From positions 4,526,001 to 4,590,000 of the forward strand of contig NZ_CM001442.1 of assembly GCF_000244915.1 (NCBI RefSeq): DNA of 64,000 nt. The letters run 5' to 3'. The translations under genes and the position numbers were made by a program. This document shows, one piece after another, positions 1 through 64,000 of the stretch (within the stretch, counting starts at the first letter, position 1; the number at the start of each line of letters is the position of its first letter). Source of the stretch: Bradyrhizobium sp. WSM471. Lineage in GTDB: Bacteria; Pseudomonadota; Alphaproteobacteria; Rhizobiales; Xanthobacteraceae. The notes beneath the pieces were generated by a model. That model was not told the origin of the DNA. It saw nothing but the letters and a program-made list of their open reading frames with translations, and did no database searches.

Positions 1-1728
1 GGACGCGGAGGGCTTCGCTGGTGCCGCTTCGGTTTGCTTCCGCTCCGCGTCTCGCTTCTTGGTATCCTCGCGGATCGCAACCGGTTTCTTGTCCTGCACC
101 TTTTCGCATTCATTGTCGTCATTGACGCGATAGCCAGCGCGGCAGGCGATCTTTACGCATGCGTCGCCATCAGCATTGAAGCCGTGGTCGCACACCAGCG
201 GGCAGACCCGGCCCGGCTTAGCCTTGATGGCATCGAGCGCCTCGAAGCTCGCGAGCTTGGCGTCGAACTTCGTGCCGGCATATTTATTGAACATCGAGAG
301 GGATCGCTGCGACGATACGTTCCAGTCACCATCCGTAGGGGCGGCCAGACAGCCGACGCGGCGCAGCTCTGACTGGACAAGCTTTGCGGTCTCCTGAGGA
401 GACAGGCTGGGCGGGGATGAGGTCGGCGCGACGGCCGCCACCTTTTGCTCGCTGCCGACCTGCTTCTTGCTCTCTGCTGCCTGCTTGGCCTGGTCAGCTA
501 CCGCTTTCTCACTCGCGATCCTGTCGGCAAGCGCCTTCTCGGCGGCCTGCTTGTCCGCCAGCGACTTCGCCACGGCCGCTTCTGCATCCTTCCTGCGCTG
601 CTCCGCCGCCGCAGCCTTCGCGTCCTCGATCTGCTTGGCCTTCTCGGCCGCTAGCCGGGCGTCCTCGGCGATTTTGGCGGCAGTCGCCGCCTTGTCCTGC
701 TCGGCCTTCTTGGCACGGTCCGCGACGAGCCGCGCCTTTTCATCTTCTGCCTGCCGGGCCTTCTCGGCAGCGGTGGCACGCGCTTGCTCGGCTTCAATCT
801 TCCTCAACTGGACCTTGGCGAGATCAGCGTAAAAGCCATCTGGGTAAGCGCGCAGGAAGGCCTGCCACGCATCTTTCTCGCCTGCCTGCAAAGCCAGCTC
901 ATAGTCTCTGCGAACGGCATCCTGCGGGCTTGCCTGCGGTCCAGGAGCGGCTGCCGGCTTCGCGGGGACAAGCGGCACGTCGTCGCCGCCGAGCGAGCCG
1001 TACACGTAAGGCTCCTGCTTGTAGCCGGTGTTCTTGAGAACGTCGTCGCGGACGAAGCCGAACGCTTTGCGCAGGTCGAGACCGGGCGTCGGCAGACGCT
1101 CGACCAGCGCGGTGGAGAACGGGCTGTTTTTGGAGTCGCCGTCAGAGGCCGTCGAACCTGCCTTTGCGGCAAAGGCGATCATCGTGTTCGGGCTCGTCGG
1201 TTCGATCTTGGCGAGGCCGCGCCCGACCGCGCGCGACGCCACCGTGCGCTTCATGTTCTTGGCGAACGGATTGTCGCGGCAGGCGTCCAGGATCACGAGC
1301 CGAAGCTGCTTCGCCGGCTCGATCGCAAAAAGCACCCGGTCGAGCGGGAAGGTCTCGTCGAACACGTCCGTGTCGGTCTCCAGCGCCGCGTCCGTAGGGA
1401 TCAGATAATTATTGCCATCCAGCTCGATCCCGTGGCCTGCGTAGTAGATCACCGCGACATCGGCATCGCGCGCTTTCACCCCGAACTCGCGCAACGCCTT
1501 GCGCATGTCGACGACGCTCAGATCGAGCTTGGTGTCGACAACGTCGAAGCCGGCCTTCTTGAACATGCCCCCGACCAGCGTTGCATCGTTCACGGGGTTG
1601 GCGAGACGGGGCACGCTCTTGTAGGCGGAGTTTCCGATCACCAGCGCGACGCGGCGTTCGGCATGCGCAGGCGCGGCGCCGAGCCAGACGGTCAAAAGGA
1701 ACAATACCAAAGGCCGAAGCGCGCCCAT
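1..1728 (-). CDS. Secreted caspase-like (peptidase C14) protein, 3' end beyond window
   Basis: The frame is open for 576 codons from an ATG at 1726-1728 to the window edge, so the C-terminus is missing. Residues 1-23 form a Sec signal peptide ending AHA. The caspase/metacaspase p20-like domain follows, with the His motif YYAGHGIELDG (His99) and the Cys motif ILDACRDNPF (Cys150), so the catalytic dyad is intact. From about residue 285 to 415 there is a long Ala/Lys/Glu-rich segment, probably coiled coil. After that comes a conserved part with several cysteines (CPLVCDHGF, CVKIACRAGY). Such proteins are common in rhizobia and are presumed periplasmic or secreted; their substrates are unknown to me. 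A second member of the family lies at 18350-19768. No partner gene adjoins it inside the window. Confidence 0.85.
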   Translation of the reverse strand, partial: MGALRPLVLFLLTVWLGAAPAHAERRVALVIGNSAYKSVPRLANPVNDATLVGGMFKKAGFDVVDTKLDLSVVDMRKALREFGVKARDADVAVIYYAGHGIELDGNNYLIPTDAALETDTDVFDETFPLDRVLFAIEPAKQLRLVILDACRDNPFAKNMKRTVASRAVGRGLAKIEPTSPNTMIAFAAKAGSTASDGDSKNSPFSTALVERLPTPGLDLRKAFGFVRDDVLKNTGYKQEPYVYGSLGGDDVPLVPAKPAAAPGPQASPQDAVRRDYELALQAGEKDAWQAFLRAYPDGFYADLAKVQLRKIEAEQARATAAEKARQAEDEKARLVADRAKKAEQDKAATAAKIAEDARLAAEKAKQIEDAKAAAAEQRRKDAEAAVAKSLADKQAAEKALADRIASEKAVADQAKQAAESKKQVGSEQKVAAVAPTSSPPSLSPQETAKLVQSELRRVGCLAAPTDGDWNVSSQRSLSMFNKYAGTKFDAKLASFEALDAIKAKPGRVCPLVCDHGFNADGDACVKIACRAGYRVNDDNECEKVQDKKPVAIREDTKKRDAERKQTEAAPAKPSAS

Positions 1729-1876
1729 AAATCCCCAAATCACAATGTGATGAGAGTATTCGGACCCTGTCGGAAGGCAAGCGGCTGGTCTGTGACGATC
1801 GTCACAGTCGCACATGCGCGGCGCCCGGAACGATCCCACAGTCGAACGATTGCTCCTCTTTAGTAGGAGTTGCGTC

Positions 1877-2233
1877 ATGCGTCATGTGCCGTCGATTGTG
1901 CCGCTGGATCGGCTCGACCGGGAGATTTACCTGATGCTGGAGGACTTCGGCGCGCGCGCCGGCTGCTCCTGGCGCGAGACCGACGAGCAGGACACCGACG
2001 TCGAGACCGTCATCCGCGACCTGCTCTCCGGGCAGTACGCCTATCCGGTCCGGATTGTCGCCTTCAACGCGATCGAGGGCCGGTCTCGCGATGCCACCAG
2101 CGAGATCGCAGATGAGCTTGGCGAGCGTGTCACGAGTAGCGAGATCACGCCGGCCTTGCAGGCCTTTATCCAAGCCAATGCTTCCCGACCATTTGCTGTC
2201 CAACTCGCGCTTCCTCTACGGGGCGCCGCCTGA
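1877..2233 (+). CDS. Conserved hypothetical protein (118 aa)
   Basis: I chose the ATG at 1877 because AGGAG lies 8 bases upstream; an earlier in-frame start at 1814 has no comparable ribosome site. The protein is acidic and soluble, with no signal peptide or membrane segment. It has a predicted helical middle (DREIYLMLEDFGARAG; ETDEQDTDVETVIRDLL). I do not recognise a domain. It is divergent from the caspase-like gene, with about 150 bp between them that should hold both promoters. Codon use looks like that of the neighbours. Confidence 0.65.
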   Translation: MRHVPSIVPLDRLDREIYLMLEDFGARAGCSWRETDEQDTDVETVIRDLLSGQYAYPVRIVAFNAIEGRSRDATSEIADELGERVTSSEITPALQAFIQANASRPFAVQLALPLRGAA

Positions 2234-2347
2234 CTTCAAATCTGTGATCGTGATGTTGCGTGGGGATCGCGGTGGCAGTGCACGAGACGGGCACAGTCAT
2301 CGGAAGTTCGCGCTTCCCTTCTGCCTGATTTTTTGGTACCAAATAAA

Positions 2348-2731
2348 ATGAAGCCAGCAAAAAAGATTCGTGCCAAGAAACATCGCGGCCGCCCCGCGAC
2401 TGGTCAGGGCGTCCAGATCGGCACGCGCTGGCCGGAGGCGACTGTCGTTCAGATCGACGCATGGGCGTCGCGGCAGGAAGACACTCCGGCTCGCTCTGAA
2501 TCCATCCGTCGGCTGGTCGATATTGGCTTGGGCAAACCCGCCCCCGCCCTCGCGGTTACGTCTGCCGCCAAGGCCTCGTCCCAGCGGGCTCGGGAAATGG
2601 CGGGTAACGCGATCGACAAGCTCAAAGACAACAAAGCGAGCCCGGATGACCAGGCCAGCCGCAAGCGGCGGCTCGTCAAGGGGCCCGAGGAATTCCAGAA
2701 CGTTCGACGCGACCGGCCAAATCGAAAATGA
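2348..2731 (+). CDS. Small basic protein with a possible ribbon-helix-helix region
   Basis: The reading frame can begin at TTG 2333 or ATG 2348; I prefer the ATG. The 127-residue product is strongly basic at the N-terminus (KKIRAKKHRGRPATG). It then has a short segment TRWPEATVVQIDAWA followed by ARSESIRRLVDIGL, which resembles the strand-helix-helix pattern of ribbon-helix-helix DNA-binding proteins. The C-terminal third is charged and probably disordered. A role as a small regulator or antitoxin-like protein is only an inference; no toxin gene is adjacent. Confidence 0.55.
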   Translation: MKPAKKIRAKKHRGRPATGQGVQIGTRWPEATVVQIDAWASRQEDTPARSESIRRLVDIGLGKPAPALAVTSAAKASSQRAREMAGNAIDKLKDNKASPDDQASRKRRLVKGPEEFQNVRRDRPNRK

Positions 2732-2778
2732 ATTGACCGGCCACCGCTTGGTCCATCTCGGCCTGAAGGCAACAGCAA

Positions 2779-2970
2779 ATGATCAAACCCAAACGTTCGG
2801 CCGCGCAACAAGTCGCGGACGAAGCCAATCGAAAGACCCTCAATCCGATAGGATCGAGACAGACAATAGCGGACAGTCAAGCCACTCCGGAGTTTCAGGA
2901 AAACCTCAAACGCCTGAAGTCCGAGCGGCTGGAGCGTGAGGCTAGACTGAATCCGAAGCGCAAGGTCTGA
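2779..2970 (+). CDS. Small hypothetical protein (63 aa)
   Basis: A short basic, hydrophilic frame with AAGGCAACAGCAA just before the ATG. It starts 47 bases after the preceding gene, so the two could be cotranscribed. The C-terminal half (EFQENLKRLKSERLEREARL) would form an amphipathic helix. I do not recognise a family. Its existence rests on an acceptable start and on the lack of a better frame. Confidence 0.4.
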   Translation: MIKPKRSAAQQVADEANRKTLNPIGSRQTIADSQATPEFQENLKRLKSERLEREARLNPKRKV

Positions 2971-3050
2971 TTTGAGCTTACGCCCCTTCGCCTCGCCTGG
3001 TTGGGCCGGTCGGGCGAACGGGCCGAGTCGGATGGAGGGTGCAGAAGGTC

Positions 3051-3221
3051 ATGGCAATGTTGAACCGACGGTGGATGATCTTCCTGCTGGTTTCCGTGGT
3101 GATTGCTTGCTCGATCTTCGCAGGCGCCCGGTACTATCTAAGCAAATGCCATGGCATGGATGCGTGCGCGGCCGCCGAAGCCGAGAGCCATGAGCGAGAC
3201 AAGCCAACCGAGCCACAATAG
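3051..3221 (+). CDS. Small single-pass membrane protein (56 aa)
   Basis: The ATG at 3051 is preceded by GAAGG; an upstream GTG at 3039 is an alternative preceded by GGAGG. The product has one strong hydrophobic segment (MIFLLVSVVIACSIFAG), then a short region with two cysteines (SKCHGMDACAAAE) and a charged tail. This suggests a small inner-membrane protein with a periplasmic end. Function unknown. Confidence 0.45.
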   Translation: MAMLNRRWMIFLLVSVVIACSIFAGARYYLSKCHGMDACAAAEAESHERDKPTEPQ

Positions 3222-3251
3222 TTTTCGGATAAAAAGCCCGCTGCGAAGGCG

Positions 3252-3360
3252 GCAGCAATAGCAAAGAGCCGTCGGTTTCCAACGCCGTGTAAGTTAAAGG
3301 CGATCAAGCATGCCGAGCGAGGCGAAGTCGCTCTGCCTGTGCCCCGCAGGCTCTGGGTGC
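3252..3360. repeat. Direct repeat copy 1 (left of the membrane-protein gene)
   Basis: This gene-free stretch (3222-3499) contains a sequence closely similar, in the same orientation, to 5166-5274. Shared blocks in order are GCAAAGARCCGTCGGTTTCC, a variant of GCGATCAAGC, TGCCGAG, GAAG and CTGCCTGTG. The two copies sit on either side of the gene at 3500-4999. No open frame is convincing here. Confidence 0.7.
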
Positions 3361-3499
3361 CGATCGTGCGGAACGGTAGCCAGCGCAGGCACGGGCTTCG
3401 CAAGTGGCGTCCTGCGGACTACTCGACTAGTCCAGAGGCCGCGGCTTACGCAATCACCGCGCAGCCCGTCGCGTTACGACTTCCTGCCATTGGCCTGGT

Positions 3500-4999
3500 C
3501 TAGTCGGCGCGCTGCACGCTAGACGTACCCGCGGGCCCCGCTACGATGCTCTCCTTCTGGTACAGGCGCGCGATGCAGTCGTTCGGGAGCCGGCCGGGGT
3601 TGTCGGTCACATCGCTGTTCATCAACGTCGTCGGGTGAACCGTGTGCTGTGCAACCACCAGCCTTTGCTCTGGAGACAGGGTCAGGCGCGCATGACGTTC
3701 CATGCTCTCGAGCCAGAACACGCTAAAGTCGTCCCGCTCCGACCGAATCTGCATGCCGACTTTGCTGTAGTGCAACGCTACTGCCAGGCTGGCGCCGAAT
3801 ATCAGGGGCACAGCAATACCCATGACTGACGAAGGCAAGGGCAACGCCGTGACGAGCTTGCAAATTCGGTCGCGATACGCTCGCGCGAAAAGCGCGGCGC
3901 TCATCGTCAGGCCGAACAGCACAAAGACCAGCACCTCATTTTGCGCCCTCTCCACAAGCCGGTTCCCCGTCGCATATTGGTGCACAAAATATCCAAAATA
4001 CGCGCCGCCTAGACTAATGAGCGCGACTCCTGCGGCTAAAAACTTTCTGTTTCTCGAACCCACGCAATTCGGCTGTGGCAATACGGTGGTGACCAACACA
4101 ACGAACAGAAGCCACGTCCCCGTCGCGGGCTCTCTGAACAGGCGCCCCAGGCCAATCAAGCCGAAAAGAAACGCCTCCTTCAGCGAATTCAAGAAATCAC
4201 CCGCCAGCGGAAACTGACTCATGCGCACGGAATTGCCAGGCGCCGACAACACGACGGCGAGACCGGCGACGGTCGCAAGACCAATCCACAAATGCGCGTC
4301 GAGCTGAAGGCGTTGGTCAAACACCCAGCGAGCCAACAGCGAGCAGGAGACGGCACCTATTAGCCAAACCGCCGTGAACTCATTGCACATAGCCGCGGCT
4401 AAACCACCGAATGCCATCAGTGCAGTCGATGCGCGCGAGAAACGCACTCCATTTTCCGTCGCGTTTATGAGCTCAGCAAACACCGAGACAATGATCGCCG
4501 CAGGAACGATGTAACAGGCGACACCTGGTAACCAATAGAACATGTCATGCAGGCTCGGAGCCTCGCTCGCGAGCACAGCGACGAAGGCCAGCCCGAGCGC
4601 AGTCTGCTGCAAGAGAGTTGTATTCGGCTGGATTCGTCGCGCAAGGAATATCATTGCCGCGACAAACGCGATCATGAACGCAACCATGATCACGACGTAG
4701 CAAATGAAAAGGTCTATGCCAGTCGAGCTGCGGAGGACGGCAGGAAGCTGCATCAGCAGCAACGGCGTGATGCGCCCTATGGCCGAGTTGTAGAATATCG
4801 ATACCGATCCCACCATCCCGTGGTGATTGTTCGCATCAAAGAAACAGAAATCATCGGATTCGGGGATCGCATAGAGTGCCAGTCCCAGCAGCTTCAGGAT
4901 GAACACGGCCGACACAACAACGACCATAGTCCATGCAGCGAGATTTATTGTACGCGCCCCTCGAGCATCGGTGCGTGTAAGATTGATCTTGGACTGCAT
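3500..4999 (-). CDS. Polytopic membrane protein, GT-C/DUF6056-like
   Basis: The 499-residue protein has about ten to twelve hydrophobic segments, beginning WTMVVVVSAVFILKLLGLAL. The motif PESDDFCFFD lies just after the first segment. An acidic DD pair in the first extracytoplasmic loop is typical of GT-C-type membrane glycosyltransferases and DUF6056-type proteins, so a role in transferring sugars from a lipid carrier is possible but unproven. The gene is visibly less GC-rich than its surroundings. It has no operon partner and lies between the two copies of a ~110-bp direct repeat, so it may have been acquired or duplicated as a unit. The start is the ATG at 4997-4999. Confidence 0.75.
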   Translation of the reverse strand: MQSKINLTRTDARGARTINLAAWTMVVVVSAVFILKLLGLALYAIPESDDFCFFDANNHHGMVGSVSIFYNSAIGRITPLLLMQLPAVLRSSTGIDLFICYVVIMVAFMIAFVAAMIFLARRIQPNTTLLQQTALGLAFVAVLASEAPSLHDMFYWLPGVACYIVPAAIIVSVFAELINATENGVRFSRASTALMAFGGLAAAMCNEFTAVWLIGAVSCSLLARWVFDQRLQLDAHLWIGLATVAGLAVVLSAPGNSVRMSQFPLAGDFLNSLKEAFLFGLIGLGRLFREPATGTWLLFVVLVTTVLPQPNCVGSRNRKFLAAGVALISLGGAYFGYFVHQYATGNRLVERAQNEVLVFVLFGLTMSAALFARAYRDRICKLVTALPLPSSVMGIAVPLIFGASLAVALHYSKVGMQIRSERDDFSVFWLESMERHARLTLSPEQRLVVAQHTVHPTTLMNSDVTDNPGRLPNDCIARLYQKESIVAGPAGTSSVQRAD

Positions 5000-5165
5000 G
5001 CAATATTCTTCGATCCGAAGCGTGCTGACTAGTTGTTGCTCAATGTGGCGTCAACCGACGATCGGAGCCTCTTGCGCGCAGGTTCGAACGAAGGCGATTC
5101 CGTCAATCCAAGCAAGGATCAGGTGATCCTATAGGCCGGCGAGGCTCAATCCCAGATGACATGTG

Positions 5166-5274
5166 GCAGAAAGAGCAAAGAACCGTCGGTTTCCGACGGC
5201 GCGCAAGTTGAAGCGATCAAGCGTGCCGAGGGAAGCGAAGGCGTTCTGCCTGTGGCCCGCCAACCCCGGATGCC
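5166..5274. repeat. Direct repeat copy 2 (right of the membrane-protein gene)
   Basis: Similar to 3252-3360 in the same orientation over about 110 bases, with scattered substitutions. It lies in the 450-base gap between the membrane-protein gene and the small gene at 5454-5660. I see nothing else firm in the gap 5000-5453; the promoter of the membrane-protein gene should lie near 5000-5100. Confidence 0.7.
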
Positions 5275-5453
5275 TCGCAAGATCCTGCAGAGTGGATCAG
5301 GCGCGGAAGCCCCGCGGGCCGCTGATCGTAGCGCTCGACGACCACGTCGAAGCAGACCACCGATGACCGGACGAAGCCACACACCCGCACAACCGCTGCG
5401 GATGAACTCGCCGGCGAGTTCGCGAATAAAAGTCAGGAGACCGCGACGACGGA

Positions 5454-5660
5454 CTACACCACGCCGCCGAAGTCGATGCCTTCCTTGGCAAGCGCCTCAG
5501 CTTCCTCGGGGGACGTTGTCGGCTTCGTGTCGAGGTAAGGTAGCTCGGTCGCTGGCAGAATCGTGCGGATGTTCTGGCCGTCTGTCCGCGTGATGCGAGC
5601 AACCCAGCGCTTGGGCCCGTGCTCAAATCGTTCGATATGGTACTGCTTGTACGTAATCAT
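5454..5660 (-). CDS. Small hypothetical protein (68 aa)
   Basis: The real start is the ATG at 5658-5660, preceded on the minus strand by GGAAG 3 bases away. The frame upstream of it is low-complexity Arg/Pro-rich and not protein-like. The product begins MITYKQYHIERFEHG and contains KRWVARITRTDGQNI, a compact beta-rich pattern, then an acidic helix (SPEEAEALAKEGIDF). No domain is recognised; soluble and probably cytoplasmic. Confidence 0.65.
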   Translation of the reverse strand: MITYKQYHIERFEHGPKRWVARITRTDGQNIRTILPATELPYLDTKPTTSPEEAEALAKEGIDFGGVV

Positions 5661-5775
5661 GACTTCCGGACGCAACTGACGCTGACACAGGCTTTGTTGT
5701 ATCCAACCTAGCACCGCCGTCCAACGTTTTCTTAAAGCTAGGTTAAGGCTCGCGCGTGGACCGGCGGATTCAGGC

Positions 5776-5807
5776 AAAAAAGCGGCCTCAGGGACGACCG
5801 GAGGCCG
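5776..5807 (-). terminator. Rho-independent terminator without an obvious gene
   Basis: CGGCCTC (5783-5789) pairs with GAGGCCG (5801-5807) over an 11-base loop. An A6 run at 5776-5781 becomes a U-run on the minus strand. No minus-strand protein gene ends here, so the transcript it stops may be non-coding. Confidence 0.6.
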
Positions 5808-5869
5808 AAGACACCTTCCCGCGCCGGACCGATACGCCACAAGCCCTGGCGCCCTGGAGAACGAGCTAA

Positions 5870-5992
5870 ATGCGCCGCTATTCCTCCGTCGCCTTTTCGG
5901 TGGTCTGCGCCTTCGCTTCGTTAGCCGAGTTCCTGGCGGACACCATGGCTCGTCATCCTCGAACCGTTGGAGTAAACAACAACCCGAAGTGA
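5870..5992 (+). CDS. Possible small protein (40 aa)
   Basis: An ATG at 5870 is preceded by GGAGAACGAGCTAA, an acceptable ribosome site. It opens a 40-codon frame with a short hydrophobic N-terminus (SSVAFSVVCAFASLAEF) and a basic tail ending VGVNNNPK. It fills part of an otherwise gene-free 414-base gap (5661-6074). Support is weak: only the ribosome site and composition. Confidence 0.3.
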   Translation: MRRYSSVAFSVVCAFASLAEFLADTMARHPRTVGVNNNPK

Positions 5993-6074
5993 ATGGTGGA
6001 TGAATGCCCAATTCAGCGACCATTACTCGTCATAGCCATATGGTCGATCGGGGAGTGACGCGGAGGACATAGAA

Positions 6075-6359
6075 ATGCTTGCAGCTATCGCCGGTGCGGC
6101 CCTCGCTCTCCAGGTGGGCATGGCCGCTCCCCGGCCGGGCCCGGTCCAACAGGTCCAGTTTCGCGGCAGCCCGGACGGCGGCTGTCCGCACGGATATGAC
6201 TTCAACTACTCCAACGGCCGCTGCTATCCCAACGCGTACAAGGCGCCCGGCGTCTACGCGAGACCCATTCCCGACGATCCGCCGCGGGGCTATGGCTACT
6301 ATCGACCTCACAGATATGGCGATCCCAGGTACGCGCCGGGCTATTACCCGCGCTACTAG
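6075..6359 (+). CDS. Small secreted Gly/Tyr/Pro-rich protein (94 aa)
   Basis: The ATG at 6075 follows GGAGGACATAGAA, a strong ribosome site. The first 18 residues are hydrophobic (LAAIAGAALALQVGMAA) and look like an uncleaved or short signal. The rest is rich in Gly, Tyr, Pro and Arg, with CPHGYDFNYSNGRCYP containing a Cys pair that could form a disulphide. Similar small YGYY/RYGDPRY proteins are common secreted proteins in Bradyrhizobium; no function is known to me. Confidence 0.7.
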   Translation: MLAAIAGAALALQVGMAAPRPGPVQQVQFRGSPDGGCPHGYDFNYSNGRCYPNAYKAPGVYARPIPDDPPRGYGYYRPHRYGDPRYAPGYYPRY

Positions 6360-6428
6360 CGTCGCGTCATTGGTTCCCGGATGCACGGGCCGATATCAGC
6401 GGCCCGTCAACGCGAGCCCGCCTTGCCT

Positions 6429-7091
6429 TCAGCTTTCCGGAGCTGACACCGTAGCCGGCGTGCTCAGCGGAGCTCCTCCAACCGAAACGGGCCCGACCGA
6501 TTTCGACTGCCGGGCGATCCGCTTGCGGATCGCGGCGGATAGTCCATAGCGCGCATGCGCTCTTCGAACGGAGGACGTGACGTCCGACATCATGGCATTT
6601 TGCAGCGAGTCGATCTTCGCGATCAGCGTCGACAGCTGCGAGGACACCTTCTTCACATCGACCCGTTCGTCCGTGATGCTCTGCCGCAGCGAAAGCAGCA
6701 CCATTGAATCCCCCTGCAGCAGAGCCGCGTTTTGCTGCAAAGCCTGATTGCTCTCCTGCAGCGAAGCCGTGTGTTGCTGCTGGGTCGACTGAATATCCTT
6801 CAAGGCAGCGACAACCGGATCCGGCTTTGGCGCTGACGCCTCTTGCCGCGGGAGCAGATCAGCCAGGCTGCTCAGATTCAGCGATGGCAAGCCGGCCGGC
6901 CATGTGTAGATCGCCGCCGCGCCGTTGATGGCCAGGGCACATACCGACAGCGCCATGACCGATGTCCGGCTGGACCGCTTGACCGGTTCTGGAGCGTCCA
7001 AGCTTGCGGGTTCGTCGGCGGCGATGGCCGCAGCCAGTGCTGCGGGGTCGAGCTGTTCGACGAGGCCTTGCGTTTCGAAAGTCGCGGTCAT
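6429..7091 (-). CDS. Single-pass membrane protein with coiled coil (220 aa)
   Basis: I chose the ATG at 7089-7091; the 25 residues upstream in frame are Arg-rich and unlike the rest. The N-terminus is cytoplasmic and Asp/Ala-rich. One membrane segment follows (VMALSVCALAINGAAAIYTW, about residues 45-65). The remainder is Gln-rich and predicted to form coiled coil (STQQQHTASLQESNQALQQ, then SLRQSITDERVDVKKVSSQL). The layout resembles small envelope scaffold proteins. It is convergent with the small secreted gene at 6075. Function unknown. Confidence 0.7.
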   Translation of the reverse strand: MTATFETQGLVEQLDPAALAAAIAADEPASLDAPEPVKRSSRTSVMALSVCALAINGAAAIYTWPAGLPSLNLSSLADLLPRQEASAPKPDPVVAALKDIQSTQQQHTASLQESNQALQQNAALLQGDSMVLLSLRQSITDERVDVKKVSSQLSTLIAKIDSLQNAMMSDVTSSVRRAHARYGLSAAIRKRIARQSKSVGPVSVGGAPLSTPATVSAPES

Positions 7092-7578
7092 GGCATTGAC
7101 CCCAAATGAGCGAGCAACGGGAAGCCGTCGCCGGAACGTCCTCGCGACAGCTCCCTTACGCAGCACCCATCTACAACTGTCTAAAATTGTGGGCTTTTCA
7201 GCTTAATTCCACGTTAGCGGCCGCGGCCTGCTGCAGACCCCGCCACCCCGGCCAACTACGGGGTCCGTGCGACGGACATGACTCGCAGCCCGGTGCGAGA
7301 GCTCCCCCCGATCCCGGGAAGCCGTCTCGGTCCGAAGCGGATTTTCCGAAGTTGGCAACTTACCCCTGTTTTGCCCGACGAGTCAACCGGCGTCTCCGCC
7401 GGATGCAAGACCGCTTTGTGCCAAAAAGAAAGCGTTGCGCCAGCAGGACTTAGCTACTGTGTATGGGGTTGTTTTCGCGATTTTGGCCACCGCCTGCTCT
7501 TGCGCCGGGCCCTGCCCCAAAAGCCGCGAGACAACCCGCTCAAAAAGTGTAGGATTCGACAAAACAGGGAGGAGCGGC
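7092..7578. other. Gene-free stretch
   Basis: No frame here has both a good start and protein-like composition; the forward frames at 7106-7453 and 7278-7586 are Arg/Pro/Cys-rich. The stretch should hold the promoters for the divergent genes at 6429-7091 and 7579-7749. Confidence 0.5.
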
Positions 7579-7749
7579 ATGTTTGAAATCAGCGGTTTCG
7601 ACACGGCAGGAATCGTCAGCCTCAAGCGGCTGTCACTCACCGCCGCCCTCAAGAAGGCCAAGGAGCTCATCGCCGACGGGTGCTGGGGCGTTCAGGTGAT
7701 CGGTCCAGGGGGCCAGGTCTACACCTCGTTCGAGGAGCAAGCCGCGTAG
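7579..7749 (+). CDS. Small hypothetical protein (56 aa)
   Basis: GGAGGAGCGGC immediately precedes the ATG at 7579, so the start is well supported; the longer upstream frame is not protein-like. The product is a compact alpha/beta sequence (LTAALKKAKELIADGCWGV, then QVIGPGGQVYTSFEEQ). Small proteins of this look occur widely in Bradyrhizobium. Function unknown. About 85 bases downstream is an imperfect GC-rich hairpin ending in TTTTC that may terminate it. Confidence 0.7.
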   Translation: MFEISGFDTAGIVSLKRLSLTAALKKAKELIADGCWGVQVIGPGGQVYTSFEEQAA

Positions 7750-8061
7750 CCGCCCGCCTTCGGTATTATTCGGAAACCACCCGCCCATCCGATCGCGCGT
7801 CGCGCGCTCTCGCCGTTGCGGTGATCGACGTGAAAACCCCAGCGCCTGGTGGAGCGCCGGGGCGTTTTCAAAATATCAATTGGTCAAGCAATGAGGTCTT
7901 CGTAGCAGCGATCTCGACCATCGCTTGTGAACTGGTTCACACAGACGTCGATCTTTCCACGCCTTGACGAGGCTCAACTGCCGCGCGCCGTGCCGTTGCC
8001 AACCAACTCGTTTGGGAGCACGCTCTCTCCAGGCGCGCAGACGCCGCTCAGGGAGAAAGCC

Positions 8062-8304
8062 ATGAAGGAAACGGGCCTGGATCATCGCCACCGCGACAAG
8101 GATGGCGCGATCAGCAAGAAGCACGGCAACACGCTGGTCGGTACGTTGCGCAAGATCTACGGCAAGGGTTTTGCCGCCGGTTATCCGGATACGACCGAAC
8201 TCAGCGAGGTCTTGCATCAGTTGAACGAGACATCGCTGAGCCAGTTGCGGCGCGATCACGACACCGGGCATCTCGGCCACAAGATCGACCACGTCCCGAA
8301 GTGA
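8062..8304 (+). CDS. Small hypothetical protein (80 aa)
   Basis: The ATG at 8062 follows CAGGGAGAAAGCC. The protein starts MKETGLDHRHRDKDG, continues KKHGNTLVGTLRKIYGKGFA, and ends with a His/Asp-rich tail (RRDHDTGHLGHKIDHV). It is hydrophilic and cytoplasmic. The KHGNT / LRKIYG / GYP pattern looks like a conserved rhizobial family, but I cannot name it. Confidence 0.7.
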   Translation: MKETGLDHRHRDKDGAISKKHGNTLVGTLRKIYGKGFAAGYPDTTELSEVLHQLNETSLSQLRRDHDTGHLGHKIDHVPK

Positions 8305-8460
8305 CGGATTTCACGAGTCCCAACTTCAGGTAGTTGAAATCAACTCGACCAGGTGCCTTCGCCCCTGCGCGGACAGGCTGCGCTGCCGGGTGTCTCGGCG
8401 AACTTGCCGTTTGAGCTCTCGCCGCCCGAGCGCTAGGATGAGCCTTTTACGGAGGCTCAT

Positions 8461-8700
8461 TTGAAACAGTTCATTATCATCACCGCCCTTGCGCTCGCCG
8501 TGACAGCTCCCGCCCGCTCGCAGGCGCTCGTCGATCCCAACAAGGTTGCTCCCGAATATCGCGAGGCGGCCGAGAAGCGGCGGGCCGAGCAGATGCGGCA
8601 GCGCGAATGCGCGCTGAAGGCGGATCTCGAGAAGGTGCTGCCCAGGGATCGCACCGTCTATCTCAACCATTGCCTTGAAACGATAGCGGCCAAGCAATAG
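8461..8700 (+). CDS. Small secreted protein, faintly PsiF-like (79 aa)
   Basis: The start is TTG 8461, with GGAGG 7 bases upstream and no in-frame ATG nearby. Residues 1-20 form a signal peptide (FIIITALALAVTAPARSQA). The mature part carries one Cys pair in the context RECALKADLEKVLPRDRTVYLNHCLE, which recalls the Cys-x(n)-Cys-Leu repeat of PsiF-type periplasmic proteins. That resemblance is by eye only. Confidence 0.65.
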   Translation: MKQFIIITALALAVTAPARSQALVDPNKVAPEYREAAEKRRAEQMRQRECALKADLEKVLPRDRTVYLNHCLETIAAKQ

Positions 8701-8804
8701 CGGCTGATCGAGCGGCTTGAAGTCGCCGACGCGTTCAAGCTTTCTTCAGACATTTGGGATCACCTGACGATGCATTTCCATCAGTCATCGTCGATCGACC
8801 GCGC

Positions 8805-9095
8805 ATGAGTTTCGTCCAGATTCAGTGCACGCGCTGCAAGACCGTGTTCCGCGACCGCGCGGGACGGTTGCAGGACGGCTATTCCAGGCAATGTCCGAGC
8901 TGCGAGGTGGTGCTGTTCTTCGCGGAGGATTCGCCAAACCCTCAGGTCAAGCAGGCCATGAAGCGCGCGCGCAAGGCTCGCAAGGAGCAGCGCGAAACCG
9001 AAATGGCCAGGGTGTCCGCGCCGCAAACGCGCGCCAATTCTTCGCGGGCCCACACCGGACGGATACAGCACTCGTCGGAGGACGAGGAGGCCTAG
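8805..9095 (+). CDS. Zinc-ribbon protein (96 aa)
   Basis: The ATG at 8805 gives a protein opening MSFVQIQCTRCKTVF. The pairs CTRC (residues 8-11) and CPSC (about 30-33) are spaced like a zinc ribbon. The rest is a charged Lys/Arg/Glu helix and a disordered tail. Similar short zinc ribbons act as nucleic-acid or protein contacts. The stop is one base from the end of the convergent Nudix gene. Confidence 0.7.
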   Translation: MSFVQIQCTRCKTVFRDRAGRLQDGYSRQCPSCEVVLFFAEDSPNPQVKQAMKRARKARKEQRETEMARVSAPQTRANSSRAHTGRIQHSSEDEEA

Positions 9096-9096
9096 C

Positions 9097-9483
9097 TCAC
9101 CCGCGCTTCCGCGGAAACAGGCGGTCGCGGATATAGCGCGAGGTCGGCGTCAGGCGGATGCCGCGCGGCTTCTGCCAGACGGCGCGGTCGATCTCGTTCT
9201 TGTCCCCGATCGCGAGCCTGCCCTTGGCGCCCTTGGCGATGAAGATCGCGTCGCTCATCTTGCGGCCGGAGCGCTTGTTCCTGGTCGTCACTTCCTTCCA
9301 GAGGCTGATCCGGCCGAGCTTCAGCTTGGGCAGCTCTTCCTTGATTTCCCGGCGCAGGCAGTCCTTGTCGGACTCGCGCGCACGCTTGCGGCCGCCCGGG
9401 AACATCCACAGGCCGTCCGACCGGCGTCTGACCAACAATACCTTGCCGCGCTTGGCGGCAACCAGCTTGGAAGACTTCGCCAT
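9097..9483 (-). CDS. Nudix hydrolase (128 aa)
   Basis: The Nudix box is clear: a Gly in FPGGRKRARE, then REIKEEL, matching G-x5-E-x7-RE-x2-EE, with Pro in place of the final Gly. The enzyme should hydrolyse a nucleoside diphosphate linked to another group with Mg2+; the substrate cannot be read from sequence. I start it at ATG 9481-9483 (MAKSSKLVAAKRG). An alternative ATG at 9516 would extend it 11 residues. With the shorter start, the perfect palindrome at 9520-9545 falls in the promoter region. Confidence 0.8.
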   Translation of the reverse strand: MAKSSKLVAAKRGKVLLVRRRSDGLWMFPGGRKRARESDKDCLRREIKEELPKLKLGRISLWKEVTTRNKRSGRKMSDAIFIAKGAKGRLAIGDKNEIDRAVWQKPRGIRLTPTSRYIRDRLFPRKRG

Positions 9484-9519
9484 GTCCGCCGTAATCGAAA
9501 ATAGAATCGAGCCCATGGT

Positions 9520-9545
9520 AACTTGTCTAGTCGGATAGACAAGTT
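9520..9545. promoter_or_regulatory. Perfect 10-bp inverted repeat upstream of the Nudix gene
   Basis: AACTTGTCTA (9520-9529), six spacer bases, TAGACAAGTT (9536-9545). The arms are exact complements. Size and spacing fit a dimeric repressor operator. It lies 37 bases upstream of the preferred Nudix start and about 80 bases past the end of the permease gene. Confidence 0.55.
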
Positions 9546-9627
9546 CGGGATGGATCTTGATCACATGGGCAAGGCCGTCAGGTCTGATCGAACCCGGCAG
9601 GCCGATCCCGCCGTTCGAGGCGCCAGA

Positions 9628-10731
9628 TCAGCCGTCGCCCGCCGCTGTCCCCGCCCTCGAGCCCGCCTCGGCCCGGTCCTCCGTCCTGATCCAGGCCATC
9701 ATCATTTCCCAGGCCACCGACAGGATGATCGGGCCGATGAACAGGCCGACGATGCCGTGGGCCAGCGTACCACCGATCACGCCGACGAAGATGACAATGG
9801 TCGGCGTGGTCAGGCCGCGCCCCATCACCAGCGGCTTCAACATGGTGTCGAGGAAGCCGACGACGACGAGAAACACGGTGAGCAGCAGCGCGGTGGTGAC
9901 GTCCTTGGCGGTCCAGATCCAGATGATCACCGGCAGCAGCACCAGGAAGGCGCCGATCTGCACGATCGAGAGCAGCAGCACGATGAAGGCGAGCAGGCCT
10001 GCGCTCGGCACCGCGGCAAGCTTGAAGCCGATGCCGGCGAGCAGTGCCTGCACGATCGCGACACCGATCACGCCTTGCGCCACGGCGCGGATGGTCGCGC
10101 CCGCGAGCCCCAGGAAATGCTCGCTCTGTTCGGGCACGATGCGAAACAGGAAGCCGCGGCCGGCCGCAACCAGCCTCGGCCCGTGCGGAAACAGGAAGCC
10201 GGCCACGAACACCGAGACCAGGAACTGGAGCGTGCCGACGCCGGCGTCGCCCGCGAGCGACAAGAGCGGTCCCGCCAGCGGCTGGAGATAAGGCGCCACC
10301 TCGCGCAGCACTGCGCGGATGTTGTTGTAGGCCTGCTCCCAGAGGTCGAATAGCCAGGGGCCGACGAGCGGCCACGACTTGAGCTGCTCCGGCGCCGACT
10401 GAAGCGCGAGGTCGCCGGTGCCGAGCTGGTGCGCCAGTTCGCGCACGCCGTCCACTGCGCTGATGCCGAGCCAGGTCGCAGGACCGATGACGATGCCGAG
10501 CGTGATCAGGGTCAGGATCGCCGCTGCGGTCTTGGGCCGGCCGCCCAGGATCTTCGCGACCCAGCTGAAGGCCGGGTAGAACGCGACCGCGAGCACGCCG
10601 CTCCAGGCAAGGATCGGCACGAAGGGGCGGATGATCAGGAAGGTCCAGATGATCAGCAGGCCGAGCAGGCCGACGCGGATCACGAGCTGGATGATGTCCT
10701 CGCCCGTCAGGAGCTGACGCAGACTTTTCAC
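9628..10731 (-). CDS. AI-2E family / PerM-type permease (367 aa)
   Basis: I chose GTG 10729-10731 (VKSLRQLLTGEDIIQLVIR) because AAGGAAA lies upstream and it gives the family's usual length; the 63 codons before it are not protein-like. About eight hydrophobic segments are visible, with the conserved C-terminal half containing LKPLVMGRGL, FVGVIGGTLAHGIVGLFIGP and a final IL.VAWEM. This is the YdiK/PerM/TqsA exporter superfamily. The substrate is unknown, and autoinducer-2 transport should not be assumed. Confidence 0.85.
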   Translation of the reverse strand: MKSLRQLLTGEDIIQLVIRVGLLGLLIIWTFLIIRPFVPILAWSGVLAVAFYPAFSWVAKILGGRPKTAAAILTLITLGIVIGPATWLGISAVDGVRELAHQLGTGDLALQSAPEQLKSWPLVGPWLFDLWEQAYNNIRAVLREVAPYLQPLAGPLLSLAGDAGVGTLQFLVSVFVAGFLFPHGPRLVAAGRGFLFRIVPEQSEHFLGLAGATIRAVAQGVIGVAIVQALLAGIGFKLAAVPSAGLLAFIVLLLSIVQIGAFLVLLPVIIWIWTAKDVTTALLLTVFLVVVGFLDTMLKPLVMGRGLTTPTIVIFVGVIGGTLAHGIVGLFIGPIILSVAWEMMMAWIRTEDRAEAGSRAGTAAGDG

Positions 10732-10879
10732 GGGCACGGCTTTCCTTGCGGCATTGACGCGGGTTCCGGCACTTGCGCGGCCCAGCGTTATTGCCAGCCG
10801 GGCCCCCGGCGTCAAGACGACGGGGGCCGGCCCGAGCCGGCGATTAGGAACGCATCGGGCCATTCTGCATTCCGAGACG

Positions 10880-11098
10880 ATGGCACGCCGTCCCAGAGAG
10901 CCCGTCACACACGCAGGCATTCACCGCGGCGTCCACTTTTCGCTGAAGCCAAACGCCGCACCGGGCTATTGGCGCTACGCCTATGCCGTCGGCGACAGGG
11001 CCCGCTCCGGGCGCGTGCAAGGCAGGCTGCCGTTGCTCGCCATCAGGCGCGTACAGATGCGCATCGACCGGGACATGCGGAGCATTAACGACGATTAA
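10880..11098 (+). CDS. Small basic hypothetical protein (72 aa)
   Basis: From ATG 10880 the frame encodes MARRPREPVTHAGIHRG, then a Tyr/Trp-rich core (GYWRYAYAVGDRARSG) and a basic end. It starts 148 bases from the divergent permease gene. No domain is recognised; codon use is native. The ribosome site is weak. Confidence 0.55.
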   Translation: MARRPREPVTHAGIHRGVHFSLKPNAAPGYWRYAYAVGDRARSGRVQGRLPLLAIRRVQMRIDRDMRSINDD

Positions 11099-11181
11099 CC
11101 GGATTTCGGCCGACCGGTTTACGCCGTTGCAAAGGCGCGCACCTACGCTTCCATCCAGGTCCCCCAAACCACTTCGGTGCA

Positions 11182-11409
11182 ATGGCCAATACCATCTGGA
11201 CGATCGAAGAATTCACCTGCGCGGGTTGCAGCATGAACTACACCGCGACACGGGAGGAGCACGCCGAAGCGCATTCCGGCAGCTTCAAGTGCAGCATCTG
11301 CAGCGGCGTTGTGCACACATGGTCTGGCAAGCACCATTTCTTCGGCTGGGAAGCGGTGAAGACCAAGCCACCCGTGTTCGGACGGCGCTGGGCCGGGGCC
11401 GGTTGGTAG
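11182..11409 (+). CDS. Small Cys-pair (zinc-binding) protein (75 aa)
   Basis: ATG 11182 opens a protein with CAGC (residues 13-16) and CSIC (37-40), spaced like a zinc ribbon. It has nearby His residues (KHHFFGW) and a Trp/Gly-rich C-terminus. It is probably a small cytoplasmic zinc-binding protein; partner unknown. Confidence 0.65.
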   Translation: MANTIWTIEEFTCAGCSMNYTATREEHAEAHSGSFKCSICSGVVHTWSGKHHFFGWEAVKTKPPVFGRRWAGAGW

Positions 11410-11527
11410 GCTGCTTCCAGCGGACCCAGACCAGCCACTCTCGTCAACGCTGCCTGCCCGAACTGCGGCTTCTGCTCCTCTGCGGCACCGGTTAAACTCC
11501 GCGCCCCGCAACTGAAGCCGATACGCA

Positions 11528-13573
11528 ATGACCGCAGCTTTCGTTCCCCAGATTGCCCTTTATCGCACCTGGCTCGCCGAACAGCGCGGCCTCACCTTCG
11601 CCAGCTACGAGGAGATGCGGCAATGGTCGGTGCGCGATCTCGACGGCTTCTGGCACAGCATCTGGGACTATTACGATCTGCAATCGCCAACGCCGTTTGC
11701 AGCCGTGATCACCGAGCGCAAGATGCCCGGCGCGGTTTGGTTTCCCGGCGCCCAGGTCAATTATGCCCGGCAGGTGTTCCGCCACGTGGACGCGGCCGAC
11801 GCCGCCGGCCTGCCCGCGATCGTCAGCTGTGGCGAGGACGGCAAGCTTTGCGAGACGAGCTGGCCGGAGCTGCGGCGCAAGGCCGCTGCACTCGCACTGC
11901 ATCTAAAAGCAAAAGGCATCAAGCCCGGCGACCGCGTCGCCGCCTATCTGCCCAACATCCCCGAGACCATCATCGCATTCCTGGCGAGCGCCAGCATCGG
12001 CGCGATCTGGAGCGTCTGCGCGCCCGACATGGCCGCGCCAGCCGTGATCGACCGCTTCAAGCAGATCGAACCGAAAGTGCTGATCGCCTGCGACGCCGTC
12101 ACCTATGCCGGCCGCCGACACGATCGCAAAGACGTCCTCGCCGAGCTGCGGCGATCGCTGCCGACGGTCGAGCACGTCATCCTGCACGGCGAGGCCGCCG
12201 CGCCCGGAGCGGCTGACGCGCTGCTCTCCGACATTGTCGCAACAACCGGCGCGGAGATCGACGCATTCGAGCCGGTCTGGCTGCCGTTCGATCATCCGCT
12301 CTGGATCGTCTATTCCAGCGGCACCACCGGCCTGCCGAAGCCGATCGTGCACGGCCATGGCGGCATCGTCTCCGTGGTGCTGGCGCTGCTGGGATTGCAT
12401 AACGATCTCGGCTGCTCCTATCACGAGAACTCGTTCGGCGAGCGCTATCACTGGTACTCTTCGACGGGCTGGATCATGTGGAACTCGCAAGTCGGCGGCC
12501 TGCTCAGCGGCACCACCTGCTGTATCTTCGACGGCAGTCCCGGCGGCGCCAGGGACAAGCCGGACTGGACCACGCTGTGGCGCTTCGTCGCGCAATCCAA
12601 AGCGACCTTCTTCGGTGCGGGCGCGGCGTTCTTCGCCAACTGCGTCAAGGCCGAGGTCGACCTCACCGCCGGCGATCTCTCGCGATTGCGTTGTCTCGGC
12701 TCGACCGGCTCTCCGCTCAGCGCCGACACGCAAGCCTGGTTCAACAACCGCTTCGCGGCGCTCGCGAAGGCCAATGGCAGCAAGGCGCAGGCCGATATCT
12801 GGTGGGCCAACATCTCCGGCGGCACGGATTTCGCCGGCGCCTTCATTGGCGGCAATCGCGAACTGCCGCAGACGCCGGGCGCGATGCAGTGCCGTCTGCT
12901 GGGTGCTGCAGTGGAAGCCTTCGACGAACAGGGCCGCGCCGTCATCGGCGAGGTCGGCGAGCTCGTCTGCACCGAGCCGATGCCGTCGATGCCGCTTCAT
13001 TTCTGGAATGATAAGGGCGATGCGCGCTATCGGGCGAGCTATTTCGAGACCTATCCCGACAATTTCGACGGCAGCGGCCGCGGGCCGGTGTGGCGGCACG
13101 GCGACTGGCTCAAGGTCGAGCCGGACGGCTCCTGCATCATCTATGGCCGCAGCGATGCCACCATCAACCGGCACGGCCTGCGCATGGGCACGAGCGAACT
13201 CTATTCCGCGATCGAGGCCTTGCCCGAGGTGCTGGATTCCCTCGTCGTCGATCTCGAATATCTCGGCCGTGACAGCTACATGCCGCTGTTCGTGGTGCTG
13301 CGTGAAGGCGTCGCGCTCGACGAGGCGATGCGGGCCAGGATCAAGGAGGCGATCGAGGCCGGCCTCTCCCGCCGCTTCCTGCCCAACGACATTTTTGCGG
13401 TCGCCGAGATCCCGCGCACGCTCTCGGGCAAGAAGCAGGAGCTGCCGATCAAGAAGCTGCTGCTCGGCCAGCCCGTCGAGAAGGTGATCAACCGGGAGGC
13501 CATGGCCAATCCCGCCTGCCTCGACTGGTATCTCGCCTTCGCGCGCGACTATCTGGCGCGGACCGAGACTTGA
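11528..13573 (+). CDS. aacS: Acetoacetyl-CoA synthetase (acetoacetate-CoA ligase)
   Basis: A 681-residue AMP-forming acyl-CoA synthetase. The phosphate-binding P-loop YSSGTTGLPKPIVHG is at about residue 260. A strongly conserved Trp-rich segment (YHWYSSTGWIMWN) and GGTDFAGAFIGGN follow, and the C-terminal catalytic Lys region is in LSGKKQELPIKKLL. Length and the N-terminal WSVRDLDGFWHSIWDYY segment fit acetoacetyl-CoA synthetase better than acetyl-CoA synthetase. It would activate acetoacetate, for example during reuse of polyhydroxybutyrate in the cytosol. It stands alone, and I see no depolymerase or thiolase beside it. Confidence 0.88.
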   Translation: MTAAFVPQIALYRTWLAEQRGLTFASYEEMRQWSVRDLDGFWHSIWDYYDLQSPTPFAAVITERKMPGAVWFPGAQVNYARQVFRHVDAADAAGLPAIVSCGEDGKLCETSWPELRRKAAALALHLKAKGIKPGDRVAAYLPNIPETIIAFLASASIGAIWSVCAPDMAAPAVIDRFKQIEPKVLIACDAVTYAGRRHDRKDVLAELRRSLPTVEHVILHGEAAAPGAADALLSDIVATTGAEIDAFEPVWLPFDHPLWIVYSSGTTGLPKPIVHGHGGIVSVVLALLGLHNDLGCSYHENSFGERYHWYSSTGWIMWNSQVGGLLSGTTCCIFDGSPGGARDKPDWTTLWRFVAQSKATFFGAGAAFFANCVKAEVDLTAGDLSRLRCLGSTGSPLSADTQAWFNNRFAALAKANGSKAQADIWWANISGGTDFAGAFIGGNRELPQTPGAMQCRLLGAAVEAFDEQGRAVIGEVGELVCTEPMPSMPLHFWNDKGDARYRASYFETYPDNFDGSGRGPVWRHGDWLKVEPDGSCIIYGRSDATINRHGLRMGTSELYSAIEALPEVLDSLVVDLEYLGRDSYMPLFVVLREGVALDEAMRARIKEAIEAGLSRRFLPNDIFAVAEIPRTLSGKKQELPIKKLLLGQPVEKVINREAMANPACLDWYLAFARDYLARTET

Positions 13574-13638
13574 GGGGAGATCGCCCTAATTGCGCCGATG
13601 CCGTTTGGACTCCGTTCACCGATCGCCGCTAGAGCAGG

Positions 13639-13968
13639 ATGTCTCTTCCGCAACGAACGCGCGCCATGGCCGACCTCAACGCCGTCCTCACCAGGCTCAA
13701 CGACCGCCTGCTCCGCCTCGAAGGTGAGCTGTTCGTGCTGCGCTCGCTGGCCCGCGCGACGCTGACCGCGGGCGATGACCATGCCGTGCGGATGCGCAAG
13801 CTGGTCGAGGCTGCAAAGGTCGCGCTCGACGACGAGGCCACGCGTCCCCTCGACAAGCCGACGCGCAAATATGTCGATGCGGCGACCGCGCTGGTGGAGG
13901 AATTGCTGGTCGAGCCGACCCAGGCACGGCCGTTGTTCACCGTCATCGACGGCGGACGGCGCGACTGA
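13639..13968 (+). CDS. Hypothetical helical protein (109 aa)
   Basis: Possible starts are ATG 13639 and ATG 13666 (MADLNAVLTRLNDRLL). The N-terminal part is heptad-like (LNDRLLRLEGELFVLRSLA), suggesting a coiled coil; the rest is helical and acidic. No signal peptide. It converges with the next gene with a 3-base gap. Function unknown. Confidence 0.6.
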   Translation: MSLPQRTRAMADLNAVLTRLNDRLLRLEGELFVLRSLARATLTAGDDHAVRMRKLVEAAKVALDDEATRPLDKPTRKYVDAATALVEELLVEPTQARPLFTVIDGGRRD

Positions 13969-13971
13969 GCG

Positions 13972-14208
13972 TCAAACTGGCCGGCCGTCGTCCGTCGCGG
14001 CGACATCGCCCGCCTTGAGCCGGCTGAGGCCGGCTTCGATGATCGCGATCTCCTCGTCGATCTGGCCGATCGGCAGGCTGAAGTCGTAGCCGGACCTGCT
14101 CTTCAGATCGACCGCAAGCCGCTGTCTGTGCATCATCAGCTCGTCGAGGCCGCGCCGGTTCTTCAGCCGGACATAGACGTCGACGATCTGCTCAATCGCG
14201 CTCGGCAT
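13972..14208 (-). CDS. Hypothetical helical protein (78 aa)
   Basis: I prefer ATG 14206-14208 (MPSAIEQIVDVYVRLKNRR), preceded by GGGA, over an ATG 12 codons upstream. The product is an all-helical, charged sequence (RGLDELMMHRQRLAVDLKSR; QIDEEIAIIEAGLSRLKAG). No family is recognised. Confidence 0.6.
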   Translation of the reverse strand: MPSAIEQIVDVYVRLKNRRGLDELMMHRQRLAVDLKSRSGYDFSLPIGQIDEEIAIIEAGLSRLKAGDVAATDDGRPV

Positions 14209-14365
14209 GAAATCGGTCCCGGCGAAAAAGCCCGCACGGCGCACCCACGCCGGCGGGACAATCTCGGTGTCGCGGTACGCAATACAAATCCGCGACGGAT
14301 TCGTCGATACGCCAAGCTGGTTGAGATCATGTTACCGTCAGATGATTTCGGGATGGCCGAGCATG

Positions 14366-14394
14366 AAAAAGCCGCTGGCAATTACGCCAGCGGC
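14366..14394 (-). terminator. Rho-independent terminator for the secreted protein gene
   Basis: GCCGCTGGC (14371-14379) and GCCAGCGGC (14386-14394) form a perfect 9-bp stem with a 6-base loop. A5 at 14366-14370 becomes the U-run on the minus strand. It serves the gene at 14543-14830. Confidence 0.8.
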
Positions 14395-14542
14395 CAAATC
14401 CGGGTTCGAAAACGGATGCGGGTTGAAATGTCGCCAGCCCCGGTGGGTCCATGTTCTACCGGCAAATCCTGGATCACTCTGTTAAAAACGAAACACAGGA
14501 ACCGGCCTGTACTTGCCGCCCGACCGTGGTGGCACGGCCACG

Positions 14543-14830
14543 CTAGTCCGAGACGCAGAAATATTTGCGCGGCAGCCTGCGGTAGGCGCTGTAGCGGTAA
14601 TGCGGCCGGTACGCGTAGCCGCGATAGAGTGCCGGCGGCTCCTGGCCGTAATAGGCGCCGTGATAAAAATTGATGACCGGCCCTTCGGCGCAGCGATAGG
14701 TGTCCCAGGTCGGGCCGATGAACGGTGCCACCCCAACCTCGGGCGGAACCGCCGGATAGGGCGGTCCGCCGGCGCGCGCCGGAGTGGTTGCGACCAGCGC
14801 CGCGAGAAGGACAAACCACGCGCTCCGCAT
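14543..14830 (-). CDS. Small secreted Tyr-rich protein (95 aa)
   Basis: ATG 14828-14830 gives a clean signal peptide (MRSAWFVLLAALVATTPARA). The mature part is Pro/Gly/Tyr-rich (YHGAYYGQEPPALYRGYAYR), with two cysteines (YRCAEG; KYFCVSD) that may pair. It resembles the secreted protein at 6075 in composition. Function unknown. Confidence 0.7.
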   Translation of the reverse strand: MRSAWFVLLAALVATTPARAGGPPYPAVPPEVGVAPFIGPTWDTYRCAEGPVINFYHGAYYGQEPPALYRGYAYRPHYRYSAYRRLPRKYFCVSD

Positions 14831-15020
14831 GCGTTCGCTCCGAGCCGATGCCATGCGCGCATGGAAGCACCGGACCGGCCGACGCCGCAATCGCGGAATT
14901 CATCGCGCACCCTCGCCCGGTTGCATTGTTGATAACCGGCGCAAACCCGGCGCGGGTGGTGACAGGACGTCCGGACGTGTTATCGGGAGATGACGCAGTT
15001 GCGAGACGGATCGGACACCC

Positions 15021-15608
15021 ATGCGTATTACCCTCGTCGGCTCCCGCCATTTCGGCGTGACCACCCTGAACATGCTCCGGGAGCACGGTGTCTCGATCGT
15101 GCGGGTCGTGGTGGCCGACGCCGAGGACCGTCTCGCCGCGACGGCCAAGGCGGCGGGCATCGAGGTCGTGGTTCAGGCCAATCCCAAGCTGGTGGTGGCC
15201 TCCGAGATCGCCCCCGATACCGATCTGATCGTCACCGCGCACAGCCACGCCCGGATCGGCAAGGACGCGCTCGAGGCCGCGAAGCTGGGTGGGATCGGCT
15301 ATCATCCCTCGCTGCTGCCGCGTCACCGCGGCAAGGCGGCCGTGGAATGGACCATCAAGGAAGGCGATCCGATCGCGGGCGGCACGATCTATCACCTCGC
15401 CGACCGCATGGACGCCGGCGCCATCGCGGCCCAGGAGTGGTGCTTCGTCAAGAAGGGCGAGACCGCGCGGGAGCTGTGGGAGCGCGCGCTCGCCCCGCTT
15501 GGGCTCAAATTGCTGGCCGACGTGATTGATTACGCCAAGGTCCACAAGGCGCTGCCGTCCAAGTCCCAGGACGAGCAGTTCGCGACCTCGGCACCAAGTC
15601 TTTCCTAA
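15021..15608 (+). CDS. Stand-alone formyltransferase-fold protein (195 aa)
   Basis: The protein has the Rossmann-like start (MRITLVGSRHFGVTTLNML) and the formyltransferase signature GYHPSLLPRHRGKAAVEW, followed by GGTIYHLADRMDAGAI. Methionyl-tRNA formyltransferases are over 300 residues with a C-terminal OB domain. This protein stops after the catalytic domain, so it is more likely a small-molecule or sugar-nucleotide formyltransferase-type enzyme. The usual Asn before HPSLLP is replaced (GYHP), so the active site may differ. Confidence 0.75.
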   Translation: MRITLVGSRHFGVTTLNMLREHGVSIVRVVVADAEDRLAATAKAAGIEVVVQANPKLVVASEIAPDTDLIVTAHSHARIGKDALEAAKLGGIGYHPSLLPRHRGKAAVEWTIKEGDPIAGGTIYHLADRMDAGAIAAQEWCFVKKGETARELWERALAPLGLKLLADVIDYAKVHKALPSKSQDEQFATSAPSLS

Positions 15609-15832
15609 GCCCCTTTCCTGAGACCTCTTTCCTGAGCCCCTTCCTGAGTCGCTGTCTTGATGTTTACCCTTAACGTGAAGGGGCGTTGATTCTGCTTCGA
15701 AAATTGCAGCCGGAAACCCAAATAAACCATTGTTCCCACAGGAACAATTTTCGATTTGGCACCGCACCAAATTTCCGTCACATTTGGCCCGAATAAGGGT
15801 CAGCATATCAGACAAATTCAAGGACGGATTTT

Positions 15833-16177
15833 ATGCGTTTTGCTCGCATTGCGGCGTTCTGTGCCGCTTCAGTTATCACCCTCGCCGCGCCCGCTTTCGC
15901 CCAGACTCCCTATGACGGCAACTGGCAGGTCACCATCGTCACCAAGAGCGGTTCCTGCGAGCCGACCGCAAGCTCCTTGCTGACCGTTGCCGACGGCAAG
16001 ATCACCGCCCCCGGCGCTAACGTTTCCGGCACCATCGGCCGGGAGGGTCTTGTGAAAGTTTCGATCAATGGTGCATATGCCAACGGTCAACTCAGCGGCA
16101 ACGCCGGATCGGGGAAGTGGAATGGAGCATCTGCAGGCATACCGTGCAGCGGGCGGTGGGAAGCATCGCGCCAATAG
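15833..16177 (+). CDS. Secreted hypothetical protein (114 aa)
   Basis: A clear signal peptide (residues 1-23, ending AFAQ) precedes a small beta-rich domain beginning TPYDGNWQVTIVTKSG, with a Cys pair (GSCEPT; IPCSGRWEA). The pattern looks like a small beta-sandwich that senses or binds something in the periplasm. The next gene starts 8 bases after its stop, encodes a similar secreted beta protein (both have GSWSG/GNWQV-type starts), and they are probably cotranscribed. Confidence 0.75.
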   Translation: MRFARIAAFCAASVITLAAPAFAQTPYDGNWQVTIVTKSGSCEPTASSLLTVADGKITAPGANVSGTIGREGLVKVSINGAYANGQLSGNAGSGKWNGASAGIPCSGRWEASRQ

Positions 16178-16184
16178 AAAAATC

Positions 16185-16667
16185 GTGACCAGCGGTCTGG
16201 GCCGGCGGCTGCTGATCGCGGCCGCCGTTATGTTTGCGGCCGGAATTGCCAACTCCGAGAGCAAGGCCCAGTCCGGCCCGTTCGCCCCGCTGGCCGGCAG
16301 CTGGAGCGGCTCAGGCACGGTCACCCTGGATGACGGCTCGACCGAGCGGATCCGCTGCCGGGCCAAATACGCTCCGATCGGACCGACCATGGAGTTGTCT
16401 CTGACCTGCGCCAGCGACGCCTACAAGTTCAACCTCGGCGCCAACGTCAAGGCTGAAGGCGGCGCCATCGCGGGCAGCTGGTCCGAGGCCAGCCGCAATA
16501 TCAGCGGCTCTCTTTCGGGTCGCGGCGCCGGCGGAAACTATGAGCTGCTCGCCTCCACCGCCGGTTTCAACGCCAACATCTCGCTGAAGACGTCCGGCAA
16601 CAAGCAGAACGTCACGATGCGCGCCGACAGCCAGTTCCGCGGCGCCAACATCTCGCTGTCGCGCTAG
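16185..16667 (+). CDS. Secreted hypothetical protein (160 aa)
   Basis: I chose GTG 16185, which directly precedes a signal peptide (SGLGRRLLIAAAVMFAAGIA). ATGs at 16068 and 16122 would place the signal inside the protein. The mature domain begins FAPLAGSWSGSGTVTLDDG and has repeated Gly/Ser-rich strands (GGAIAGSWSEASRN; NISGSLSGRGAGG), so it is probably a small beta-barrel or sandwich. A terminator follows. Confidence 0.7.
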   Translation: MTSGLGRRLLIAAAVMFAAGIANSESKAQSGPFAPLAGSWSGSGTVTLDDGSTERIRCRAKYAPIGPTMELSLTCASDAYKFNLGANVKAEGGAIAGSWSEASRNISGSLSGRGAGGNYELLASTAGFNANISLKTSGNKQNVTMRADSQFRGANISLSR

Positions 16668-16688
16668 ACCGATACGAGTAAATTGACA

Positions 16689-16723
16689 ATCGACCCTGCA
16701 ATCTCGCCGGGTCGATTTTTTTA
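16689..16723 (+). terminator. Rho-independent terminator
   Basis: ATCGACCC (16689-16696) pairs perfectly with GGGTCGAT (16709-16716) and is followed by a run of T. It ends the two-gene secreted-protein unit and touches the end of the convergent RidA gene. Confidence 0.85.
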
Positions 16724-17119
16724 TGTGCCCGGCACGAACGCCGTGACCTCGATCTCGACCTTGGCCCGGTCGTCCACGAGGCCGCCGATGTAGAGCAAGG
16801 TCGAGGGCGGGAAATTGCGCCCCAGCGTTTCCTTCCAGGCCGCGCCGATGCCGGCTCCGGCGGCCTCATATTCACTGCGGCTGGTCAGGTACCAGGTCAG
16901 GCGGACGATATGCTCGGGGCCGGCGCCGGCCTCGCCCAGGAGCTTGACGATCCGCTTCAGCGCGGTCCCGACCTGCGCTGCCATGTCAGGCGCGTAATTG
17001 CCGGTCTCCTCGCCGCCGGTCTGCCCGGCCAGCATCACCCAGCGACCCGGCCCCTCGACCACGACACCATGGGAAAAGCCGCGCGGTTTTTTCCACTCGG
17101 CCGGCTGCAAGATGTGCAT
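16721..17119 (-). CDS. RidA/YjgF/UK114 family protein (132 aa)
   Basis: The start ATG 17117-17119 has GGGAGA upstream on the minus strand; the longer frame is spurious. The protein has the family layout: GVVVEGPGRWVMLAGQTG, DMAAQVGTALKRIVKLL, AGPEHIVRLTWYLTSRSEY, FPPSTLLYIGGLVDDRAKVEIEV. RidA itself hydrolyses reactive enamine/imine intermediates and has Arg in the segment before the conserved E; here the equivalent region reads STLLYIGGL without that Arg. It is therefore likely a subgroup with a different activity. Confidence 0.8.
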   Translation of the reverse strand: MHILQPAEWKKPRGFSHGVVVEGPGRWVMLAGQTGGEETGNYAPDMAAQVGTALKRIVKLLGEAGAGPEHIVRLTWYLTSRSEYEAAGAGIGAAWKETLGRNFPPSTLLYIGGLVDDRAKVEIEVTAFVPGT

Positions 17120-17270
17120 GAGCGAATATCTCCCGATTTTTCTCGTTGTTCGCTGATGCCTTAGCACGCCGGCATGCATCGCTGCACCGGCAGATTTGGC
17201 CGTTGCAAACGGCGGCGATGTCGCCGATACCGGCCCTCCCTCAGGACCCCCGCCTCTCACACCCGCGCCG

Positions 17271-18146
17271 ATGAACACGACACCGTCCAAAACGATGGCT
17301 GCCCTGTGGATGGCGGGCTGGCTGTCGCTGATGCTGGTCATGGCGGTCGCCGGGCGCGAGACCACGCGCGAGCTGAATGTATTTCAGATCATGGAAGTGC
17401 GTTCGCTGATAGGCTTCCTGTTGCTCTCGCCGATAATCTATCGGGCCGGCGGCTTCAAGGTGCTCAGGACATCGCGCCTGCCGCAGCACATCGGGCGCAA
17501 TTTGGTGCACTATGTTGCGCAGCTTGGCTGGTTCTTCGCGCTGACGCTGATCCCGATCGGCCAGGTGGTGGCAATCGAGTTCACCATGCCAATCTGGACG
17601 GCGCTGCTCGCAGCGAGCCTCCTCTCCGAACGCATGACGCCGTGGAAGATCGCCGCCATCGCGCTTGGCCTCTTCGGTGTGATCGTCATCGTCCGACCCG
17701 CCACCGGCGAAATCAATCCCGGTCAACTCATTGCGCTCGGCGCCGCGATGGGCTTTGGCGTGTCCATGGTGCTCGTCAAATCGCTGACCCGCACCGAAAG
17801 CGCGCTATCGATCCTGTTCTGGATGCTGGTGGTGCAATCGGTCGCAGGCTTCATTCCAACGCTGTTCGTCTGGACGTGGCCCTCCGCCTATGTCTGGGCA
17901 TGGGTCGGCGTGATCGGCGTCTGCGGCACGTTTTCGCACTACTGCCTCGCCAGCGCGATGCGCTATGCGGATGCGACCATCGTTGTTCCCATGGACTTCC
18001 TGCGGGTTCCATTGACCGCGACCGCGGGCTGGCTGCTCTATTCGGAGCGGCTTGACACCTGGACGGTGGTCGGCGCCGCGCTGATCCTGTTCGGCAATCT
18101 CCTGAATCTAAAGCCAGCTCCGGCGGATCCTGCCCTCGCACGCTGA
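17271..18146 (+). CDS. EamA/DMT-family transporter (291 aa)
   Basis: Start at ATG 17271; residues upstream in frame are Pro/Gly-rich and not membrane-like. About ten hydrophobic segments arranged as two EamA repeats can be followed. Key segments are GWFFALTLIPIGQVVAIEFTMP in the first repeat and ASAMRYADATIVVPMDFLR in the second. The family exports metabolites such as amino acids or nucleosides through the inner membrane; the substrate is unknown. Confidence 0.85.
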   Translation: MNTTPSKTMAALWMAGWLSLMLVMAVAGRETTRELNVFQIMEVRSLIGFLLLSPIIYRAGGFKVLRTSRLPQHIGRNLVHYVAQLGWFFALTLIPIGQVVAIEFTMPIWTALLAASLLSERMTPWKIAAIALGLFGVIVIVRPATGEINPGQLIALGAAMGFGVSMVLVKSLTRTESALSILFWMLVVQSVAGFIPTLFVWTWPSAYVWAWVGVIGVCGTFSHYCLASAMRYADATIVVPMDFLRVPLTATAGWLLYSERLDTWTVVGAALILFGNLLNLKPAPADPALAR

Positions 18147-18184
18147 ACCTCCCGCCGCCTCGCGCGACAAAACCAAGTGGCCGT

Positions 18185-18198
18185 GTGATTTGGATCAC
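18185..18198. promoter_or_regulatory. CRP/FNR-type palindrome upstream of the caspase-like gene
   Basis: GTGAT-TTGG-ATCAC is an exact inverted repeat. It matches the CRP/FNR/FixK superfamily half-site pattern, differing from the FixK consensus TTGAT-N4-ATCAA at the outermost base of each arm. It lies 152 bases before the ATG at 18350. Confidence 0.45.
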
Positions 18199-18349
18199 GC
18201 TGGAGAGGGACTCCATCGTGCACATTCTGCCACACAGCAGCGGGTTGAACGCGACGAACTGCCGTTTTGGTGGCGCCAAATCGGGTACTTCGTGTAAGTT
18301 CGTTGCCAATTTGTTGCTGCCTGCAATTCGATTCTGTTGGGGATTCCAG

Positions 18350-19768
18350 ATGCGCACTCTCACCCTCCTCGCGTCGCTGATGTGCATGGCACTGTCGGTC
18401 AGTGCCGCGAAGGCCGACCGCCGTGTTGCTTTCGTCGTCGGCAACGGCACCTACAAGAACGTCGCTCAATTGCCGAACCCGCCGATCGACGCCAAGGCGA
18501 TGGCGGCAACGCTGCGCAATGTCGGCTTCGAGGTGATCGAAGGTTCGAACCTCTCGCGCGACCAGATGACGGAGAAGCTGCTCGACTTCGGCCGCAAGGC
18601 GCAGGGCTCCGATGTCGCAGTGTTCTATTATGCCGGCCACGGCATCGCGGTCGGCGGCTCCAACTATCTTCTGCCCGTCGACGCCGACATCAAGTCGGAG
18701 ATGGACGTCAAGCTCGGCGCCGCCATCAACATCGATCTGACGCTCGAGCAGACCATGGGCGACGCCAAGGTCAAGCTGGTCTTCCTCGACGCCTGCCGCG
18801 ACAATCCGTTCGCCGCCAAGATCAAGTCGAACTCCGCGACCCGCAGCGTCAACGTACAGAGCGGTCTTGCCGAGATGAAATCCGGCGAAGGCACGCTGAT
18901 CGCGTTCGCCACTGGCCCCGGCCAGACCGCGCTCGACGGCCAGGAGGGCAACAATAGCCCGTTCACCCGTGCGCTGATCGACAACATCACCAAGCCCGGT
19001 GTCGAGATCCAGCAGGCGATGACGTCGGTCCGCGCCCAGGTCAACGAGGAGACCCACAAGGGGCAGCTCCCCTGGGGCCACACCAATTTGATCGGCGCGG
19101 TCTATCTCAACCAGGCTCCGACGACGCAGGTCGCCAATGCGGCACCGACGGCTGCTGGCGTCGTGCCCGCGGCAACGGGCGGCAATTCGGATGGTGTCGA
19201 GCTCGAATACTGGCGCTCGGTCAAGGAGAGCAACAAGCCCGAAGAACTCAACGCCTACCTCTCTACCTACCCGAACGGCCAGTTCAAGGCGCTGGCGCTG
19301 GCGCGGCTCGCCGCGATCAAGAGCGGCCCGTCGACGACGACCCGCAACCTCAACGCCGGCGTCGATCCCGCGACCTTCACCGACGACGCCAGCCAGCTCA
19401 CCGAGGACCAGATCGGCCTCGACAAGGGCCAGCGCCGCGACGTGCAGCGCCGCCTGACCGGACTTGGATTCGACACCAAGGTCACCGGCGCGTTCAGCGA
19501 GGACACCCGTACGGTGCTCAAGCGCTGGCAGGCGGCACGTGGCTATCCGTCGACGGGCTATCTCAACAAGCTCCAGCACAAGGCCCTGCTGTCGGAGATC
19601 GTGGCCTCCGCGCCGGCCACTGCGAGCGACGACAGCGCGAAGCCGGCCCGACGTGCCCCGGCCCAGGCGCAGAGCGCACCGGCCCAGCATCGTGGCGGCG
19701 GCGACGCTGGCGCAGCCTTCGTTGGCGGTGTCGTCGGCGGCATGATGGGCGGCATGTTCCGCCGCTGA
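18350..19768 (+). CDS. Secreted caspase-like protein with peptidoglycan-binding-like C-terminus (472 aa)
   Basis: Signal peptide 1-22 (ending AAKA) is followed by a caspase p20-like domain with both catalytic motifs, YYAGHGIAVGG (His97) and VFLDACRDNPF (Cys149). A linker follows, then WRSVKESNKPEELNAYLSTY, a SEL1/TPR-like helical segment. Near residue 350 starts a peptidoglycan-binding-1-like fold (RRDVQRRLTGLGFDTKVTGAF, TRTVLKRWQAARGYP). The protein ends in a Gly/Met-rich tail (GGVVGGMMGGMFRR). It is probably periplasmic and may contact the cell wall. It has its own terminator at 19791-19816. It differs from the first caspase-like protein in the C-terminal part. Confidence 0.85.
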   Translation: MRTLTLLASLMCMALSVSAAKADRRVAFVVGNGTYKNVAQLPNPPIDAKAMAATLRNVGFEVIEGSNLSRDQMTEKLLDFGRKAQGSDVAVFYYAGHGIAVGGSNYLLPVDADIKSEMDVKLGAAINIDLTLEQTMGDAKVKLVFLDACRDNPFAAKIKSNSATRSVNVQSGLAEMKSGEGTLIAFATGPGQTALDGQEGNNSPFTRALIDNITKPGVEIQQAMTSVRAQVNEETHKGQLPWGHTNLIGAVYLNQAPTTQVANAAPTAAGVVPAATGGNSDGVELEYWRSVKESNKPEELNAYLSTYPNGQFKALALARLAAIKSGPSTTTRNLNAGVDPATFTDDASQLTEDQIGLDKGQRRDVQRRLTGLGFDTKVTGAFSEDTRTVLKRWQAARGYPSTGYLNKLQHKALLSEIVASAPATASDDSAKPARRAPAQAQSAPAQHRGGGDAGAAFVGGVVGGMMGGMFRR

Positions 19769-19790
19769 GGCGAGGCCAATCGCAAATACA

Positions 19791-19816
19791 AAGCCCGGCT
19801 CGCGCCGGGCTTTTTC
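19791..19816 (+). terminator. Rho-independent terminator after the caspase-like gene
   Basis: AGCCCGGC (19792-19799), a 4-base loop and GCCGGGCT (19804-19811) run into T5. Confidence 0.85.
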
Positions 19817-19842
19817 GTTGCGAGTCCCTCAACCTTTGGCGT

Positions 19843-20085
19843 CTACTTCCCCGCGGCCTTTCGCAGCGCCTCGTTGATGCGGTCCTGCCAGCCGGGCCCG
19901 CCGGACTGGAAATGCTCGAGCACGTCCTGGTCAATGCGCAGCGTGACCTGCTCCTTGACCCCCGGCGCCACGTTCTGCTTTGGCGGCGCCGCAGCGACCT
20001 TCGCCGTCACCTTCTTGAACGCCGCCTCGGCCTCCGTCCTGGCGTCGCCCAACGTCCGCGGTCGCCTCGGTGGTTGATCCGCCAT
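19843..20085 (-). CDS. BrnA-like antitoxin without toxin (80 aa)
   Basis: The C-terminal half carries the BrnA pattern: QVTLRIDQDVLEHF, a Gly-rich turn (SGGPGWQ) and DRINEALRKA. This is the ribbon-helix-helix DNA-binding and dimerisation region of BrnA. BrnA normally neutralises the RNase BrnT encoded just upstream. No BrnT-like gene is present; the gene instead starts 3 bases after the cysK stop and is probably cotranscribed with it. It may be an orphan regulator. Confidence 0.7.
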   Translation of the reverse strand: MADQPPRRPRTLGDARTEAEAAFKKVTAKVAAAPPKQNVAPGVKEQVTLRIDQDVLEHFQSGGPGWQDRINEALRKAAGK

Positions 20086-20088
20086 GTC

Positions 20089-21066
20089 CTAGATTCCCTC
20101 AAACAGAGCCGTCGAAAGATACCGCTCGGAGAAGGACGGCACTATAGCCAGGATGGTCTTTCCCGCAGCTTCCGGCCGCTTGCCGATCTCGAGGGCCGCG
20201 GCGATCGCGGCGCCCGAGGAGATGCCGCCCGAAATGCCTTCGTGCCGCGCCAGCGCCCGCGAGGTCTCGATCGCCATCGTCGAGTTGATCTTCACGATCT
20301 CGTCGATCACCGACCGGTCGAGGATGTCAGGGACGAAGCCCGCACCGATGCCCTGGATCTTGTGCGGCGTGTGCTGGCCACCCGACAGCACCGGGCTCTC
20401 CTCCGGCTCGACCGCGACCACGCGCAGCGAGGGCTTGCGCGGCTTCAGCACCTGGCCGACGCCGGTGATGGTGCCGCCGGTGCCGACGCCCGCGACGAAG
20501 AAGTCGATGTTGCCGCCGGTGTCGTTCCAGATCTCCTCCGCGGTGGTGCGGCGGTGCACCTCGGGATTGGCAAGATTCTTGAACTGCTGCGGCATCACCG
20601 AATTCGGCGTCGTCTTCAACAGCTCTTCGGCCGTCGCAATCGCGCCCTTCATGCCTTGCGCGGCCGGTGTCAGCACCAGCTCCGCGCCCAGAAAGGCCAG
20701 CATCTTGCGGCGTTCGATCGACATCGACTCCGGCATGACCAGCTTGAGCCTATAGCCGCGCGACGCCGCGACGAAAGCCAGCGCGATGCCGGTATTGCCG
20801 GAGGTCGGCTCGATCAGCACGGTGTCGGGCTTGAGGATGCCGGCCTTCTCCATCGCGATGATCATCGCCGCGCCGATGCGATCTTTCACGCTTGCGGCGG
20901 GATTGAAATATTCAAGCTTTGCCAAAATGGTCGCGTTCACGCCGTACATGCCCGGGAGCCGGCGCAAGCGCACGATCGGCGTGTCGCCAAAAGCATCGAC
21001 GATCGAGTCATAGATCCGGCCGCGGCCGGGTTGGTGCGCTGCACCCGTGGGGGACGATGCGTCCAT
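20089..21066 (-). CDS. cysK: Cysteine synthase A (O-acetylserine sulfhydrylase)
   Basis: A PLP beta-family enzyme that makes cysteine from O-acetylserine and sulfide in the cytosol. The PLP Lys is in [11 protein letters not shown] (Lys61), the substrate loop is [13 protein letters not shown], and the PLP-phosphate loop is [24 protein letters not shown] and a C-terminal region complete the fold. I start at ATG 21064-21066, with AGGGAG upstream. Its length (325 aa) is normal. The BrnA-like gene follows in the same unit, and a zinc-binding-type small gene is divergent. Confidence 0.88.
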
Positions 21067-21288
21067 GATCAACTCCCTGTGGCGACGATTTGTGCTTCTG
21101 TTGCAGCTCTTGCGCAGTTAGAGACAGCCTGCGGCGACACGCAAGCGAGATTGCGACACATGTTAAATACCTTGCATCGCAAAATCGCGTGAGCGGTAAT
21201 TATCAGAAAACCAACGCATTTGTGTTGCGACCTCGTCAACTGATTCTGCTTATGTTAGACTTAGGTCTCAAGCTGGGAGGTCACCACG

Positions 21289-21507
21289 ATGTCAGCAGTC
21301 GCTGAAGTGTTGTCGACCGTCGCACCGAACCGCGCTCCGCGGTGCAGTGAGTTGCCCACCTGTCCCGTCTGCGCCGACTCCATGGTCGCCGCCGAAGGTT
21401 CTGCGTATGTGTCGGAGCACCTGATCAGCTATCTCTGGACCTGCGACAATTGCGGCTACGGCTTCGTGACCAAGCACGCCGTCAAGCAGCGTTTCCTCTG
21501 CAACTGA
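21289..21507 (+). CDS. Small Cys-pair protein (72 aa)
   Basis: GGGAGGTCACCACG sits directly before the ATG, so the start is secure. CPVC (residues 25-28) and CDNC (52-55) are spaced as zinc-binding knuckles. The spacing and short length fit a zinc-ribbon family common in Bradyrhizobium. It is divergent from cysK and convergent with tgt. Confidence 0.7.
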   Translation: MSAVAEVLSTVAPNRAPRCSELPTCPVCADSMVAAEGSAYVSEHLISYLWTCDNCGYGFVTKHAVKQRFLCN

Positions 21508-21536
21508 TGCTCCTTCACTGACCATGCGCAATTGAC

Positions 21537-22685
21537 CTAGCGCGGGGCGATGTCGCCCCTCGCCCAGTTTTCGCGCGTACGCCGATAGAACTCCTCGAAC
21601 GTTCCCTGTGCGATAGCGTCCCTGATGCCCTGCATCAGGAACTGGTAGTAAGCGATATTGATCTCGGACAGCAGCATCGCACCCAGCGTCTCGCCCGACT
21701 TGACGAGGTGGTGCAGATAGGCGCGCGCGTAGGTGCGCGCCGACGGCCAGGAGCTCTCTTCGTCGAGCGGACGGGAATCGTCGGCGTGGCGCGCGTTGCG
21801 CAAATTCACCTGGCCGAAGCGTGTGAAGGCAACGCCATGCCGGCCATTGCGCGTCGGCATCACGCAATCGAACATGTCGATGCCGCGCGTGACTGCTTCG
21901 AGGATGTCGTCCGGCGTGCCGACGCCCATCAGATAGCGCGGGCGCTCTCTGGGCAGCAGCGGCGCCGTCTCGTCGATCATCGCCAGCATCACGGCCTGCG
22001 GCTCACCGACGGCGAGGCCGCCAATCGCATAACCATGGAAACCGATCTCGATGAGGCCTTGCGCGCTGGCATGGCGAAGCTGGGGGATGTCGCCGCCCTG
22101 CACGATGCCGAACAGCATGTAGCCGTCGGGCGCGCTCTCGAAGGCGCGCTTGCTTCGCTCGGCCCAGCGCAGCGATAATTGCATCGCGCGGTCGATGTCG
22201 GCGCGCTCGGCGGGCAGCCGCACGCATTCGTCCATCTGCATGGCGATGTCGGAGCCGAGCAAACGCTGCACTTCGATCGAGCGCTCCGGCGACAGCTCGA
22301 CCTTGGCGCCGTCGATATGCGAACGGAACGTCACGGCCTGCTCGCTGACCTTGCGCAAATCCGCCAGCGACATCACCTGGAAGCCGCCGGAATCCGTCAG
22401 CATCGGCCCGTTCCAGCCGGTGAATGTCTGCAGGCCGCCAAGCGCCGCGATCCGCTCGGCGCCGGGACGCAGCATCAGATGATAGGTGTTGCCGAGCACG
22501 ATGTCGGCGCCGGCCTCACGCACCTCGCGCCAGTGCATGCCCTTCATCGCGCCGGCGGTGCCGACCGGCATGAAGGCGGGCGTGCGCACCACGCCGTGCG
22601 GCGTGGTCAGGCGCCCGGTGCGCGCGGCGCCATCGGTGGCGAGCAGTTCGAAATGATTGGGCAGACCGGTGTCAGGACGATTCAT
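21537..22685 (-). CDS. tgt: Queuine/preQ1 tRNA-guanine transglycosylase lacking all four zinc ligands
   Basis: Exchanges the wobble G34 for preQ1 in tRNAs with GUN anticodons (queuosine pathway). The catalytic parts are intact: [12 protein letters not shown] (general acid/base Asp), [17 protein letters not shown] (base pocket) and [17 protein letters not shown] (nucleophile Asp). In other Tgt enzymes a Cys-x-Cys-x2-Cys motif and a His 26 residues later bind zinc. Here those positions are Ser311, Trp313, Ala316 and Ile342 ([23 protein letters not shown]). The frame is unbroken and the protein has normal length (382 aa). Start ATG 22683-22685. Confidence 0.9.
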
Positions 22686-22818
22686 GACGGTGCTTATTGC
22701 GTGTCGGAGCAGGCCGATCAACCCGCTCAGGCCATGCTTCGGCCGGCTTATGCATCAGACCGGGACAACCGACACCAATATTGGGGACACGGAATTTGTG
22801 CCTGCAGCGCTTGTCAAA

Positions 22819-22842
22819 CAAAACGATACAGTATAGTTTTAT
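22819..22842 (+). promoter_or_regulatory. TetR-type operator, copy 1 (upstream of the patatin-like gene)
   Basis: AAACGATACAGTATAGTTTT (22821-22840) is an imperfect palindrome about a central base. It is the same over 21 of 24 positions as 25037-25060. It overlaps a TATAGT that could be the -10 element, with TTGTCA upstream at 22811-22816. The spacing between those two is only 15. Confidence 0.7.
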
Positions 22843-22888
22843 CTTGGGGCTGGACGAGCTGCCGCGGCGATGTTGCCGGCGGCGGTAG

Positions 22889-24097
22889 ATGCGTGATCGC
22901 CAGCCACCGACAATGCCCTTCCCTTCAAGTTCGACTGATCCGTCCGCCCGTTCGCATGGCCGGACAAGGCAGACCGGCGTCCGCCTGTTCGGATTGCTGG
23001 TCCTGACATGCAGCCTGGCGCTCGGCGCCTGCACCTCCCTGCCCCGCACGCCCTATACGGCCGCTGAGGCCAGCACATCGCGCGTGCTCGATATCGACGG
23101 CCTCCGGCGCTACGCCGACGAGCCCATCACGAAATTCAGCTTCGAGAAGGACACCAGCACCGCGAGCAAGTCCTATCTGGCGCTGTCAGGCGGCGGCGCG
23201 GATGGCGCCTACGGCGTCGGCGTGCTGAACGGCTGGACCGCGGCCAGAACGCGTCCCACGTTCTCGGTCGTCTCGGGCGTCAGCACCGGCGGCCTGATCG
23301 CACCCTTTGCGTTTCTCGGCTCACGGTATGACGACACGCTGAAGGAGGTCTACACCAGCGGTGTCGCGGAGAGCCTGTTGAGCGATCCCAGCATCATGCG
23401 CGTGCTGTTCGGATCCGGCCTGTTCGGCAACACGCGGCTGCGCGAGCTCGTCGCCCGCTATGTCGGGCCGGAGATCATGGCGCAGGTCGCGCGTGAAAAC
23501 GCCAAGGGCCGAAGGCTGCTGGTGGTGACGACCGATCTGGACACCCAGCGCACCGCGATCTGGGACATGGGCAAGATCGCCGCGGTCGGCACGCCCGAGG
23601 CGCTCAAGCTGTTTCGCGACGTGATGGCGGCCTCCGCCAGCATCCCCCTGGTGTTTCCGCCGATCATGATCGACGCCGAAGGCGAGGGCCGCAGGTTTCA
23701 GGAGATGCATGTCGACGGCGGCGTGACCGCCCCGGTGCTGACGCTGCCGGAAGCCCTGCTTTTCCAGGGCAGTCGCCTGCCGGGACCTGCGAAGCTGGAC
23801 ATCTACATCCTCGTCAACAAGAAGATCGAGCGAAACTTCGAGCTGGTCTCCAACAGCACCATCGACGTCGCCTCACGCAGCCTATCGTCGATCACCCAGT
23901 CGCAAACCCGCTCGATCATCTTCTCGACCTATGATTTTGCCAGGCGCAACCGCCTGGGCTTCCACCTCTCCTACATCGCGCGCGACTATCCGGCCGCCCC
24001 CTCGGAAGGATTCGATACCGCCTATATGCGAGCGCTGTATCAGTACGGATACGAGAAGGCGGCGTCTGGCCAGGCCTGGACTTCGACGCTTCCGTAA
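22889..24097 (+). CDS. Patatin-like phospholipase lipoprotein (402 aa)
   Basis: Residues 31-48 are a lipoprotein signal with lipobox LGAC (Cys48). The patatin domain has the oxyanion loop LALSGGGADGAYGVG, the nucleophile elbow SGVSTGG (Ser132) and the partner Asp in VDGGVTAP (Asp276). It should be an outer-membrane or periplasmic acyl hydrolase acting on phospholipids. The start is uncertain: ATG 22889, ATG 22913 or a later GTG just before the signal. A TetR-type operator lies 47 bases upstream, and the probable regulator gene follows downstream. Confidence 0.85.
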   Translation: MRDRQPPTMPFPSSSTDPSARSHGRTRQTGVRLFGLLVLTCSLALGACTSLPRTPYTAAEASTSRVLDIDGLRRYADEPITKFSFEKDTSTASKSYLALSGGGADGAYGVGVLNGWTAARTRPTFSVVSGVSTGGLIAPFAFLGSRYDDTLKEVYTSGVAESLLSDPSIMRVLFGSGLFGNTRLRELVARYVGPEIMAQVARENAKGRRLLVVTTDLDTQRTAIWDMGKIAAVGTPEALKLFRDVMAASASIPLVFPPIMIDAEGEGRRFQEMHVDGGVTAPVLTLPEALLFQGSRLPGPAKLDIYILVNKKIERNFELVSNSTIDVASRSLSSITQSQTRSIIFSTYDFARRNRLGFHLSYIARDYPAAPSEGFDTAYMRALYQYGYEKAASGQAWTSTLP

Positions 24098-24231
24098 GCG
24101 CTCGCTGAGGAACAGGGCCGTGCCGGGACGGTTGACGATGAGGCCCGTCCGGCCAGATTGGCCATGACGCACCCGTTGCTGCGCGTTATAGAGCAATCAC
24201 TGATGTCACGACCGCGCAGGAATCATTGGGC

Positions 24232-24978
24232 ATGGGATTGACTGCGACCAGGACCAGACCGGCAGCTCAGCGGCGCGAGGTGCCGAAATCGCGCGGCGGC
24301 CGGCCGACGAAAAGCGCCGCGATCGAGCGCGATCAGCGGCTGATCGAGGTCGCCACCCGCCTGTTCCTGGATCGCGGCTTCGATGCCACCTCGCTCGATG
24401 CGGTCGCGGAAGCCGCGCGGGTGAGCAAGCCCACCGTCTATGCCCGTTACGGAGACAAGCGCGGATTGTTCGCCGCCGTGCTGCGGCGCGAGATCGCGCG
24501 ATGGCTTGCACCGCTATCGGCGGCTGCCGAGACCCAGCTCGGCAGCGCCTCGGATATCTCGGTCGAGCAGCGGCTGGTCGAGATCGGGCGCGAGATGCTG
24601 ACATTCACCTGCGGTCCCGATGCCGTCGCCTTCAGCCGCATGATGACGTCGCAGGCCATCAACTTCCCCGACATCGCCAAGCTCGGCAAGGAGGAAGGCT
24701 GGCTCAAGGCCGTCGCCACCACGGCACGCTTCTTCGACCATCTGGTGGCGCAACGCGCGCTCGACATCGAAGACACCACGATCGCAGCCGAGGTGTTTCT
24801 CGACGTCGTCGTGGGGCACACCCACCGCATGGCGACGTTCGGAACGACGCTCGAGCTGAAAGACGCCGAAAAGCGCATGCGGGTTGCCATCAAGCTGTTC
24901 CTGGCCGGTGCGCTTGGCCCTCCGGACCGCCTCCAGGAGGCCGCCAAGACCACGCGGCGGCGGCGCCCCTCGCGCTGA
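24232..24978 (+). CDS. TetR/AcrR-family transcriptional regulator (248 aa)
   Basis: The N-terminal HTH is clear: RLIEVATRLFLDRGFDATSL, VAEAARVSKPTVYARYGDKRGLF. The C-terminal half resembles the AefR-like TetR_C domain (REMLTFTCGPDAVAFSRMM). A basic N-terminal arm (RREVPKSRGGRPTKSA) precedes the HTH. The gene lies between two target-like genes that share a palindrome typical of TetR operators (22819-22842 and 25037-25060), so it is the natural candidate to bind both. No copy of that palindrome was seen before the regulator itself. Confidence 0.88.
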   Translation: MGLTATRTRPAAQRREVPKSRGGRPTKSAAIERDQRLIEVATRLFLDRGFDATSLDAVAEAARVSKPTVYARYGDKRGLFAAVLRREIARWLAPLSAAAETQLGSASDISVEQRLVEIGREMLTFTCGPDAVAFSRMMTSQAINFPDIAKLGKEEGWLKAVATTARFFDHLVAQRALDIEDTTIAAEVFLDVVVGHTHRMATFGTTLELKDAEKRMRVAIKLFLAGALGPPDRLQEAAKTTRRRRPSR

Positions 24979-25026
24979 CAATTCCGTGAGGTTGCGATTC
25001 TTCCAGGGAATCCGGCGCCCGCGCCG

Positions 25027-25060
25027 TTGACCAAAACAAAACGATACGGTATGGTTTAAT
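25027..25060 (+). promoter_or_regulatory. Promoter with overlapping TetR-type operator, copy 2
   Basis: TTGACC (25027-25032) and TATGGT (25050-25055) are separated by 17 bases, a good sigma-70 promoter. The palindrome AAACGATACGGTATGGTTT (25039-25057) covers the spacer and the -10 element, so a bound repressor would block the polymerase. It is nearly identical to copy 1. Confidence 0.7.
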
Positions 25061-25225
25061 TATAGGGCGATGCGGATCGCTTTTTCACCAGCCCCAAAGA
25101 GGTCCGCATCGCTTCGATCGCCGCGGCGGTACCACCCGTCACGACGCAGCGGCCGACCGATGCCCAAGGTCGGCCGCAAATTCTTTACGATCATCCGGCA
25201 CACTCGCTGGCCGAGGGTTTCGAGC

Positions 25226-25828
25226 ATGACGACAGCCAAACGACGGATCTCGGGATTGCTCGCGATCGCCCTGTCCGCACTCCTCCTCGCGGCGCCGGCG
25301 CGGGCGATCGTGAGCACAGGCACTCCGACCACCCTTCACAGCGATACAGATGGTGACGCTGAGGCCGACCGCCAAGCGGTCAGCCGCGAGATCGAGCGCT
25401 TCCGCAGCTCTTCAATCTCGATCAACCAGGCCATGGCGATTGCGGAAGCCCGTCACGCGGGTGCCACCACGGCGGATGTGAGTTTCGACGGAGCCTCCGG
25501 CGTGCCGGTCTACCGGGTGAAGACCCTGCACAATGACCGGATCTGGCGCCACACCATCAATGCCGCAACCGGCGAGCTCGTCGGCGGCGAAGCCGCCCTC
25601 CCTCTCGCCGAGCTCGACCTCGACGACCGCAGCAACCTCGCAGCGCTCGGTGCCATCAAGCACCGGCTTGCGGATGCCGTGCACGTCGCCGAACGCGCGG
25701 CCTCCGGCAAGGCGATCAGCGGCGGGCTGGTGCGCGAACGCGGTCGGCTGAATTTCGCGATCGTCGTCATCAGTGGCGACAACCTCAAGGAGGTCATCCT
25801 CGAACCGCCGGGCGCCCGGACCAAATAG
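25226..25828 (+). CDS. Secreted PepSY-domain protein (200 aa)
   Basis: I start at ATG 25226, preceded by GAGGG, because it begins a signal peptide (RRISGLLAIALSALLLAAPARA). An in-frame ATG at 25070 is nearer the promoter but puts 52 basic residues first. The middle has a PepSY-like module: ISINQAMAIAEARHAGAT, VPVYRVKTLHNDRIWRHTINAATGELVG. A second helix-strand repeat follows. PepSY proteins are periplasmic and often inhibit proteases or bind membrane components. Regulation by the neighbouring TetR protein is inferred from the operator. Confidence 0.75.
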   Translation: MTTAKRRISGLLAIALSALLLAAPARAIVSTGTPTTLHSDTDGDAEADRQAVSREIERFRSSSISINQAMAIAEARHAGATTADVSFDGASGVPVYRVKTLHNDRIWRHTINAATGELVGGEAALPLAELDLDDRSNLAALGAIKHRLADAVHVAERAASGKAISGGLVRERGRLNFAIVVISGDNLKEVILEPPGARTK

Positions 25829-25856
25829 CGGCGGCCCCAATCCCGCCGAAAAGCCA

Positions 25857-25885
25857 TTGACGGGCGCAAAACTCTCCCGCATAAG
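25857..25885 (+). promoter_or_regulatory. Promoter of the asd leader transcript
   Basis: TTGACG (25857-25862), 17 bases, CATAAG (25880-25885). The expected transcription start is about 25892-25894, at or next to the leader-peptide ATG, so the leader would be translated with almost no 5' untranslated region. Confidence 0.55.
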
Positions 25886-25893
25886 CTCCCGCC

Positions 25894-25965
25894 ATGTTCA
25901 CGACCACCAAACGCACGACTAAAACCACCACGGCCTTCGGGGCCCGGGGAGGCGTGCGCGTGTAG
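25894..25965 (+). CDS. Thr-rich leader peptide of a putative asd attenuator (23 aa)
   Basis: The 23-codon frame from ATG 25894 to TAG 25963-25965 encodes MFTTTKRTTKTTTAFGARGG and three more residues. Eight of 23 residues are Thr and two are Lys, both end products of the pathway that Asd serves. A perfect intrinsic terminator follows 31 bases later and then asd. CGGGGC in codons 15-17 (25938-25943) can pair with GCCCCG of the terminator's 5' arm (25998-26003), which would give an antiterminator when a ribosome pauses at the Thr codons. This is the layout of a classical amino-acid attenuator. It is too short to appear in a standard gene call. Confidence 0.75.
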   Translation: MFTTTKRTTKTTTAFGARGGVRV

Positions 25966-25995
25966 TCGTCGACTAGAACGCAATCCACTCTACCG

Positions 25996-26027
25996 AAGCC
26001 CCGCCCTCGTTGGTCCGGGGCTTTTTT
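25996..26027 (+). terminator. Attenuator terminator before asd
   Basis: AAGCCCCG (25996-26003) pairs perfectly with CGGGGCTT (26016-26023), followed by T to 26027. It stands between the leader peptide and the asd start, 33 bases before the GTG. Confidence 0.85.
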
Positions 26028-26060
26028 GTTGTCTGAATTCTCAAATCAATGGAGGACAAA

Positions 26061-27086
26061 GTGAGTAACGATCCCGTCGTCGCGATTGTCGGCGTCACCG
26101 GTGCGGTGGGCGCCGAATTCATCGCCACCATGGACAAGCGCGGCTTTCGCGTCGGCAAGCTCAAGGCGCTGGCGAGTGCCCGCTCGGCCGGCAAGACGGT
26201 GTCGTTCCGCGGGCAAGACGTCGTCATCGAGGAGCTGACCGAACGCGCCTTCGAAGGCGTCGACATCGCCCTGTTCTCCGCCGGCGGCAGCATCTCCAAG
26301 AAGTTCGCGCCGATCGCGGTCAAGGCGGGTGCCGTCGTCGTCGACAACTCCTCCGCCTTCCGCATGGACCCGAACGTGCCGCTGGTGATCCCCGAGATCA
26401 ACGCGAGCCGCATCCGCGACCACAAGGGCATCATCGCCAACCCGAACTGCGCCGCCATTACCGCGCTCGTGCCGCTATGGCCGATCCACCAGAGCAACCG
26501 CATCAAGCGCGTGATCATCTCGACCTATCAGGCGGCCTCCGGCGCCGGCGCTGCCGCGATGGACGAGCTGGTCGAGTCCACCCGCGCCAACCTCAACGGG
26601 CAGGTTTATACGCCGAAGGTGATGCCGCATCCCTACGCCTTCAACCTCTTCAACCACAACACGGCGATCGACCCCGACACCGGCTACAACGACGAAGAGA
26701 CCAAAGTCATCAACGAAACCCGCAAGATCTTCGAGGACGACAAGATTGCGATCGGCGTCACCTGCGTGCGCGTGCCGGTGTTGCGGGCTCATTGCGAGGC
26801 CATCACCTTCGAATGCGAGAAGCCGATCAGCGAGGATCAGGTCCGCGCCATCATGGCGCGAGCGCCCGGCGTTAAGATCGTCGACGACCGCGCCAGGAAC
26901 TACTTCCCGATGCCGATCGACGCCTCGGGCCAGGACGACGTTCTGGTCGGCCGCATCCGCAAGGACCTCAGCGACCCCTCCGGGCATTCGATCTCGATGT
27001 TCGTGGCAGCGGATCAGCTGCTCAAGGGCGCTGCGCTCAACGCGGTGCAGATCGCGGAGCTCCTGCCGCAGCGCGTGATGGCGTAA
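26061..27086 (+). CDS. asd: Aspartate-semialdehyde dehydrogenase
   Basis: Reduces aspartyl phosphate to aspartate semialdehyde with NADPH, the branch point to lysine/diaminopimelate, threonine, methionine and isoleucine. GVTGAVGAEF is the NADP-binding loop, VVDNSSAFR and PNCAAI the active site (Cys130 nucleophile), and RVPVLRAHCEAI carries the catalytic His. Length (341 aa) is normal. I start at GTG 26061 because GGAGGAC lies 4-10 bases upstream; an in-frame ATG at 26049 would overlap that site. It is probably controlled by the attenuator at 25894-26027. Confidence 0.92.
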   Translation: MSNDPVVAIVGVTGAVGAEFIATMDKRGFRVGKLKALASARSAGKTVSFRGQDVVIEELTERAFEGVDIALFSAGGSISKKFAPIAVKAGAVVVDNSSAFRMDPNVPLVIPEINASRIRDHKGIIANPNCAAITALVPLWPIHQSNRIKRVIISTYQAASGAGAAAMDELVESTRANLNGQVYTPKVMPHPYAFNLFNHNTAIDPDTGYNDEETKVINETRKIFEDDKIAIGVTCVRVPVLRAHCEAITFECEKPISEDQVRAIMARAPGVKIVDDRARNYFPMPIDASGQDDVLVGRIRKDLSDPSGHSISMFVAADQLLKGAALNAVQIAELLPQRVMA

Positions 27087-27100
27087 CGCGCGCTCAATCC

Positions 27101-27230
27101 GTCATCCTGAGGCGCGAGCTGTGCAGCGCGAGGCGCTGCACGGGGAGCCTCGAAGGATGCACGGCCGAGGCGCATCAGCCGGGCCGTCGCCCTTCGAGGC
27201 TCGCCAAAGAGGCGAGCACCTCAGGGTGAC
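27101..27230. repeat. Interspersed palindromic repeat (family 1, copy A)
   Basis: Outer arms GTCATCCTGAGG (27101-27112) and CCTCAGGGTGAC (27219-27230) pair with one mismatch. Inner arms GAGCCTCGAAGG (27145-27156) and CCTTCGAGGCTC (27191-27202) pair perfectly. It lies between convergent asd and queA. A related copy is at 28352-28459. Confidence 0.8.
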
Positions 27231-27251
27231 CGTGATAAAGTTGTGCGTCGC

Positions 27252-28325
27252 TTACGGCTCTGCCCGAAACAACAAACACGCATCGCCATAGGAATAGAAC
27301 CGATAGCCATGCGCGATCGCATGCGCATAGGCCTGTTGCATCGTCTCCAGCCCGGAGAATGCCGACACCAGCATGAACAGTGTCGACTTCGGCAAATGGA
27401 AGTTGGTCAGCAGAACATCGACGGCGCGGAAGCGATAGCCGGGGGTGATGAAGATCGACGTCTCGGCGGCGAACGGCTCAAGGGTGCCGTCCTCGCGGGC
27501 TGCGCTTTCGAGCAGCCGCAATGACGTGGTGCCGACCGCGATGATACGGCCGCTGTTCTTGCGGGCGGTGTTGAGCCGCTCCGCCGTCTCGGCCGAGAGC
27601 GTACCCCACTCGGCATGCATCTTATGGCCTTCGGTGTCGTCCACCTTCACCGGCAGGAACGTCCCTGCCCCGACATGCAGCGTGACGCGATTGATGCCGA
27701 CGCCGCGCGCGTGCAGCGCCTGCTCCAGCGCCGGCGTGAAATGCAGGCCGGCCGTCGGCGCGGCAACGGCGCCTTCATTCGCCGCGAACATGGTCTGGTA
27801 GTCGGCGAGATCCCGATCGTCAGGTGTGCGTTTCGAGGCGATGTAGGGCGGCAGCGGCGGGCTGCCGAGATCGGCGATGGCTTGATCCAATGTCGGGCCG
27901 TGGAACGAAAATGACAGCGTCACCTCGCCTTCGGCGCCCTTGGCCTCGAGCTCGGCATCGAGATGGCCGAGCAGGCAGACCTTGCCCTCATTGCCGAAGC
28001 GGATGCGGTCGCCGTCCCTGAGTTTCTTGGCCGGCTTCACCAGCGCCTGCCAGCGCGAACCGTCGAGACGCTTGATCAGAGTCGCCTCGATCTTCGGCTC
28101 GGTCTCGCGGCCGATGCGACGGCCTTTCAATTGTGCCGCGATCACCTTGGTGTCGTTGACGACGAGCTGGTCGCCTGGCTTCAGCCATTGCGGCAGATCG
28201 GCGATGATTTGGTCGCGCAGCGTGCCCTGATCGACAACCAGCATCTTCGCGGAATCGCGCGGGCTCGCCGGGCGCAATGCGATGCGCTCGGCGGGCAGGT
28301 CGAAATCGAAGAGGTCAGTGCGCAT
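27252..28325 (-). CDS. queA: S-adenosylmethionine:tRNA ribosyltransferase-isomerase
   Basis: Transfers and isomerises the ribose of S-adenosylmethionine onto preQ1 in tRNA, giving epoxyqueuosine. It acts directly after Tgt, whose gene is 4.6 kb away. The 357-residue protein shows the family pattern: [96 protein letters not shown] and the C-terminal [12 protein letters not shown]. Length is normal. The gene is flanked on both sides by family 1 repeats. Confidence 0.93.
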
Positions 28326-28351
28326 CGCGTGCTCGGGGCCACACAGTCACT

Positions 28352-28459
28352 CCTCATCCTGAGGAGCGCGGAACGCGCGTCTCGAAGGATGAAGGCCCCG
28401 CTGCTCCAGCTCGGCCTTCATGGTTCGAGACGGCGCTACGCGCCTCCTCACCATGAGGT
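28352..28459. repeat. Interspersed palindromic repeat (family 1, copy B)
   Basis: CCTCATCCTGAGGAGCGCG at the left pairs imperfectly with GCGCCTCCTCACCATGAGG at the right. An inner pair, CTCGAAGGATGAAGGCC and GGCCTTCATGGTTCGAG, forms a second stem. It separates the cyclophilin gene from queA. Confidence 0.75.
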
Positions 28460-28467
28460 TTGAACGC

Positions 28468-28932
28468 CTACTCCGCGTCAGCTGCCATCCGCGCCTTGAC
28501 GATCTTGTCGGGGTTCTGCACGGGCTCGCCGCGCTTGATCTTGTCGACGTTCTCCATGCCCTCGGTGACCTTGCCCCACACCGTGTACTGGTTGTCGAGG
28601 AAGCGGGCGTCGTCGAACACGATAAAGAACTGGCTGTCGCCCGAATCCGGGCTGGCGGCGCGCGCCATCGAGGTGGTGCCGCGCACATGCGGCTCCTTGT
28701 TGAACTCGGCCTTCAGCTTCTTGCCGGAGCCGCCGGTGCCGGTGCCTTGCGGACAGCCGGTCTGCGCCATGAAGCCGTCGATCACGCGATGGAACACGAT
28801 GCCGTCGTAGAAGCCTTCACGCACGAGTTCCTTGATGCGCGCGACGTGGCCGGGCGCCAGGTCAGGCCGCATCTCGATGGTGACGGGGCCCTGCGTGGTC
28901 TCGAGGATCAAAGTATTTTCGGTGGCGCTCAT
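28468..28932 (-). CDS. ppiB: Cytoplasmic peptidyl-prolyl cis-trans isomerase (cyclophilin)
   Basis: A 154-residue cyclophilin without a signal peptide. The active-site signature is complete: FYDGIVFHRVIDGFMAQTG (with the catalytic Arg), DSGDSQFFIVF and FLDNQYTVWGKV. It isomerises Xaa-Pro bonds in the cytosol. Its start overlaps the stop of the upstream gene as ATGA, which indicates translational coupling with the TonB-C-like gene and the periplasmic cyclophilin behind it. Confidence 0.88.
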   Translation of the reverse strand: MSATENTLILETTQGPVTIEMRPDLAPGHVARIKELVREGFYDGIVFHRVIDGFMAQTGCPQGTGTGGSGKKLKAEFNKEPHVRGTTSMARAASPDSGDSQFFIVFDDARFLDNQYTVWGKVTEGMENVDKIKRGEPVQNPDKIVKARMAADAE

Positions 28933-29354
28933 GCTCGTCTCTCTTGGGTTGGGGGTGAAGTCCTGTCAGGTGAAGATTTGCCGTTGCGAAACTGGATCGC
29001 GAATGGACGCCCCGCAGCGGCGCCGGCCATCGCATCGGTAAATGGCATCGGCGTGCAGCGTTGCAATGCCTCCATCACCGCGACCCGGTATTGCAGCCGG
29101 TCATTGTCGGAAGCCTCCACGGATTCATAGGTAATCCTCGGATGGCCCAGAATGTTTCCGGCCCGGTTGAAGCTCACGACGACGGTGATGTCGATCGGGC
29201 GGGCCCTGGCGGCGGGCGGCGGCTTCCAGCAGGTGCGCAGATGCCGGAAGATGTCCTGGATGGTGTTGACCTGTGCCTCCTCGGCGACTGCGCCGGGGAC
29301 GCCGAGCAGCAGCACCGCGGCAACCAGCAGGAGCTTGCCACCGCAGCGCGCCAT
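28929..29354 (-). CDS. Secreted TonB-C-like protein (141 aa)
   Basis: Start ATG 29352-29354. Signal peptide MARCGGKLLLVAAVLLLGVP...AVA is followed by one domain: IQDIFRHLRTCWKPP, ITVVVSFNRAGNILGHPRITYES, VMEALQRCTPMPFTD and PFAIQFRNG. The strand-helix-strand pattern and the two Cys resemble the TolA/TonB C-terminal domain family. It starts 8 bases after the periplasmic cyclophilin gene and overlaps the next cyclophilin, so all three form one operon. Confidence 0.75.
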   Translation of the reverse strand: MARCGGKLLLVAAVLLLGVPGAVAEEAQVNTIQDIFRHLRTCWKPPPAARARPIDITVVVSFNRAGNILGHPRITYESVEASDNDRLQYRVAVMEALQRCTPMPFTDAMAGAAAGRPFAIQFRNGKSSPDRTSPPTQERRA

Positions 29355-29362
29355 CGCTGCTC

Positions 29363-29926
29363 CTATTTGATGTCGGAAGCGACCTGCACCTTCACCATCT
29401 TGTCGGGATCGGTGACGGTGCCGCCGCTCGATCCGGGAGGCGCCTTCTTCAGCTTGTCGACGACGTCCATGCCCTGCACGACCTCGCCGATCACGGTGTA
29501 CTGGTTGTCGAGGCTGCCGCCGTCGGCGAACATGATGAAGAACTGCGAATTGGCGGTGTCGACGCTGTCGCCGCGCCGGGCCATCCCGACGATGCCGCGC
29601 GCAAAATGCACCTTCGAGAATTCCTGCTTCAGGTTCGGATATTTCGACCCGCCGGTGCCGTTGAAGTTCTGACCGTCGCCGGTCTGCGCCATGAAGCCGT
29701 CCATGACGCGATGGAACGGCACGTTGTTGTAATAACCCTCGCGCGCGAGCTGCTTGATGCGCTCGGCGTGCTGTGGTGCAAGGTCCGGCCTCAGCTTGAT
29801 GACGATGCGGCCCTTGGTGGAGTCGATGACGATGGCGTTGGCCTTGTCGAGGCCGGCCGGCAAAGTTTGCGCGAACGCCGGCACCGCGAACAGAACCGCG
29901 GCAACAAATGCGAGAATTCGGATCAT
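29363..29926 (-). CDS. ppiA: Periplasmic peptidyl-prolyl cis-trans isomerase (cyclophilin)
   Basis: A cyclophilin with a signal peptide (MIRILAFVAAVLFAVPAFAQ), so it folds proteins in the periplasm. Active-site motifs VPFHRVMDGFMAQTGDG, TANSQFFIMF and SLDNQYTVIGEV are intact. It is 187 residues long. It is a paralogue of the cytoplasmic cyclophilin 430 bases downstream, and the two are separated by the TonB-C-like gene. Confidence 0.88.
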   Translation of the reverse strand: MIRILAFVAAVLFAVPAFAQTLPAGLDKANAIVIDSTKGRIVIKLRPDLAPQHAERIKQLAREGYYNNVPFHRVMDGFMAQTGDGQNFNGTGGSKYPNLKQEFSKVHFARGIVGMARRGDSVDTANSQFFIMFADGGSLDNQYTVIGEVVQGMDVVDKLKKAPPGSSGGTVTDPDKMVKVQVASDIK

Positions 29927-29967
29927 GATAACTCCGGATCAGAGATGAGAAAGGAAACGCGCCGTTA

Positions 29968-30468
29968 TCAGGCGAATTTTGCCTTGAGCTGGGCCGCAAC
30001 CAGCGGCGGGACGAAGGCCGAGACGTCCCCGCCCATGGCAGCGATCTGGCGCACCAAAGTGGCGGTGATCGGGCGGACCATGGGAGAAGCCGGCAGGAAG
30101 ACCGTATGCACCTCCGGCGCCATGGCCTCGTTCATGCCGGCGAGCTGCATCTCGTAGTCGAGATCGGTGCCGTCGCGCAGGCCCCGAATCATAATCGTCG
30201 CACCGTGCTTGCGCGCCGAGGTCACCGATAGATCGTCGAACGTCGCGGCTTCGAGGACGCAGCCGGCCTGGGCCGCCACCGGCCCGCAGACGTCATGGAG
30301 CATCTTGAGCCGCTCCTCGGTCGAGAACAGCGGCTTCTTGCCGGGGTGCACCCCGATCGCGACAACGAGCCTGTCGCACAGCGACACGCTGTGCCGGACC
30401 ACGTCCAGATGGCCGTTGGTGATGGGGTCGAAGGAACCTGGATAGAAGGCAATGCGGGGCATGGCCAC
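29968..30468 (-). CDS. coaD: Phosphopantetheine adenylyltransferase
   Basis: Adenylates 4'-phosphopantetheine to dephospho-CoA, the fourth step of CoA synthesis. The nucleotide-binding motif is [16 protein letters not shown], with [11 protein letters not shown] and [17 protein letters not shown] following. The usual ISSTxVR segment is replaced by [17 protein letters not shown]. At 166 residues the length is normal. Either of two ATGs (30468 or 30462) could be the start. It sits upstream of the cyclophilin operon with a 41-base gap, so cotranscription is likely. Confidence 0.92.
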
Positions 30469-30551
30469 GTCCTACCGCGCCCGGCCCGGCCCGGCAAGCC
30501 GGTCAGGTTCCCCGGCGGTTTTTCCGCAAAACCGTGTTGGAATGCGCCGAA

Positions 30552-30582
30552 TTGTTTCGTCCTGAGGGCAGCCACGAAACAA
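30552..30582. promoter_or_regulatory. Perfect 9-bp inverted repeat between divergent genes
   Basis: TTGTTTCGT (30552-30560), 13 bases, ACGAAACAA (30574-30582). A further half-site ACGAAAC follows at about 30597. It lies between coaD and the divergent secreted-protein gene at 30710, where an operator would be expected. A smaller hairpin (CGGTTTT/AAAACCG) precedes it near 30517. Confidence 0.45.
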
Positions 30583-30709
30583 AACGGAGCGCGAACGAAA
30601 CCATTTCCCGCGTTCGCGAAGACGTCCGGAAACTGGCCATGGTTACTAATCCGGCCAACGAACGACGGGCCGCACACTGGGCGTAGCGGTCGCATCACAG
30701 GGGACTGTC

Positions 30710-30967
30710 ATGATCAAGGCTCTTTCGGCGATCGCCATCTCTGCGTGTGTTGCTGCCGCCCTCACCCTCCTGCCCGGCTTCGCCCCGACCGTCGAGGCGA
30801 GCGTGCCGCAGCCGCTCGCTAAGGGCGACCGGCTCGATATCCGCACCATCGGCAAGGACTGCTCGCAGCGAGCCTGGCCGAATTTCGAGGCGTCCTGCCT
30901 TCGCCAGGCCGGCACCAAAGCCAACATCCGCGAGGCGCGCCTCGTGACCGCCAACCGCACTCCGTAG
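30710..30967 (+). CDS. Small secreted protein (85 aa)
   Basis: Signal peptide MIKALSAIAISACVAAALTLLPGFA, then a short domain beginning APTVEASVPQPLAKGDRLDI, with a Cys pair (GKDCSQRAWPNFEASCLRQ) that probably forms a disulphide. The CSQ.AWP.....CLR pattern is shared by many short secreted proteins of Bradyrhizobium. Function unknown. Confidence 0.75.
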   Translation: MIKALSAIAISACVAAALTLLPGFAPTVEASVPQPLAKGDRLDIRTIGKDCSQRAWPNFEASCLRQAGTKANIREARLVTANRTP

Positions 30968-31126
30968 CGGGGGCCTGTCAGTTTCGCGTCAGGAATCCTC
31001 GCGATAAGTCCCAACGACAAACCCAAAAGATAACCCATGGATATTTGCGACGTCCCGTCGCAGACTGCCTGATGCTCGCGCCCGCCGGAATGACCCGTCG
31101 GGCGCGATCCCATCGGGGGGTCGCCA

Positions 31127-33037
31127 TTGTCCAGTACGCCCGCAGTCGCCTCCGGCCATCAACCTGATCCACTGCCGCTTGCGATGACCATGGGCGCCCT
31201 CGGGGTGGTCTATGGCGATATCGGCACCAGCCCCCTCTACGCCCTGAAGGAAGCAGCCAAGGCTGCCGCCCACGGCGGCACATTGACGAACGATGCCGTT
31301 CTGGGCGTTGCCTCGCTGATCCTCTGGGCGTTGCTGCTGATCATCTCGCTGAAATACGCGCTGTTGATTTTGCGCGCGGACAACCGCGGCGAAGGCGGCA
31401 TCGTCGCGCTCCTGGCGCTGCTGCATGCCCGCAACGCCCAACCCGGCACCTGGCGCGCGCATCTGCTGGTCGTCGGCCTCATCGGCGCAGCGCTGCTGTA
31501 CGGCGACGGCGCGATCACCCCGGCGATCTCGGTGCTCTCAGCCATCGAAGGCCTGAAGGTCGACGCCCCCTCGCTCGCGCCGGCGGTTGTACCCGTGACC
31601 GTCGTCATCCTGATCGGACTGTTCATGATGCAGAAGCAGGGCACCGGCTTCATCGGCCGCATCTTCGGACCGGTGATGCTGGCCTGGTTCTTCGTGCTGG
31701 CAGCGCTCGGCATCCACGGCATCGTCAAGGCGCCGGCGGTGCTGGCGGCGCTCAGCCCTCTCTATGCGTTCGACTTCCTGATCCACCAGGATTTTCATGT
31801 CTCCTTCGCGATCCTGGGGGCCGCCTTCCTCGCGGTGACCGGCGGCGAAGCCATGTATGCCGACATGGGGCATTTCGGCCGCCTGCCGATCCGGCTGGCC
31901 TGGTTCGCGATCTGCCTGCCCGCGCTGGTGCTGAACTATTTCGGCCAGGCCGCGCTGCTGATCACCGACCCCACCATGATCGAAAATCCGTTCTTCCAGC
32001 TCTGCCCTGACGCCCTGCATTATCCGCTGGTCGCGTTCTCGGCGGTCGCGACCGTGATCGCCTCGCAGGCCATCATCTCCGGTGTGTTCTCGTTGACGCA
32101 GCAGTCGATCCAGCTCGGCTTCCTGCCGCGCATGCAGATCCGTCACACCACGAGCGACGCGATCGGCCAGATTTACGTGCCCTTGGTGAACTGGTTGCTC
32201 GCCGCCGCAACGCTCGGCGCCGTGCTGAGCTTCGGCAGCTCGGAGGCGCTGGCCGGCGCCTACGGAATCGCGGTGTCGCTGTTGATGGCGATCACCACGC
32301 TGCTCGCCGCGTTGCTCGCGATCCAGTGGGGTTTTTCGCCGTGGCTCGTGGTGGCCGTGAACGGCTTCTTCTTTGTGATCGATTTGATCTTCTTCTCGGC
32401 CAATTCGATCAAGCTGTTCGAGGGCGGCTGGTTTCCGCTGATGCTGGCGGGCTTCGTCGCCTTCCTGATGCTGACCTGGCGCAGCGGCGTGAAGCTCGTC
32501 GAAGCGGCACGCGCAAAGCTGCGCCAGCCCGAGGAGGATCTGATCGAGACCGCGGTCAACAAGTGCAGCGCCAGGCTTCCAGGCACCGCCGTGTTCCTGG
32601 CGTCGGCGCCGCGCGGCGTGCCGCTGGCGCTGACCCAGTTCGTCAAGCACAACCACGTGCTGCACGAGCGCATCATCCTGGTCACCGTGCTGATCGAGGA
32701 GCTTCCTCACATCGCCGACGAAGACCGCATCGAGGTGATCGAGATCATTCCCGGCATTACCCGCGTCGTCCTGCATTACGGCTTCATGCAGAACCCGACG
32801 ATCTACGACGGGCTGACCCTCGCCTGCCGCCACGGCAAGCTGCCCGGGATCGACCTCGACGACATCACCTATTACGTCGGCCGCGAAACCATCATTCCGC
32901 GCGAGGACGTGCCGGGCATGTGGGTCTGGCGCGAAACCGTGTTCGCCTTTCTGCAACGCAACGCCGAACGCTCCGCCGCGTTCTTCGGCGTGCCGACCAA
33001 GCAGGTGGTCGAGTTCGGCACGGAGCTGGAGATTTAG
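31127..33037 (+). CDS. kup: Low-affinity potassium uptake protein Kup
   Basis: A 636-residue KUP/HAK transporter that moves K+ with H+ across the inner membrane. The family start is present (GALGVVYGDIGTSPLYALKEA), along with LRADNRGEGGIVALLAL, LYGDGAITPAISVLSAIEGL, VTGGEAMYADMGHFG and a soluble C-terminal half ending GTELEI. About twelve membrane segments. The start is TTG 31127 with a G6 run upstream; an ATG 19 codons in is less likely because it removes part of the N-terminus. It converges on gyrA across a perfect inverted repeat. Confidence 0.92.
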   Translation: MSSTPAVASGHQPDPLPLAMTMGALGVVYGDIGTSPLYALKEAAKAAAHGGTLTNDAVLGVASLILWALLLIISLKYALLILRADNRGEGGIVALLALLHARNAQPGTWRAHLLVVGLIGAALLYGDGAITPAISVLSAIEGLKVDAPSLAPAVVPVTVVILIGLFMMQKQGTGFIGRIFGPVMLAWFFVLAALGIHGIVKAPAVLAALSPLYAFDFLIHQDFHVSFAILGAAFLAVTGGEAMYADMGHFGRLPIRLAWFAICLPALVLNYFGQAALLITDPTMIENPFFQLCPDALHYPLVAFSAVATVIASQAIISGVFSLTQQSIQLGFLPRMQIRHTTSDAIGQIYVPLVNWLLAAATLGAVLSFGSSEALAGAYGIAVSLLMAITTLLAALLAIQWGFSPWLVVAVNGFFFVIDLIFFSANSIKLFEGGWFPLMLAGFVAFLMLTWRSGVKLVEAARAKLRQPEEDLIETAVNKCSARLPGTAVFLASAPRGVPLALTQFVKHNHVLHERIILVTVLIEELPHIADEDRIEVIEIIPGITRVVLHYGFMQNPTIYDGLTLACRHGKLPGIDLDDITYYVGRETIIPREDVPGMWVWRETVFAFLQRNAERSAAFFGVPTKQVVEFGTELEI

Positions 33038-33045
33038 CGCAAATC

Positions 33046-33129
33046 GTAGCCCGGATGGAGCGAAGCGCAATCCGGGTTTGTTGCGCCGCGCAGAGAGTCC
33101 CGGATTGCGCTTCGCTCCATCCGGGCTAC
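33046..33129. repeat. Interspersed palindromic repeat (family 2, copy A), perfect 31-bp arms
   Basis: A 31-base arm at 33046-33076 (beginning GTAGCCCGGATGGAGCGAAG) is the exact reverse complement of 33099-33129, with 22 bases between. It lies between the stops of convergent kup and gyrA, where the RNA hairpin could terminate or stabilise both transcripts. A related copy is at 43413-43499. Confidence 0.9.
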
Positions 33130-33142
33130 GAGGGGTGCCGCA

Positions 33143-35887
<2,745 letters not shown>

Positions 35888-36259
35888 GGGGAAATCCGGT
35901 GAAGTTTTATCTGGGAATCATATAGCGCATCGAGCCCCTGATAACCACCCTCGCGGCGTTCTGGGAAGCGCTTTTTCCGCCTATTTTTCCAACAACTTAA
36001 GCCCTTGCGAGCGGTGTCGCGGACGGCCCCCGCATCGGCCTTGCAAAATCGCCGGGGACGCGGGGAAAACCGCGCGGCGAGCTTGCCACATCAGCGCATT
36101 TGCCAAGCCGCAATCCGAGCTCACCCCAAACCTGAAGCGGGCCCGGAAATCCCGAGCCCGTCCTGCCGATTAGTGGGATTTTCTGACACGAGATGAGAAG
36201 CGGCGCCGATCCGGCGGACGCATCCGCATCGAGACGCCGCGTTCTCAGAACGTGATCGC
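35888..36259. other. Gene-free stretch between ssb and gyrA
   Basis: No convincing frame. Near 36136-36158 an imperfect GC-rich hairpin (CGGGCCCGG / CCCGAGCCCG) could weakly terminate ssb. The rest should hold the gyrA promoter on the minus strand. Confidence 0.45.
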
Positions 36260-36757
36260 TCAGAACGGGATATCGTCGTCCATGTCGCTGTTGCGGCCAC
36301 CGCCGCCGGCCGCAACGGGGCGCCGCGGCGCGCTGCTGACTGGACCGGAGGAGCCGAAATCGCCGCCCGGCTCGTCGCCGAAGCTGCCGCCTCCCCCACC
36401 GCCGCTACGGCCGTCCAGCATCGTCAGGGTGGAGTTGAATCCCTGCAGCACGACTTCGGTCGAGTACTTCTCGACGCCGCTCTGGTCGGTCCATTTGCGG
36501 GTCTGGAGCGCACCCTCGACGTAAATCTTGGCGCCCTTCTTCAGATACTGCTCGGCGACCTTGCAGAGCCCTTCATTGAAGATCACGACGCGGTGCCACT
36601 CGGTCTTTTCCTTGCGCTCGCCGGTCGCTTTGTCGCGCCACGTCTCCGAGGTCGCGACGCTCAGATTGGCAATCGGCCGCCCGTCCTGGGTGCGGCGGAT
36701 TTCAGGATCCTTGCCGAGATTTCCAACCAGAATGACCTTGTTGACGCTTCCCGCCAT
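36260..36757 (-). CDS. ssb: Single-stranded DNA-binding protein
   Basis: A 165-residue SSB. The OB-fold is clear: [43 protein letters not shown] (in pieces), [21 protein letters not shown] and VYVEGAL-type [13 protein letters not shown] Gly/Pro-rich linker follows, and the C-terminal tip MDDDIPF binds partner repair and replication proteins. About 45% of the linker is Gly. uvrA, which is usually divergent from ssb in proteobacteria, lies 2.4 kb away here, separated by the two porin genes. Confidence 0.95.
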
Positions 36758-37003
36758 CTCCGCTCTCCGCTCCGAATGCCATTGAATTCAAGAAGGCCGG
36801 TCCGCTCCCCGCGTTCCGCCGTGCCTGTTGAGGCGACCCTATACGCTCGCCGAACGCTTGCGGACGCCGATCAGTCCGTCACCCCTCCGGTTATCCCCAC
36901 ATATAGCATCGACCTCCGGCTCGTTCCAGATTTGTTCTTGGCGAATGACAGCACTGAAGGTGTGGGATCGATCGGCGATGTCCTGTGGGAAGGCACGCGT
37001 CGA

Positions 37004-37025
37004 TTGGAACCTTTGTAGGTTCCAA
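37004..37025. promoter_or_regulatory. Perfect 9-bp inverted repeat upstream of the first porin
   Basis: TTGGAACCT (37004-37012), 4 bases, AGGTTCCAA (37017-37025). No U-run follows on either strand in a useful position, so an operator or RNA hairpin is likelier than a terminator. It lies in the 458-base gap between ssb and the porin gene (36758-37215), which otherwise shows no gene. Confidence 0.4.
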
Positions 37026-37215
37026 AAAACGGAAGAAAGAACTTAACATTCAGCAAGTTATGGCTACTCGCACTGCCCCGTTCTTGTTGCATTTCGGAGA
37101 CGGACTCTGCCGCTCCGCAGAGCTACGGTTGCCTTCGACTTAGTTCATATGGGCCTCGCGCCTGATCAGCCGCTTCGGGGACATTAAGAGGCGGACGAAC
37201 CTGGGGAGACTGGCA

Positions 37216-37965
37216 ATGAATAAGCTTCTTATTGGTGCAATCGGTGCAGTGGCGATGGGCCTGTCGGCTCCGGCCAGTGCGGCGGACATGGCCGCGCGTC
37301 CTTACACGAAGGCGCCAATGGCCGCGCCCGCACCGATCTATACCTGGACCGGCTTCTACGCCGGTGTGCAGGGAGGCGGCGGCTGGGGTCGTAGCGACGA
37401 GACCTTCTTCGACGGTCCGAACACAGCGATCTTCGCGGGCAGCCAGAGGTATGACACGAGCGGCGGCTTCGTCGGCGGGGTGTTCGGCTACAATTGGCAG
37501 TCCGGTCCGGCCGTGTTCGGCATCGAAGGCGACTATCACTGGGCCGACATCAGCGGCCGTTCGGCCGAGATTAACGCCGGCCTCGGCGACACCTACTTCA
37601 CGAAGATTCGTGGCTTCGGCGACATCAAGGGCCGTCTCGGCTACTCGACCGGCCCCGCGCTCTGGTTCGTCAGCGGCGGTGCCGCGGTCGGTGACATCCA
37701 GCACCGCTACGACGGCGTTCCCGGAAACGTCTTCGTCCAGAACGACTGGCGCTGGGGTTGGACCGTCGGTGCAGGCGCTGAATACATGTTCGCTCCGAAC
37801 TGGTCAGCCAAGGTCGAGTATAACTACATCGATTTCGGCAGGAGCACGATCCAATACTCTCCAGTGGTCACCAACCGCTCCGAATGGACCGACACCGTTC
37901 ACACCATCAAGGTGGGCGTGAACTATCACTTCAACTGGGGCGGCTCGCTCGTCGCGAAGTACTGA
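37216..37965 (+). CDS. Omp25/31-like outer membrane beta-barrel protein (249 aa)
   Basis: Signal peptide MNKLLIGAIGAVAMGLSAPASA is followed by the segment ADMAARPYTKAPMAAPAP, then WTGFYAGVQGGGGWGR, and alternating strands characteristic of an 8-stranded barrel (GFVGGVFGYNWQSGP, FGIEGDYHWADIS, VGAGAEYMFAPNWSAKVEYNY). It ends in HTIKVGVNYHFNWGG...VAKY, with a terminal aromatic. It sits in the outer membrane. GGGGAGACTGGCA precedes the ATG. It is the first of two tandem paralogues, and each has its own terminator. Confidence 0.88.
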   Translation: MNKLLIGAIGAVAMGLSAPASAADMAARPYTKAPMAAPAPIYTWTGFYAGVQGGGGWGRSDETFFDGPNTAIFAGSQRYDTSGGFVGGVFGYNWQSGPAVFGIEGDYHWADISGRSAEINAGLGDTYFTKIRGFGDIKGRLGYSTGPALWFVSGGAAVGDIQHRYDGVPGNVFVQNDWRWGWTVGAGAEYMFAPNWSAKVEYNYIDFGRSTIQYSPVVTNRSEWTDTVHTIKVGVNYHFNWGGSLVAKY

Positions 37966-37989
37966 TATCCCTCTGATATCATTGAGATC

Positions 37990-38017
37990 AAAGGCCGGCC
38001 CTGTGCCGGCCTTTTTT
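37990..38017 (+). terminator. Rho-independent terminator after the first porin
   Basis: AAAGGCCGGC (37990-37999), a 5-base loop, GCCGGCCTTT (38005-38014), then T. The stem sequence is the same as at 38924-38950. Confidence 0.88.
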
Positions 38018-38199
38018 GCTGTGCTTCCCAGCTCGGAATAGTCAGTCAACAACCATTACGTTTCAAACATGGTGTGACTTTTGAGTGACACAACTTGCGG
38101 CTTCACTGGTGTATGGAGACATCAGTTGGACCACCGCGTCCGATGCCCTTCCCGATCGTGGAAGGCACAATCAGAAACTGGGACTGGGATTAGTTGAAA

Positions 38200-38889
38200 A
38201 TGAAAAAGGTTTGGTTGGCTTCGGCCTGTTTGTTCGCTCTCGCTGCCCCGGCTTCGGCCGCTGATCTGGCGGCGCGCCCCTACACCAAGGCTCCGGTGGC
38301 CATGGCTTCGGTCTACAACTGGACCGGCTTCTACCTCGGTATCGTCGGTGGTGGTGCTTGGGAAAATTCCTCGACCGACCCGAAGATGAAGGGCGGCTTC
38401 GTCGGCGGCACCGCCGGCTATAACTGGCAGACCGGCAACGTCGTGTTCGGCGTCGAGGCCGATGGCGCCTGGGCAGACGTCAGCGCTTCGGCCGCTGGTA
38501 CGGTTTTCGTTGCGGGCGTCGGTGGCATCCCCGCCTCGCTGAGCTCCAAGACTGACGCGATGGGCACCGTGCGCGGCCGCATCGGCTGGGCCGTCAACAA
38601 CGTGCTGTTCTACGGCACCGGTGGTTACGCCTGGATCGACAACAAGCTCACCGCCACCCTGGGCGGTCTCTCGGTCTCCGACAGCAAGTTCCACTCGGGC
38701 TGGACCGTCGGCGCGGGCGTCGAGGCGTTCTTCGCTCCGCAGTGGTCGGTCAAGGGCGAATACCTCTATCGCAGCCTCGGCGGCGAGACCTACTTCGGAG
38801 GCGCCATTCCGACCGGAACGCTCAACCTCCACACCGTGCAGGTCGGCGTGAACTATCACTTCGGGGGCCCGGTGGTCGCGAAGTACTGA
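38200..38889 (+). CDS. Omp25/31-like outer membrane beta-barrel protein (229 aa)
   Basis: A paralogue of the preceding gene. Signal peptide MKKVWLASACLFALAAPASA, then ADLAARPYTKAPVAMASV, WTGFYLGIVGGGAW, GFVGGTAGYNWQTGNVVFGV and a C-terminus HTVQVGVNYHFGGPVVAKY. I start at ATG 38200 (a TTG two codons earlier is possible). It differs from its neighbour mainly in the loops, as expected for surface-exposed turns. Confidence 0.88.
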   Translation: MKKVWLASACLFALAAPASAADLAARPYTKAPVAMASVYNWTGFYLGIVGGGAWENSSTDPKMKGGFVGGTAGYNWQTGNVVFGVEADGAWADVSASAAGTVFVAGVGGIPASLSSKTDAMGTVRGRIGWAVNNVLFYGTGGYAWIDNKLTATLGGLSVSDSKFHSGWTVGAGVEAFFAPQWSVKGEYLYRSLGGETYFGGAIPTGTLNLHTVQVGVNYHFGGPVVAKY

Positions 38890-38923
38890 GTTCAGTACCT
38901 AGCTCCAACGCATCCACGTTACG

Positions 38924-38950
38924 AAAGGCCGGCCTTGCGCCGGCCTTTTT
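38924..38950 (+). terminator. Rho-independent terminator after the second porin
   Basis: AAAGGCCGGC (38924-38933), a 5-base loop, GCCGGCCTTT (38939-38948), then T. The stem arms are identical to those of the first porin's terminator. Confidence 0.88.
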
Positions 38951-39171
38951 GTTTGACGGGCACGTCGCCTCGAGTTTCGACTGCCGCGCTCCTGCCAGAT
39001 GCCGCCAGCGCGCCAACAATCCGTTGACGATTCGCAAACGCCACTGGAAATCCGCCCCCGTTCTTCCTACGTTCGCTCACATACCCATCGGCGCCGATCC
39101 CGGTTCCGGGCGAAGCGCGCCTATTACGTTGGCGCGATCGCGCGCTTTTGGATTCCTTGAGGACCACCAGG

Positions 39172-42153
<2,982 letters not shown>

Positions 42154-42200
42154 GTTACGCAGCGAGAGCATGCCGACACATTGTCTGAGGGAGACTGAGT

Positions 42201-42764
42201 TTGCCTGCCGGACTTGTGCAAACCTATCGTGCGTTCGCCTACAATAATGCTTGGGCGAACCATCGGCTGCTCACCGCTTGCGCCGCGCTGTCTCAGGCTG
42301 ACTTCGAAGCCGCACGAACCGGCTTCTTTCCAAGCCTGCAGCGCACGCTGAACCACATCCATGTCATCGACCTCTTCTATGTCGATGCACTGGAGGGCGG
42401 ATGGCTAGGGCCGGCGGCCTGGAAGAACCAAGTGCCGCACCCTTCCCTTGCTGCGCTGAAGCCCGCGCAGGCCGTGATCGACAAGCGCTTGATTGCCATC
42501 TGCGATGCACTGACGCCCGAGCTGCTCGACGGTCTCGTGCGGATCAACCGCGACACCCGCGTGCAGATCGAACGTCGCGACCGGCTGCTCATGCATCTGT
42601 TTCAGCATCAAATTCATCATCGCGGACAGGCGCATGCCATGCTGTCCGAAACGAACGTTCCTCCGCCCCAGCTGGACGAGTTCTTCGCCGAGGGAGAGGC
42701 GCCGCTCAGGGCCTCCGAATTCGACCAACTCGGATGGACCGAAAAAACCGTTTGGAAAGCCTAG
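42201..42764 (+). CDS. DinB-family protein (187 aa)
   Basis: The four-helix DinB/YfiT-like fold with three metal-ligand His: TLNHIHVIDLFYVDALEG in helix 2 and MHLFQHQIHHRGQAHAMLSE in helix 4. An N-terminal YNNAWANHRLL matches the family start. Members are metal-dependent enzymes, including thiol transferases; the substrate is unknown. The start is TTG 42201, with GAGGGAGACTGAG upstream. It lies 47 bases after uvrA and 18 before the HAD gene, so it may share their transcript. Confidence 0.8.
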   Translation: MPAGLVQTYRAFAYNNAWANHRLLTACAALSQADFEAARTGFFPSLQRTLNHIHVIDLFYVDALEGGWLGPAAWKNQVPHPSLAALKPAQAVIDKRLIAICDALTPELLDGLVRINRDTRVQIERRDRLLMHLFQHQIHHRGQAHAMLSETNVPPPQLDEFFAEGEAPLRASEFDQLGWTEKTVWKA

Positions 42765-42782
42765 CGGTGTAACTTCGTCACC

Positions 42783-43457
42783 ATGCCCTATTCCCTCGCC
42801 ATCTTCGATCTCGACGGCACGCTGGCCAACAGCTTTCCGTGGTTCCTGCGCACCATCAACGACGTCGCCGATCGCTTCGGCTTTCGCCGTGTTGCGGATG
42901 AGGATGTCGAGGGGCTGCGGCACGCTTCGTCGCGCGAGATTCTTAGCCGACTCGAGGTGCCCCTGTGGAAGCTGCCGGCGATCGCGCGGCATGCGCGGCG
43001 GCTGAAGGCGGAGGCTGCAGCGGAGATTGCGCTGTTTCCGGGCGTCGAGGTGATGTTGCGGAGGCTGGCGGAGAGCGGCGTGCAGCTGGCGCTGGTGACC
43101 TCGGACAGCGAAGCCAATGCGCGCGAAAAACTCGGCGAAGCCGCCGCGCTGTTCGCGCATTTCGATTGCGCGGCATCGCTGTTCGGCAAGCCGTCGAAAT
43201 TTCGCCGCGTCATGCGGCGCGCCGGCGTGGAGCCGGGCAAGGTCATCTCGGTCGGCGACGAGGTACGCGACATCGAGGCGGCGCGAGCTGTCGGCATTGC
43301 CTGCGGCGCGGTCGGCTGGGGTTATGCGGCGCCGGCGGCGCTGCGGGCGCTGGCACCGGATCACATGTTTGAGCGGATGGATGAGATTGTGTGGACGCTG
43401 TGCCCCGGTGCAGTAGCCCGGATGAGCGAAGCGACATCCGGGAACGCCGGTGGATGA
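42783..43457 (+). CDS. HAD-family phosphatase with a repeat-derived C-terminal tail (224 aa)
   Basis: All HAD motifs are present: FDLDGTLANS (nucleophile Asp10), ALVTSDS, FGKPSKFRRVM (Lys) and ISVGDEVRDIEAA. The helical cap with the GLRHAS-type segment fits a phosphoglycolate-phosphatase-like subgroup; the substrate is unknown. The final 14 residues (VARMSEATSGNAGG) are encoded by the left arm of the family 2 repeat at 43413-43499. The repeat therefore supplied the stop and changed the end of the protein. Confidence 0.85.
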   Translation: MPYSLAIFDLDGTLANSFPWFLRTINDVADRFGFRRVADEDVEGLRHASSREILSRLEVPLWKLPAIARHARRLKAEAAAEIALFPGVEVMLRRLAESGVQLALVTSDSEANAREKLGEAAALFAHFDCAASLFGKPSKFRRVMRRAGVEPGKVISVGDEVRDIEAARAVGIACGAVGWGYAAPAALRALAPDHMFERMDEIVWTLCPGAVARMSEATSGNAGG

Positions 43458-43499
43458 GGAGAGCCCTGTCCCGCATGTCGCTCCGCTCATGCGGGCTAC
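43413..43499. repeat. Interspersed palindromic repeat (family 2, copy B), overlapping the HAD gene end
   Basis: The left arm 43413-43442 (GTAGCCCGGATGAGCGAAGC...) and right arm 43470-43499 pair with three mismatches over 30 bases. The HAD stop codon lies between the arms at 43455-43457. Related to 33046-33129. Confidence 0.85.
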
Positions 43500-43505
43500 A
43501 CGCCC

Positions 43506-44459
43506 CTACTCGGTCTTCCGCAAGAACGCCCCAAACGCGCGCGGGCCGTCGCCGGTCTTGACCTCACCGATCACCTTCATCTCGACCGCGTCGATGATGT
43601 CGAGCGTGTTGCTTTCCCAACAGGCGACGATGACGCGCTTGCCGTCGGCGGTCGCAGCGATGCCTTCGGGATAATCGCCGACATTGATGCGCTTGATCGG
43701 CTTCAAGGTCGCCAGATCGAACACGCTGACTGTGCCGCCATATTGATCGGTGACGAAGCCGCGTCCCAAGGTCAGCGCCACCGCATAAGGGCGCATCCCG
43801 ACCGGCACGCGGCCGATCTCGTTACCCGCGGCGATATCGATCACGGAGACGTCGTTGGAGCCGACGTTGGCGGTGTAGGCGCGCTTGCCCTCGGCATCGA
43901 TGGTGACACCGAACGGACGCGTGCCGACCTTGATGGTCGCCCCCCGCTGGCGCGTCGCGGTGTCGACCACCGAGACGCTGTCGTCGTCGCGGTCGGCCGA
44001 GAGCAGCAGCTTGCCATCCGGCGTCACCGCCAGACCTGACGGCGAGGCGCCGACCGCGATGCTGGCCGTGACGCTGCGCGAGGCCGTATCGATCACCCGT
44101 ACCGCAGCTGCATACCAGTCTGCGACATAGACGGTCTTGCTGTCAGGCGCGACCGCGATGCCGAGTGGCCCGCCACCGACCTCGATCCGCCCCGCAACCT
44201 GCCGCATTGCCGCGTCCACCACCGTCACGGCCTTGGCATCCGGGCTCGTCACATAGGCAAAACGCCCGTCCGCGCTGACGGCGATGCCGGCCGGCTTGCC
44301 GCCGATCGGGATCATCGCAATGCTGCGCGCCGTGGCGAGGTCCACGATCATCAGATCGTCGCTGAGCTGGTTGGTGACGAACGCCTCTTCGGCGGTCGTA
44401 TGCGCGATGCCGACCAGGCAAACGCTGGCGGCGAGCGCCGCCAGGACGAGCGTCCGCAC
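43506..44459 (-). CDS. Secreted YVTN-type beta-propeller protein (317 aa)
   Basis: A signal peptide (residues 1-23, ending TTAEE) precedes seven-bladed-propeller repeats. Each has the pattern [IV]-x2-G-x-P-x-G-[IV]-A-[VL]-x2-D-G-K, for example GGKPAGIAVSADGRFAYVT, GASPSGLAVTPDGKLLLSA and GDYPEGIAATADGKRVIVA. Such periplasmic propellers often accompany quinoprotein dehydrogenases. It is the second gene of an operon with an SRPBCC protein (2-base gap), but no quinoprotein gene is in this window. Confidence 0.8.
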   Translation of the reverse strand: MRTLVLAALAASVCLVGIAHTTAEEAFVTNQLSDDLMIVDLATARSIAMIPIGGKPAGIAVSADGRFAYVTSPDAKAVTVVDAAMRQVAGRIEVGGGPLGIAVAPDSKTVYVADWYAAAVRVIDTASRSVTASIAVGASPSGLAVTPDGKLLLSADRDDDSVSVVDTATRQRGATIKVGTRPFGVTIDAEGKRAYTANVGSNDVSVIDIAAGNEIGRVPVGMRPYAVALTLGRGFVTDQYGGTVSVFDLATLKPIKRINVGDYPEGIAATADGKRVIVACWESNTLDIIDAVEMKVIGEVKTGDGPRAFGAFLRKTE

Positions 44460-44461
44460 CG

Positions 44462-45043
44462 TCAGCTTCCGCTCTCGATCTTCTTCTTCAAAGACTCGAG
44501 GCCGGCCTTGTAGAGCCCGCTCACCGCAGTCTTGGCAGCCTCGTCACTCAGCTCCGGCGGCGGGTCGTTGTTGGGAAAGCCGCGGTAGAACGCGCCGGCC
44601 CATTCCAGCGTCGAGCCCTTGCCGTCGGCACTCGGCGTCACGGTCAGGGTCGAGGAGTAGTTGGTCACCGGCAGCACCTTCACGTCCACATTGGTGATCC
44701 GGTAGGAATAGCTCATGGCGGCGGCGTCGAACTTGTAGAGCTCCTCGTCAACGGTAGCCCCTCCCGTCAGCGTCAGCTTCCGCGTCGCGCTGATCTCGTT
44801 GCCCTTCTCGCCCTCGGTCTTGGTAACAGGCGGCAGCCAGCTCATGTCCTGGAAATTGCCGATTGCGGCCCACACCTTGGCCGGGGCAGCGTTGATCTCG
44901 ATGGATTCGCGCACCTTCTGCCGGGTCGGCCCGTGGGCCCAGGCAGATGTCGAAGCCGGGCCAAACGCCGCCGTCAAAGCCGCCGCGCCCGCGGCAGTCA
45001 GCACCGCGGCCAGGACCGTGCGCCGTCCAATCGTCACCCTCAT
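44462..45043 (-). CDS. Secreted SRPBCC-fold protein, MxaD-like (193 aa)
   Basis: N-terminus MRVTIGRRTVLAAVLTAAGAA has a twin Arg and a long hydrophobic stretch, so export by Tat or Sec is likely. The mature protein has the SRPBCC/START pattern: VRESIEINAAPAKVWAAIGNFQDMSWLPPV, ATRKLTLTGGATVDEEL, SYSYRITN and TLEWAGAFYRG. It resembles MxaD-type periplasmic proteins of alcohol-oxidation clusters. It is the first gene of a two-gene unit with the propeller protein. Confidence 0.75.
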   Translation of the reverse strand: MRVTIGRRTVLAAVLTAAGAAALTAAFGPASTSAWAHGPTRQKVRESIEINAAPAKVWAAIGNFQDMSWLPPVTKTEGEKGNEISATRKLTLTGGATVDEELYKFDAAAMSYSYRITNVDVKVLPVTNYSSTLTVTPSADGKGSTLEWAGAFYRGFPNNDPPPELSDEAAKTAVSGLYKAGLESLKKKIESGS

Positions 45044-46200
45044 CTCGTTTCCTCATGCGTCTCATTGATCATGCGCGACTTGAAGCGCGCTGGGATCATG
45101 GTAGCGCATTTTGCGGCTGCGGGGAGACCCGTTCGTGGCCGCGTTGCGGCGGGCGTCCGCGCGGCCCACAACCCCTTGCCGCCCGGCGGGCAAAACACCC
45201 AATAAGCGGGTCAATCACGGCACGCAAAAATATTTCTCTTTATCCGTAATTCGGATTATCATATAGAAGGGCCATCCCAACCCGGCCGAGGGGCGGATCG
45301 CGATCGTCACGAACGCGGGATGGGACGTGGTGGGCGCAGGCGGCGTCGGCGCGAAGGGCTTCGCAGGGCGGGAAACCGTGAGCGAAGGCGTCGCGCACAC
45401 GACCGGTGCAGCCTGCGTACGGCAAAATCGTGTGGTCCTGGCGCCCGGGGTCTGTGCGCCAAGTGTTGCGGTGATGTGGCGGCCCGACCGGGTCCGCGCA
45501 TCAGCCATCCGCAAGGCGACGGGGGCAATAGTGCATCGCTCCCCGGGGAGATCACGACATAAGCCGTCAAACCACTGCGCAGGGAAGGCCGTGTGTTGGG
45601 CTTCACCTGTATGCCGCTGTGCAGCCTCTTGTAGCGCAACCTTCGCACAGTGGACCGTGGGTGCCAGCCGGCACCCGGCCTTCCCTGCGCCCTCGGCATT
45701 TTGGGGGCGATGGCTGCAGCGAAACTCGGGCCGCGCAGGCCGCGAGAATGCGAAACTGCGCGAACTCCGTGGCTTGAAATATGAAGATCGATTTTGCGCG
45801 CGTGCCCCGGACGCGGCGCAGCGCCCTTGCGGTGCGCCGCAGAGCCGGGGCCCACGCAGCGGCAAATGCACGGCTTCTGGATCCCGGCTCTACGCCGCAA
45901 CGCTTACGCGTTGCAGCTTCTCCGGGGCACGAGCGTGGAACTCTATCTGGCGCGCTGGCGACAGCAACATGCCAAGTACGAAAGCCTCGCGAAAGCTGCA
46001 TCTGGGAAACAGCTAGAAACAAACGGCAACAAAACTGCGTATCCGTCACTTGGACGCAAATTGTAACCTGAGAATGTGAACCAAAATCGTCCTGGGAAGA
46101 CGCAGCTGAGACAGTTTGCCGGCATGAGGCCAGTCCCCACCTCCCGACCCCGCAATGATTGACGGACGTCCGGGACCGCAAGAGCCGCGAGGAGTGCGCG
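45044..46200. repeat. Gene-free stretch holding a degenerate interspersed repeat
   Basis: No frame here looks like a normal gene. All six frames are Arg/Pro/Ala-rich and several overlap each other for hundreds of bases. On the minus strand about 45215-45871 reads through phrases such as GAGKAGCRLAPTVHCAK and ALRMADARTRSGRHIT, which I associate with a repeated sequence often mis-annotated as protein genes in Bradyrhizobium. The stretch between 45232 and 45265 is AT-rich. The last 140 bases should contain the promoter of the gene at 46201. Confidence 0.55.
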
Positions 46201-48273
46201 ATGGTATCAACGTATTTCAGTTACAGCTACATCACGCGCAATCTCAAGCAGTCCCTGACGCGGGTTGAACAGCAACAGGACGTGGCGCGAGAGGCCGCCT
46301 ATTACAAAGCCCACATCGGCAAGGTGAAGTCCGTCGACGAGTTCATGAAAGACTATCGCCTTTATCATTATGCGACGAAGGCATATGGCCTCGAAGACAT
46401 GGCCTACGCCAAGGCCTTCATGAAAAAGGTGCTGGAGAGCGACCTCTCCGACGCAAACAGCTTCGTCAACAAGCTGGTCGACAAGCGTTACCGCGAGTTC
46501 GCCGCGGCATTTTCCTTCAATGGCAGTGCAACGCCGGTTGCGCAATCGGAGAACCAGACCGACGAGATGATCGGTCTGTACACGGCGACCAGGAAAAACC
46601 AGGTCGATGCGCTTGCCAGCGACTCCAATTACTACAGCGCCGAAATCGGCAACATCAGCAGTGCAGACCAGCTCCTGAACAACGACCGTCTTCGCACCTA
46701 TGTTTATTCGGCGTACGGGATCGATCAAAGCAAGTGGTCGCGTGACACGATAAGCCAGGTCTTGCGCAGCGATCCATCCGATCCAAACAGCTACGTCAAC
46801 ACCACTTTTGCGTCTCAGCTGACTGGCCTCAACGCCGACCTTGCTCAGGCCCGATCGGATGTCACCGCCGCCAATTCAAGGATAGCCGACTACACTGCCC
46901 AACTCTCGCAACCGGGCGCGAACGTGACTCAGTTGAACGTCCAGATCCTGGTCGAAAAACATCATTTGGAGTCATATGCGAGCAGCATTTCCAGCCTCAG
47001 CGACCAGATAGGGACGATTGGCGGGTTCGTCGACCTGGCCGGTGCGTTCGAGTTTTCCTCCGACGGGTCGCTTCCGTCAGGTGTGTCGGCGCAGACTGCT
47101 GCAAATGTCACGATCACGAAACAGAAGTTCGACGACAGCAAGTCCGACGTCTATTCGGCGGCAAGCCCCTTGAACGAAGCCTTTGCAATCAGGCAATTCA
47201 GAACAGCCATCCTCAAGATCGATTCAGTCGAGGCGTTCGTATCGACACCGGGCGTGTACAATCTTGCGCTGGGAGCCGTCGGCCTCGATCCCGCAAACGT
47301 CTCGCCGGCGACTGTCAAGGCTGTGCTCGAAAGCGACCTCAACGACCCCAAGAGCTACGTCTATACCCTCAAGGACAATCGATATTTGGGACTGGCCCGC
47401 GCCTTCAACTTCGACGCAAAGGGCAATCTGACGACCCCCTTGGTGGCCCAGGACTCGGCTGAAGTCCTCCAGATCGCGAAGGACTACGTCATTGGGGCGG
47501 TGAAGAGCGCCAGCACGGCAACGCCCCAACAGCAGGCCGCGGTTCGGGCCCAGGCCACGAAGGATGCGTCGGAATATCAGCAGGCCATCGCCGGCATCGA
47601 CAGTGTTTCCGATCTTCTCGCAAACAGGCCGATGGTCGATTTCATTCTCCTGGCCAAGGGTCTGGATCCCAAGAAGGTCAGCACCGATTTTCTCAGGAAG
47701 ATCTTCAGCTCCGACCTGAACGATCCAAAGAGCTTCGCGAACACCGAGAGCGATCCTCGCTTTGCCGAAATCGTGGCGTCGTTCAATTTCGACAGTAAAG
47801 GCAACGTCGCGCGTCTTCCGATGATGGGTCCGCAGAAGCGCGATCAGTTTCGGGAGACACAAGCGAACTATGTCGAGCAAAGTCTGGAGCAGCAGCAAGG
47901 GGATGCCAATCCCGGCGTGCGCCTGGCGCTCTATTTCCAGCGAAAGGCGGGGGACATCACGTCCGCGTACGACATCTTGGCCGACAAGGCTCTTTCGGAG
48001 GTGTTCAGGACCACCTTCGATCTGCCTGACTCGATGGCGGCGATGCCGATCGATCAGCAGGCCAAGTTCGTGGACAGGTTCATGAAGATCAAGGATCTGT
48101 CCGATCCCGCGAAGGTTACGAAGCTGCTGAACCGTTTCTCCGCCATGTATGACATCAGAAACAGCCAGAGCACCGGCCAGGGCCAATCCCCCCTGCTCAA
48201 TCTGTTTCAGGGATCGAGTTCGGGGATCAGTGACTCCACATACTTGGCCATTGCCAAGCTACGCGCCCACTGA
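46201..48273 (+). CDS. DUF1217 repeat protein (690 aa)
   Basis: ATG 46201 follows GAGGAGTGCGCG. The protein has no signal peptide and consists of five or so DUF1217-type units, each with YY.A.IG.V.SVDE, a helical stretch, then an ESDL.D..SFVN-like motif: VLESDLSDANSFVNKLVD, VLRSDPSDPNSYVNTTF, VLESDLNDPKSYVYTLKDN and IFSSDLNDPKSFANTESDP. A coiled-coil insert (AQARSDVTAANSRIADYTA) lies near residue 230. DUF1217 proteins occur in alphaproteobacteria, often near flagellar genes, but no flagellar gene is seen here. GC content is lower than in the neighbours. Confidence 0.8.
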   Translation: MVSTYFSYSYITRNLKQSLTRVEQQQDVAREAAYYKAHIGKVKSVDEFMKDYRLYHYATKAYGLEDMAYAKAFMKKVLESDLSDANSFVNKLVDKRYREFAAAFSFNGSATPVAQSENQTDEMIGLYTATRKNQVDALASDSNYYSAEIGNISSADQLLNNDRLRTYVYSAYGIDQSKWSRDTISQVLRSDPSDPNSYVNTTFASQLTGLNADLAQARSDVTAANSRIADYTAQLSQPGANVTQLNVQILVEKHHLESYASSISSLSDQIGTIGGFVDLAGAFEFSSDGSLPSGVSAQTAANVTITKQKFDDSKSDVYSAASPLNEAFAIRQFRTAILKIDSVEAFVSTPGVYNLALGAVGLDPANVSPATVKAVLESDLNDPKSYVYTLKDNRYLGLARAFNFDAKGNLTTPLVAQDSAEVLQIAKDYVIGAVKSASTATPQQQAAVRAQATKDASEYQQAIAGIDSVSDLLANRPMVDFILLAKGLDPKKVSTDFLRKIFSSDLNDPKSFANTESDPRFAEIVASFNFDSKGNVARLPMMGPQKRDQFRETQANYVEQSLEQQQGDANPGVRLALYFQRKAGDITSAYDILADKALSEVFRTTFDLPDSMAAMPIDQQAKFVDRFMKIKDLSDPAKVTKLLNRFSAMYDIRNSQSTGQGQSPLLNLFQGSSSGISDSTYLAIAKLRAH

Positions 48274-48289
48274 TGATCGCTCGCCGGGG

Positions 48290-49150
48290 CTAGCCCAACA
48301 CCTCGAGCACCAGCTCCATGGTCATCAGCACGGGATTGTCGCCACGGATCAGACGGCCCTCCGCCATGCCGCCGGTGTAGTCGATCAGCGCGACGTCGAG
48401 TGCGGCTTCGAGCGCGCCGGAGGAGCCGGCCGCAATCGTGCCGGCTGTCACCGCAAGCTCGGTCGCGAAGGGCTCGGTCACCCCGCCATGGGTAAATCGG
48501 GCGCCGATGGTCGAACCAACACCGCCATGGATCCTGGCGCGCGCGATGCCTTGCGCGCGGCAGAAGTCTTCGAGACAGAGGGCGAAATCCTGATTGGGGC
48601 GCAGCCGCAGCGCGAAAGCGCGGCTGGTCGTGCGTGCGCCGGTGCGCGCAGCCGCCACGGGCCCGAACAGCTTGAAATTGGTCTCGGGATCGGGCTCTGC
48701 GCTGAACATCGCACCATCGAGACCGAAGGCCTCGACCTCGAACGGCTCGGCGACGTCAGTCTCGTCCGGCAGCATGTGGCCGCCACCGGCGCGGCCATCG
48801 GCCTCCGTCCACAGCCCATGGCAATGAAAGAACGGCGCGCCATCGCGCATGCCCAGCGTCATGCTGGCGAGCCTGGTGCGCGTCACGCCGCCCGGTCGGA
48901 ATGTGTCGCTGTAGAACGCGGCGTTCTCGCTGGTCTTCGACAGCGCCGGCATGACATACCCGAACGGCCCGAGCGCGCCGCGCCCGAAGTTGAGCACACC
49001 GCCGGCCAATCCCTCCGCGGCAAAACCACGGCGTGCCGCCTCCAGCAGCGGCAGACCTGCTTGAAGCGTGAAAGAGAAAGCGCGTCCCCTCGCCTCCACC
49101 CACTGGATGCGTTCGGCGACCGGCACGCCAGGCTGCTTGATGCTGCGCAT
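48290..49150 (-). CDS. Double PPC/DUF296-domain protein (286 aa)
   Basis: Two similar alpha/beta units are visible: residues 20-140 and 150-286. The first has FSFTLQAGLPLLEAARR, GGVLNFGRGALGP and ends FHCHGLWTEADGRAGGGHMLPDE; the second has FALRLRPNQDFALCLEDFC, ARIHGGVGSTIGARF and GTIAAGSSGAL. The G.vlNFG and H.HG...GGH patterns match the PPC/PCC (DUF296) fold. It starts 9 bases after an acyl-CoA synthetase gene on the same strand, so both are one operon; the pair may act on an acyl-CoA or its product. Confidence 0.75.
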   Translation of the reverse strand: MRSIKQPGVPVAERIQWVEARGRAFSFTLQAGLPLLEAARRGFAAEGLAGGVLNFGRGALGPFGYVMPALSKTSENAAFYSDTFRPGGVTRTRLASMTLGMRDGAPFFHCHGLWTEADGRAGGGHMLPDETDVAEPFEVEAFGLDGAMFSAEPDPETNFKLFGPVAAARTGARTTSRAFALRLRPNQDFALCLEDFCRAQGIARARIHGGVGSTIGARFTHGGVTEPFATELAVTAGTIAAGSSGALEAALDVALIDYTGGMAEGRLIRGDNPVLMTMELVLEVLG

Positions 49151-49159
49151 GACGTTTGC

Positions 49160-50767
49160 TCAGCCCGTCCGTGTCTTGTCGAGATCGAGCAGGCCGCGCG
49201 CCTCGAGCTCGTCGCGAACCATCCGTTTGGGAACCTTCCCGTAGCCGGATTTCGGCAAGGCCTCCCAGAAGAAGAACCGCTTCGGCATCTTGTAGCGCGG
49301 TACCTTGGGCGACAGGAATGCCGCCATCTCCGCTTCGCTCACCGGCTTCGCGCCTTCGCGGACGACGCAGACGGCAACGCCGACCTCGCCCCAGGTCGCA
49401 TCGGGCACGCCGAGCACCGCAACCTCGCCGACGCAAGGATGGGTCAGGATCTTCTCCTCGATCTCGCGCGGATAGATATTGGAGCCGCCGGAGATGTACA
49501 TGTCGGAGGCTCGTCCCGTGATGTAGACGAACCCCTCCTCGTCCATGTGACCGAGATCGCCGGTGCGGAACCAGCCGTTGCGGAACGCCTTCGCATTGGC
49601 TTCGGGATTGTCGTAGTAGCCGGCAAGCACCGCGGGGCCGATCACGCAGATCTCGCCGCTCTGGTTGGCGCCGAGTTCGCGGCCCTCGTCGTCCTGGATC
49701 GAGACCTGCATGCCGGTACGCTCGAAGCCACAGGTGCCGATCTTCGCGTGCGGCCCGTCCTCGGGATCATGCAGCGCCGCCGGCAGCACGGTGATGTTGC
49801 CGGTCACCTCGCCGAGGCCGAAATACTGCACGATGACCTTGCCAAGCTTCCTCAGCGCACCCTTCTGGTCCTCGCGATACATCGGCGCACCCGCATAGAT
49901 CACCTGGCGCAGCGAGGAATGATCGTATTTGTCGGCAGCGGGATGCTCGACCATCATCTTCAGAATGGTCGGCACCACGAAGAGATTGCTGACCCGATGC
50001 GCCTCGATCAGGCGGAACGCCTCGTCGATGTCGAATTTCTCGGTCGGAAGCAGCACCGTGCGCACGCCGCGCGCGGTCTGCACCAGCTGATGCACGCCGG
50101 CCCCATGCGACAGCGGCGCCACCACCAGCGAGGCATCCGCTTCGGTGACGCCGGGCGTGAGATCGGCGAGATGGTTGGTGACCACAAAACCCATCTGACC
50201 GTGGGTGAGCACCGCAGCCTTGGAGCGGCCGGTGGTGCCCGACGTGAAGAAGAACCAGCAGGGATCGTCGTACTCGACCGCGACGTTCTCGACCACGGCG
50301 CCGGCCTGCGAACCAACGGCATCGGCCACCGAGCGCTCGCCGAACGAGGCCTTGCCACCGACGCTCCAGGTGAATTCCAGCGCGCCACCGCTCACGGCCG
50401 TCGCGTGCTCGGGAAAATCGATATGGCACAGAAACGCCCTCGCCCCGGAGGCCTGCGCAAGATAAGTCACCTCGTCCGGCATCAGGCGGAAATTGGTGGG
50501 TACCCAGACCGCGCCGAGCCGGAACGCGGCGAACATCGAGAAGAACATCTCATCGCCGTTCTTGGAATGGACGAGGATGCGGTCGCCCTTCGCGATGCCG
50601 CGCGCCGCGAGGGCAGCCGCCAGCGCCGAGACCTGCGCGTCGATCTCCCGCCAGGTCCAGGACCTGTCGCCCCAGACGAAACCGGGACGCGCCCCATGCC
50701 GCCGCGCATTCTGGGTCAACATGTGAGCGAGATTCATGACGCGGCGGGACATGCGCAGGGGCTGCAT
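49160..50767 (-). CDS. AMP-forming acyl-CoA synthetase (535 aa)
   Basis: Complete ANL-superfamily motifs: WFFFTSGTTGRSKAAVLTHG (P-loop), FGLGEVTGNITVLP, GWFRTGDLGHMDEEGFVYITGR, YISGGSNIYPREIEEKI and LPKSGYGKVPKRMVRDEL (C-terminal catalytic Lys). The GSNIYP segment is typical of fatty-acyl or aryl-CoA synthetases. The start ATG 50765-50767 has AGGAAG upstream. The substrate is not readable; a PPC-domain gene follows after 9 bases. Confidence 0.88.
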   Translation of the reverse strand: MQPLRMSRRVMNLAHMLTQNARRHGARPGFVWGDRSWTWREIDAQVSALAAALAARGIAKGDRILVHSKNGDEMFFSMFAAFRLGAVWVPTNFRLMPDEVTYLAQASGARAFLCHIDFPEHATAVSGGALEFTWSVGGKASFGERSVADAVGSQAGAVVENVAVEYDDPCWFFFTSGTTGRSKAAVLTHGQMGFVVTNHLADLTPGVTEADASLVVAPLSHGAGVHQLVQTARGVRTVLLPTEKFDIDEAFRLIEAHRVSNLFVVPTILKMMVEHPAADKYDHSSLRQVIYAGAPMYREDQKGALRKLGKVIVQYFGLGEVTGNITVLPAALHDPEDGPHAKIGTCGFERTGMQVSIQDDEGRELGANQSGEICVIGPAVLAGYYDNPEANAKAFRNGWFRTGDLGHMDEEGFVYITGRASDMYISGGSNIYPREIEEKILTHPCVGEVAVLGVPDATWGEVGVAVCVVREGAKPVSEAEMAAFLSPKVPRYKMPKRFFFWEALPKSGYGKVPKRMVRDELEARGLLDLDKTRTG

Positions 50768-50947
50768 CGGGCTTCCTCTTCGGCGGCGGACGGCACGCGA
50801 GCCGCCCGCTCATTGCAGCCCATTTATCGCCATCGCCGGTACCCCTGCAAGGCTGCCGGGCGCAGCGCAGCCCATCCAACCGTTCAGGAAATTTTAAACA
50901 TGATCGGCGCAACCTCGCTCAGTTTCTCGCGTAAAGAGTGCCGCATC

Positions 50948-51304
50948 ATGGTCAAAGCGCCCGCCCTGCTCCTGTTATCGCTGGCGCTTGCCGGATGTGC
51001 CGTGGGCCCACAAGCGCACCTCGCCTCCGATCCCGCCTTCAAGCCTGCGCGCTATGCCTGGGACGGCGCAGGCGTAAATCCCAATCACCCGCGCGCTGCC
51101 TCAGAACCCGCACGCACCGCCCGATCCGAGCGCAACAGGTCGCAAGCCGGGCTTCAGCCCTATTCGAAGGAATGGTGGCAGGCGCAGGACGGCATCGAGG
51201 CGGAACAGGACGCCAGGGTCAACCGTTCCCTCGTCATCTGCCAGGGATGCCTGCGCCCGCAGGCGCAGCCGGAAGATTCCAGGCTCGCCAAGGCGACCGA
51301 TTGA
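50948..51304 (+). CDS. Lipoprotein (118 aa)
   Basis: From ATG 50948: VKAPALLLLSLALAGCAVGPQ, a lipoprotein signal with lipobox LAGC. The mature part is hydrophilic and Arg/Pro-rich, with a second conserved piece (SKEWWQAQDGIEAEQDARVN) and the short motif VICQGCLRP, whose Cys pair may bind a metal or form a disulphide. Function unknown. It is divergent from the acyl-CoA synthetase gene. Confidence 0.7.
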   Translation: MVKAPALLLLSLALAGCAVGPQAHLASDPAFKPARYAWDGAGVNPNHPRAASEPARTARSERNRSQAGLQPYSKEWWQAQDGIEAEQDARVNRSLVICQGCLRPQAQPEDSRLAKATD

Positions 51305-51366
51305 AGCATCCGGACGATCAGGACCTGGTGGAAGTCCAGCCCGTCGTCCCGAGAAGCGACCGAGAG

Positions 51367-51570
51367 CTACAACGCCCCGAGCTTCCGCAATCACTCCTGT
51401 GCGGTCTGCAGGCCCGGTTTCAATTCCAGCGCCTTCCTGAAATCGGCAATCGTACCCTGTTTGTCGCCGAGCCGCGCGCGTCGGTCGGCGCAACACGGAT
51501 CGCCTCGCCTTAGTCGGCGCGGATCGAGCTTGATGGCATGGTCGTATTCGGCGATGGCACGATGAGGCTG
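51367..51570 (-). pseudogene. Relic of a TPR protein
   Basis: On the minus strand the frame reads HRAIAEYDHAIKLDP, a decayed middle (RRLRRGDPCCADRRA), then RLGDKQGTIADFRKALELKP and GLQTAQE, a TGA stop, and LRKLGAL with a final TAG. Two TPR-like helices are recognisable, but the middle is degraded and an in-frame stop lies seven codons before the expected end. No credible start is present. It looks like the C-terminal remnant of a tetratricopeptide protein. Confidence 0.55.
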
Positions 51571-51687
51571 AGGGGGACACGCAGTTTCCGGATATCTCCC
51601 CTGCGGCAACCGCTCTTGGTCGCACCTTGGCAAGGACCGGTTCAGGCGCCTAGATCAGGCGCAAGCAGCATGTCGGAAAGGTTTTGC

Positions 51688-51963
51688 ATGGCGCCATCGG
51701 TACGGGACAACAAGGACAGAAGCCGCTTCGAGCTCGATGTCGGCAGCGAGATCGCTTTCGCCAATTACCGGCTGACGCCGTCGGCGGTGATCATCACCCA
51801 CACCGAGACGCCGCGCGCGCTGCGCGGCCGCGGCATCGGCTCCGAGCTGGTCAAGGGCGCGCTGGAATTGATCCGCAGCGACGGCAGGAAGGTGATCGCC
51901 GGTTGCGGCTTCGTCGTCGACTATCTCGACAGGCATCCGGAAGATGCGGATCTCGTCGCCTGA
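51688..51963 (+). CDS. Small GNAT-family acetyltransferase, YjdJ-like (91 aa)
   Basis: I start at ATG 51688, preceded by GGAAAGG; ATG 51670 is possible. The acetyl-CoA site is HTETPRALRGRGIGSELVKGAL, with R/Q-x-x-G-x-G/A in its usual form, and the C-terminus is VIAGCGFVVDYLDRHPEDADLV. This short GNAT type is the YjdJ/NATD1 group, of unknown substrate. A perfect hairpin follows the stop. Confidence 0.8.
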   Translation: MAPSVRDNKDRSRFELDVGSEIAFANYRLTPSAVIITHTETPRALRGRGIGSELVKGALELIRSDGRKVIAGCGFVVDYLDRHPEDADLVA

Positions 51964-51969
51964 ATGCAA

Positions 51970-51995
51970 AAGGGCCCGCGCGATCGCGGGCCCTT
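51970..51995 (-). terminator. Terminator between convergent genes
   Basis: AAGGGCCCGCG (51970-51980), loop CGAT, CGCGGGCCCTT (51985-51995), a perfect 11-bp stem. AAA before it gives a U-run on the minus strand (for 52017-52400); TT...TT after it is a weaker tract for the GNAT gene. Confidence 0.8.
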
Positions 51996-52016
51996 GGGTT
52001 ATGACCGGGCGATCGG

Positions 52017-52400
52017 TCAGTGCTTGATCTCCGGCGGCAGCTTGCCGCCATTCGCGGCGAGCTTGGACATCACCTGCTTGTGCAGCCAGACGTTCATGGT
52101 CGCGGAATCGTTGGTGTCGCCGCTGTAGCCGAGCTCCTTGGCGAGGTCCTTGCGCGCCGCGAGGCTGGAATCGATGTCGAGCGCCTTCATGAGGTCGACG
52201 ATCGAGGTGCGCCATTCCAGCTTCTCGCCCTTGTGCGCGGCGACCGCCGCGTCGACGATCGATGCAACGTCCACCGCTGGCGCCGATCCGCCCGGCGCTT
52301 CCCCCGCGGGCGCGCTGCCCGATGGTGCGCTGCCTGCGGGCGCGGCAGAAGCTGGATGGCTACCGAAGATCGCGCCCATAATTTTCCCGAAAATGCTCAT
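52017..52400 (-). CDS. DUF3597-family protein (127 aa)
   Basis: MSIFGKIMGAIFGSHPAS at the start and DVASIVDAAVAAHKGEKLEWRTSIVDLMKALDIDSSLAARKDLAKEL (in pieces) are the DUF3597 core, related to LysM-like periplasm-associated proteins. The N-terminus is followed by a Ser/Ala/Pro/Gly-rich linker (about residues 18-45). The C-terminus is NVWLHKQVMSKLAANGG. Function unknown; probably soluble. Confidence 0.8.
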   Translation of the reverse strand: MSIFGKIMGAIFGSHPASAAPAGSAPSGSAPAGEAPGGSAPAVDVASIVDAAVAAHKGEKLEWRTSIVDLMKALDIDSSLAARKDLAKELGYSGDTNDSATMNVWLHKQVMSKLAANGGKLPPEIKH

Positions 52401-52732
52401 GTCTGCTCCCCGAAAAGGACCCGTGGAAGGGCCTTGAGCGGCCCTTATAGACCAAGTTGCGTCATTGCGCCCGCGAAGTTCCGCGAACCCATACGCAGCA
52501 TCAGCTTATCTGCGGCGAAATGACGGCCGAATGACATCGTCGAGGTTGCGCTGCGGCATCGAATCTCACCCAAGCGTGAGGGACAGGACTCGCAAATGGG
52601 CGTACGCTTGACGTTCAGTTCGCGATGCCATCCGGAATTCGCGTCTGGTCGGGATCGCGAAACTCAGAATAGCGGCCGCTTGCGCCGTTTGCTGGCGCCA
52701 GATGCGGCCGCATGGCAAGGGAGCTAGCGACC
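52401..52732. other. Gene-free stretch
   Basis: Between divergent genes for the DUF3597 and DUF2189 proteins. No convincing frame; it should hold both promoters. Confidence 0.5.
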
Positions 52733-53641
52733 ATGGCCACACTCTACCAGGGCAATGTCCCAACTATGGGCCAGACCGCCGAAGCGGCTGGACCGGTGAT
52801 CCGAACCATCCAACTCTCCGATCTGCACGATGCGCTCAAGCGCGGCTGGGAAGATTTCAAGGCGGTGCCGAGCCACGCCATCATCCTCTGCGTGATCTAT
52901 CCTGTGCTGGGCCTCGTGCTCGCCCGCGTGGTGATGGGCTATTCAGTGCTGCCGTTGTTGTTTCCGCTGGCCGCGGGCTTCGCGCTGATCGGCCCGTTCG
53001 CCGCTCTCGGTCTCTACGAGCTCTCCAGCCGGCGCGAGCGCTATGAAGAGGCCAGCGCCTGGGATGCCATGGAGGTGCTGCGTTCGCCCTCCTTCGGCGC
53101 CATGCTCGGTCTCGGCGCGCTGCTGCTAGCCCTGTTCGTGACCTGGGTTGCGACCGCGCAGGCGATCTACGTCGCCGCTTTCGGCTATGAAGGCGCATCC
53201 GGGATATCGGATTTTCTGACGCGCGTTCTCACGAGCCGGCAAGGCTGGTGGCTGATCGTGGTCGGCTGCGGCACCGGCTTCCTGTTCGCCCTTGCCGCTC
53301 TCTGCATCAGTGCTGTGTCGTTCCCGCTGATGCTCGACCGCCATGCCGGCGCGTTCGAGGCCATGGTGACGTCGTTGCGCGTCGTCGCGAAGAACCCGGT
53401 GCCGATGGCGGCCTGGGGCCTGATCGTAGCCGTCCTGCTGGCGCTGGGCACGATTCCCGCCTTCCTCGGCCTTGCCGTGGTGGTCCCCGTGCTCGGCCAT
53501 GCCACCTGGCATCTCTACCGCAAGGTGATCGCGGCCGATCCGGGCGCGCGTCCGGTGCCGCCTCCCCCGCATCGTCCACGCAAGCCGGCCGCCGATTTCC
53601 CCGCCAACCTCTTCCCTTGGCGCAATCGGTCCGACGCCTGA
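52733..53641 (+). CDS. DUF2189 membrane protein (302 aa)
   Basis: I start at ATG 52733 (GGGAG upstream). Six hydrophobic segments, with RTIQLSDLHDALKRGWEDFK before the first, PLAAGFALIGPFAALGLYELS, and DRHAGAFEAMVTSLRVVAKNP before the last pair, match the DUF2189 (inner-membrane, predicted cytochrome-c-oxidase-region) family. The C-terminal tail is Pro/Arg-rich. Function unknown. Confidence 0.82.
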   Translation: MATLYQGNVPTMGQTAEAAGPVIRTIQLSDLHDALKRGWEDFKAVPSHAIILCVIYPVLGLVLARVVMGYSVLPLLFPLAAGFALIGPFAALGLYELSSRRERYEEASAWDAMEVLRSPSFGAMLGLGALLLALFVTWVATAQAIYVAAFGYEGASGISDFLTRVLTSRQGWWLIVVGCGTGFLFALAALCISAVSFPLMLDRHAGAFEAMVTSLRVVAKNPVPMAAWGLIVAVLLALGTIPAFLGLAVVVPVLGHATWHLYRKVIAADPGARPVPPPPHRPRKPAADFPANLFPWRNRSDA

Positions 53642-53771
53642 CGATATCGTGACATGCGATCCTGCCCCGGTGCGGGCAGGATCGCGCACTGTCATACGCC
53701 TTGCTTTGGCCGCGGTTACCATCGAGATTGCGCCCGCCGGTCAGATCACTTCACGGAATTTATTTGCTCGA

Positions 53772-54596
53772 ATGACCCCGACGATTTCTCGTCTCGCCCT
53801 CGCAGCTTTAGCCATCACCGCGTCCATCCTATCCGCTCAGCCAGCGCTCGCCGCTGTTGCCTGCGGTTCGGGCAATTTCGACGCGTGGCTTGCAGACTTC
53901 AAAACCGACGCCGCGGCCAAAGGCGTCTCGCCACAGGCCATTTCCGCCGGGCTCGCTGGTGTGACGCTCGATCAGAACGTGCTCAACCGCGACCGCTCGC
54001 AGAAGGTCTTCAGCCAAACCTTCGAGGAATTTTCTGGCCGCATGGTGCCGCCGCGCATGACGCGCGGCTCCAACATGATGAAGCAATACGGCTCGGTGCT
54101 GTCGCGTATCGAGCAGACCTACGGCGTGCCTGGCGAGGTGCTAGTCGCGATCTGGGGTCTCGAGACCGATTTCGGCGTCAATACCGGCAAGTTCGCGACC
54201 ATCCGCTCGCTGGCGACGCTGGCGTATGACTGCCGGCGCTCCGAGCAGTTTCGCGCCGAGCTGTTGGATGCGCTCCGCATCGTCCAGCGCGGCGACCTCG
54301 CACCGGCCGAGATGAAGGGCGCCTGGGCCGGCGAGCTCGGACAGACCCAGTTCATGCCGTCGTCATGGATGAAATACGCCGTCGATTTCGACGGCAATGG
54401 CAAGCGCGATCTCCTGCACAACGCCCCCGACGTGCTCGCCTCCACCGCGAACTATCTCGCCGGGTACGGCTGGCAGAAGGGTAAGGATTGGCAGCCGGGC
54501 AGTCCGAATTTCGCCGTGCTGCAGCAGTGGAACAAGAGCGAGGTTTACTCGAAGACCATCGCGTATTTTGCTACCCAGCTCGCGCGCGCCCCCTAG
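53772..54596 (+). CDS. Lytic murein transglycosylase, MltB-like (274 aa)
   Basis: Signal peptide residues 1-27 (ending ALAA). The transglycosylase domain has the catalytic Glu in VLVAIWGLETDFGVNTG, then LATLAYDCRRSEQFRAELLDALRI, GAWAGELGQTQFMPSSWMKYAVDFDGNGKRDL (in pieces) and ASTANYLAGYGW. These are the SLT_2/MltB hallmarks. It cleaves the glycan strand of peptidoglycan in the periplasm with formation of 1,6-anhydro-MurNAc. Start ATG 53772. The mature part holds CGSGNFDAW near the start, with a Cys. No C-terminal peptidoglycan-binding domain. Confidence 0.88.
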   Translation: MTPTISRLALAALAITASILSAQPALAAVACGSGNFDAWLADFKTDAAAKGVSPQAISAGLAGVTLDQNVLNRDRSQKVFSQTFEEFSGRMVPPRMTRGSNMMKQYGSVLSRIEQTYGVPGEVLVAIWGLETDFGVNTGKFATIRSLATLAYDCRRSEQFRAELLDALRIVQRGDLAPAEMKGAWAGELGQTQFMPSSWMKYAVDFDGNGKRDLLHNAPDVLASTANYLAGYGWQKGKDWQPGSPNFAVLQQWNKSEVYSKTIAYFATQLARAP

Positions 54597-54707
54597 CAGC
54601 CCCATAGTTCGGCGCGCGTGCACTGCAACCAGCACCCTCGTCATGTCGATCCGCCGGTCCAGTCGCACCGCTGCCCACGGCTGGCGAAGTGTACCGCACG
54701 TGCCGGT

Positions 54708-54760
54708 AAATGAATTATGATTCATTTTTGGTACTCAACGAGCATGCGATTCGCGCATGC
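54708..54760. promoter_or_regulatory. Two palindromes in the gap before the DUF1127 gene
   Basis: AAATGAAT-TATG-ATTCATTT (54708-54727), followed by TTTTG-like bases, and GCATGCG-ATTCG-CGCATGC (54742-54760). The first could be a weak AT-rich terminator for the transglycosylase gene; the second looks like an operator. The surrounding 54700-54870 is AT-richer than average. No gene is seen in 54597-55067. Confidence 0.4.
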
Positions 54761-55067
54761 AAGACTTGGGTATAGGAGCTAGGCAATCAGCTTGCAGACA
54801 ACCTAAAAGCAACCTATTTGCACTTAAATGGAACCGACTGAACTGCGATAAATCCGTGAATTAACGGGCATTTTCAGCACCCCTTTTCCCCTTCCGCCCA
54901 CCCTTTGGGCGCGAGTGCTCCTGGGTTAATCGTCCGTTACCAATGCCATGCACCCAGCGCTTAGCTGCATCGCAACATCGGAACTTTCGCACTGCACCAC
55001 TCTCACCTATATTCATTTCAACGATGAGGCTCGGGCAAGAGCTGAATCGAACTACAGGAGACTACCA

Positions 55068-55220
55068 ATGCTGCTCTCGCTCATCCGCATGATCCAGGCT
55101 TTCCGGGACTATCAGCGCAATGTTGCCGAGCTGTCCCAGCTCAGCGATCGCGAGCTGGCCGATATCGGCCTCGATCGCTCGGACATCCCGCGCGTTGCCG
55201 CCGGTCAGTATCAGGGCTGA
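55068..55220 (+). CDS. DUF1127 small protein (50 aa)
   Basis: ATG 55068 follows ACAGGAGACTACCA. MLLSLIRMIQAFRDYQRNVAELSQLSDRELADIGLDRSDIP is the DUF1127 motif in full (cited here in outline: LxxLSDRELxDIGLxRxDI). Small DUF1127 proteins in alphaproteobacteria include RNA-binding and phosphate-starvation-linked members. A terminator follows at 55254. Confidence 0.8.
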   Translation: MLLSLIRMIQAFRDYQRNVAELSQLSDRELADIGLDRSDIPRVAAGQYQG

Positions 55221-55253
55221 TATCGTTCAGCCCTTAACCGGACGAACCGATAG

Positions 55254-55272
55254 CGCCCGCCTCGTGCGGGCG
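55254..55272 (+). terminator. Rho-independent terminator after the DUF1127 gene
   Basis: CGCCCGC (55254-55260), loop CTCGT, GCGGGCG (55266-55272), followed by TTGT. The U-tract is short. Confidence 0.55.
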
Positions 55273-55345
55273 TTGTCGCATCCGGAGGCAGAAAACTCGA
55301 TCTCGGCGATTCCACTGATCGCCGAAAAGCGCTACCTGTCCGCCC

Positions 55346-56773
55346 ATGACAGGACCCCAATCAAATACCGTGCACGTGATCGGCGCAGGCCTTGCCGGCT
55401 CCGAAGCCGCCTGGCAGGTGGCCAAATCCGGCGTGCCCGTGGTGCTGCACGAGATGCGGCCGACCCGCATGACCGAGGCGCACCGCACCGACGGGCTTGC
55501 CGAGCTCGTCTGCTCCAATTCGTTCCGCTCGGACGATGCCGCCAACAACGCCGTCGGCCTGCTGCATGCCGAGATGCGCCGCCTCGATTCGCTGATCATG
55601 CGCGCAGCCGACGCCAACCAGGTGCCCGCCGGCGGCGCGCTGGCGGTGGACCGCGACGGCTTCTCGGCGGCCGTCACCAAGGCGCTGAACGATCATCCCC
55701 TGATCGAGATCGCCCGCAGCGAGGTCGCAGGCCTGCCGCCGGCCGAGTGGAGCAACGTCATCGTTGCGACCGGCCCCCTCACTTCGGCGCCGCTGGCCGA
55801 CGCGATCCGCGAGTTGACCGACGAGAACGCCCTCGCCTTCTTCGACGCGATCGCGCCGATCGTGCACCGCGAATCCATCGACATGTCAGTGGCCTGGTTC
55901 CAGTCGCGCTACGATAAGGTCGGTCCCGGCGGCACCGGCGCCGACTACATCAACTGCCCGATGACAAAGGAGCAGTATAACGGCTTCGTCGCCGCGCTGG
56001 TGGCCGGCGAGAAGACCGAGTTCAAGGAATGGGAGACCAACACGCCCTATTTCGACGGCTGCCTGCCGATCGAGGTCATGGCGGAACGCGGCCCCGAGAC
56101 TCTTCGCCACGGGCCGATGAAGCCGGTCGGCCTCACCAATCCGCACGATCCCAGCACCAAGGCCTACGCGATCGTGCAGCTGCGCCAGGACAACAAGCTC
56201 GGCACGCTCTACAACATCGTCGGCTTCCAGACGAAACTGAAATACGGCGAGCAGCAACGCATCTTCCGCACCATTCCGGGGCTGGAGAAGGCCGAATTTG
56301 CTCGCCTTGGCGGCCTGCATCGCAACACCTTTCTCAACTCGCCAAAGCTGCTCGACGGCCAGTTGCGCCTGCGGGCGCAGCCGCGGCTGCGCTTTGCCGG
56401 CCAGATGACGGGCTGCGAGGGCTATGTGGAATCCGCCAGCGTCGGCCTGATTGCCGGTCTCTATGCGGCAGCGGAGGTGCGCGGCGAGACGCTTGCGAGT
56501 CCGCCGGTCACGACGGCGCTCGGATCCCTGCTTGGCCACATCACCGGCGGCCATATCGAGACCATCGAGCCCGGCACGCGCTCGTTCCAGCCGATGAACA
56601 TCAATTTCGGCCTGTTCCCGCCGCTCGCCAGCGCACCGACGAAGAAGCCCGACGGAAGCCGGCTGCGCGGGAACGAGAAGACGGTGGCCAAAAAGCAGGC
56701 GATGAGCGCGCTGGCGCTCGCCGATCTCGATCGCTGGATCGCCGATCACCTGCGCATTGCCGCTGCGGCGTGA
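55346..56773 (+). CDS. trmFO: Methylenetetrahydrofolate--tRNA-(uracil-5-)-methyltransferase
   Basis: Makes 5-methyluridine at U54 of tRNA with methylene-THF and FAD. N-terminal FAD motif [18 protein letters not shown]; then [20 protein letters not shown] (with the reactive Cys), [56 protein letters not shown] and [20 protein letters not shown]. Length 475 aa is normal. It ends 7 bases before the kinase-like gene, and the two are probably one operon. Confidence 0.93.
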
Positions 56774-56780
56774 GTTTTCG

Positions 56781-57875
56781 ATGAACCTTCCCAAAGACGA
56801 TGCCGCAACACTCTCGGCGCGCTGGACCGAGGGCGTGCTGCTCAAGCGCGACGTATTCTCGACCGTCGAGCGCGGCCGATTCCGCGACGATGACGGCGAG
56901 GTCGACGCGGTGCTGCGCCGCCTCGACGAGGTGCCGTGGTGGTCATTCCTTTTGGCGCGCCATCTGTTCGCCCGCGAGAAGCATGCGCTGGCACTCGCCA
57001 AGGGACTCGATGTCGGCCCGGAGCTGCTGTGGGCCGGACGCCGCGCGCTGGTGCGCAGCTTCGTCGATGGTGTCGCGCTGCATCTGGCGAAACCGCATGG
57101 CGACCTCGCCTATTTTCGCTCGGCGAAGGCCGCGCTGCGACGGCTGCGCCGCGCCGGCATCTGCCACAACGATCTTGCCAAGGAACAGAACTGGCTGGTC
57201 GGCCGCGACGGTCGTGCCTATGTGACGGACTTCCAGCTCGCGGCCTGCTTCGACCGTCGCAGCCGGCTTTATCGCATCCTCGCCTATGAAGATCTCCGGC
57301 ATCTGCTCAAGCACAAGCGCTCCTACGCACCCGAGGCGCTGACGCCGCGCGAGCGAAAGATCCTGGCGAAGAAGTCGTTCGCCGCCAGCCTCTGGCTCGC
57401 CACCGGAAAGAAGGTCTATCGGGCAATCACGCGCGGCCTGTTCAACTTCACCGACCGTGAAGGCGGCGGCCGAAGGCTCGTCAACGACGCGCCGGTGCTG
57501 ACGGAATTGATCCGCAAGAACCCCGCCGTGCGCGACACCGCCATCGTCGCCTTTGCCGACCGCCGCTCCGGTGTCGGCCTCTATGCCTTCGTCGAAGCCG
57601 ATCAGGCCGCGCTCGAAGGCCAATTGCGCAACGAGCTCACCGCCGCCAACGGGCCGAAGCCCCCGGAACACATCCAGGTCGTGCACGCACTGCCACGCAA
57701 CGCCGACGGCAAGCCGCGCACAGAGATCCTGCAACTGGTCGCCATGAACCAGCTCGACCTGATCGAGCCGATGATGAAGAACGATCAGGACCGCGCCTTC
57801 CTCAAGGACATCCTGGAGCAGCGCAAGAACCTGCGCGACCGTTTCAATTTCGAGGCCGACCTGCCTGCTGGCTAG
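56781..57875 (+). CDS. Kinase-like domain fused to an AMP-binding-enzyme C-terminal domain (364 aa)
   Basis: N-terminal part (residues 20-220): a shortened protein-kinase-like fold with the catalytic loop AGICHNDLAKEQNWLVG (His129-Asn-Asp131) and a DFQ (150-152) in place of DFG. No typical Gly-rich loop or VAIK Lys is obvious, so activity is uncertain. C-terminal part (about 245-330): the small domain of acyl-CoA synthetases, with the A10-type motif VHALPRNADGKPRTEIL (Lys311). The large AMP-binding domain is absent. It follows trmFO after 7 bases. The combination is unusual; a role with a lipid or acyl group is only a guess. Confidence 0.8.
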   Translation: MNLPKDDAATLSARWTEGVLLKRDVFSTVERGRFRDDDGEVDAVLRRLDEVPWWSFLLARHLFAREKHALALAKGLDVGPELLWAGRRALVRSFVDGVALHLAKPHGDLAYFRSAKAALRRLRRAGICHNDLAKEQNWLVGRDGRAYVTDFQLAACFDRRSRLYRILAYEDLRHLLKHKRSYAPEALTPRERKILAKKSFAASLWLATGKKVYRAITRGLFNFTDREGGGRRLVNDAPVLTELIRKNPAVRDTAIVAFADRRSGVGLYAFVEADQAALEGQLRNELTAANGPKPPEHIQVVHALPRNADGKPRTEILQLVAMNQLDLIEPMMKNDQDRAFLKDILEQRKNLRDRFNFEADLPAG

Positions 57876-57978
57876 CGTGGATCACGCCTTGAAGCGTCCA
57901 CATTGGCGATAGAGAAGCGATCGGATAATTCGGGGCTTGGCGGGAGGACTTGGCGGGGTCATGGGCATTCGGGGGACA

Positions 57979-58533
57979 ATGGTGCATCGTGTGGTTGGCA
58001 GCCTGATCGCCGGCCTTCTGCTGCACGCCACCACGCCCGCAATGGCCGAGGCTCCGGCCGAGCTGATCTCCAGCTTCCGCCTCAAGCATGGTGAGGTCCG
58101 CGTCGTCCGCGATTCGACCCTCGACCGCATCGCCATGGACCAGGCGCGCGCGATGGCGACGAAGGACGACCTCAGTCACGACGCCCTCGGCCCGTTCAAC
58201 CGCCGCGTCGCACCGGCCGGCGCAGGCCGCGCCGCCGAGAACATCGCCTACGGCTACGACAATTTCGAGAAGACCCTCGGACAGTGGATCGACTCGTCGG
58301 GACACCGCAAGAATTTGCTGCTGCACAACGCTTCCCGCGTGGGGATCGCGAGCGCGAAAAACGCCAGCGGCAAACGTACCTATTGGGCGATGGTGATCGC
58401 CGGCGACTACGAACCGAAGGGCAAAGGCAAGAAGGACAAGGAGCCCCTGGTTGCCGTGAAACGCGAAGCCGCTCCTGCAAGCAAGCCCAAATCCGGCGGC
58501 TGCCACATCAAGCTGCTCGGCCTCTGCATTTAA
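57979..58533 (+). CDS. Secreted CAP-domain protein (184 aa)
   Basis: I start at ATG 57979, with GGGGGACA upstream; ATG 57961 is possible. Signal peptide about residues 1-23. The CAP/SCP domain has LISSFRLKHGEVRVVRDSTLDRIA, AENIAYGYDNFEKTLGQWIDSSGHRKNLL (in pieces: AENIAYGYDN, WIDSSGHRKNLL) and ASRVGIASAKN. The C-terminus is basic with a Cys pair (GGCHIKLLGLCI). CAP proteins are secreted; function unknown. Confidence 0.8.
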   Translation: MVHRVVGSLIAGLLLHATTPAMAEAPAELISSFRLKHGEVRVVRDSTLDRIAMDQARAMATKDDLSHDALGPFNRRVAPAGAGRAAENIAYGYDNFEKTLGQWIDSSGHRKNLLLHNASRVGIASAKNASGKRTYWAMVIAGDYEPKGKGKKDKEPLVAVKREAAPASKPKSGGCHIKLLGLCI

Positions 58534-58628
58534 GACCAAGCCCGATCTGAGACCAAGCCCGGCCATCTTGCCCGCATCCCTCGACGCGTTTAATCCATGC
58601 ACGAGGATCGCGAGACGCGGAGGTATGG

Positions 58629-59807
58629 ATGATGGATATCGACCGAATTCGTTGCGACACCCCGGCTGCCTCTCGGCTCGCCTATCTCCACAACGCGGGC
58701 GCGGCGCTGATGTCGGCGCCGGTTGTTGCGGCGATGAAGGAACACATCGATCTGGAGAGCGAGATCGGAGGCTATGCCGCCGCCGACCGTGAGGCGCCCC
58801 GGCTTGAATCCGTCTACGGCTCAGTGGCCCGCCTGCTGAATGCCGCGCCTGATGAGATCGCCCTCATGGAGAACGCGACGGTTGCCTGGCAGATGGCGTT
58901 CTACGCGCTTCCATTTCGTCAGGGCGACCGGATCCTGACCGCCGAGGCGGAGTACGCTGCCAACTATGTCGCCTTTCTCCAGGTCGGCAAGCGAACAGGC
59001 GTCTCGATCGACATCGTGCCGAGCGATGCTAGCGGCGAGCTCGACGTTGACGCGCTCGAACGCATGATCGATGGGCGCGTGAAGCTGATTGCGATCACAT
59101 GGGTTCCGACCAATGGCGGGCTGGTCAATCCGGCTGCGGCCGTCGGCAAGATCGCACGAGCGCGAGGCATTCCTTATCTGCTCGACGCCTGCCAGGCGGT
59201 CGGACAGATGTCGGTCGACGTCGAGGCCATCGGCTGTGACATGTTGTCGGCGACTGGACGTAAATTCCTCCGCGGCCCGCGCGGCACCGGCTTCCTCTAC
59301 GTCCGCCGCGCGATGCTGCAGCAGCTCGAACCGCCAATGATCGACCACTTCGCCGCACCCTGGGTCTCCCGGGACGCTTATCGGCTGCGTGACGATGCGC
59401 GTCGTTTCGAGACTTGGGAGAACAACTACGCAGCCCGGCTTGGGCTGGGCACGGCTGTCGATTATGCCCTCGATATCGGGATCGGCCCCATCGAGCAGCG
59501 TTGCCGCATGTTGGCGGACCGCCTAAGGGGCGGCCTTGCGACCATTCGCGGCATCAGAGTTCGCGACCTCGGACGCGCGCCGGGAGCCATCGTCAGCTTC
59601 ACGGTGGAAGGGTACGAGGCGGACACGATCGTCAGCGACGCGGCCGCCGCCGGCATCACGATCGGTGCGTCAGATCCATCGAGCACGCGCATCGATGCCG
59701 AAATTCGCGCGCTGCCCCCGGTGGTGCGCGCCTCCCCGCATTACTACAATACGGAAGCCGAGATCGATCGGCTGATCGCCCACCTGGAAGCTTTGACGCC
59801 CCGATAG
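58629..59807 (+). CDS. Class V aminotransferase, cysteine-desulfurase-like (392 aa)
   Basis: A fold-type I PLP enzyme. The Lys that binds PLP is in DMLSATGRKFLRGPRGTGFLYV, with the PLP Asp in PYLLDACQAVGQMSVDV. YLHNAGAALMSAPVVAAM marks the N-terminus. No Cys-containing loop of SufS/IscS type is seen, so it is not a clear desulfurase; the closest look-alikes by eye are EgtE-type C-S lyases and isopenicillin-N-epimerase-like enzymes. GGAGG precedes the two tandem ATGs (58629 and 58632). Confidence 0.8.
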   Translation: MMDIDRIRCDTPAASRLAYLHNAGAALMSAPVVAAMKEHIDLESEIGGYAAADREAPRLESVYGSVARLLNAAPDEIALMENATVAWQMAFYALPFRQGDRILTAEAEYAANYVAFLQVGKRTGVSIDIVPSDASGELDVDALERMIDGRVKLIAITWVPTNGGLVNPAAAVGKIARARGIPYLLDACQAVGQMSVDVEAIGCDMLSATGRKFLRGPRGTGFLYVRRAMLQQLEPPMIDHFAAPWVSRDAYRLRDDARRFETWENNYAARLGLGTAVDYALDIGIGPIEQRCRMLADRLRGGLATIRGIRVRDLGRAPGAIVSFTVEGYEADTIVSDAAAAGITIGASDPSSTRIDAEIRALPPVVRASPHYYNTEAEIDRLIAHLEALTPR

Positions 59808-59876
59808 CAAGGCGCAAGAACCTGCTCGACCGAATCGAGTTCGAAGCCGATCCGCCGTCGCCCCAGCACATGGCCT

Positions 59877-60338
59877 TCAACCTTTCGTTGTCAGCGCCGA
59901 CAGCTGGTCGGTGTCGAAACGGGCGCGCAATTCACTGATGGCTTTCGCGTCCGGGGCTCCGCTTGCGGTCAGCTTGGCCAATTCCTCGAAGTAGCGTTCG
60001 TGTCCCGGTGGAGAGACCGTCATGAGCACGCGCGCTGGCTTCTCGCTGACGTTGGTGATGTTGTGCGGGACGCCGGGGGGAATGAAGAGATAGGTCCCCG
60101 GTGCCGCTCGGACGACTTCGTCACCGACATGCCATTCGCACTCGCCCTCCAGCATGTAGAAGGTCTCTTCCTGCACGCGATGAACGTGCCGGCCTGTGGC
60201 GAACCCTGCCGGTATCGTCCAGTCGAACATGCTGGTGTGCTTTGTATCTTCGCCGGTTACCAGGAAGGCCATCGGTTGACCGCGCAGCATGATTCCCTTG
60301 GTCTCGCCGGACCTGCGGATGAGCGGTTTGGCGTTCAT
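59877..60338 (-). CDS. Cupin-domain protein (153 aa)
   Basis: I start at ATG 60336-60338; GGAGGG sits just before it, inside a longer frame. The two cupin motifs are GFATGRHVHRVQEETFYMLEG and PGTYLFIPPGVPHNITNV, with the His/His/Glu and His that bind a metal. The C-terminus has a helical extension (YFEELAKLTASG). Single-cupin dioxygenases and isomerases look like this; the substrate is unknown. It is divergent from the winged-helix/TPR regulator, which may control it. Confidence 0.8.
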   Translation of the reverse strand: MNAKPLIRRSGETKGIMLRGQPMAFLVTGEDTKHTSMFDWTIPAGFATGRHVHRVQEETFYMLEGECEWHVGDEVVRAAPGTYLFIPPGVPHNITNVSEKPARVLMTVSPPGHERYFEELAKLTASGAPDAKAISELRARFDTDQLSALTTKG

Positions 60339-60464
60339 GTGACCCTCCATGGCTCGGTGCGGCTCTGCTGAAAACCACGCCATGGTGATCCAGCGGCTCC
60401 TGAAAGTGGTGAAGCCGTTCGGAAAACATTGCAAAAAACCTCCGAAATGTGCCCTTCTTTGGCA

Positions 60465-62018
60465 ATGGCCATGATCCTTGAATTTGGTCCATTCCGTCTC
60501 GACGCCGATGCAGGAATCCTTTTCCACGGTGCCGAGCCGATCCCCCTCGGCCAGCGAGCCGTCCTGCTCTTGGCCCTGCTCGTGCAACGGGCCGGCGCGC
60601 CGGTGTCCAAGGAAGCCTTGATCGAGGCGGCGTGGCCTGCCCAGGCAATCGAGGACAGTAATTTGACCGTCCAAATCGCTGCTGTGCGGCGCATTTTGGC
60701 AGATATCTCTGGAGAGGCCCGCTGGATCGAGACCCTGCCACGGCGTGGCTATCGCTATGTGGGTCCCTCCGTTACGACGTCCCATCGGGATCACGCATCC
60801 GCCGCCTCCGCAGCGCCATCGCTGATGTTGCCTGACAGGCCGTCAATCGCGGTCTTGCCCTTCGCGAACCTGAGCGGTGATGCAGAGCAAGACTACTTTG
60901 CCGAAGGGATGGTCGACGACATCATCACCGGACTGTCGCGCATCAACTGGCTGTTCGTAATCGCGCGGAATTCGACGTTCATATACAAGGGCCGTGCGGT
61001 AGACTTGAAACAGGTCGGCCGCGAGCTTGGCGTCCGGTATGTGCTGGAAGGCAGCGTCCGGAAGACCGGCACAACGGTCCGCATCACTGGTCAGTTGATC
61101 GATACGTCGACCGGCGGGCATGTGTGGGCCGAGCGCTACGACCGCGGGTCCGAGGACGTTTTCGCCCTCCAGGATGACATCGCCCTATCGGTCGTCGGCG
61201 CCATTGCGCCGAGCCTGCGGCGCGCCGAATTCAACAGGGTCAAGCGCCAACGGCCCGACAGCCTCGATGCCTATGATCTTGTCCTGCCGGCCCAGCCGGA
61301 TGTCGATTCCGGAATGCCAGAGCAGGTCACGCAAGCCCTTGTGCTGCTCGCACGTTCGATCGCGCTTGAGCCCACTTATGCGCTAGCGCACGGCAATGCC
61401 GCAATGTGCCACCATTGCCTGTTCCTTCGAGCCGGTTTGCAGGCGGTCAATCGGGCCGCGTCGATCCATCATGCACGGTCGGCTCTGATCCACGGACAGG
61501 ATGACGCGCTTGCTCTCACCCTTGCGGCTTTTTCGATCGGCATGGATGGGCACGATCGTTCCGCAGCATTCACTGCACTCGACGCCGCACTCGCCATCAG
61601 CCCATCATCGGCGCTGACCTACATCCTCGGCAGCGTCATGCTCGGTTGGAGCGGCGAAGCCGACCGCGCCATCGAGTGGAGCGAAAGGGGCGTGCGGCTC
61701 AGTCCGTTCGATCCCTGGGCCTTTGCTGCGTTCGACGCGCAAGCCATGGGTCACTTCCACCGCGGTCGATATGAAGAAGCATGTCGTGCGGCCTACCGGT
61801 CGGTTCAGGCCAATCCTCGACACAGCATTACCTATGTGCAACTGGCTGCGGCGCTCGCAAAGCTCGGACGTCTGGAAGAAGCGAGGGCGGCGGCCGCCCG
61901 GGTGCTCGAGTTGCACCCGACGTTTCGCTACAGCCGGCAGTTCTCAGGCGTTAACTGTTCCCCGTCGCTTGCGTCGTCCCTTGGCGAGGCGCTTCGTGCC
62001 GCCGGCCTGCCGGAATAA
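60465..62018 (+). CDS. Winged-helix (OmpR/CadC-type) plus TPR regulator (517 aa)
   Basis: The start is uncertain (TTG 60429, ATG 60447, 60465 or 60471); I use 60465. Residues 4-100 are an OmpR/PhoB-type winged helix (LEFGPFRLDADAGILFHG, SKEALIEAAWP, IETLPRRGYRYVG). The next region (SIAVLPFANLSGDAEQDYFAEGM, GRELGVRYVLEGSVRKTG, TGGHVWAERYD) is the FlgO/TolB-like domain common in adenylate-cyclase-type regulators, followed by TPR repeats. No cyclase domain. It should be cytoplasmic; no membrane segment is seen. Confidence 0.8.
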   Translation: MAMILEFGPFRLDADAGILFHGAEPIPLGQRAVLLLALLVQRAGAPVSKEALIEAAWPAQAIEDSNLTVQIAAVRRILADISGEARWIETLPRRGYRYVGPSVTTSHRDHASAASAAPSLMLPDRPSIAVLPFANLSGDAEQDYFAEGMVDDIITGLSRINWLFVIARNSTFIYKGRAVDLKQVGRELGVRYVLEGSVRKTGTTVRITGQLIDTSTGGHVWAERYDRGSEDVFALQDDIALSVVGAIAPSLRRAEFNRVKRQRPDSLDAYDLVLPAQPDVDSGMPEQVTQALVLLARSIALEPTYALAHGNAAMCHHCLFLRAGLQAVNRAASIHHARSALIHGQDDALALTLAAFSIGMDGHDRSAAFTALDAALAISPSSALTYILGSVMLGWSGEADRAIEWSERGVRLSPFDPWAFAAFDAQAMGHFHRGRYEEACRAAYRSVQANPRHSITYVQLAAALAKLGRLEEARAAAARVLELHPTFRYSRQFSGVNCSPSLASSLGEALRAAGLPE

Positions 62019-62030
62019 CGGTCGCGCCAA

Positions 62031-63275
62031 TCAGGTACAGCGCGCACTCAATCCGGATGCGCCAAGCTTCGCCATGACCTCGTCGAGATGGGCGCTGTCG
62101 CGAGTCTCGATCACCAGTTGCAGCAGCGTCGCCTTGGCCGGAAGATCCGAGAACGTGCGCTGGTGCGAGACCTCGATGATGTTGGCGCCGGCCTCGGCCA
62201 GCAGTGCCGCGACCGCAGCCAGTTGGCCGGGCCTGTCGGGAATGTCGAGCGACAGCTGGGTGAGCCGCCCCTCGCGCGCCAACTCGCGGGTCAGGACCGA
62301 TGCGATCAGCCGCGTGTCGATATTGCCGCCGCTCAGCACCAGCCCGACCTTCTGGCCGGCGAAACGGGACGGGTCGGACATCAGTGCGGCGAGACCGGCG
62401 GCGCCGGCGCCCTCGACGACTGTCTTCTCGATCGAGATCAAGGTCGCGACTGCGCGCTCGAGCTCGGCTTCGTTCACAAGCGCGATATCGTCGACCAGGC
62501 GGCGGACGATTTCGGTCGTGATCCTGCCAGGCGATTTCACCGCGATGCCTTCGGCGAGCGTGTCGCCACGTGCCGGCAGATTGCCGCCGTGGATGGCGTT
62601 GTACATCGAGGGGTAGAGCCAGGCCTCGACGCCGAGGATCCGCAGCGACGGCTTGATCGATTTCGCGGCAATGGCGATCCCGCTGATCAGGCCACCGCCG
62701 CCGATCGGGACGACCAGCGTATCGAGCTCCGGCACGGCCTTGAGTATTTCGAGCCCGACCGTGCCCTGCCCCGCGATGACGAGCGGATCGTCATAGGGAT
62801 GGACGAAGATCATGCCGCGGGCTTCGCCGTGGCTGCGCGCATACGTGGCCGCCTCCTCCAGCGTGGCGCCCGTCACCACCACCTCGGCACCGTGATGCCT
62901 GGTGTTTTCGACCTTCACCATGGGCGTGCCGACCGGCATGACGATGGTGGCGGGAATGCCGAGCCGCTTGGCGTGATAGGCGACGCCCTGCGCGTGGTTA
63001 CCCGCCGACATCGCGACGACGCCCCGCGCGCACTCCTCCGGCGTCAACGCCGTGAGGCGGTTGAGCGCACCGCGCTCCTTGAACGAGGACGTGAACTGGA
63101 GGTTCTCGAATTTCAGCCAGATGTCGGAGCCGCAGATATGGCTCAGCGTTCGGCTGTAGCTACAGGGCGTCTCGACGACGGCGCCGCGGATCGTCTCGGC
63201 GGCGGCATGGATGTCATCAGGTGCGACCGGAAGGCCGCTGAGATCAGAGGAGATGCTTTGGGACAACTCAGCCAT
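62031..63275 (-). CDS. ilvA: Threonine ammonia-lyase with C-terminal ACT domain
   Basis: Deaminates threonine to 2-oxobutyrate, the first step to isoleucine or a catabolic route. The PLP Lys is in FTSSFKERGALNRL (Lys66); MSAGNHAQGVAYHA, PIGGGGLISGIA and VLSGGNID follow. The last 80 residues (TQLSLDIPDRPGQLAAVAALL, NIIEVSHQRTF) form one ACT domain, as in the shorter IlvA type (414 aa). The start is ATG 63273-63275. It converges on the regulator gene with a 12-base gap. Confidence 0.88.
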   Translation of the reverse strand: MAELSQSISSDLSGLPVAPDDIHAAAETIRGAVVETPCSYSRTLSHICGSDIWLKFENLQFTSSFKERGALNRLTALTPEECARGVVAMSAGNHAQGVAYHAKRLGIPATIVMPVGTPMVKVENTRHHGAEVVVTGATLEEAATYARSHGEARGMIFVHPYDDPLVIAGQGTVGLEILKAVPELDTLVVPIGGGGLISGIAIAAKSIKPSLRILGVEAWLYPSMYNAIHGGNLPARGDTLAEGIAVKSPGRITTEIVRRLVDDIALVNEAELERAVATLISIEKTVVEGAGAAGLAALMSDPSRFAGQKVGLVLSGGNIDTRLIASVLTRELAREGRLTQLSLDIPDRPGQLAAVAALLAEAGANIIEVSHQRTFSDLPAKATLLQLVIETRDSAHLDEVMAKLGASGLSARCT

Positions 63276-63320
63276 AGGACAGCATAGAGCATTTGCCCGG
63301 CTCCGGCGATAAGCCAACCG

Positions 63321-64000
63321 CTATTTGGTAAATTCCCGCGAACGTGAAGCCCGCCAAAGCGTCCACAGCGTATGCAGCCGCGATGACGGCTGCGGCGTAA
63401 ATAGATTGCGCCCGGGCTGCGACAGGCGCTTGAGGTCGGCCCGCGCTTGTCCGAGCGGAAGGAACGCTGGACGCACTGATACCGGCACGTCCACGAGCAG
63501 CGACAAGGCCGTCGTCAAATGTTGCCGCGCCTCGGCCAAGAGCTGGTCCAGCGCGGCGCGCAAGTTTGGCGTCTCCTTGCCGGCGAAGACGTCTTCCACG
63601 TCGCAATCGTGGCTCGCCAGCACCTGCTGCGGCAGGAACAATTGCCGGCGCGCCGCATCGCGCGGCAGATTGGCGATGACCTCTACGATGCCCTGCGCCA
63701 GCCCGGCATGGCGGGCGAGATGCTCGGCCGCCTCCGACGATGGTCCCATGATCCGGGCGGCGAGATCGAACAGCGCCGATGAGGTCGCCGCGAGGTAGCC
63801 CTCCAGCGCCGCCATTGTCGGCATTGGGTCGTTGTAGAGATCGAATTGATGCTCGTCGGCGAGTAGCGACAGCGGTTCGACCGGCAGGTCGAAATCACGA
63901 ATTGCGCGGAGCAGCTCCGCCGCCACCGGATTGCCCTCGGCGCTGCCATGGACCTGGCCCGACAGCATGTCGGTCCACCATTGCAGGCGGATTTCACCGG
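63321..64000 (-). CDS. Squalene/phytoene synthase family protein, 5' part beyond window
   Basis: The frame is open to the window edge, reading upstream of the first visible Met as GEIRLQWWTDML, which matches the EIRLQWWRD segment of COG1562 proteins. Downstream, DEHQFDLYNDPMPTMAALEG and AQGIVEVIANLPRDAARRQLFLPQ fit the family's second half. Only part of the first Asp-rich helix is present, so catalysis cannot be judged; NDUFAF6-like homologues share this layout. It is the last feature of the window. Confidence 0.8.
   Translation of the reverse strand, partial: GEIRLQWWTDMLSGQVHGSAEGNPVAAELLRAIRDFDLPVEPLSLLADEHQFDLYNDPMPTMAALEGYLAATSSALFDLAARIMGPSSEAAEHLARHAGLAQGIVEVIANLPRDAARRQLFLPQQVLASHDCDVEDVFAGKETPNLRAALDQLLAEARQHLTTALSLLVDVPVSVRPAFLPLGQARADLKRLSQPGRNLFTPQPSSRLHTLWTLWRASRSREFTK

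Follow-up and report, generated by a model that had tools for sequence, protein, structure and literature searches.

The asd gene of Bradyrhizobium sp. WSM471 is very probably controlled by a ribosome-mediated transcription attenuator located upstream of it, which would respond to Thr-tRNA and probably also to Lys-tRNA. The sequence parts of such a device are present and conserved among relatives, the strands of its antiterminator co-vary as partners, and its predicted folds switch with the position of a simulated ribosome. Aspartate semialdehyde, the product of asd, is the precursor from which both threonine and lysine are made, so this arrangement would amount to end-product control, and the fact that the sensor codons specify two end products of the pathway was counted in favor of an attenuator. 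Control of asd by threonyl-tRNA charging had been proposed in the initial annotation; conservation and covariation support this proposal, but not for threonine alone, given that lysine is probably sensed too.

About 230 bases separate a PepSY-domain gene (25070-25828) from asd (26061-27086) and comprise a promoter, a 23-codon open reading frame (ORF), and a terminator. Positions are those of the window, i.e., the whole 64,000-nucleotide stretch of DNA that was analyzed, and the features are as follows.

25070-25828: PepSY-domain gene (domain match)
25857..25862, + strand: -35 box TTGACG (sequence; 5/6 consensus bases)
25880..25885, + strand: -10 box CATAAG (sequence; 4/6 consensus bases)
25894..25965, + strand: putative leader peptide ORF MFTTTKRTTKTTTAFGARGGVRV, without Shine-Dalgarno (SD) sequence (counterpart ORF in 80/80 related loci, the best 80 of at least 572)
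25900..25932, + strand: candidate sensor codons 3-13, with 8 Thr and 2 Lys (codon table, 74/81 rows)
25932..25944, + strand: small 1:2 hairpin GGCCU-UCG-GGGCC, competitor of the antiterminator (predicted fold)
25932..25951, + strand: region 2, the predicted antiterminator 5' strand, with core GGGGC 25939-25943 and extension CGG-GGAG 25945-25951 (fold, permuted-partner test)
25958..25981, + strand: small hairpin around the stop codon, GCGU/ACGC and UAGUC/GACUA (predicted fold)
25988..26005, + strand: region 3, the predicted antiterminator 3' strand, overlapping the terminator 5' arm (fold, duplex test)
25995..26027, + strand: intrinsic terminator, hairpin 25995-26024 at -16.9 kcal/mol, U run 26022-26027 (sequence, fold)
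26051..26055, + strand: GGAGG, SD of asd (sequence; inferred from its position before GTG 26061)
26061..27086, + strand: asd (asd-II), aspartate-semialdehyde dehydrogenase, putative regulated gene (NCBIfam and Pfam; regulation inferred)

The initial assignment of the downstream gene to asd holds: NCBIfam models PRK14874 (437 bits) and asd_B (409 bits) match it and Pfam agrees, with the GTG at 26061 as the likely start codon. The promoter that had been placed before the leader is likewise present, its two boxes lying 17 nt apart and the leader ORF starting 8 nt past the -10 box and about 37 nt past the -35 box. Among 104 leaders, the -35 box, taken as the last TTGAC/TTTAC within 60 nt, lies 35–43 nt upstream of the leader ATG in 98 and 35–40 nt upstream in 96, and was not found within 60 nt in the other 6. 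The motif ATAAG occurs 7–8 nt upstream of the ATG in 75/104 leaders and was not found upstream in 24/104. A generic sigma-70 scan, which requires T as the last base of the second hexamer, returned 0 promoter sites in the region; both boxes are nevertheless kept in relatives, and it is this conservation on which the promoter call is based. When the usual distance between -10 box and start site is applied to the box positions, the transcript 5' end is predicted at about 25892-25894, within about three bases of the leader ATG. An SD-like motif was found within 18 nt of the ATG in 1/104 leaders. The suggestion that the leader peptide may be leaderless is thus supported by promoter-to-ATG geometry, and we regard a near-leaderless start as plausible because trpL in S. 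meliloti is leaderless and because 192 start sites coinciding exactly with start codons are given for B. japonicum in the main text of PMC4842269.

The leader ORF occupies exactly the coordinates first assigned to it (25894-25965; 23 codons, with eight Thr and two Lys codons). Among the 1351 start-to-stop frames of 15–40 amino acids in the 64-kb window, counting each start on either strand, it has the highest Thr fraction and no other frame reaches 8/23, and a codon pattern for TTKRTTKTT occurs a single time in the 7.78-Mb genome, at this leader. In a codon table of the 74 (of 81) rows with 23-codon leaders, the 7 rows with other leader lengths being left out, K6 was kept in 74/74, K10 in 73/74, and T11 in 74/74 rows, followed by T5 and T8 (72 each), T9 (70), and T12 (68), and codon 13 encodes Thr in 52 and Lys in 19 rows. 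Third positions of Thr codons vary (ACG/ACC/ACT at codons 3, 4, 5, 8, and 9) with the amino acid mostly kept. Separately, the ORF contains an SD-like GGAGG at 25948-25952, mostly within region 2, which could itself slow ribosomes.

Whether lysine is read at all is the point on which a threonine-only attenuator, with Lys (and Arg) codons that just fill the frame or preserve RNA pairing, would differ from the dual sensor; we consider this alternative unlikely, although it is the best supported of those weighed here. Over 25 lineages, sensor segments (codon 2 through the last Thr/Lys codon) contain 43.7% Thr and 21.4% Lys, and this preponderance of Thr (139 vs. 68 codons) favors it, as does the centroid fold, in which the Arg7-Thr8 codons CGCACG can pair with CGUGCG near the ORF end, so that some codons may serve the RNA. 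The background is 4.0% Thr and 2.5% Lys, a rough estimate from window frames >350 codons in all six frames, antisense included, and the Thr+Lys sum is inflated by selection because leaders outside the genus were recognized partly by their Thr+Lys content. Against a threonine-only device, no sensor codons vary less than K6, K10, and T11 in the genus rows, which were chosen by asd homology irrespective of codon content, and Lys replaces Thr at codon 13 in 19/74 rows. At least one Lys is found in 104/104 leaders, those outside the genus having been picked for Thr+Lys content. Since Lys codons are conserved to the same degree as Thr codons and Lys occurs in every leader, Lys-tRNA charging is probably sensed besides Thr-tRNA charging. 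Met and Ile were not supported as further sensed residues, their frequencies over the 25 lineages (2.8% and 3.1%) being close to background (1.5% and 4.1%); some distant leaders do carry Met/Ile codons (L136, L199-L201).

The perfect 8-bp terminator previously noted at 25996-26027 was confirmed, its arms being AAGCCCCG (25996-26003) and CGGGGCTT (26016-26023), with six T at 26022-26027. A second pairing, CGGGGC (25938-25943) with GCCCCG (25998-26003), had also been noted; this pairing stands, but the predicted antiterminator is longer than these 6 bp and joins 25932-25951 with 25988-26005 through GGC/GCC, GGGGC/GCCCC, CGG/CCG, and GGAG/CUCU pairs. Prediction of both RNA folds, which had been suggested as a check, yielded a terminator and an antiterminator form that share region 3/the terminator 5' arm (a MAFFT alignment of four leaders was left out because the ORF ends were misaligned). 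The folding energy of the whole leader is no better than that of shuffles (z -0.57). In the complete transcript, the terminator fold is favored, at -41.4 vs. -31.5 for the antiterminator fold of RNA that still lacks the last arm; because the terminator fold is more stable once that arm exists, the switch must be kinetic. Other attenuators likewise switch kinetically.

To judge the pairing between regions 2 and 3, 25 lineages (8 from the Bradyrhizobium group, 17 from elsewhere) were hand-picked from the 104 leaders and their partner strands permuted. The native duplexes average -23.6 kcal/mol, compared to -21.6 (sd 0.54) for permuted partners, and only 1/20000 permutations was as good as the native pairing when relatedness among lineages was ignored. 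Native pairing was better than both cross means of the row in 15/25 rows and was not in the other 10. In three lineages the letters differ and yet pair: GGGCUUCGG with CCGAAGCCC in L126, GGGGCUGGG with CCCAGCCCC in L129, and CUUCGGUU with AACCGAAG in L147. The compensatory stem changes expected from an attenuator are therefore found as co-varying antiterminator partners, and they argue for an antiterminator that shares the terminator 5' arm and has been maintained by compensatory change. In a control, shuffled ORF tails also paired often with region 3 (0.70 vs. 0.91 for native ones, with 0/40 shuffle sets as high), and in 7/25 rows at least 14/40 shuffled tails reached or exceeded the native pairing. 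This control is weak because GC-rich tails pair anyway, so we relied on the partner permutation instead.

Ribosome stalling was simulated over the same 25 lineages on RNA made up to region 3, with the front edge of the ribosome assumed to lie 12 nt downstream of the first base of the A-site codon. When codon 8 occupies the A site, the pairing probability between the region-3 core and the ORF is at least 0.77 in 24/25 lineages, and for codon 12 it is that high in 25/25, whereas for the stop codon it is at most 0.12 in 25/25. Values for A sites at codons 14–18 are mixed, one lineage (L148) departs from the pattern at codons 8–10 (0.11, 0.58), and for RNA free of ribosomes the probability of the antiterminator takes values anywhere between 0.00 and 1.00, with no consistent untranslated state. 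In this model, it is the position of the ribosome that decides between the two folds.

Translation, stalling, termination, and the amino-acid response would then be connected in the following way. RNA polymerase would start transcription at 25894 or no more than a few bases away, and a ribosome would initiate the leader peptide on the (near-)leaderless 5' end. When charged Thr-tRNA, and probably charged Lys-tRNA, is scarce, the ribosome would stall within codons 3–13, leaving region 2 (25932-25951) free to pair with the newly emerging region 3 (25988-26005); the antiterminator thus formed would block the terminator, and asd would be transcribed. When Thr- and Lys-tRNA are both plentiful, the ribosome would reach the stop codon and cover region 2, so that the terminator at 25995-26027 could form and transcription would end near 26027.

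Conservation of the Thr codons in relatives was another check that had been suggested, and the leader ORF is present in the window and in 80/80 related loci, the best 80 of at least 572 confirmed stretches (77 Bradyrhizobium, 1 Bradyrhizobiaceae, 1 Xanthobacteraceae, and 1 Frankia). In a later sample, it was found in 5/6 same-genus loci. In genome G393 (L193), where the leader starts at locus position 1336, a base present in its kin is missing near the ORF end, so that the leader frame continues in frame into asd, and we cannot tell whether the missing base is a sequencing error or a real change. A palindromic repeat beginning CATGATCCGGAAAAG was observed between terminator and asd in 14/80 loci (L007, L013, L018, L032, L039, L041, L044, L047, L049, L055, L063, L069, L076, and L082), and explains all 14 long spacers.

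The genome has two full-length asd genes, the window-type gene (asd-II, defined by E at most 1e-112) and a second copy at 45% identity. The second copy is here called vertical because asd at that identity level occurs across the family: asd is present in 185/198 sampled family genomes at E 1e-60 or better, and among the matches listed outside the genus, nearly all are at 44–51% identity. A third asd-like copy lies in two pieces at G000:C1:1458447-1459297 (L003, L004), one piece having two internal stops. In the class sample, asd-II was found in 28/385 genomes (our own genome, one congener, L145, which was unscored because the asd start motif was not found, and 25 scorable genomes), and in the phylum sample in 13/349, all within its own class. 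Among the 25 scorable genomes outside the genus, 16 have the leader by a fixed Thr/Lys criterion (17 with the weaker L140 by eye), and 8 have asd-II without a leader, including L132 and L134, whose ORFs pass a looser filter and fail the fixed criterion. The leader also precedes asd-II in G319 and G087, and two more distant asd copies (G282, 51%; G341, 48%) are without it. Four new asd-II genomes outside the genus came from the phylum sample, of which three have a leader by the fixed criterion and the fourth (L201) has a weaker one by eye, with M, T, I, and K codons. On a protein tree of 33 rows, which has 12/30 open inner branches and includes some long rows, the leader label requires two changes, and the leaderless rows comprise a single seven-member clade, L151, and the vertical outgroup. 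The leader is a feature of an asd subfamily with scattered occurrence in the class and is not confined to Bradyrhizobium.

The same comparisons bear on the possibility that the leader mainly makes trans-acting products (a small peptide and/or a terminated sRNA), with cis attenuation secondary. There is a rhizobial precedent in peTrpL and rnTrpL of S. meliloti, as described in the available text of PMC7298713, and the residues GGVR near the C-terminus hardly vary among the genus peptides. However, the codons in question (19–22; GGA GGC GTG CGC) are nearly fixed in the genus with third positions included, a constancy that fits RNA pairing; outside the genus the C-terminus varies while codon bias and pairing persist; and the leader remains adjacent to asd. 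We therefore consider a mainly trans-acting role improbable. A leader with alternative folds preceding a biosynthetic gene could also be a metabolite-binding riboswitch or a protein-binding leader with an incidental ORF, but conservation lies in codon identity with no aptamer-like core and no Rfam family reached its gathering score in the window (the sole weak match is on the opposite strand, E 0.15, 19.4 bits vs. a gathering score of 70), which makes this reading very unlikely. An ordinary intergenic terminator with a chance ORF is hardly credible: short GC-rich hairpins with T runs are indeed expected and not rare (2 terminator-like matches in the region vs. a shuffle mean of 1.1), but a plus-strand frame with at least 8 Thr arose in 4/2000 dinucleotide shuffles of the region, and ORF, codon bias, and pairing with the terminator are conserved across families.

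The output of the attenuator may not be the same in all lineages. The run of five T after the hairpin is missing in 14/31 rows, all of them distant lineages outside the Bradyrhizobium group. In L136, L138, L140, L143, L144, L146, and L147, a long hairpin, mostly of the GUCUCC...GGAGAC type, covers the asd ribosome-binding site; all of these are without a run of five T except L138, which has one. The SD of asd is predicted to be mostly paired in the window (unpaired 0.25) and in many distant lineages. When region 3 was hidden, the unpaired probability of the SD rose by at least 0.2 in 4/25 scorable rows (L126, L136, L142, and L147; L085 and L086 were left out of this test) and was not raised in the window (0.25 to 0.22). 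That region 4 might free the asd ribosome-binding site in distant lineages, i.e., act by translational control, is offered as an idea, and the contrast between the window and these lineages is weaker because the site is predicted to be mostly paired in the window too.

Vertical asd genes were surveyed in hand-picked genomes. Two of the loci in this comparison with the 104 leaders were short, L173 with only 149 nt and L097 with 440 nt. A Thr/Lys-rich short ORF lies upstream in 30/40 vertical asd genes of the order outside its own family (L152-L191), compared to 1/40 on the opposite strand and 4.5% in shuffles, and in 0/13 genomes of its own family and 1/11 other class members. These ORFs end 69–159 nt (mostly 95–130 nt) before asd and, in the order sample, tend to place the Thr/Lys cluster at the ORF 3' end. 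In 12 vertical-asd leaders inspected by eye, a GCCCC...GGGGC-U-tract terminator like that of the window was not seen; CTCTCCC/GGGAGAG-type repeats occur near the ribosome-binding site in several of these 12. One of the 12 (L171) has a different hairpin followed by four U.

A broader reading, which we put forward tentatively and hold to be possible, is that one near-leaderless leader reads both Thr- and Lys-tRNA charging, and that this module travelled with the asd subfamily through Alphaproteobacteria and was re-plumbed from the terminator switch of Bradyrhizobium to another output, possibly the asd ribosome-binding site, in lineages without U-tracts. To our knowledge, a dual Thr/Lys sensor would be the first leader-peptide sensor of lysine. 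If the attenuator model is right, threonine and lysine supply would be read by ribosome stalling at asd itself, with one leader for two end products, and Bradyrhizobium would be expected to make a short terminated transcript about 134 nt long. Lineages with and without U-tracts would provide a natural series in which to follow changes in attenuator output. The literature searched says little about how rhizobia control the aspartate branch point.

Among known systems, the gammaproteobacterial thrABC leader has a normal Shine-Dalgarno start. Threonine attenuators in proteobacteria are reportedly treated by Vitreschak and colleagues in 2004, who may already mention asd. The initial annotation knew of no described Thr attenuator at asd in this group; this view needs amending, since a possible leader-peptide role was put forward earlier for a Sinorhizobium Thr/Lys sORF (PMC10117765), and holds otherwise, in that no asd attenuator was found in the available text of PMC9320726, PMC5756330, PMC2965389, or PMC1273637, the attenuation treated in the available text of PMC12925634 concerns thrABC, and the main text of PMC4842269 (Bradyrhizobium start sites) has no mention of asd, threonine, aspartate, leader peptide, or attenuation. 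In the accessible portions of the open-access literature, that sORF, SEP5 of S. meliloti, was the only statement found of a Thr/Lys leader at an asd-like gene.

According to the available text of PMC10117765, SEP5 lies in the 5'UTR of an 'aspartate dehydrogenase' gene, has a cluster of six Thr and three Lys codons, is translated as seen by Ribo-seq and Western blot, is called possibly a leader peptide by its authors, and is said to be conserved only in Sinorhizobium. Like the asd-II leader, it is a Thr/Lys sORF before an asd-like gene, and that text gives no RNA structure or mechanism for it. Comparing SEP5 by its description, its gene is probably a vertical asd, with the leader layout of the vertical type. 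The near-leaderless geometry predicted for the asd-II leader resembles that of rhizobial trpL, in which the sRNA/mRNA begins with the leader AUG and a biosynthetic gene is attenuated (the available text of PMC7298713 also gives Bradyrhizobium peTrpL); trpL senses Trp, and no sequence relation between the two was seen. The Caulobacter ilv leader, which carries Ile and Val codons before a branched-chain operon and is read as a transcription attenuator in the available text of PMC4117421, is similarly alphaproteobacterial and uses codons for more than one end product. In E. coli, thrL has eight Thr and four Ile codons and forms the Thr/Ile attenuator of thrABC, where stalling at Thr codons switches between antiterminator and terminator before aspartate-family genes, as proposed for asd-II; that leader uses Ile codons, with no Lys mentioned in the available text of PMC12925634, whereas the asd-II leader combines Thr with Lys, is predicted to be near-leaderless, and precedes another target gene. 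We thus file the asd-II leader as a further leader-peptide attenuator with an unusual pair of sensed codons.
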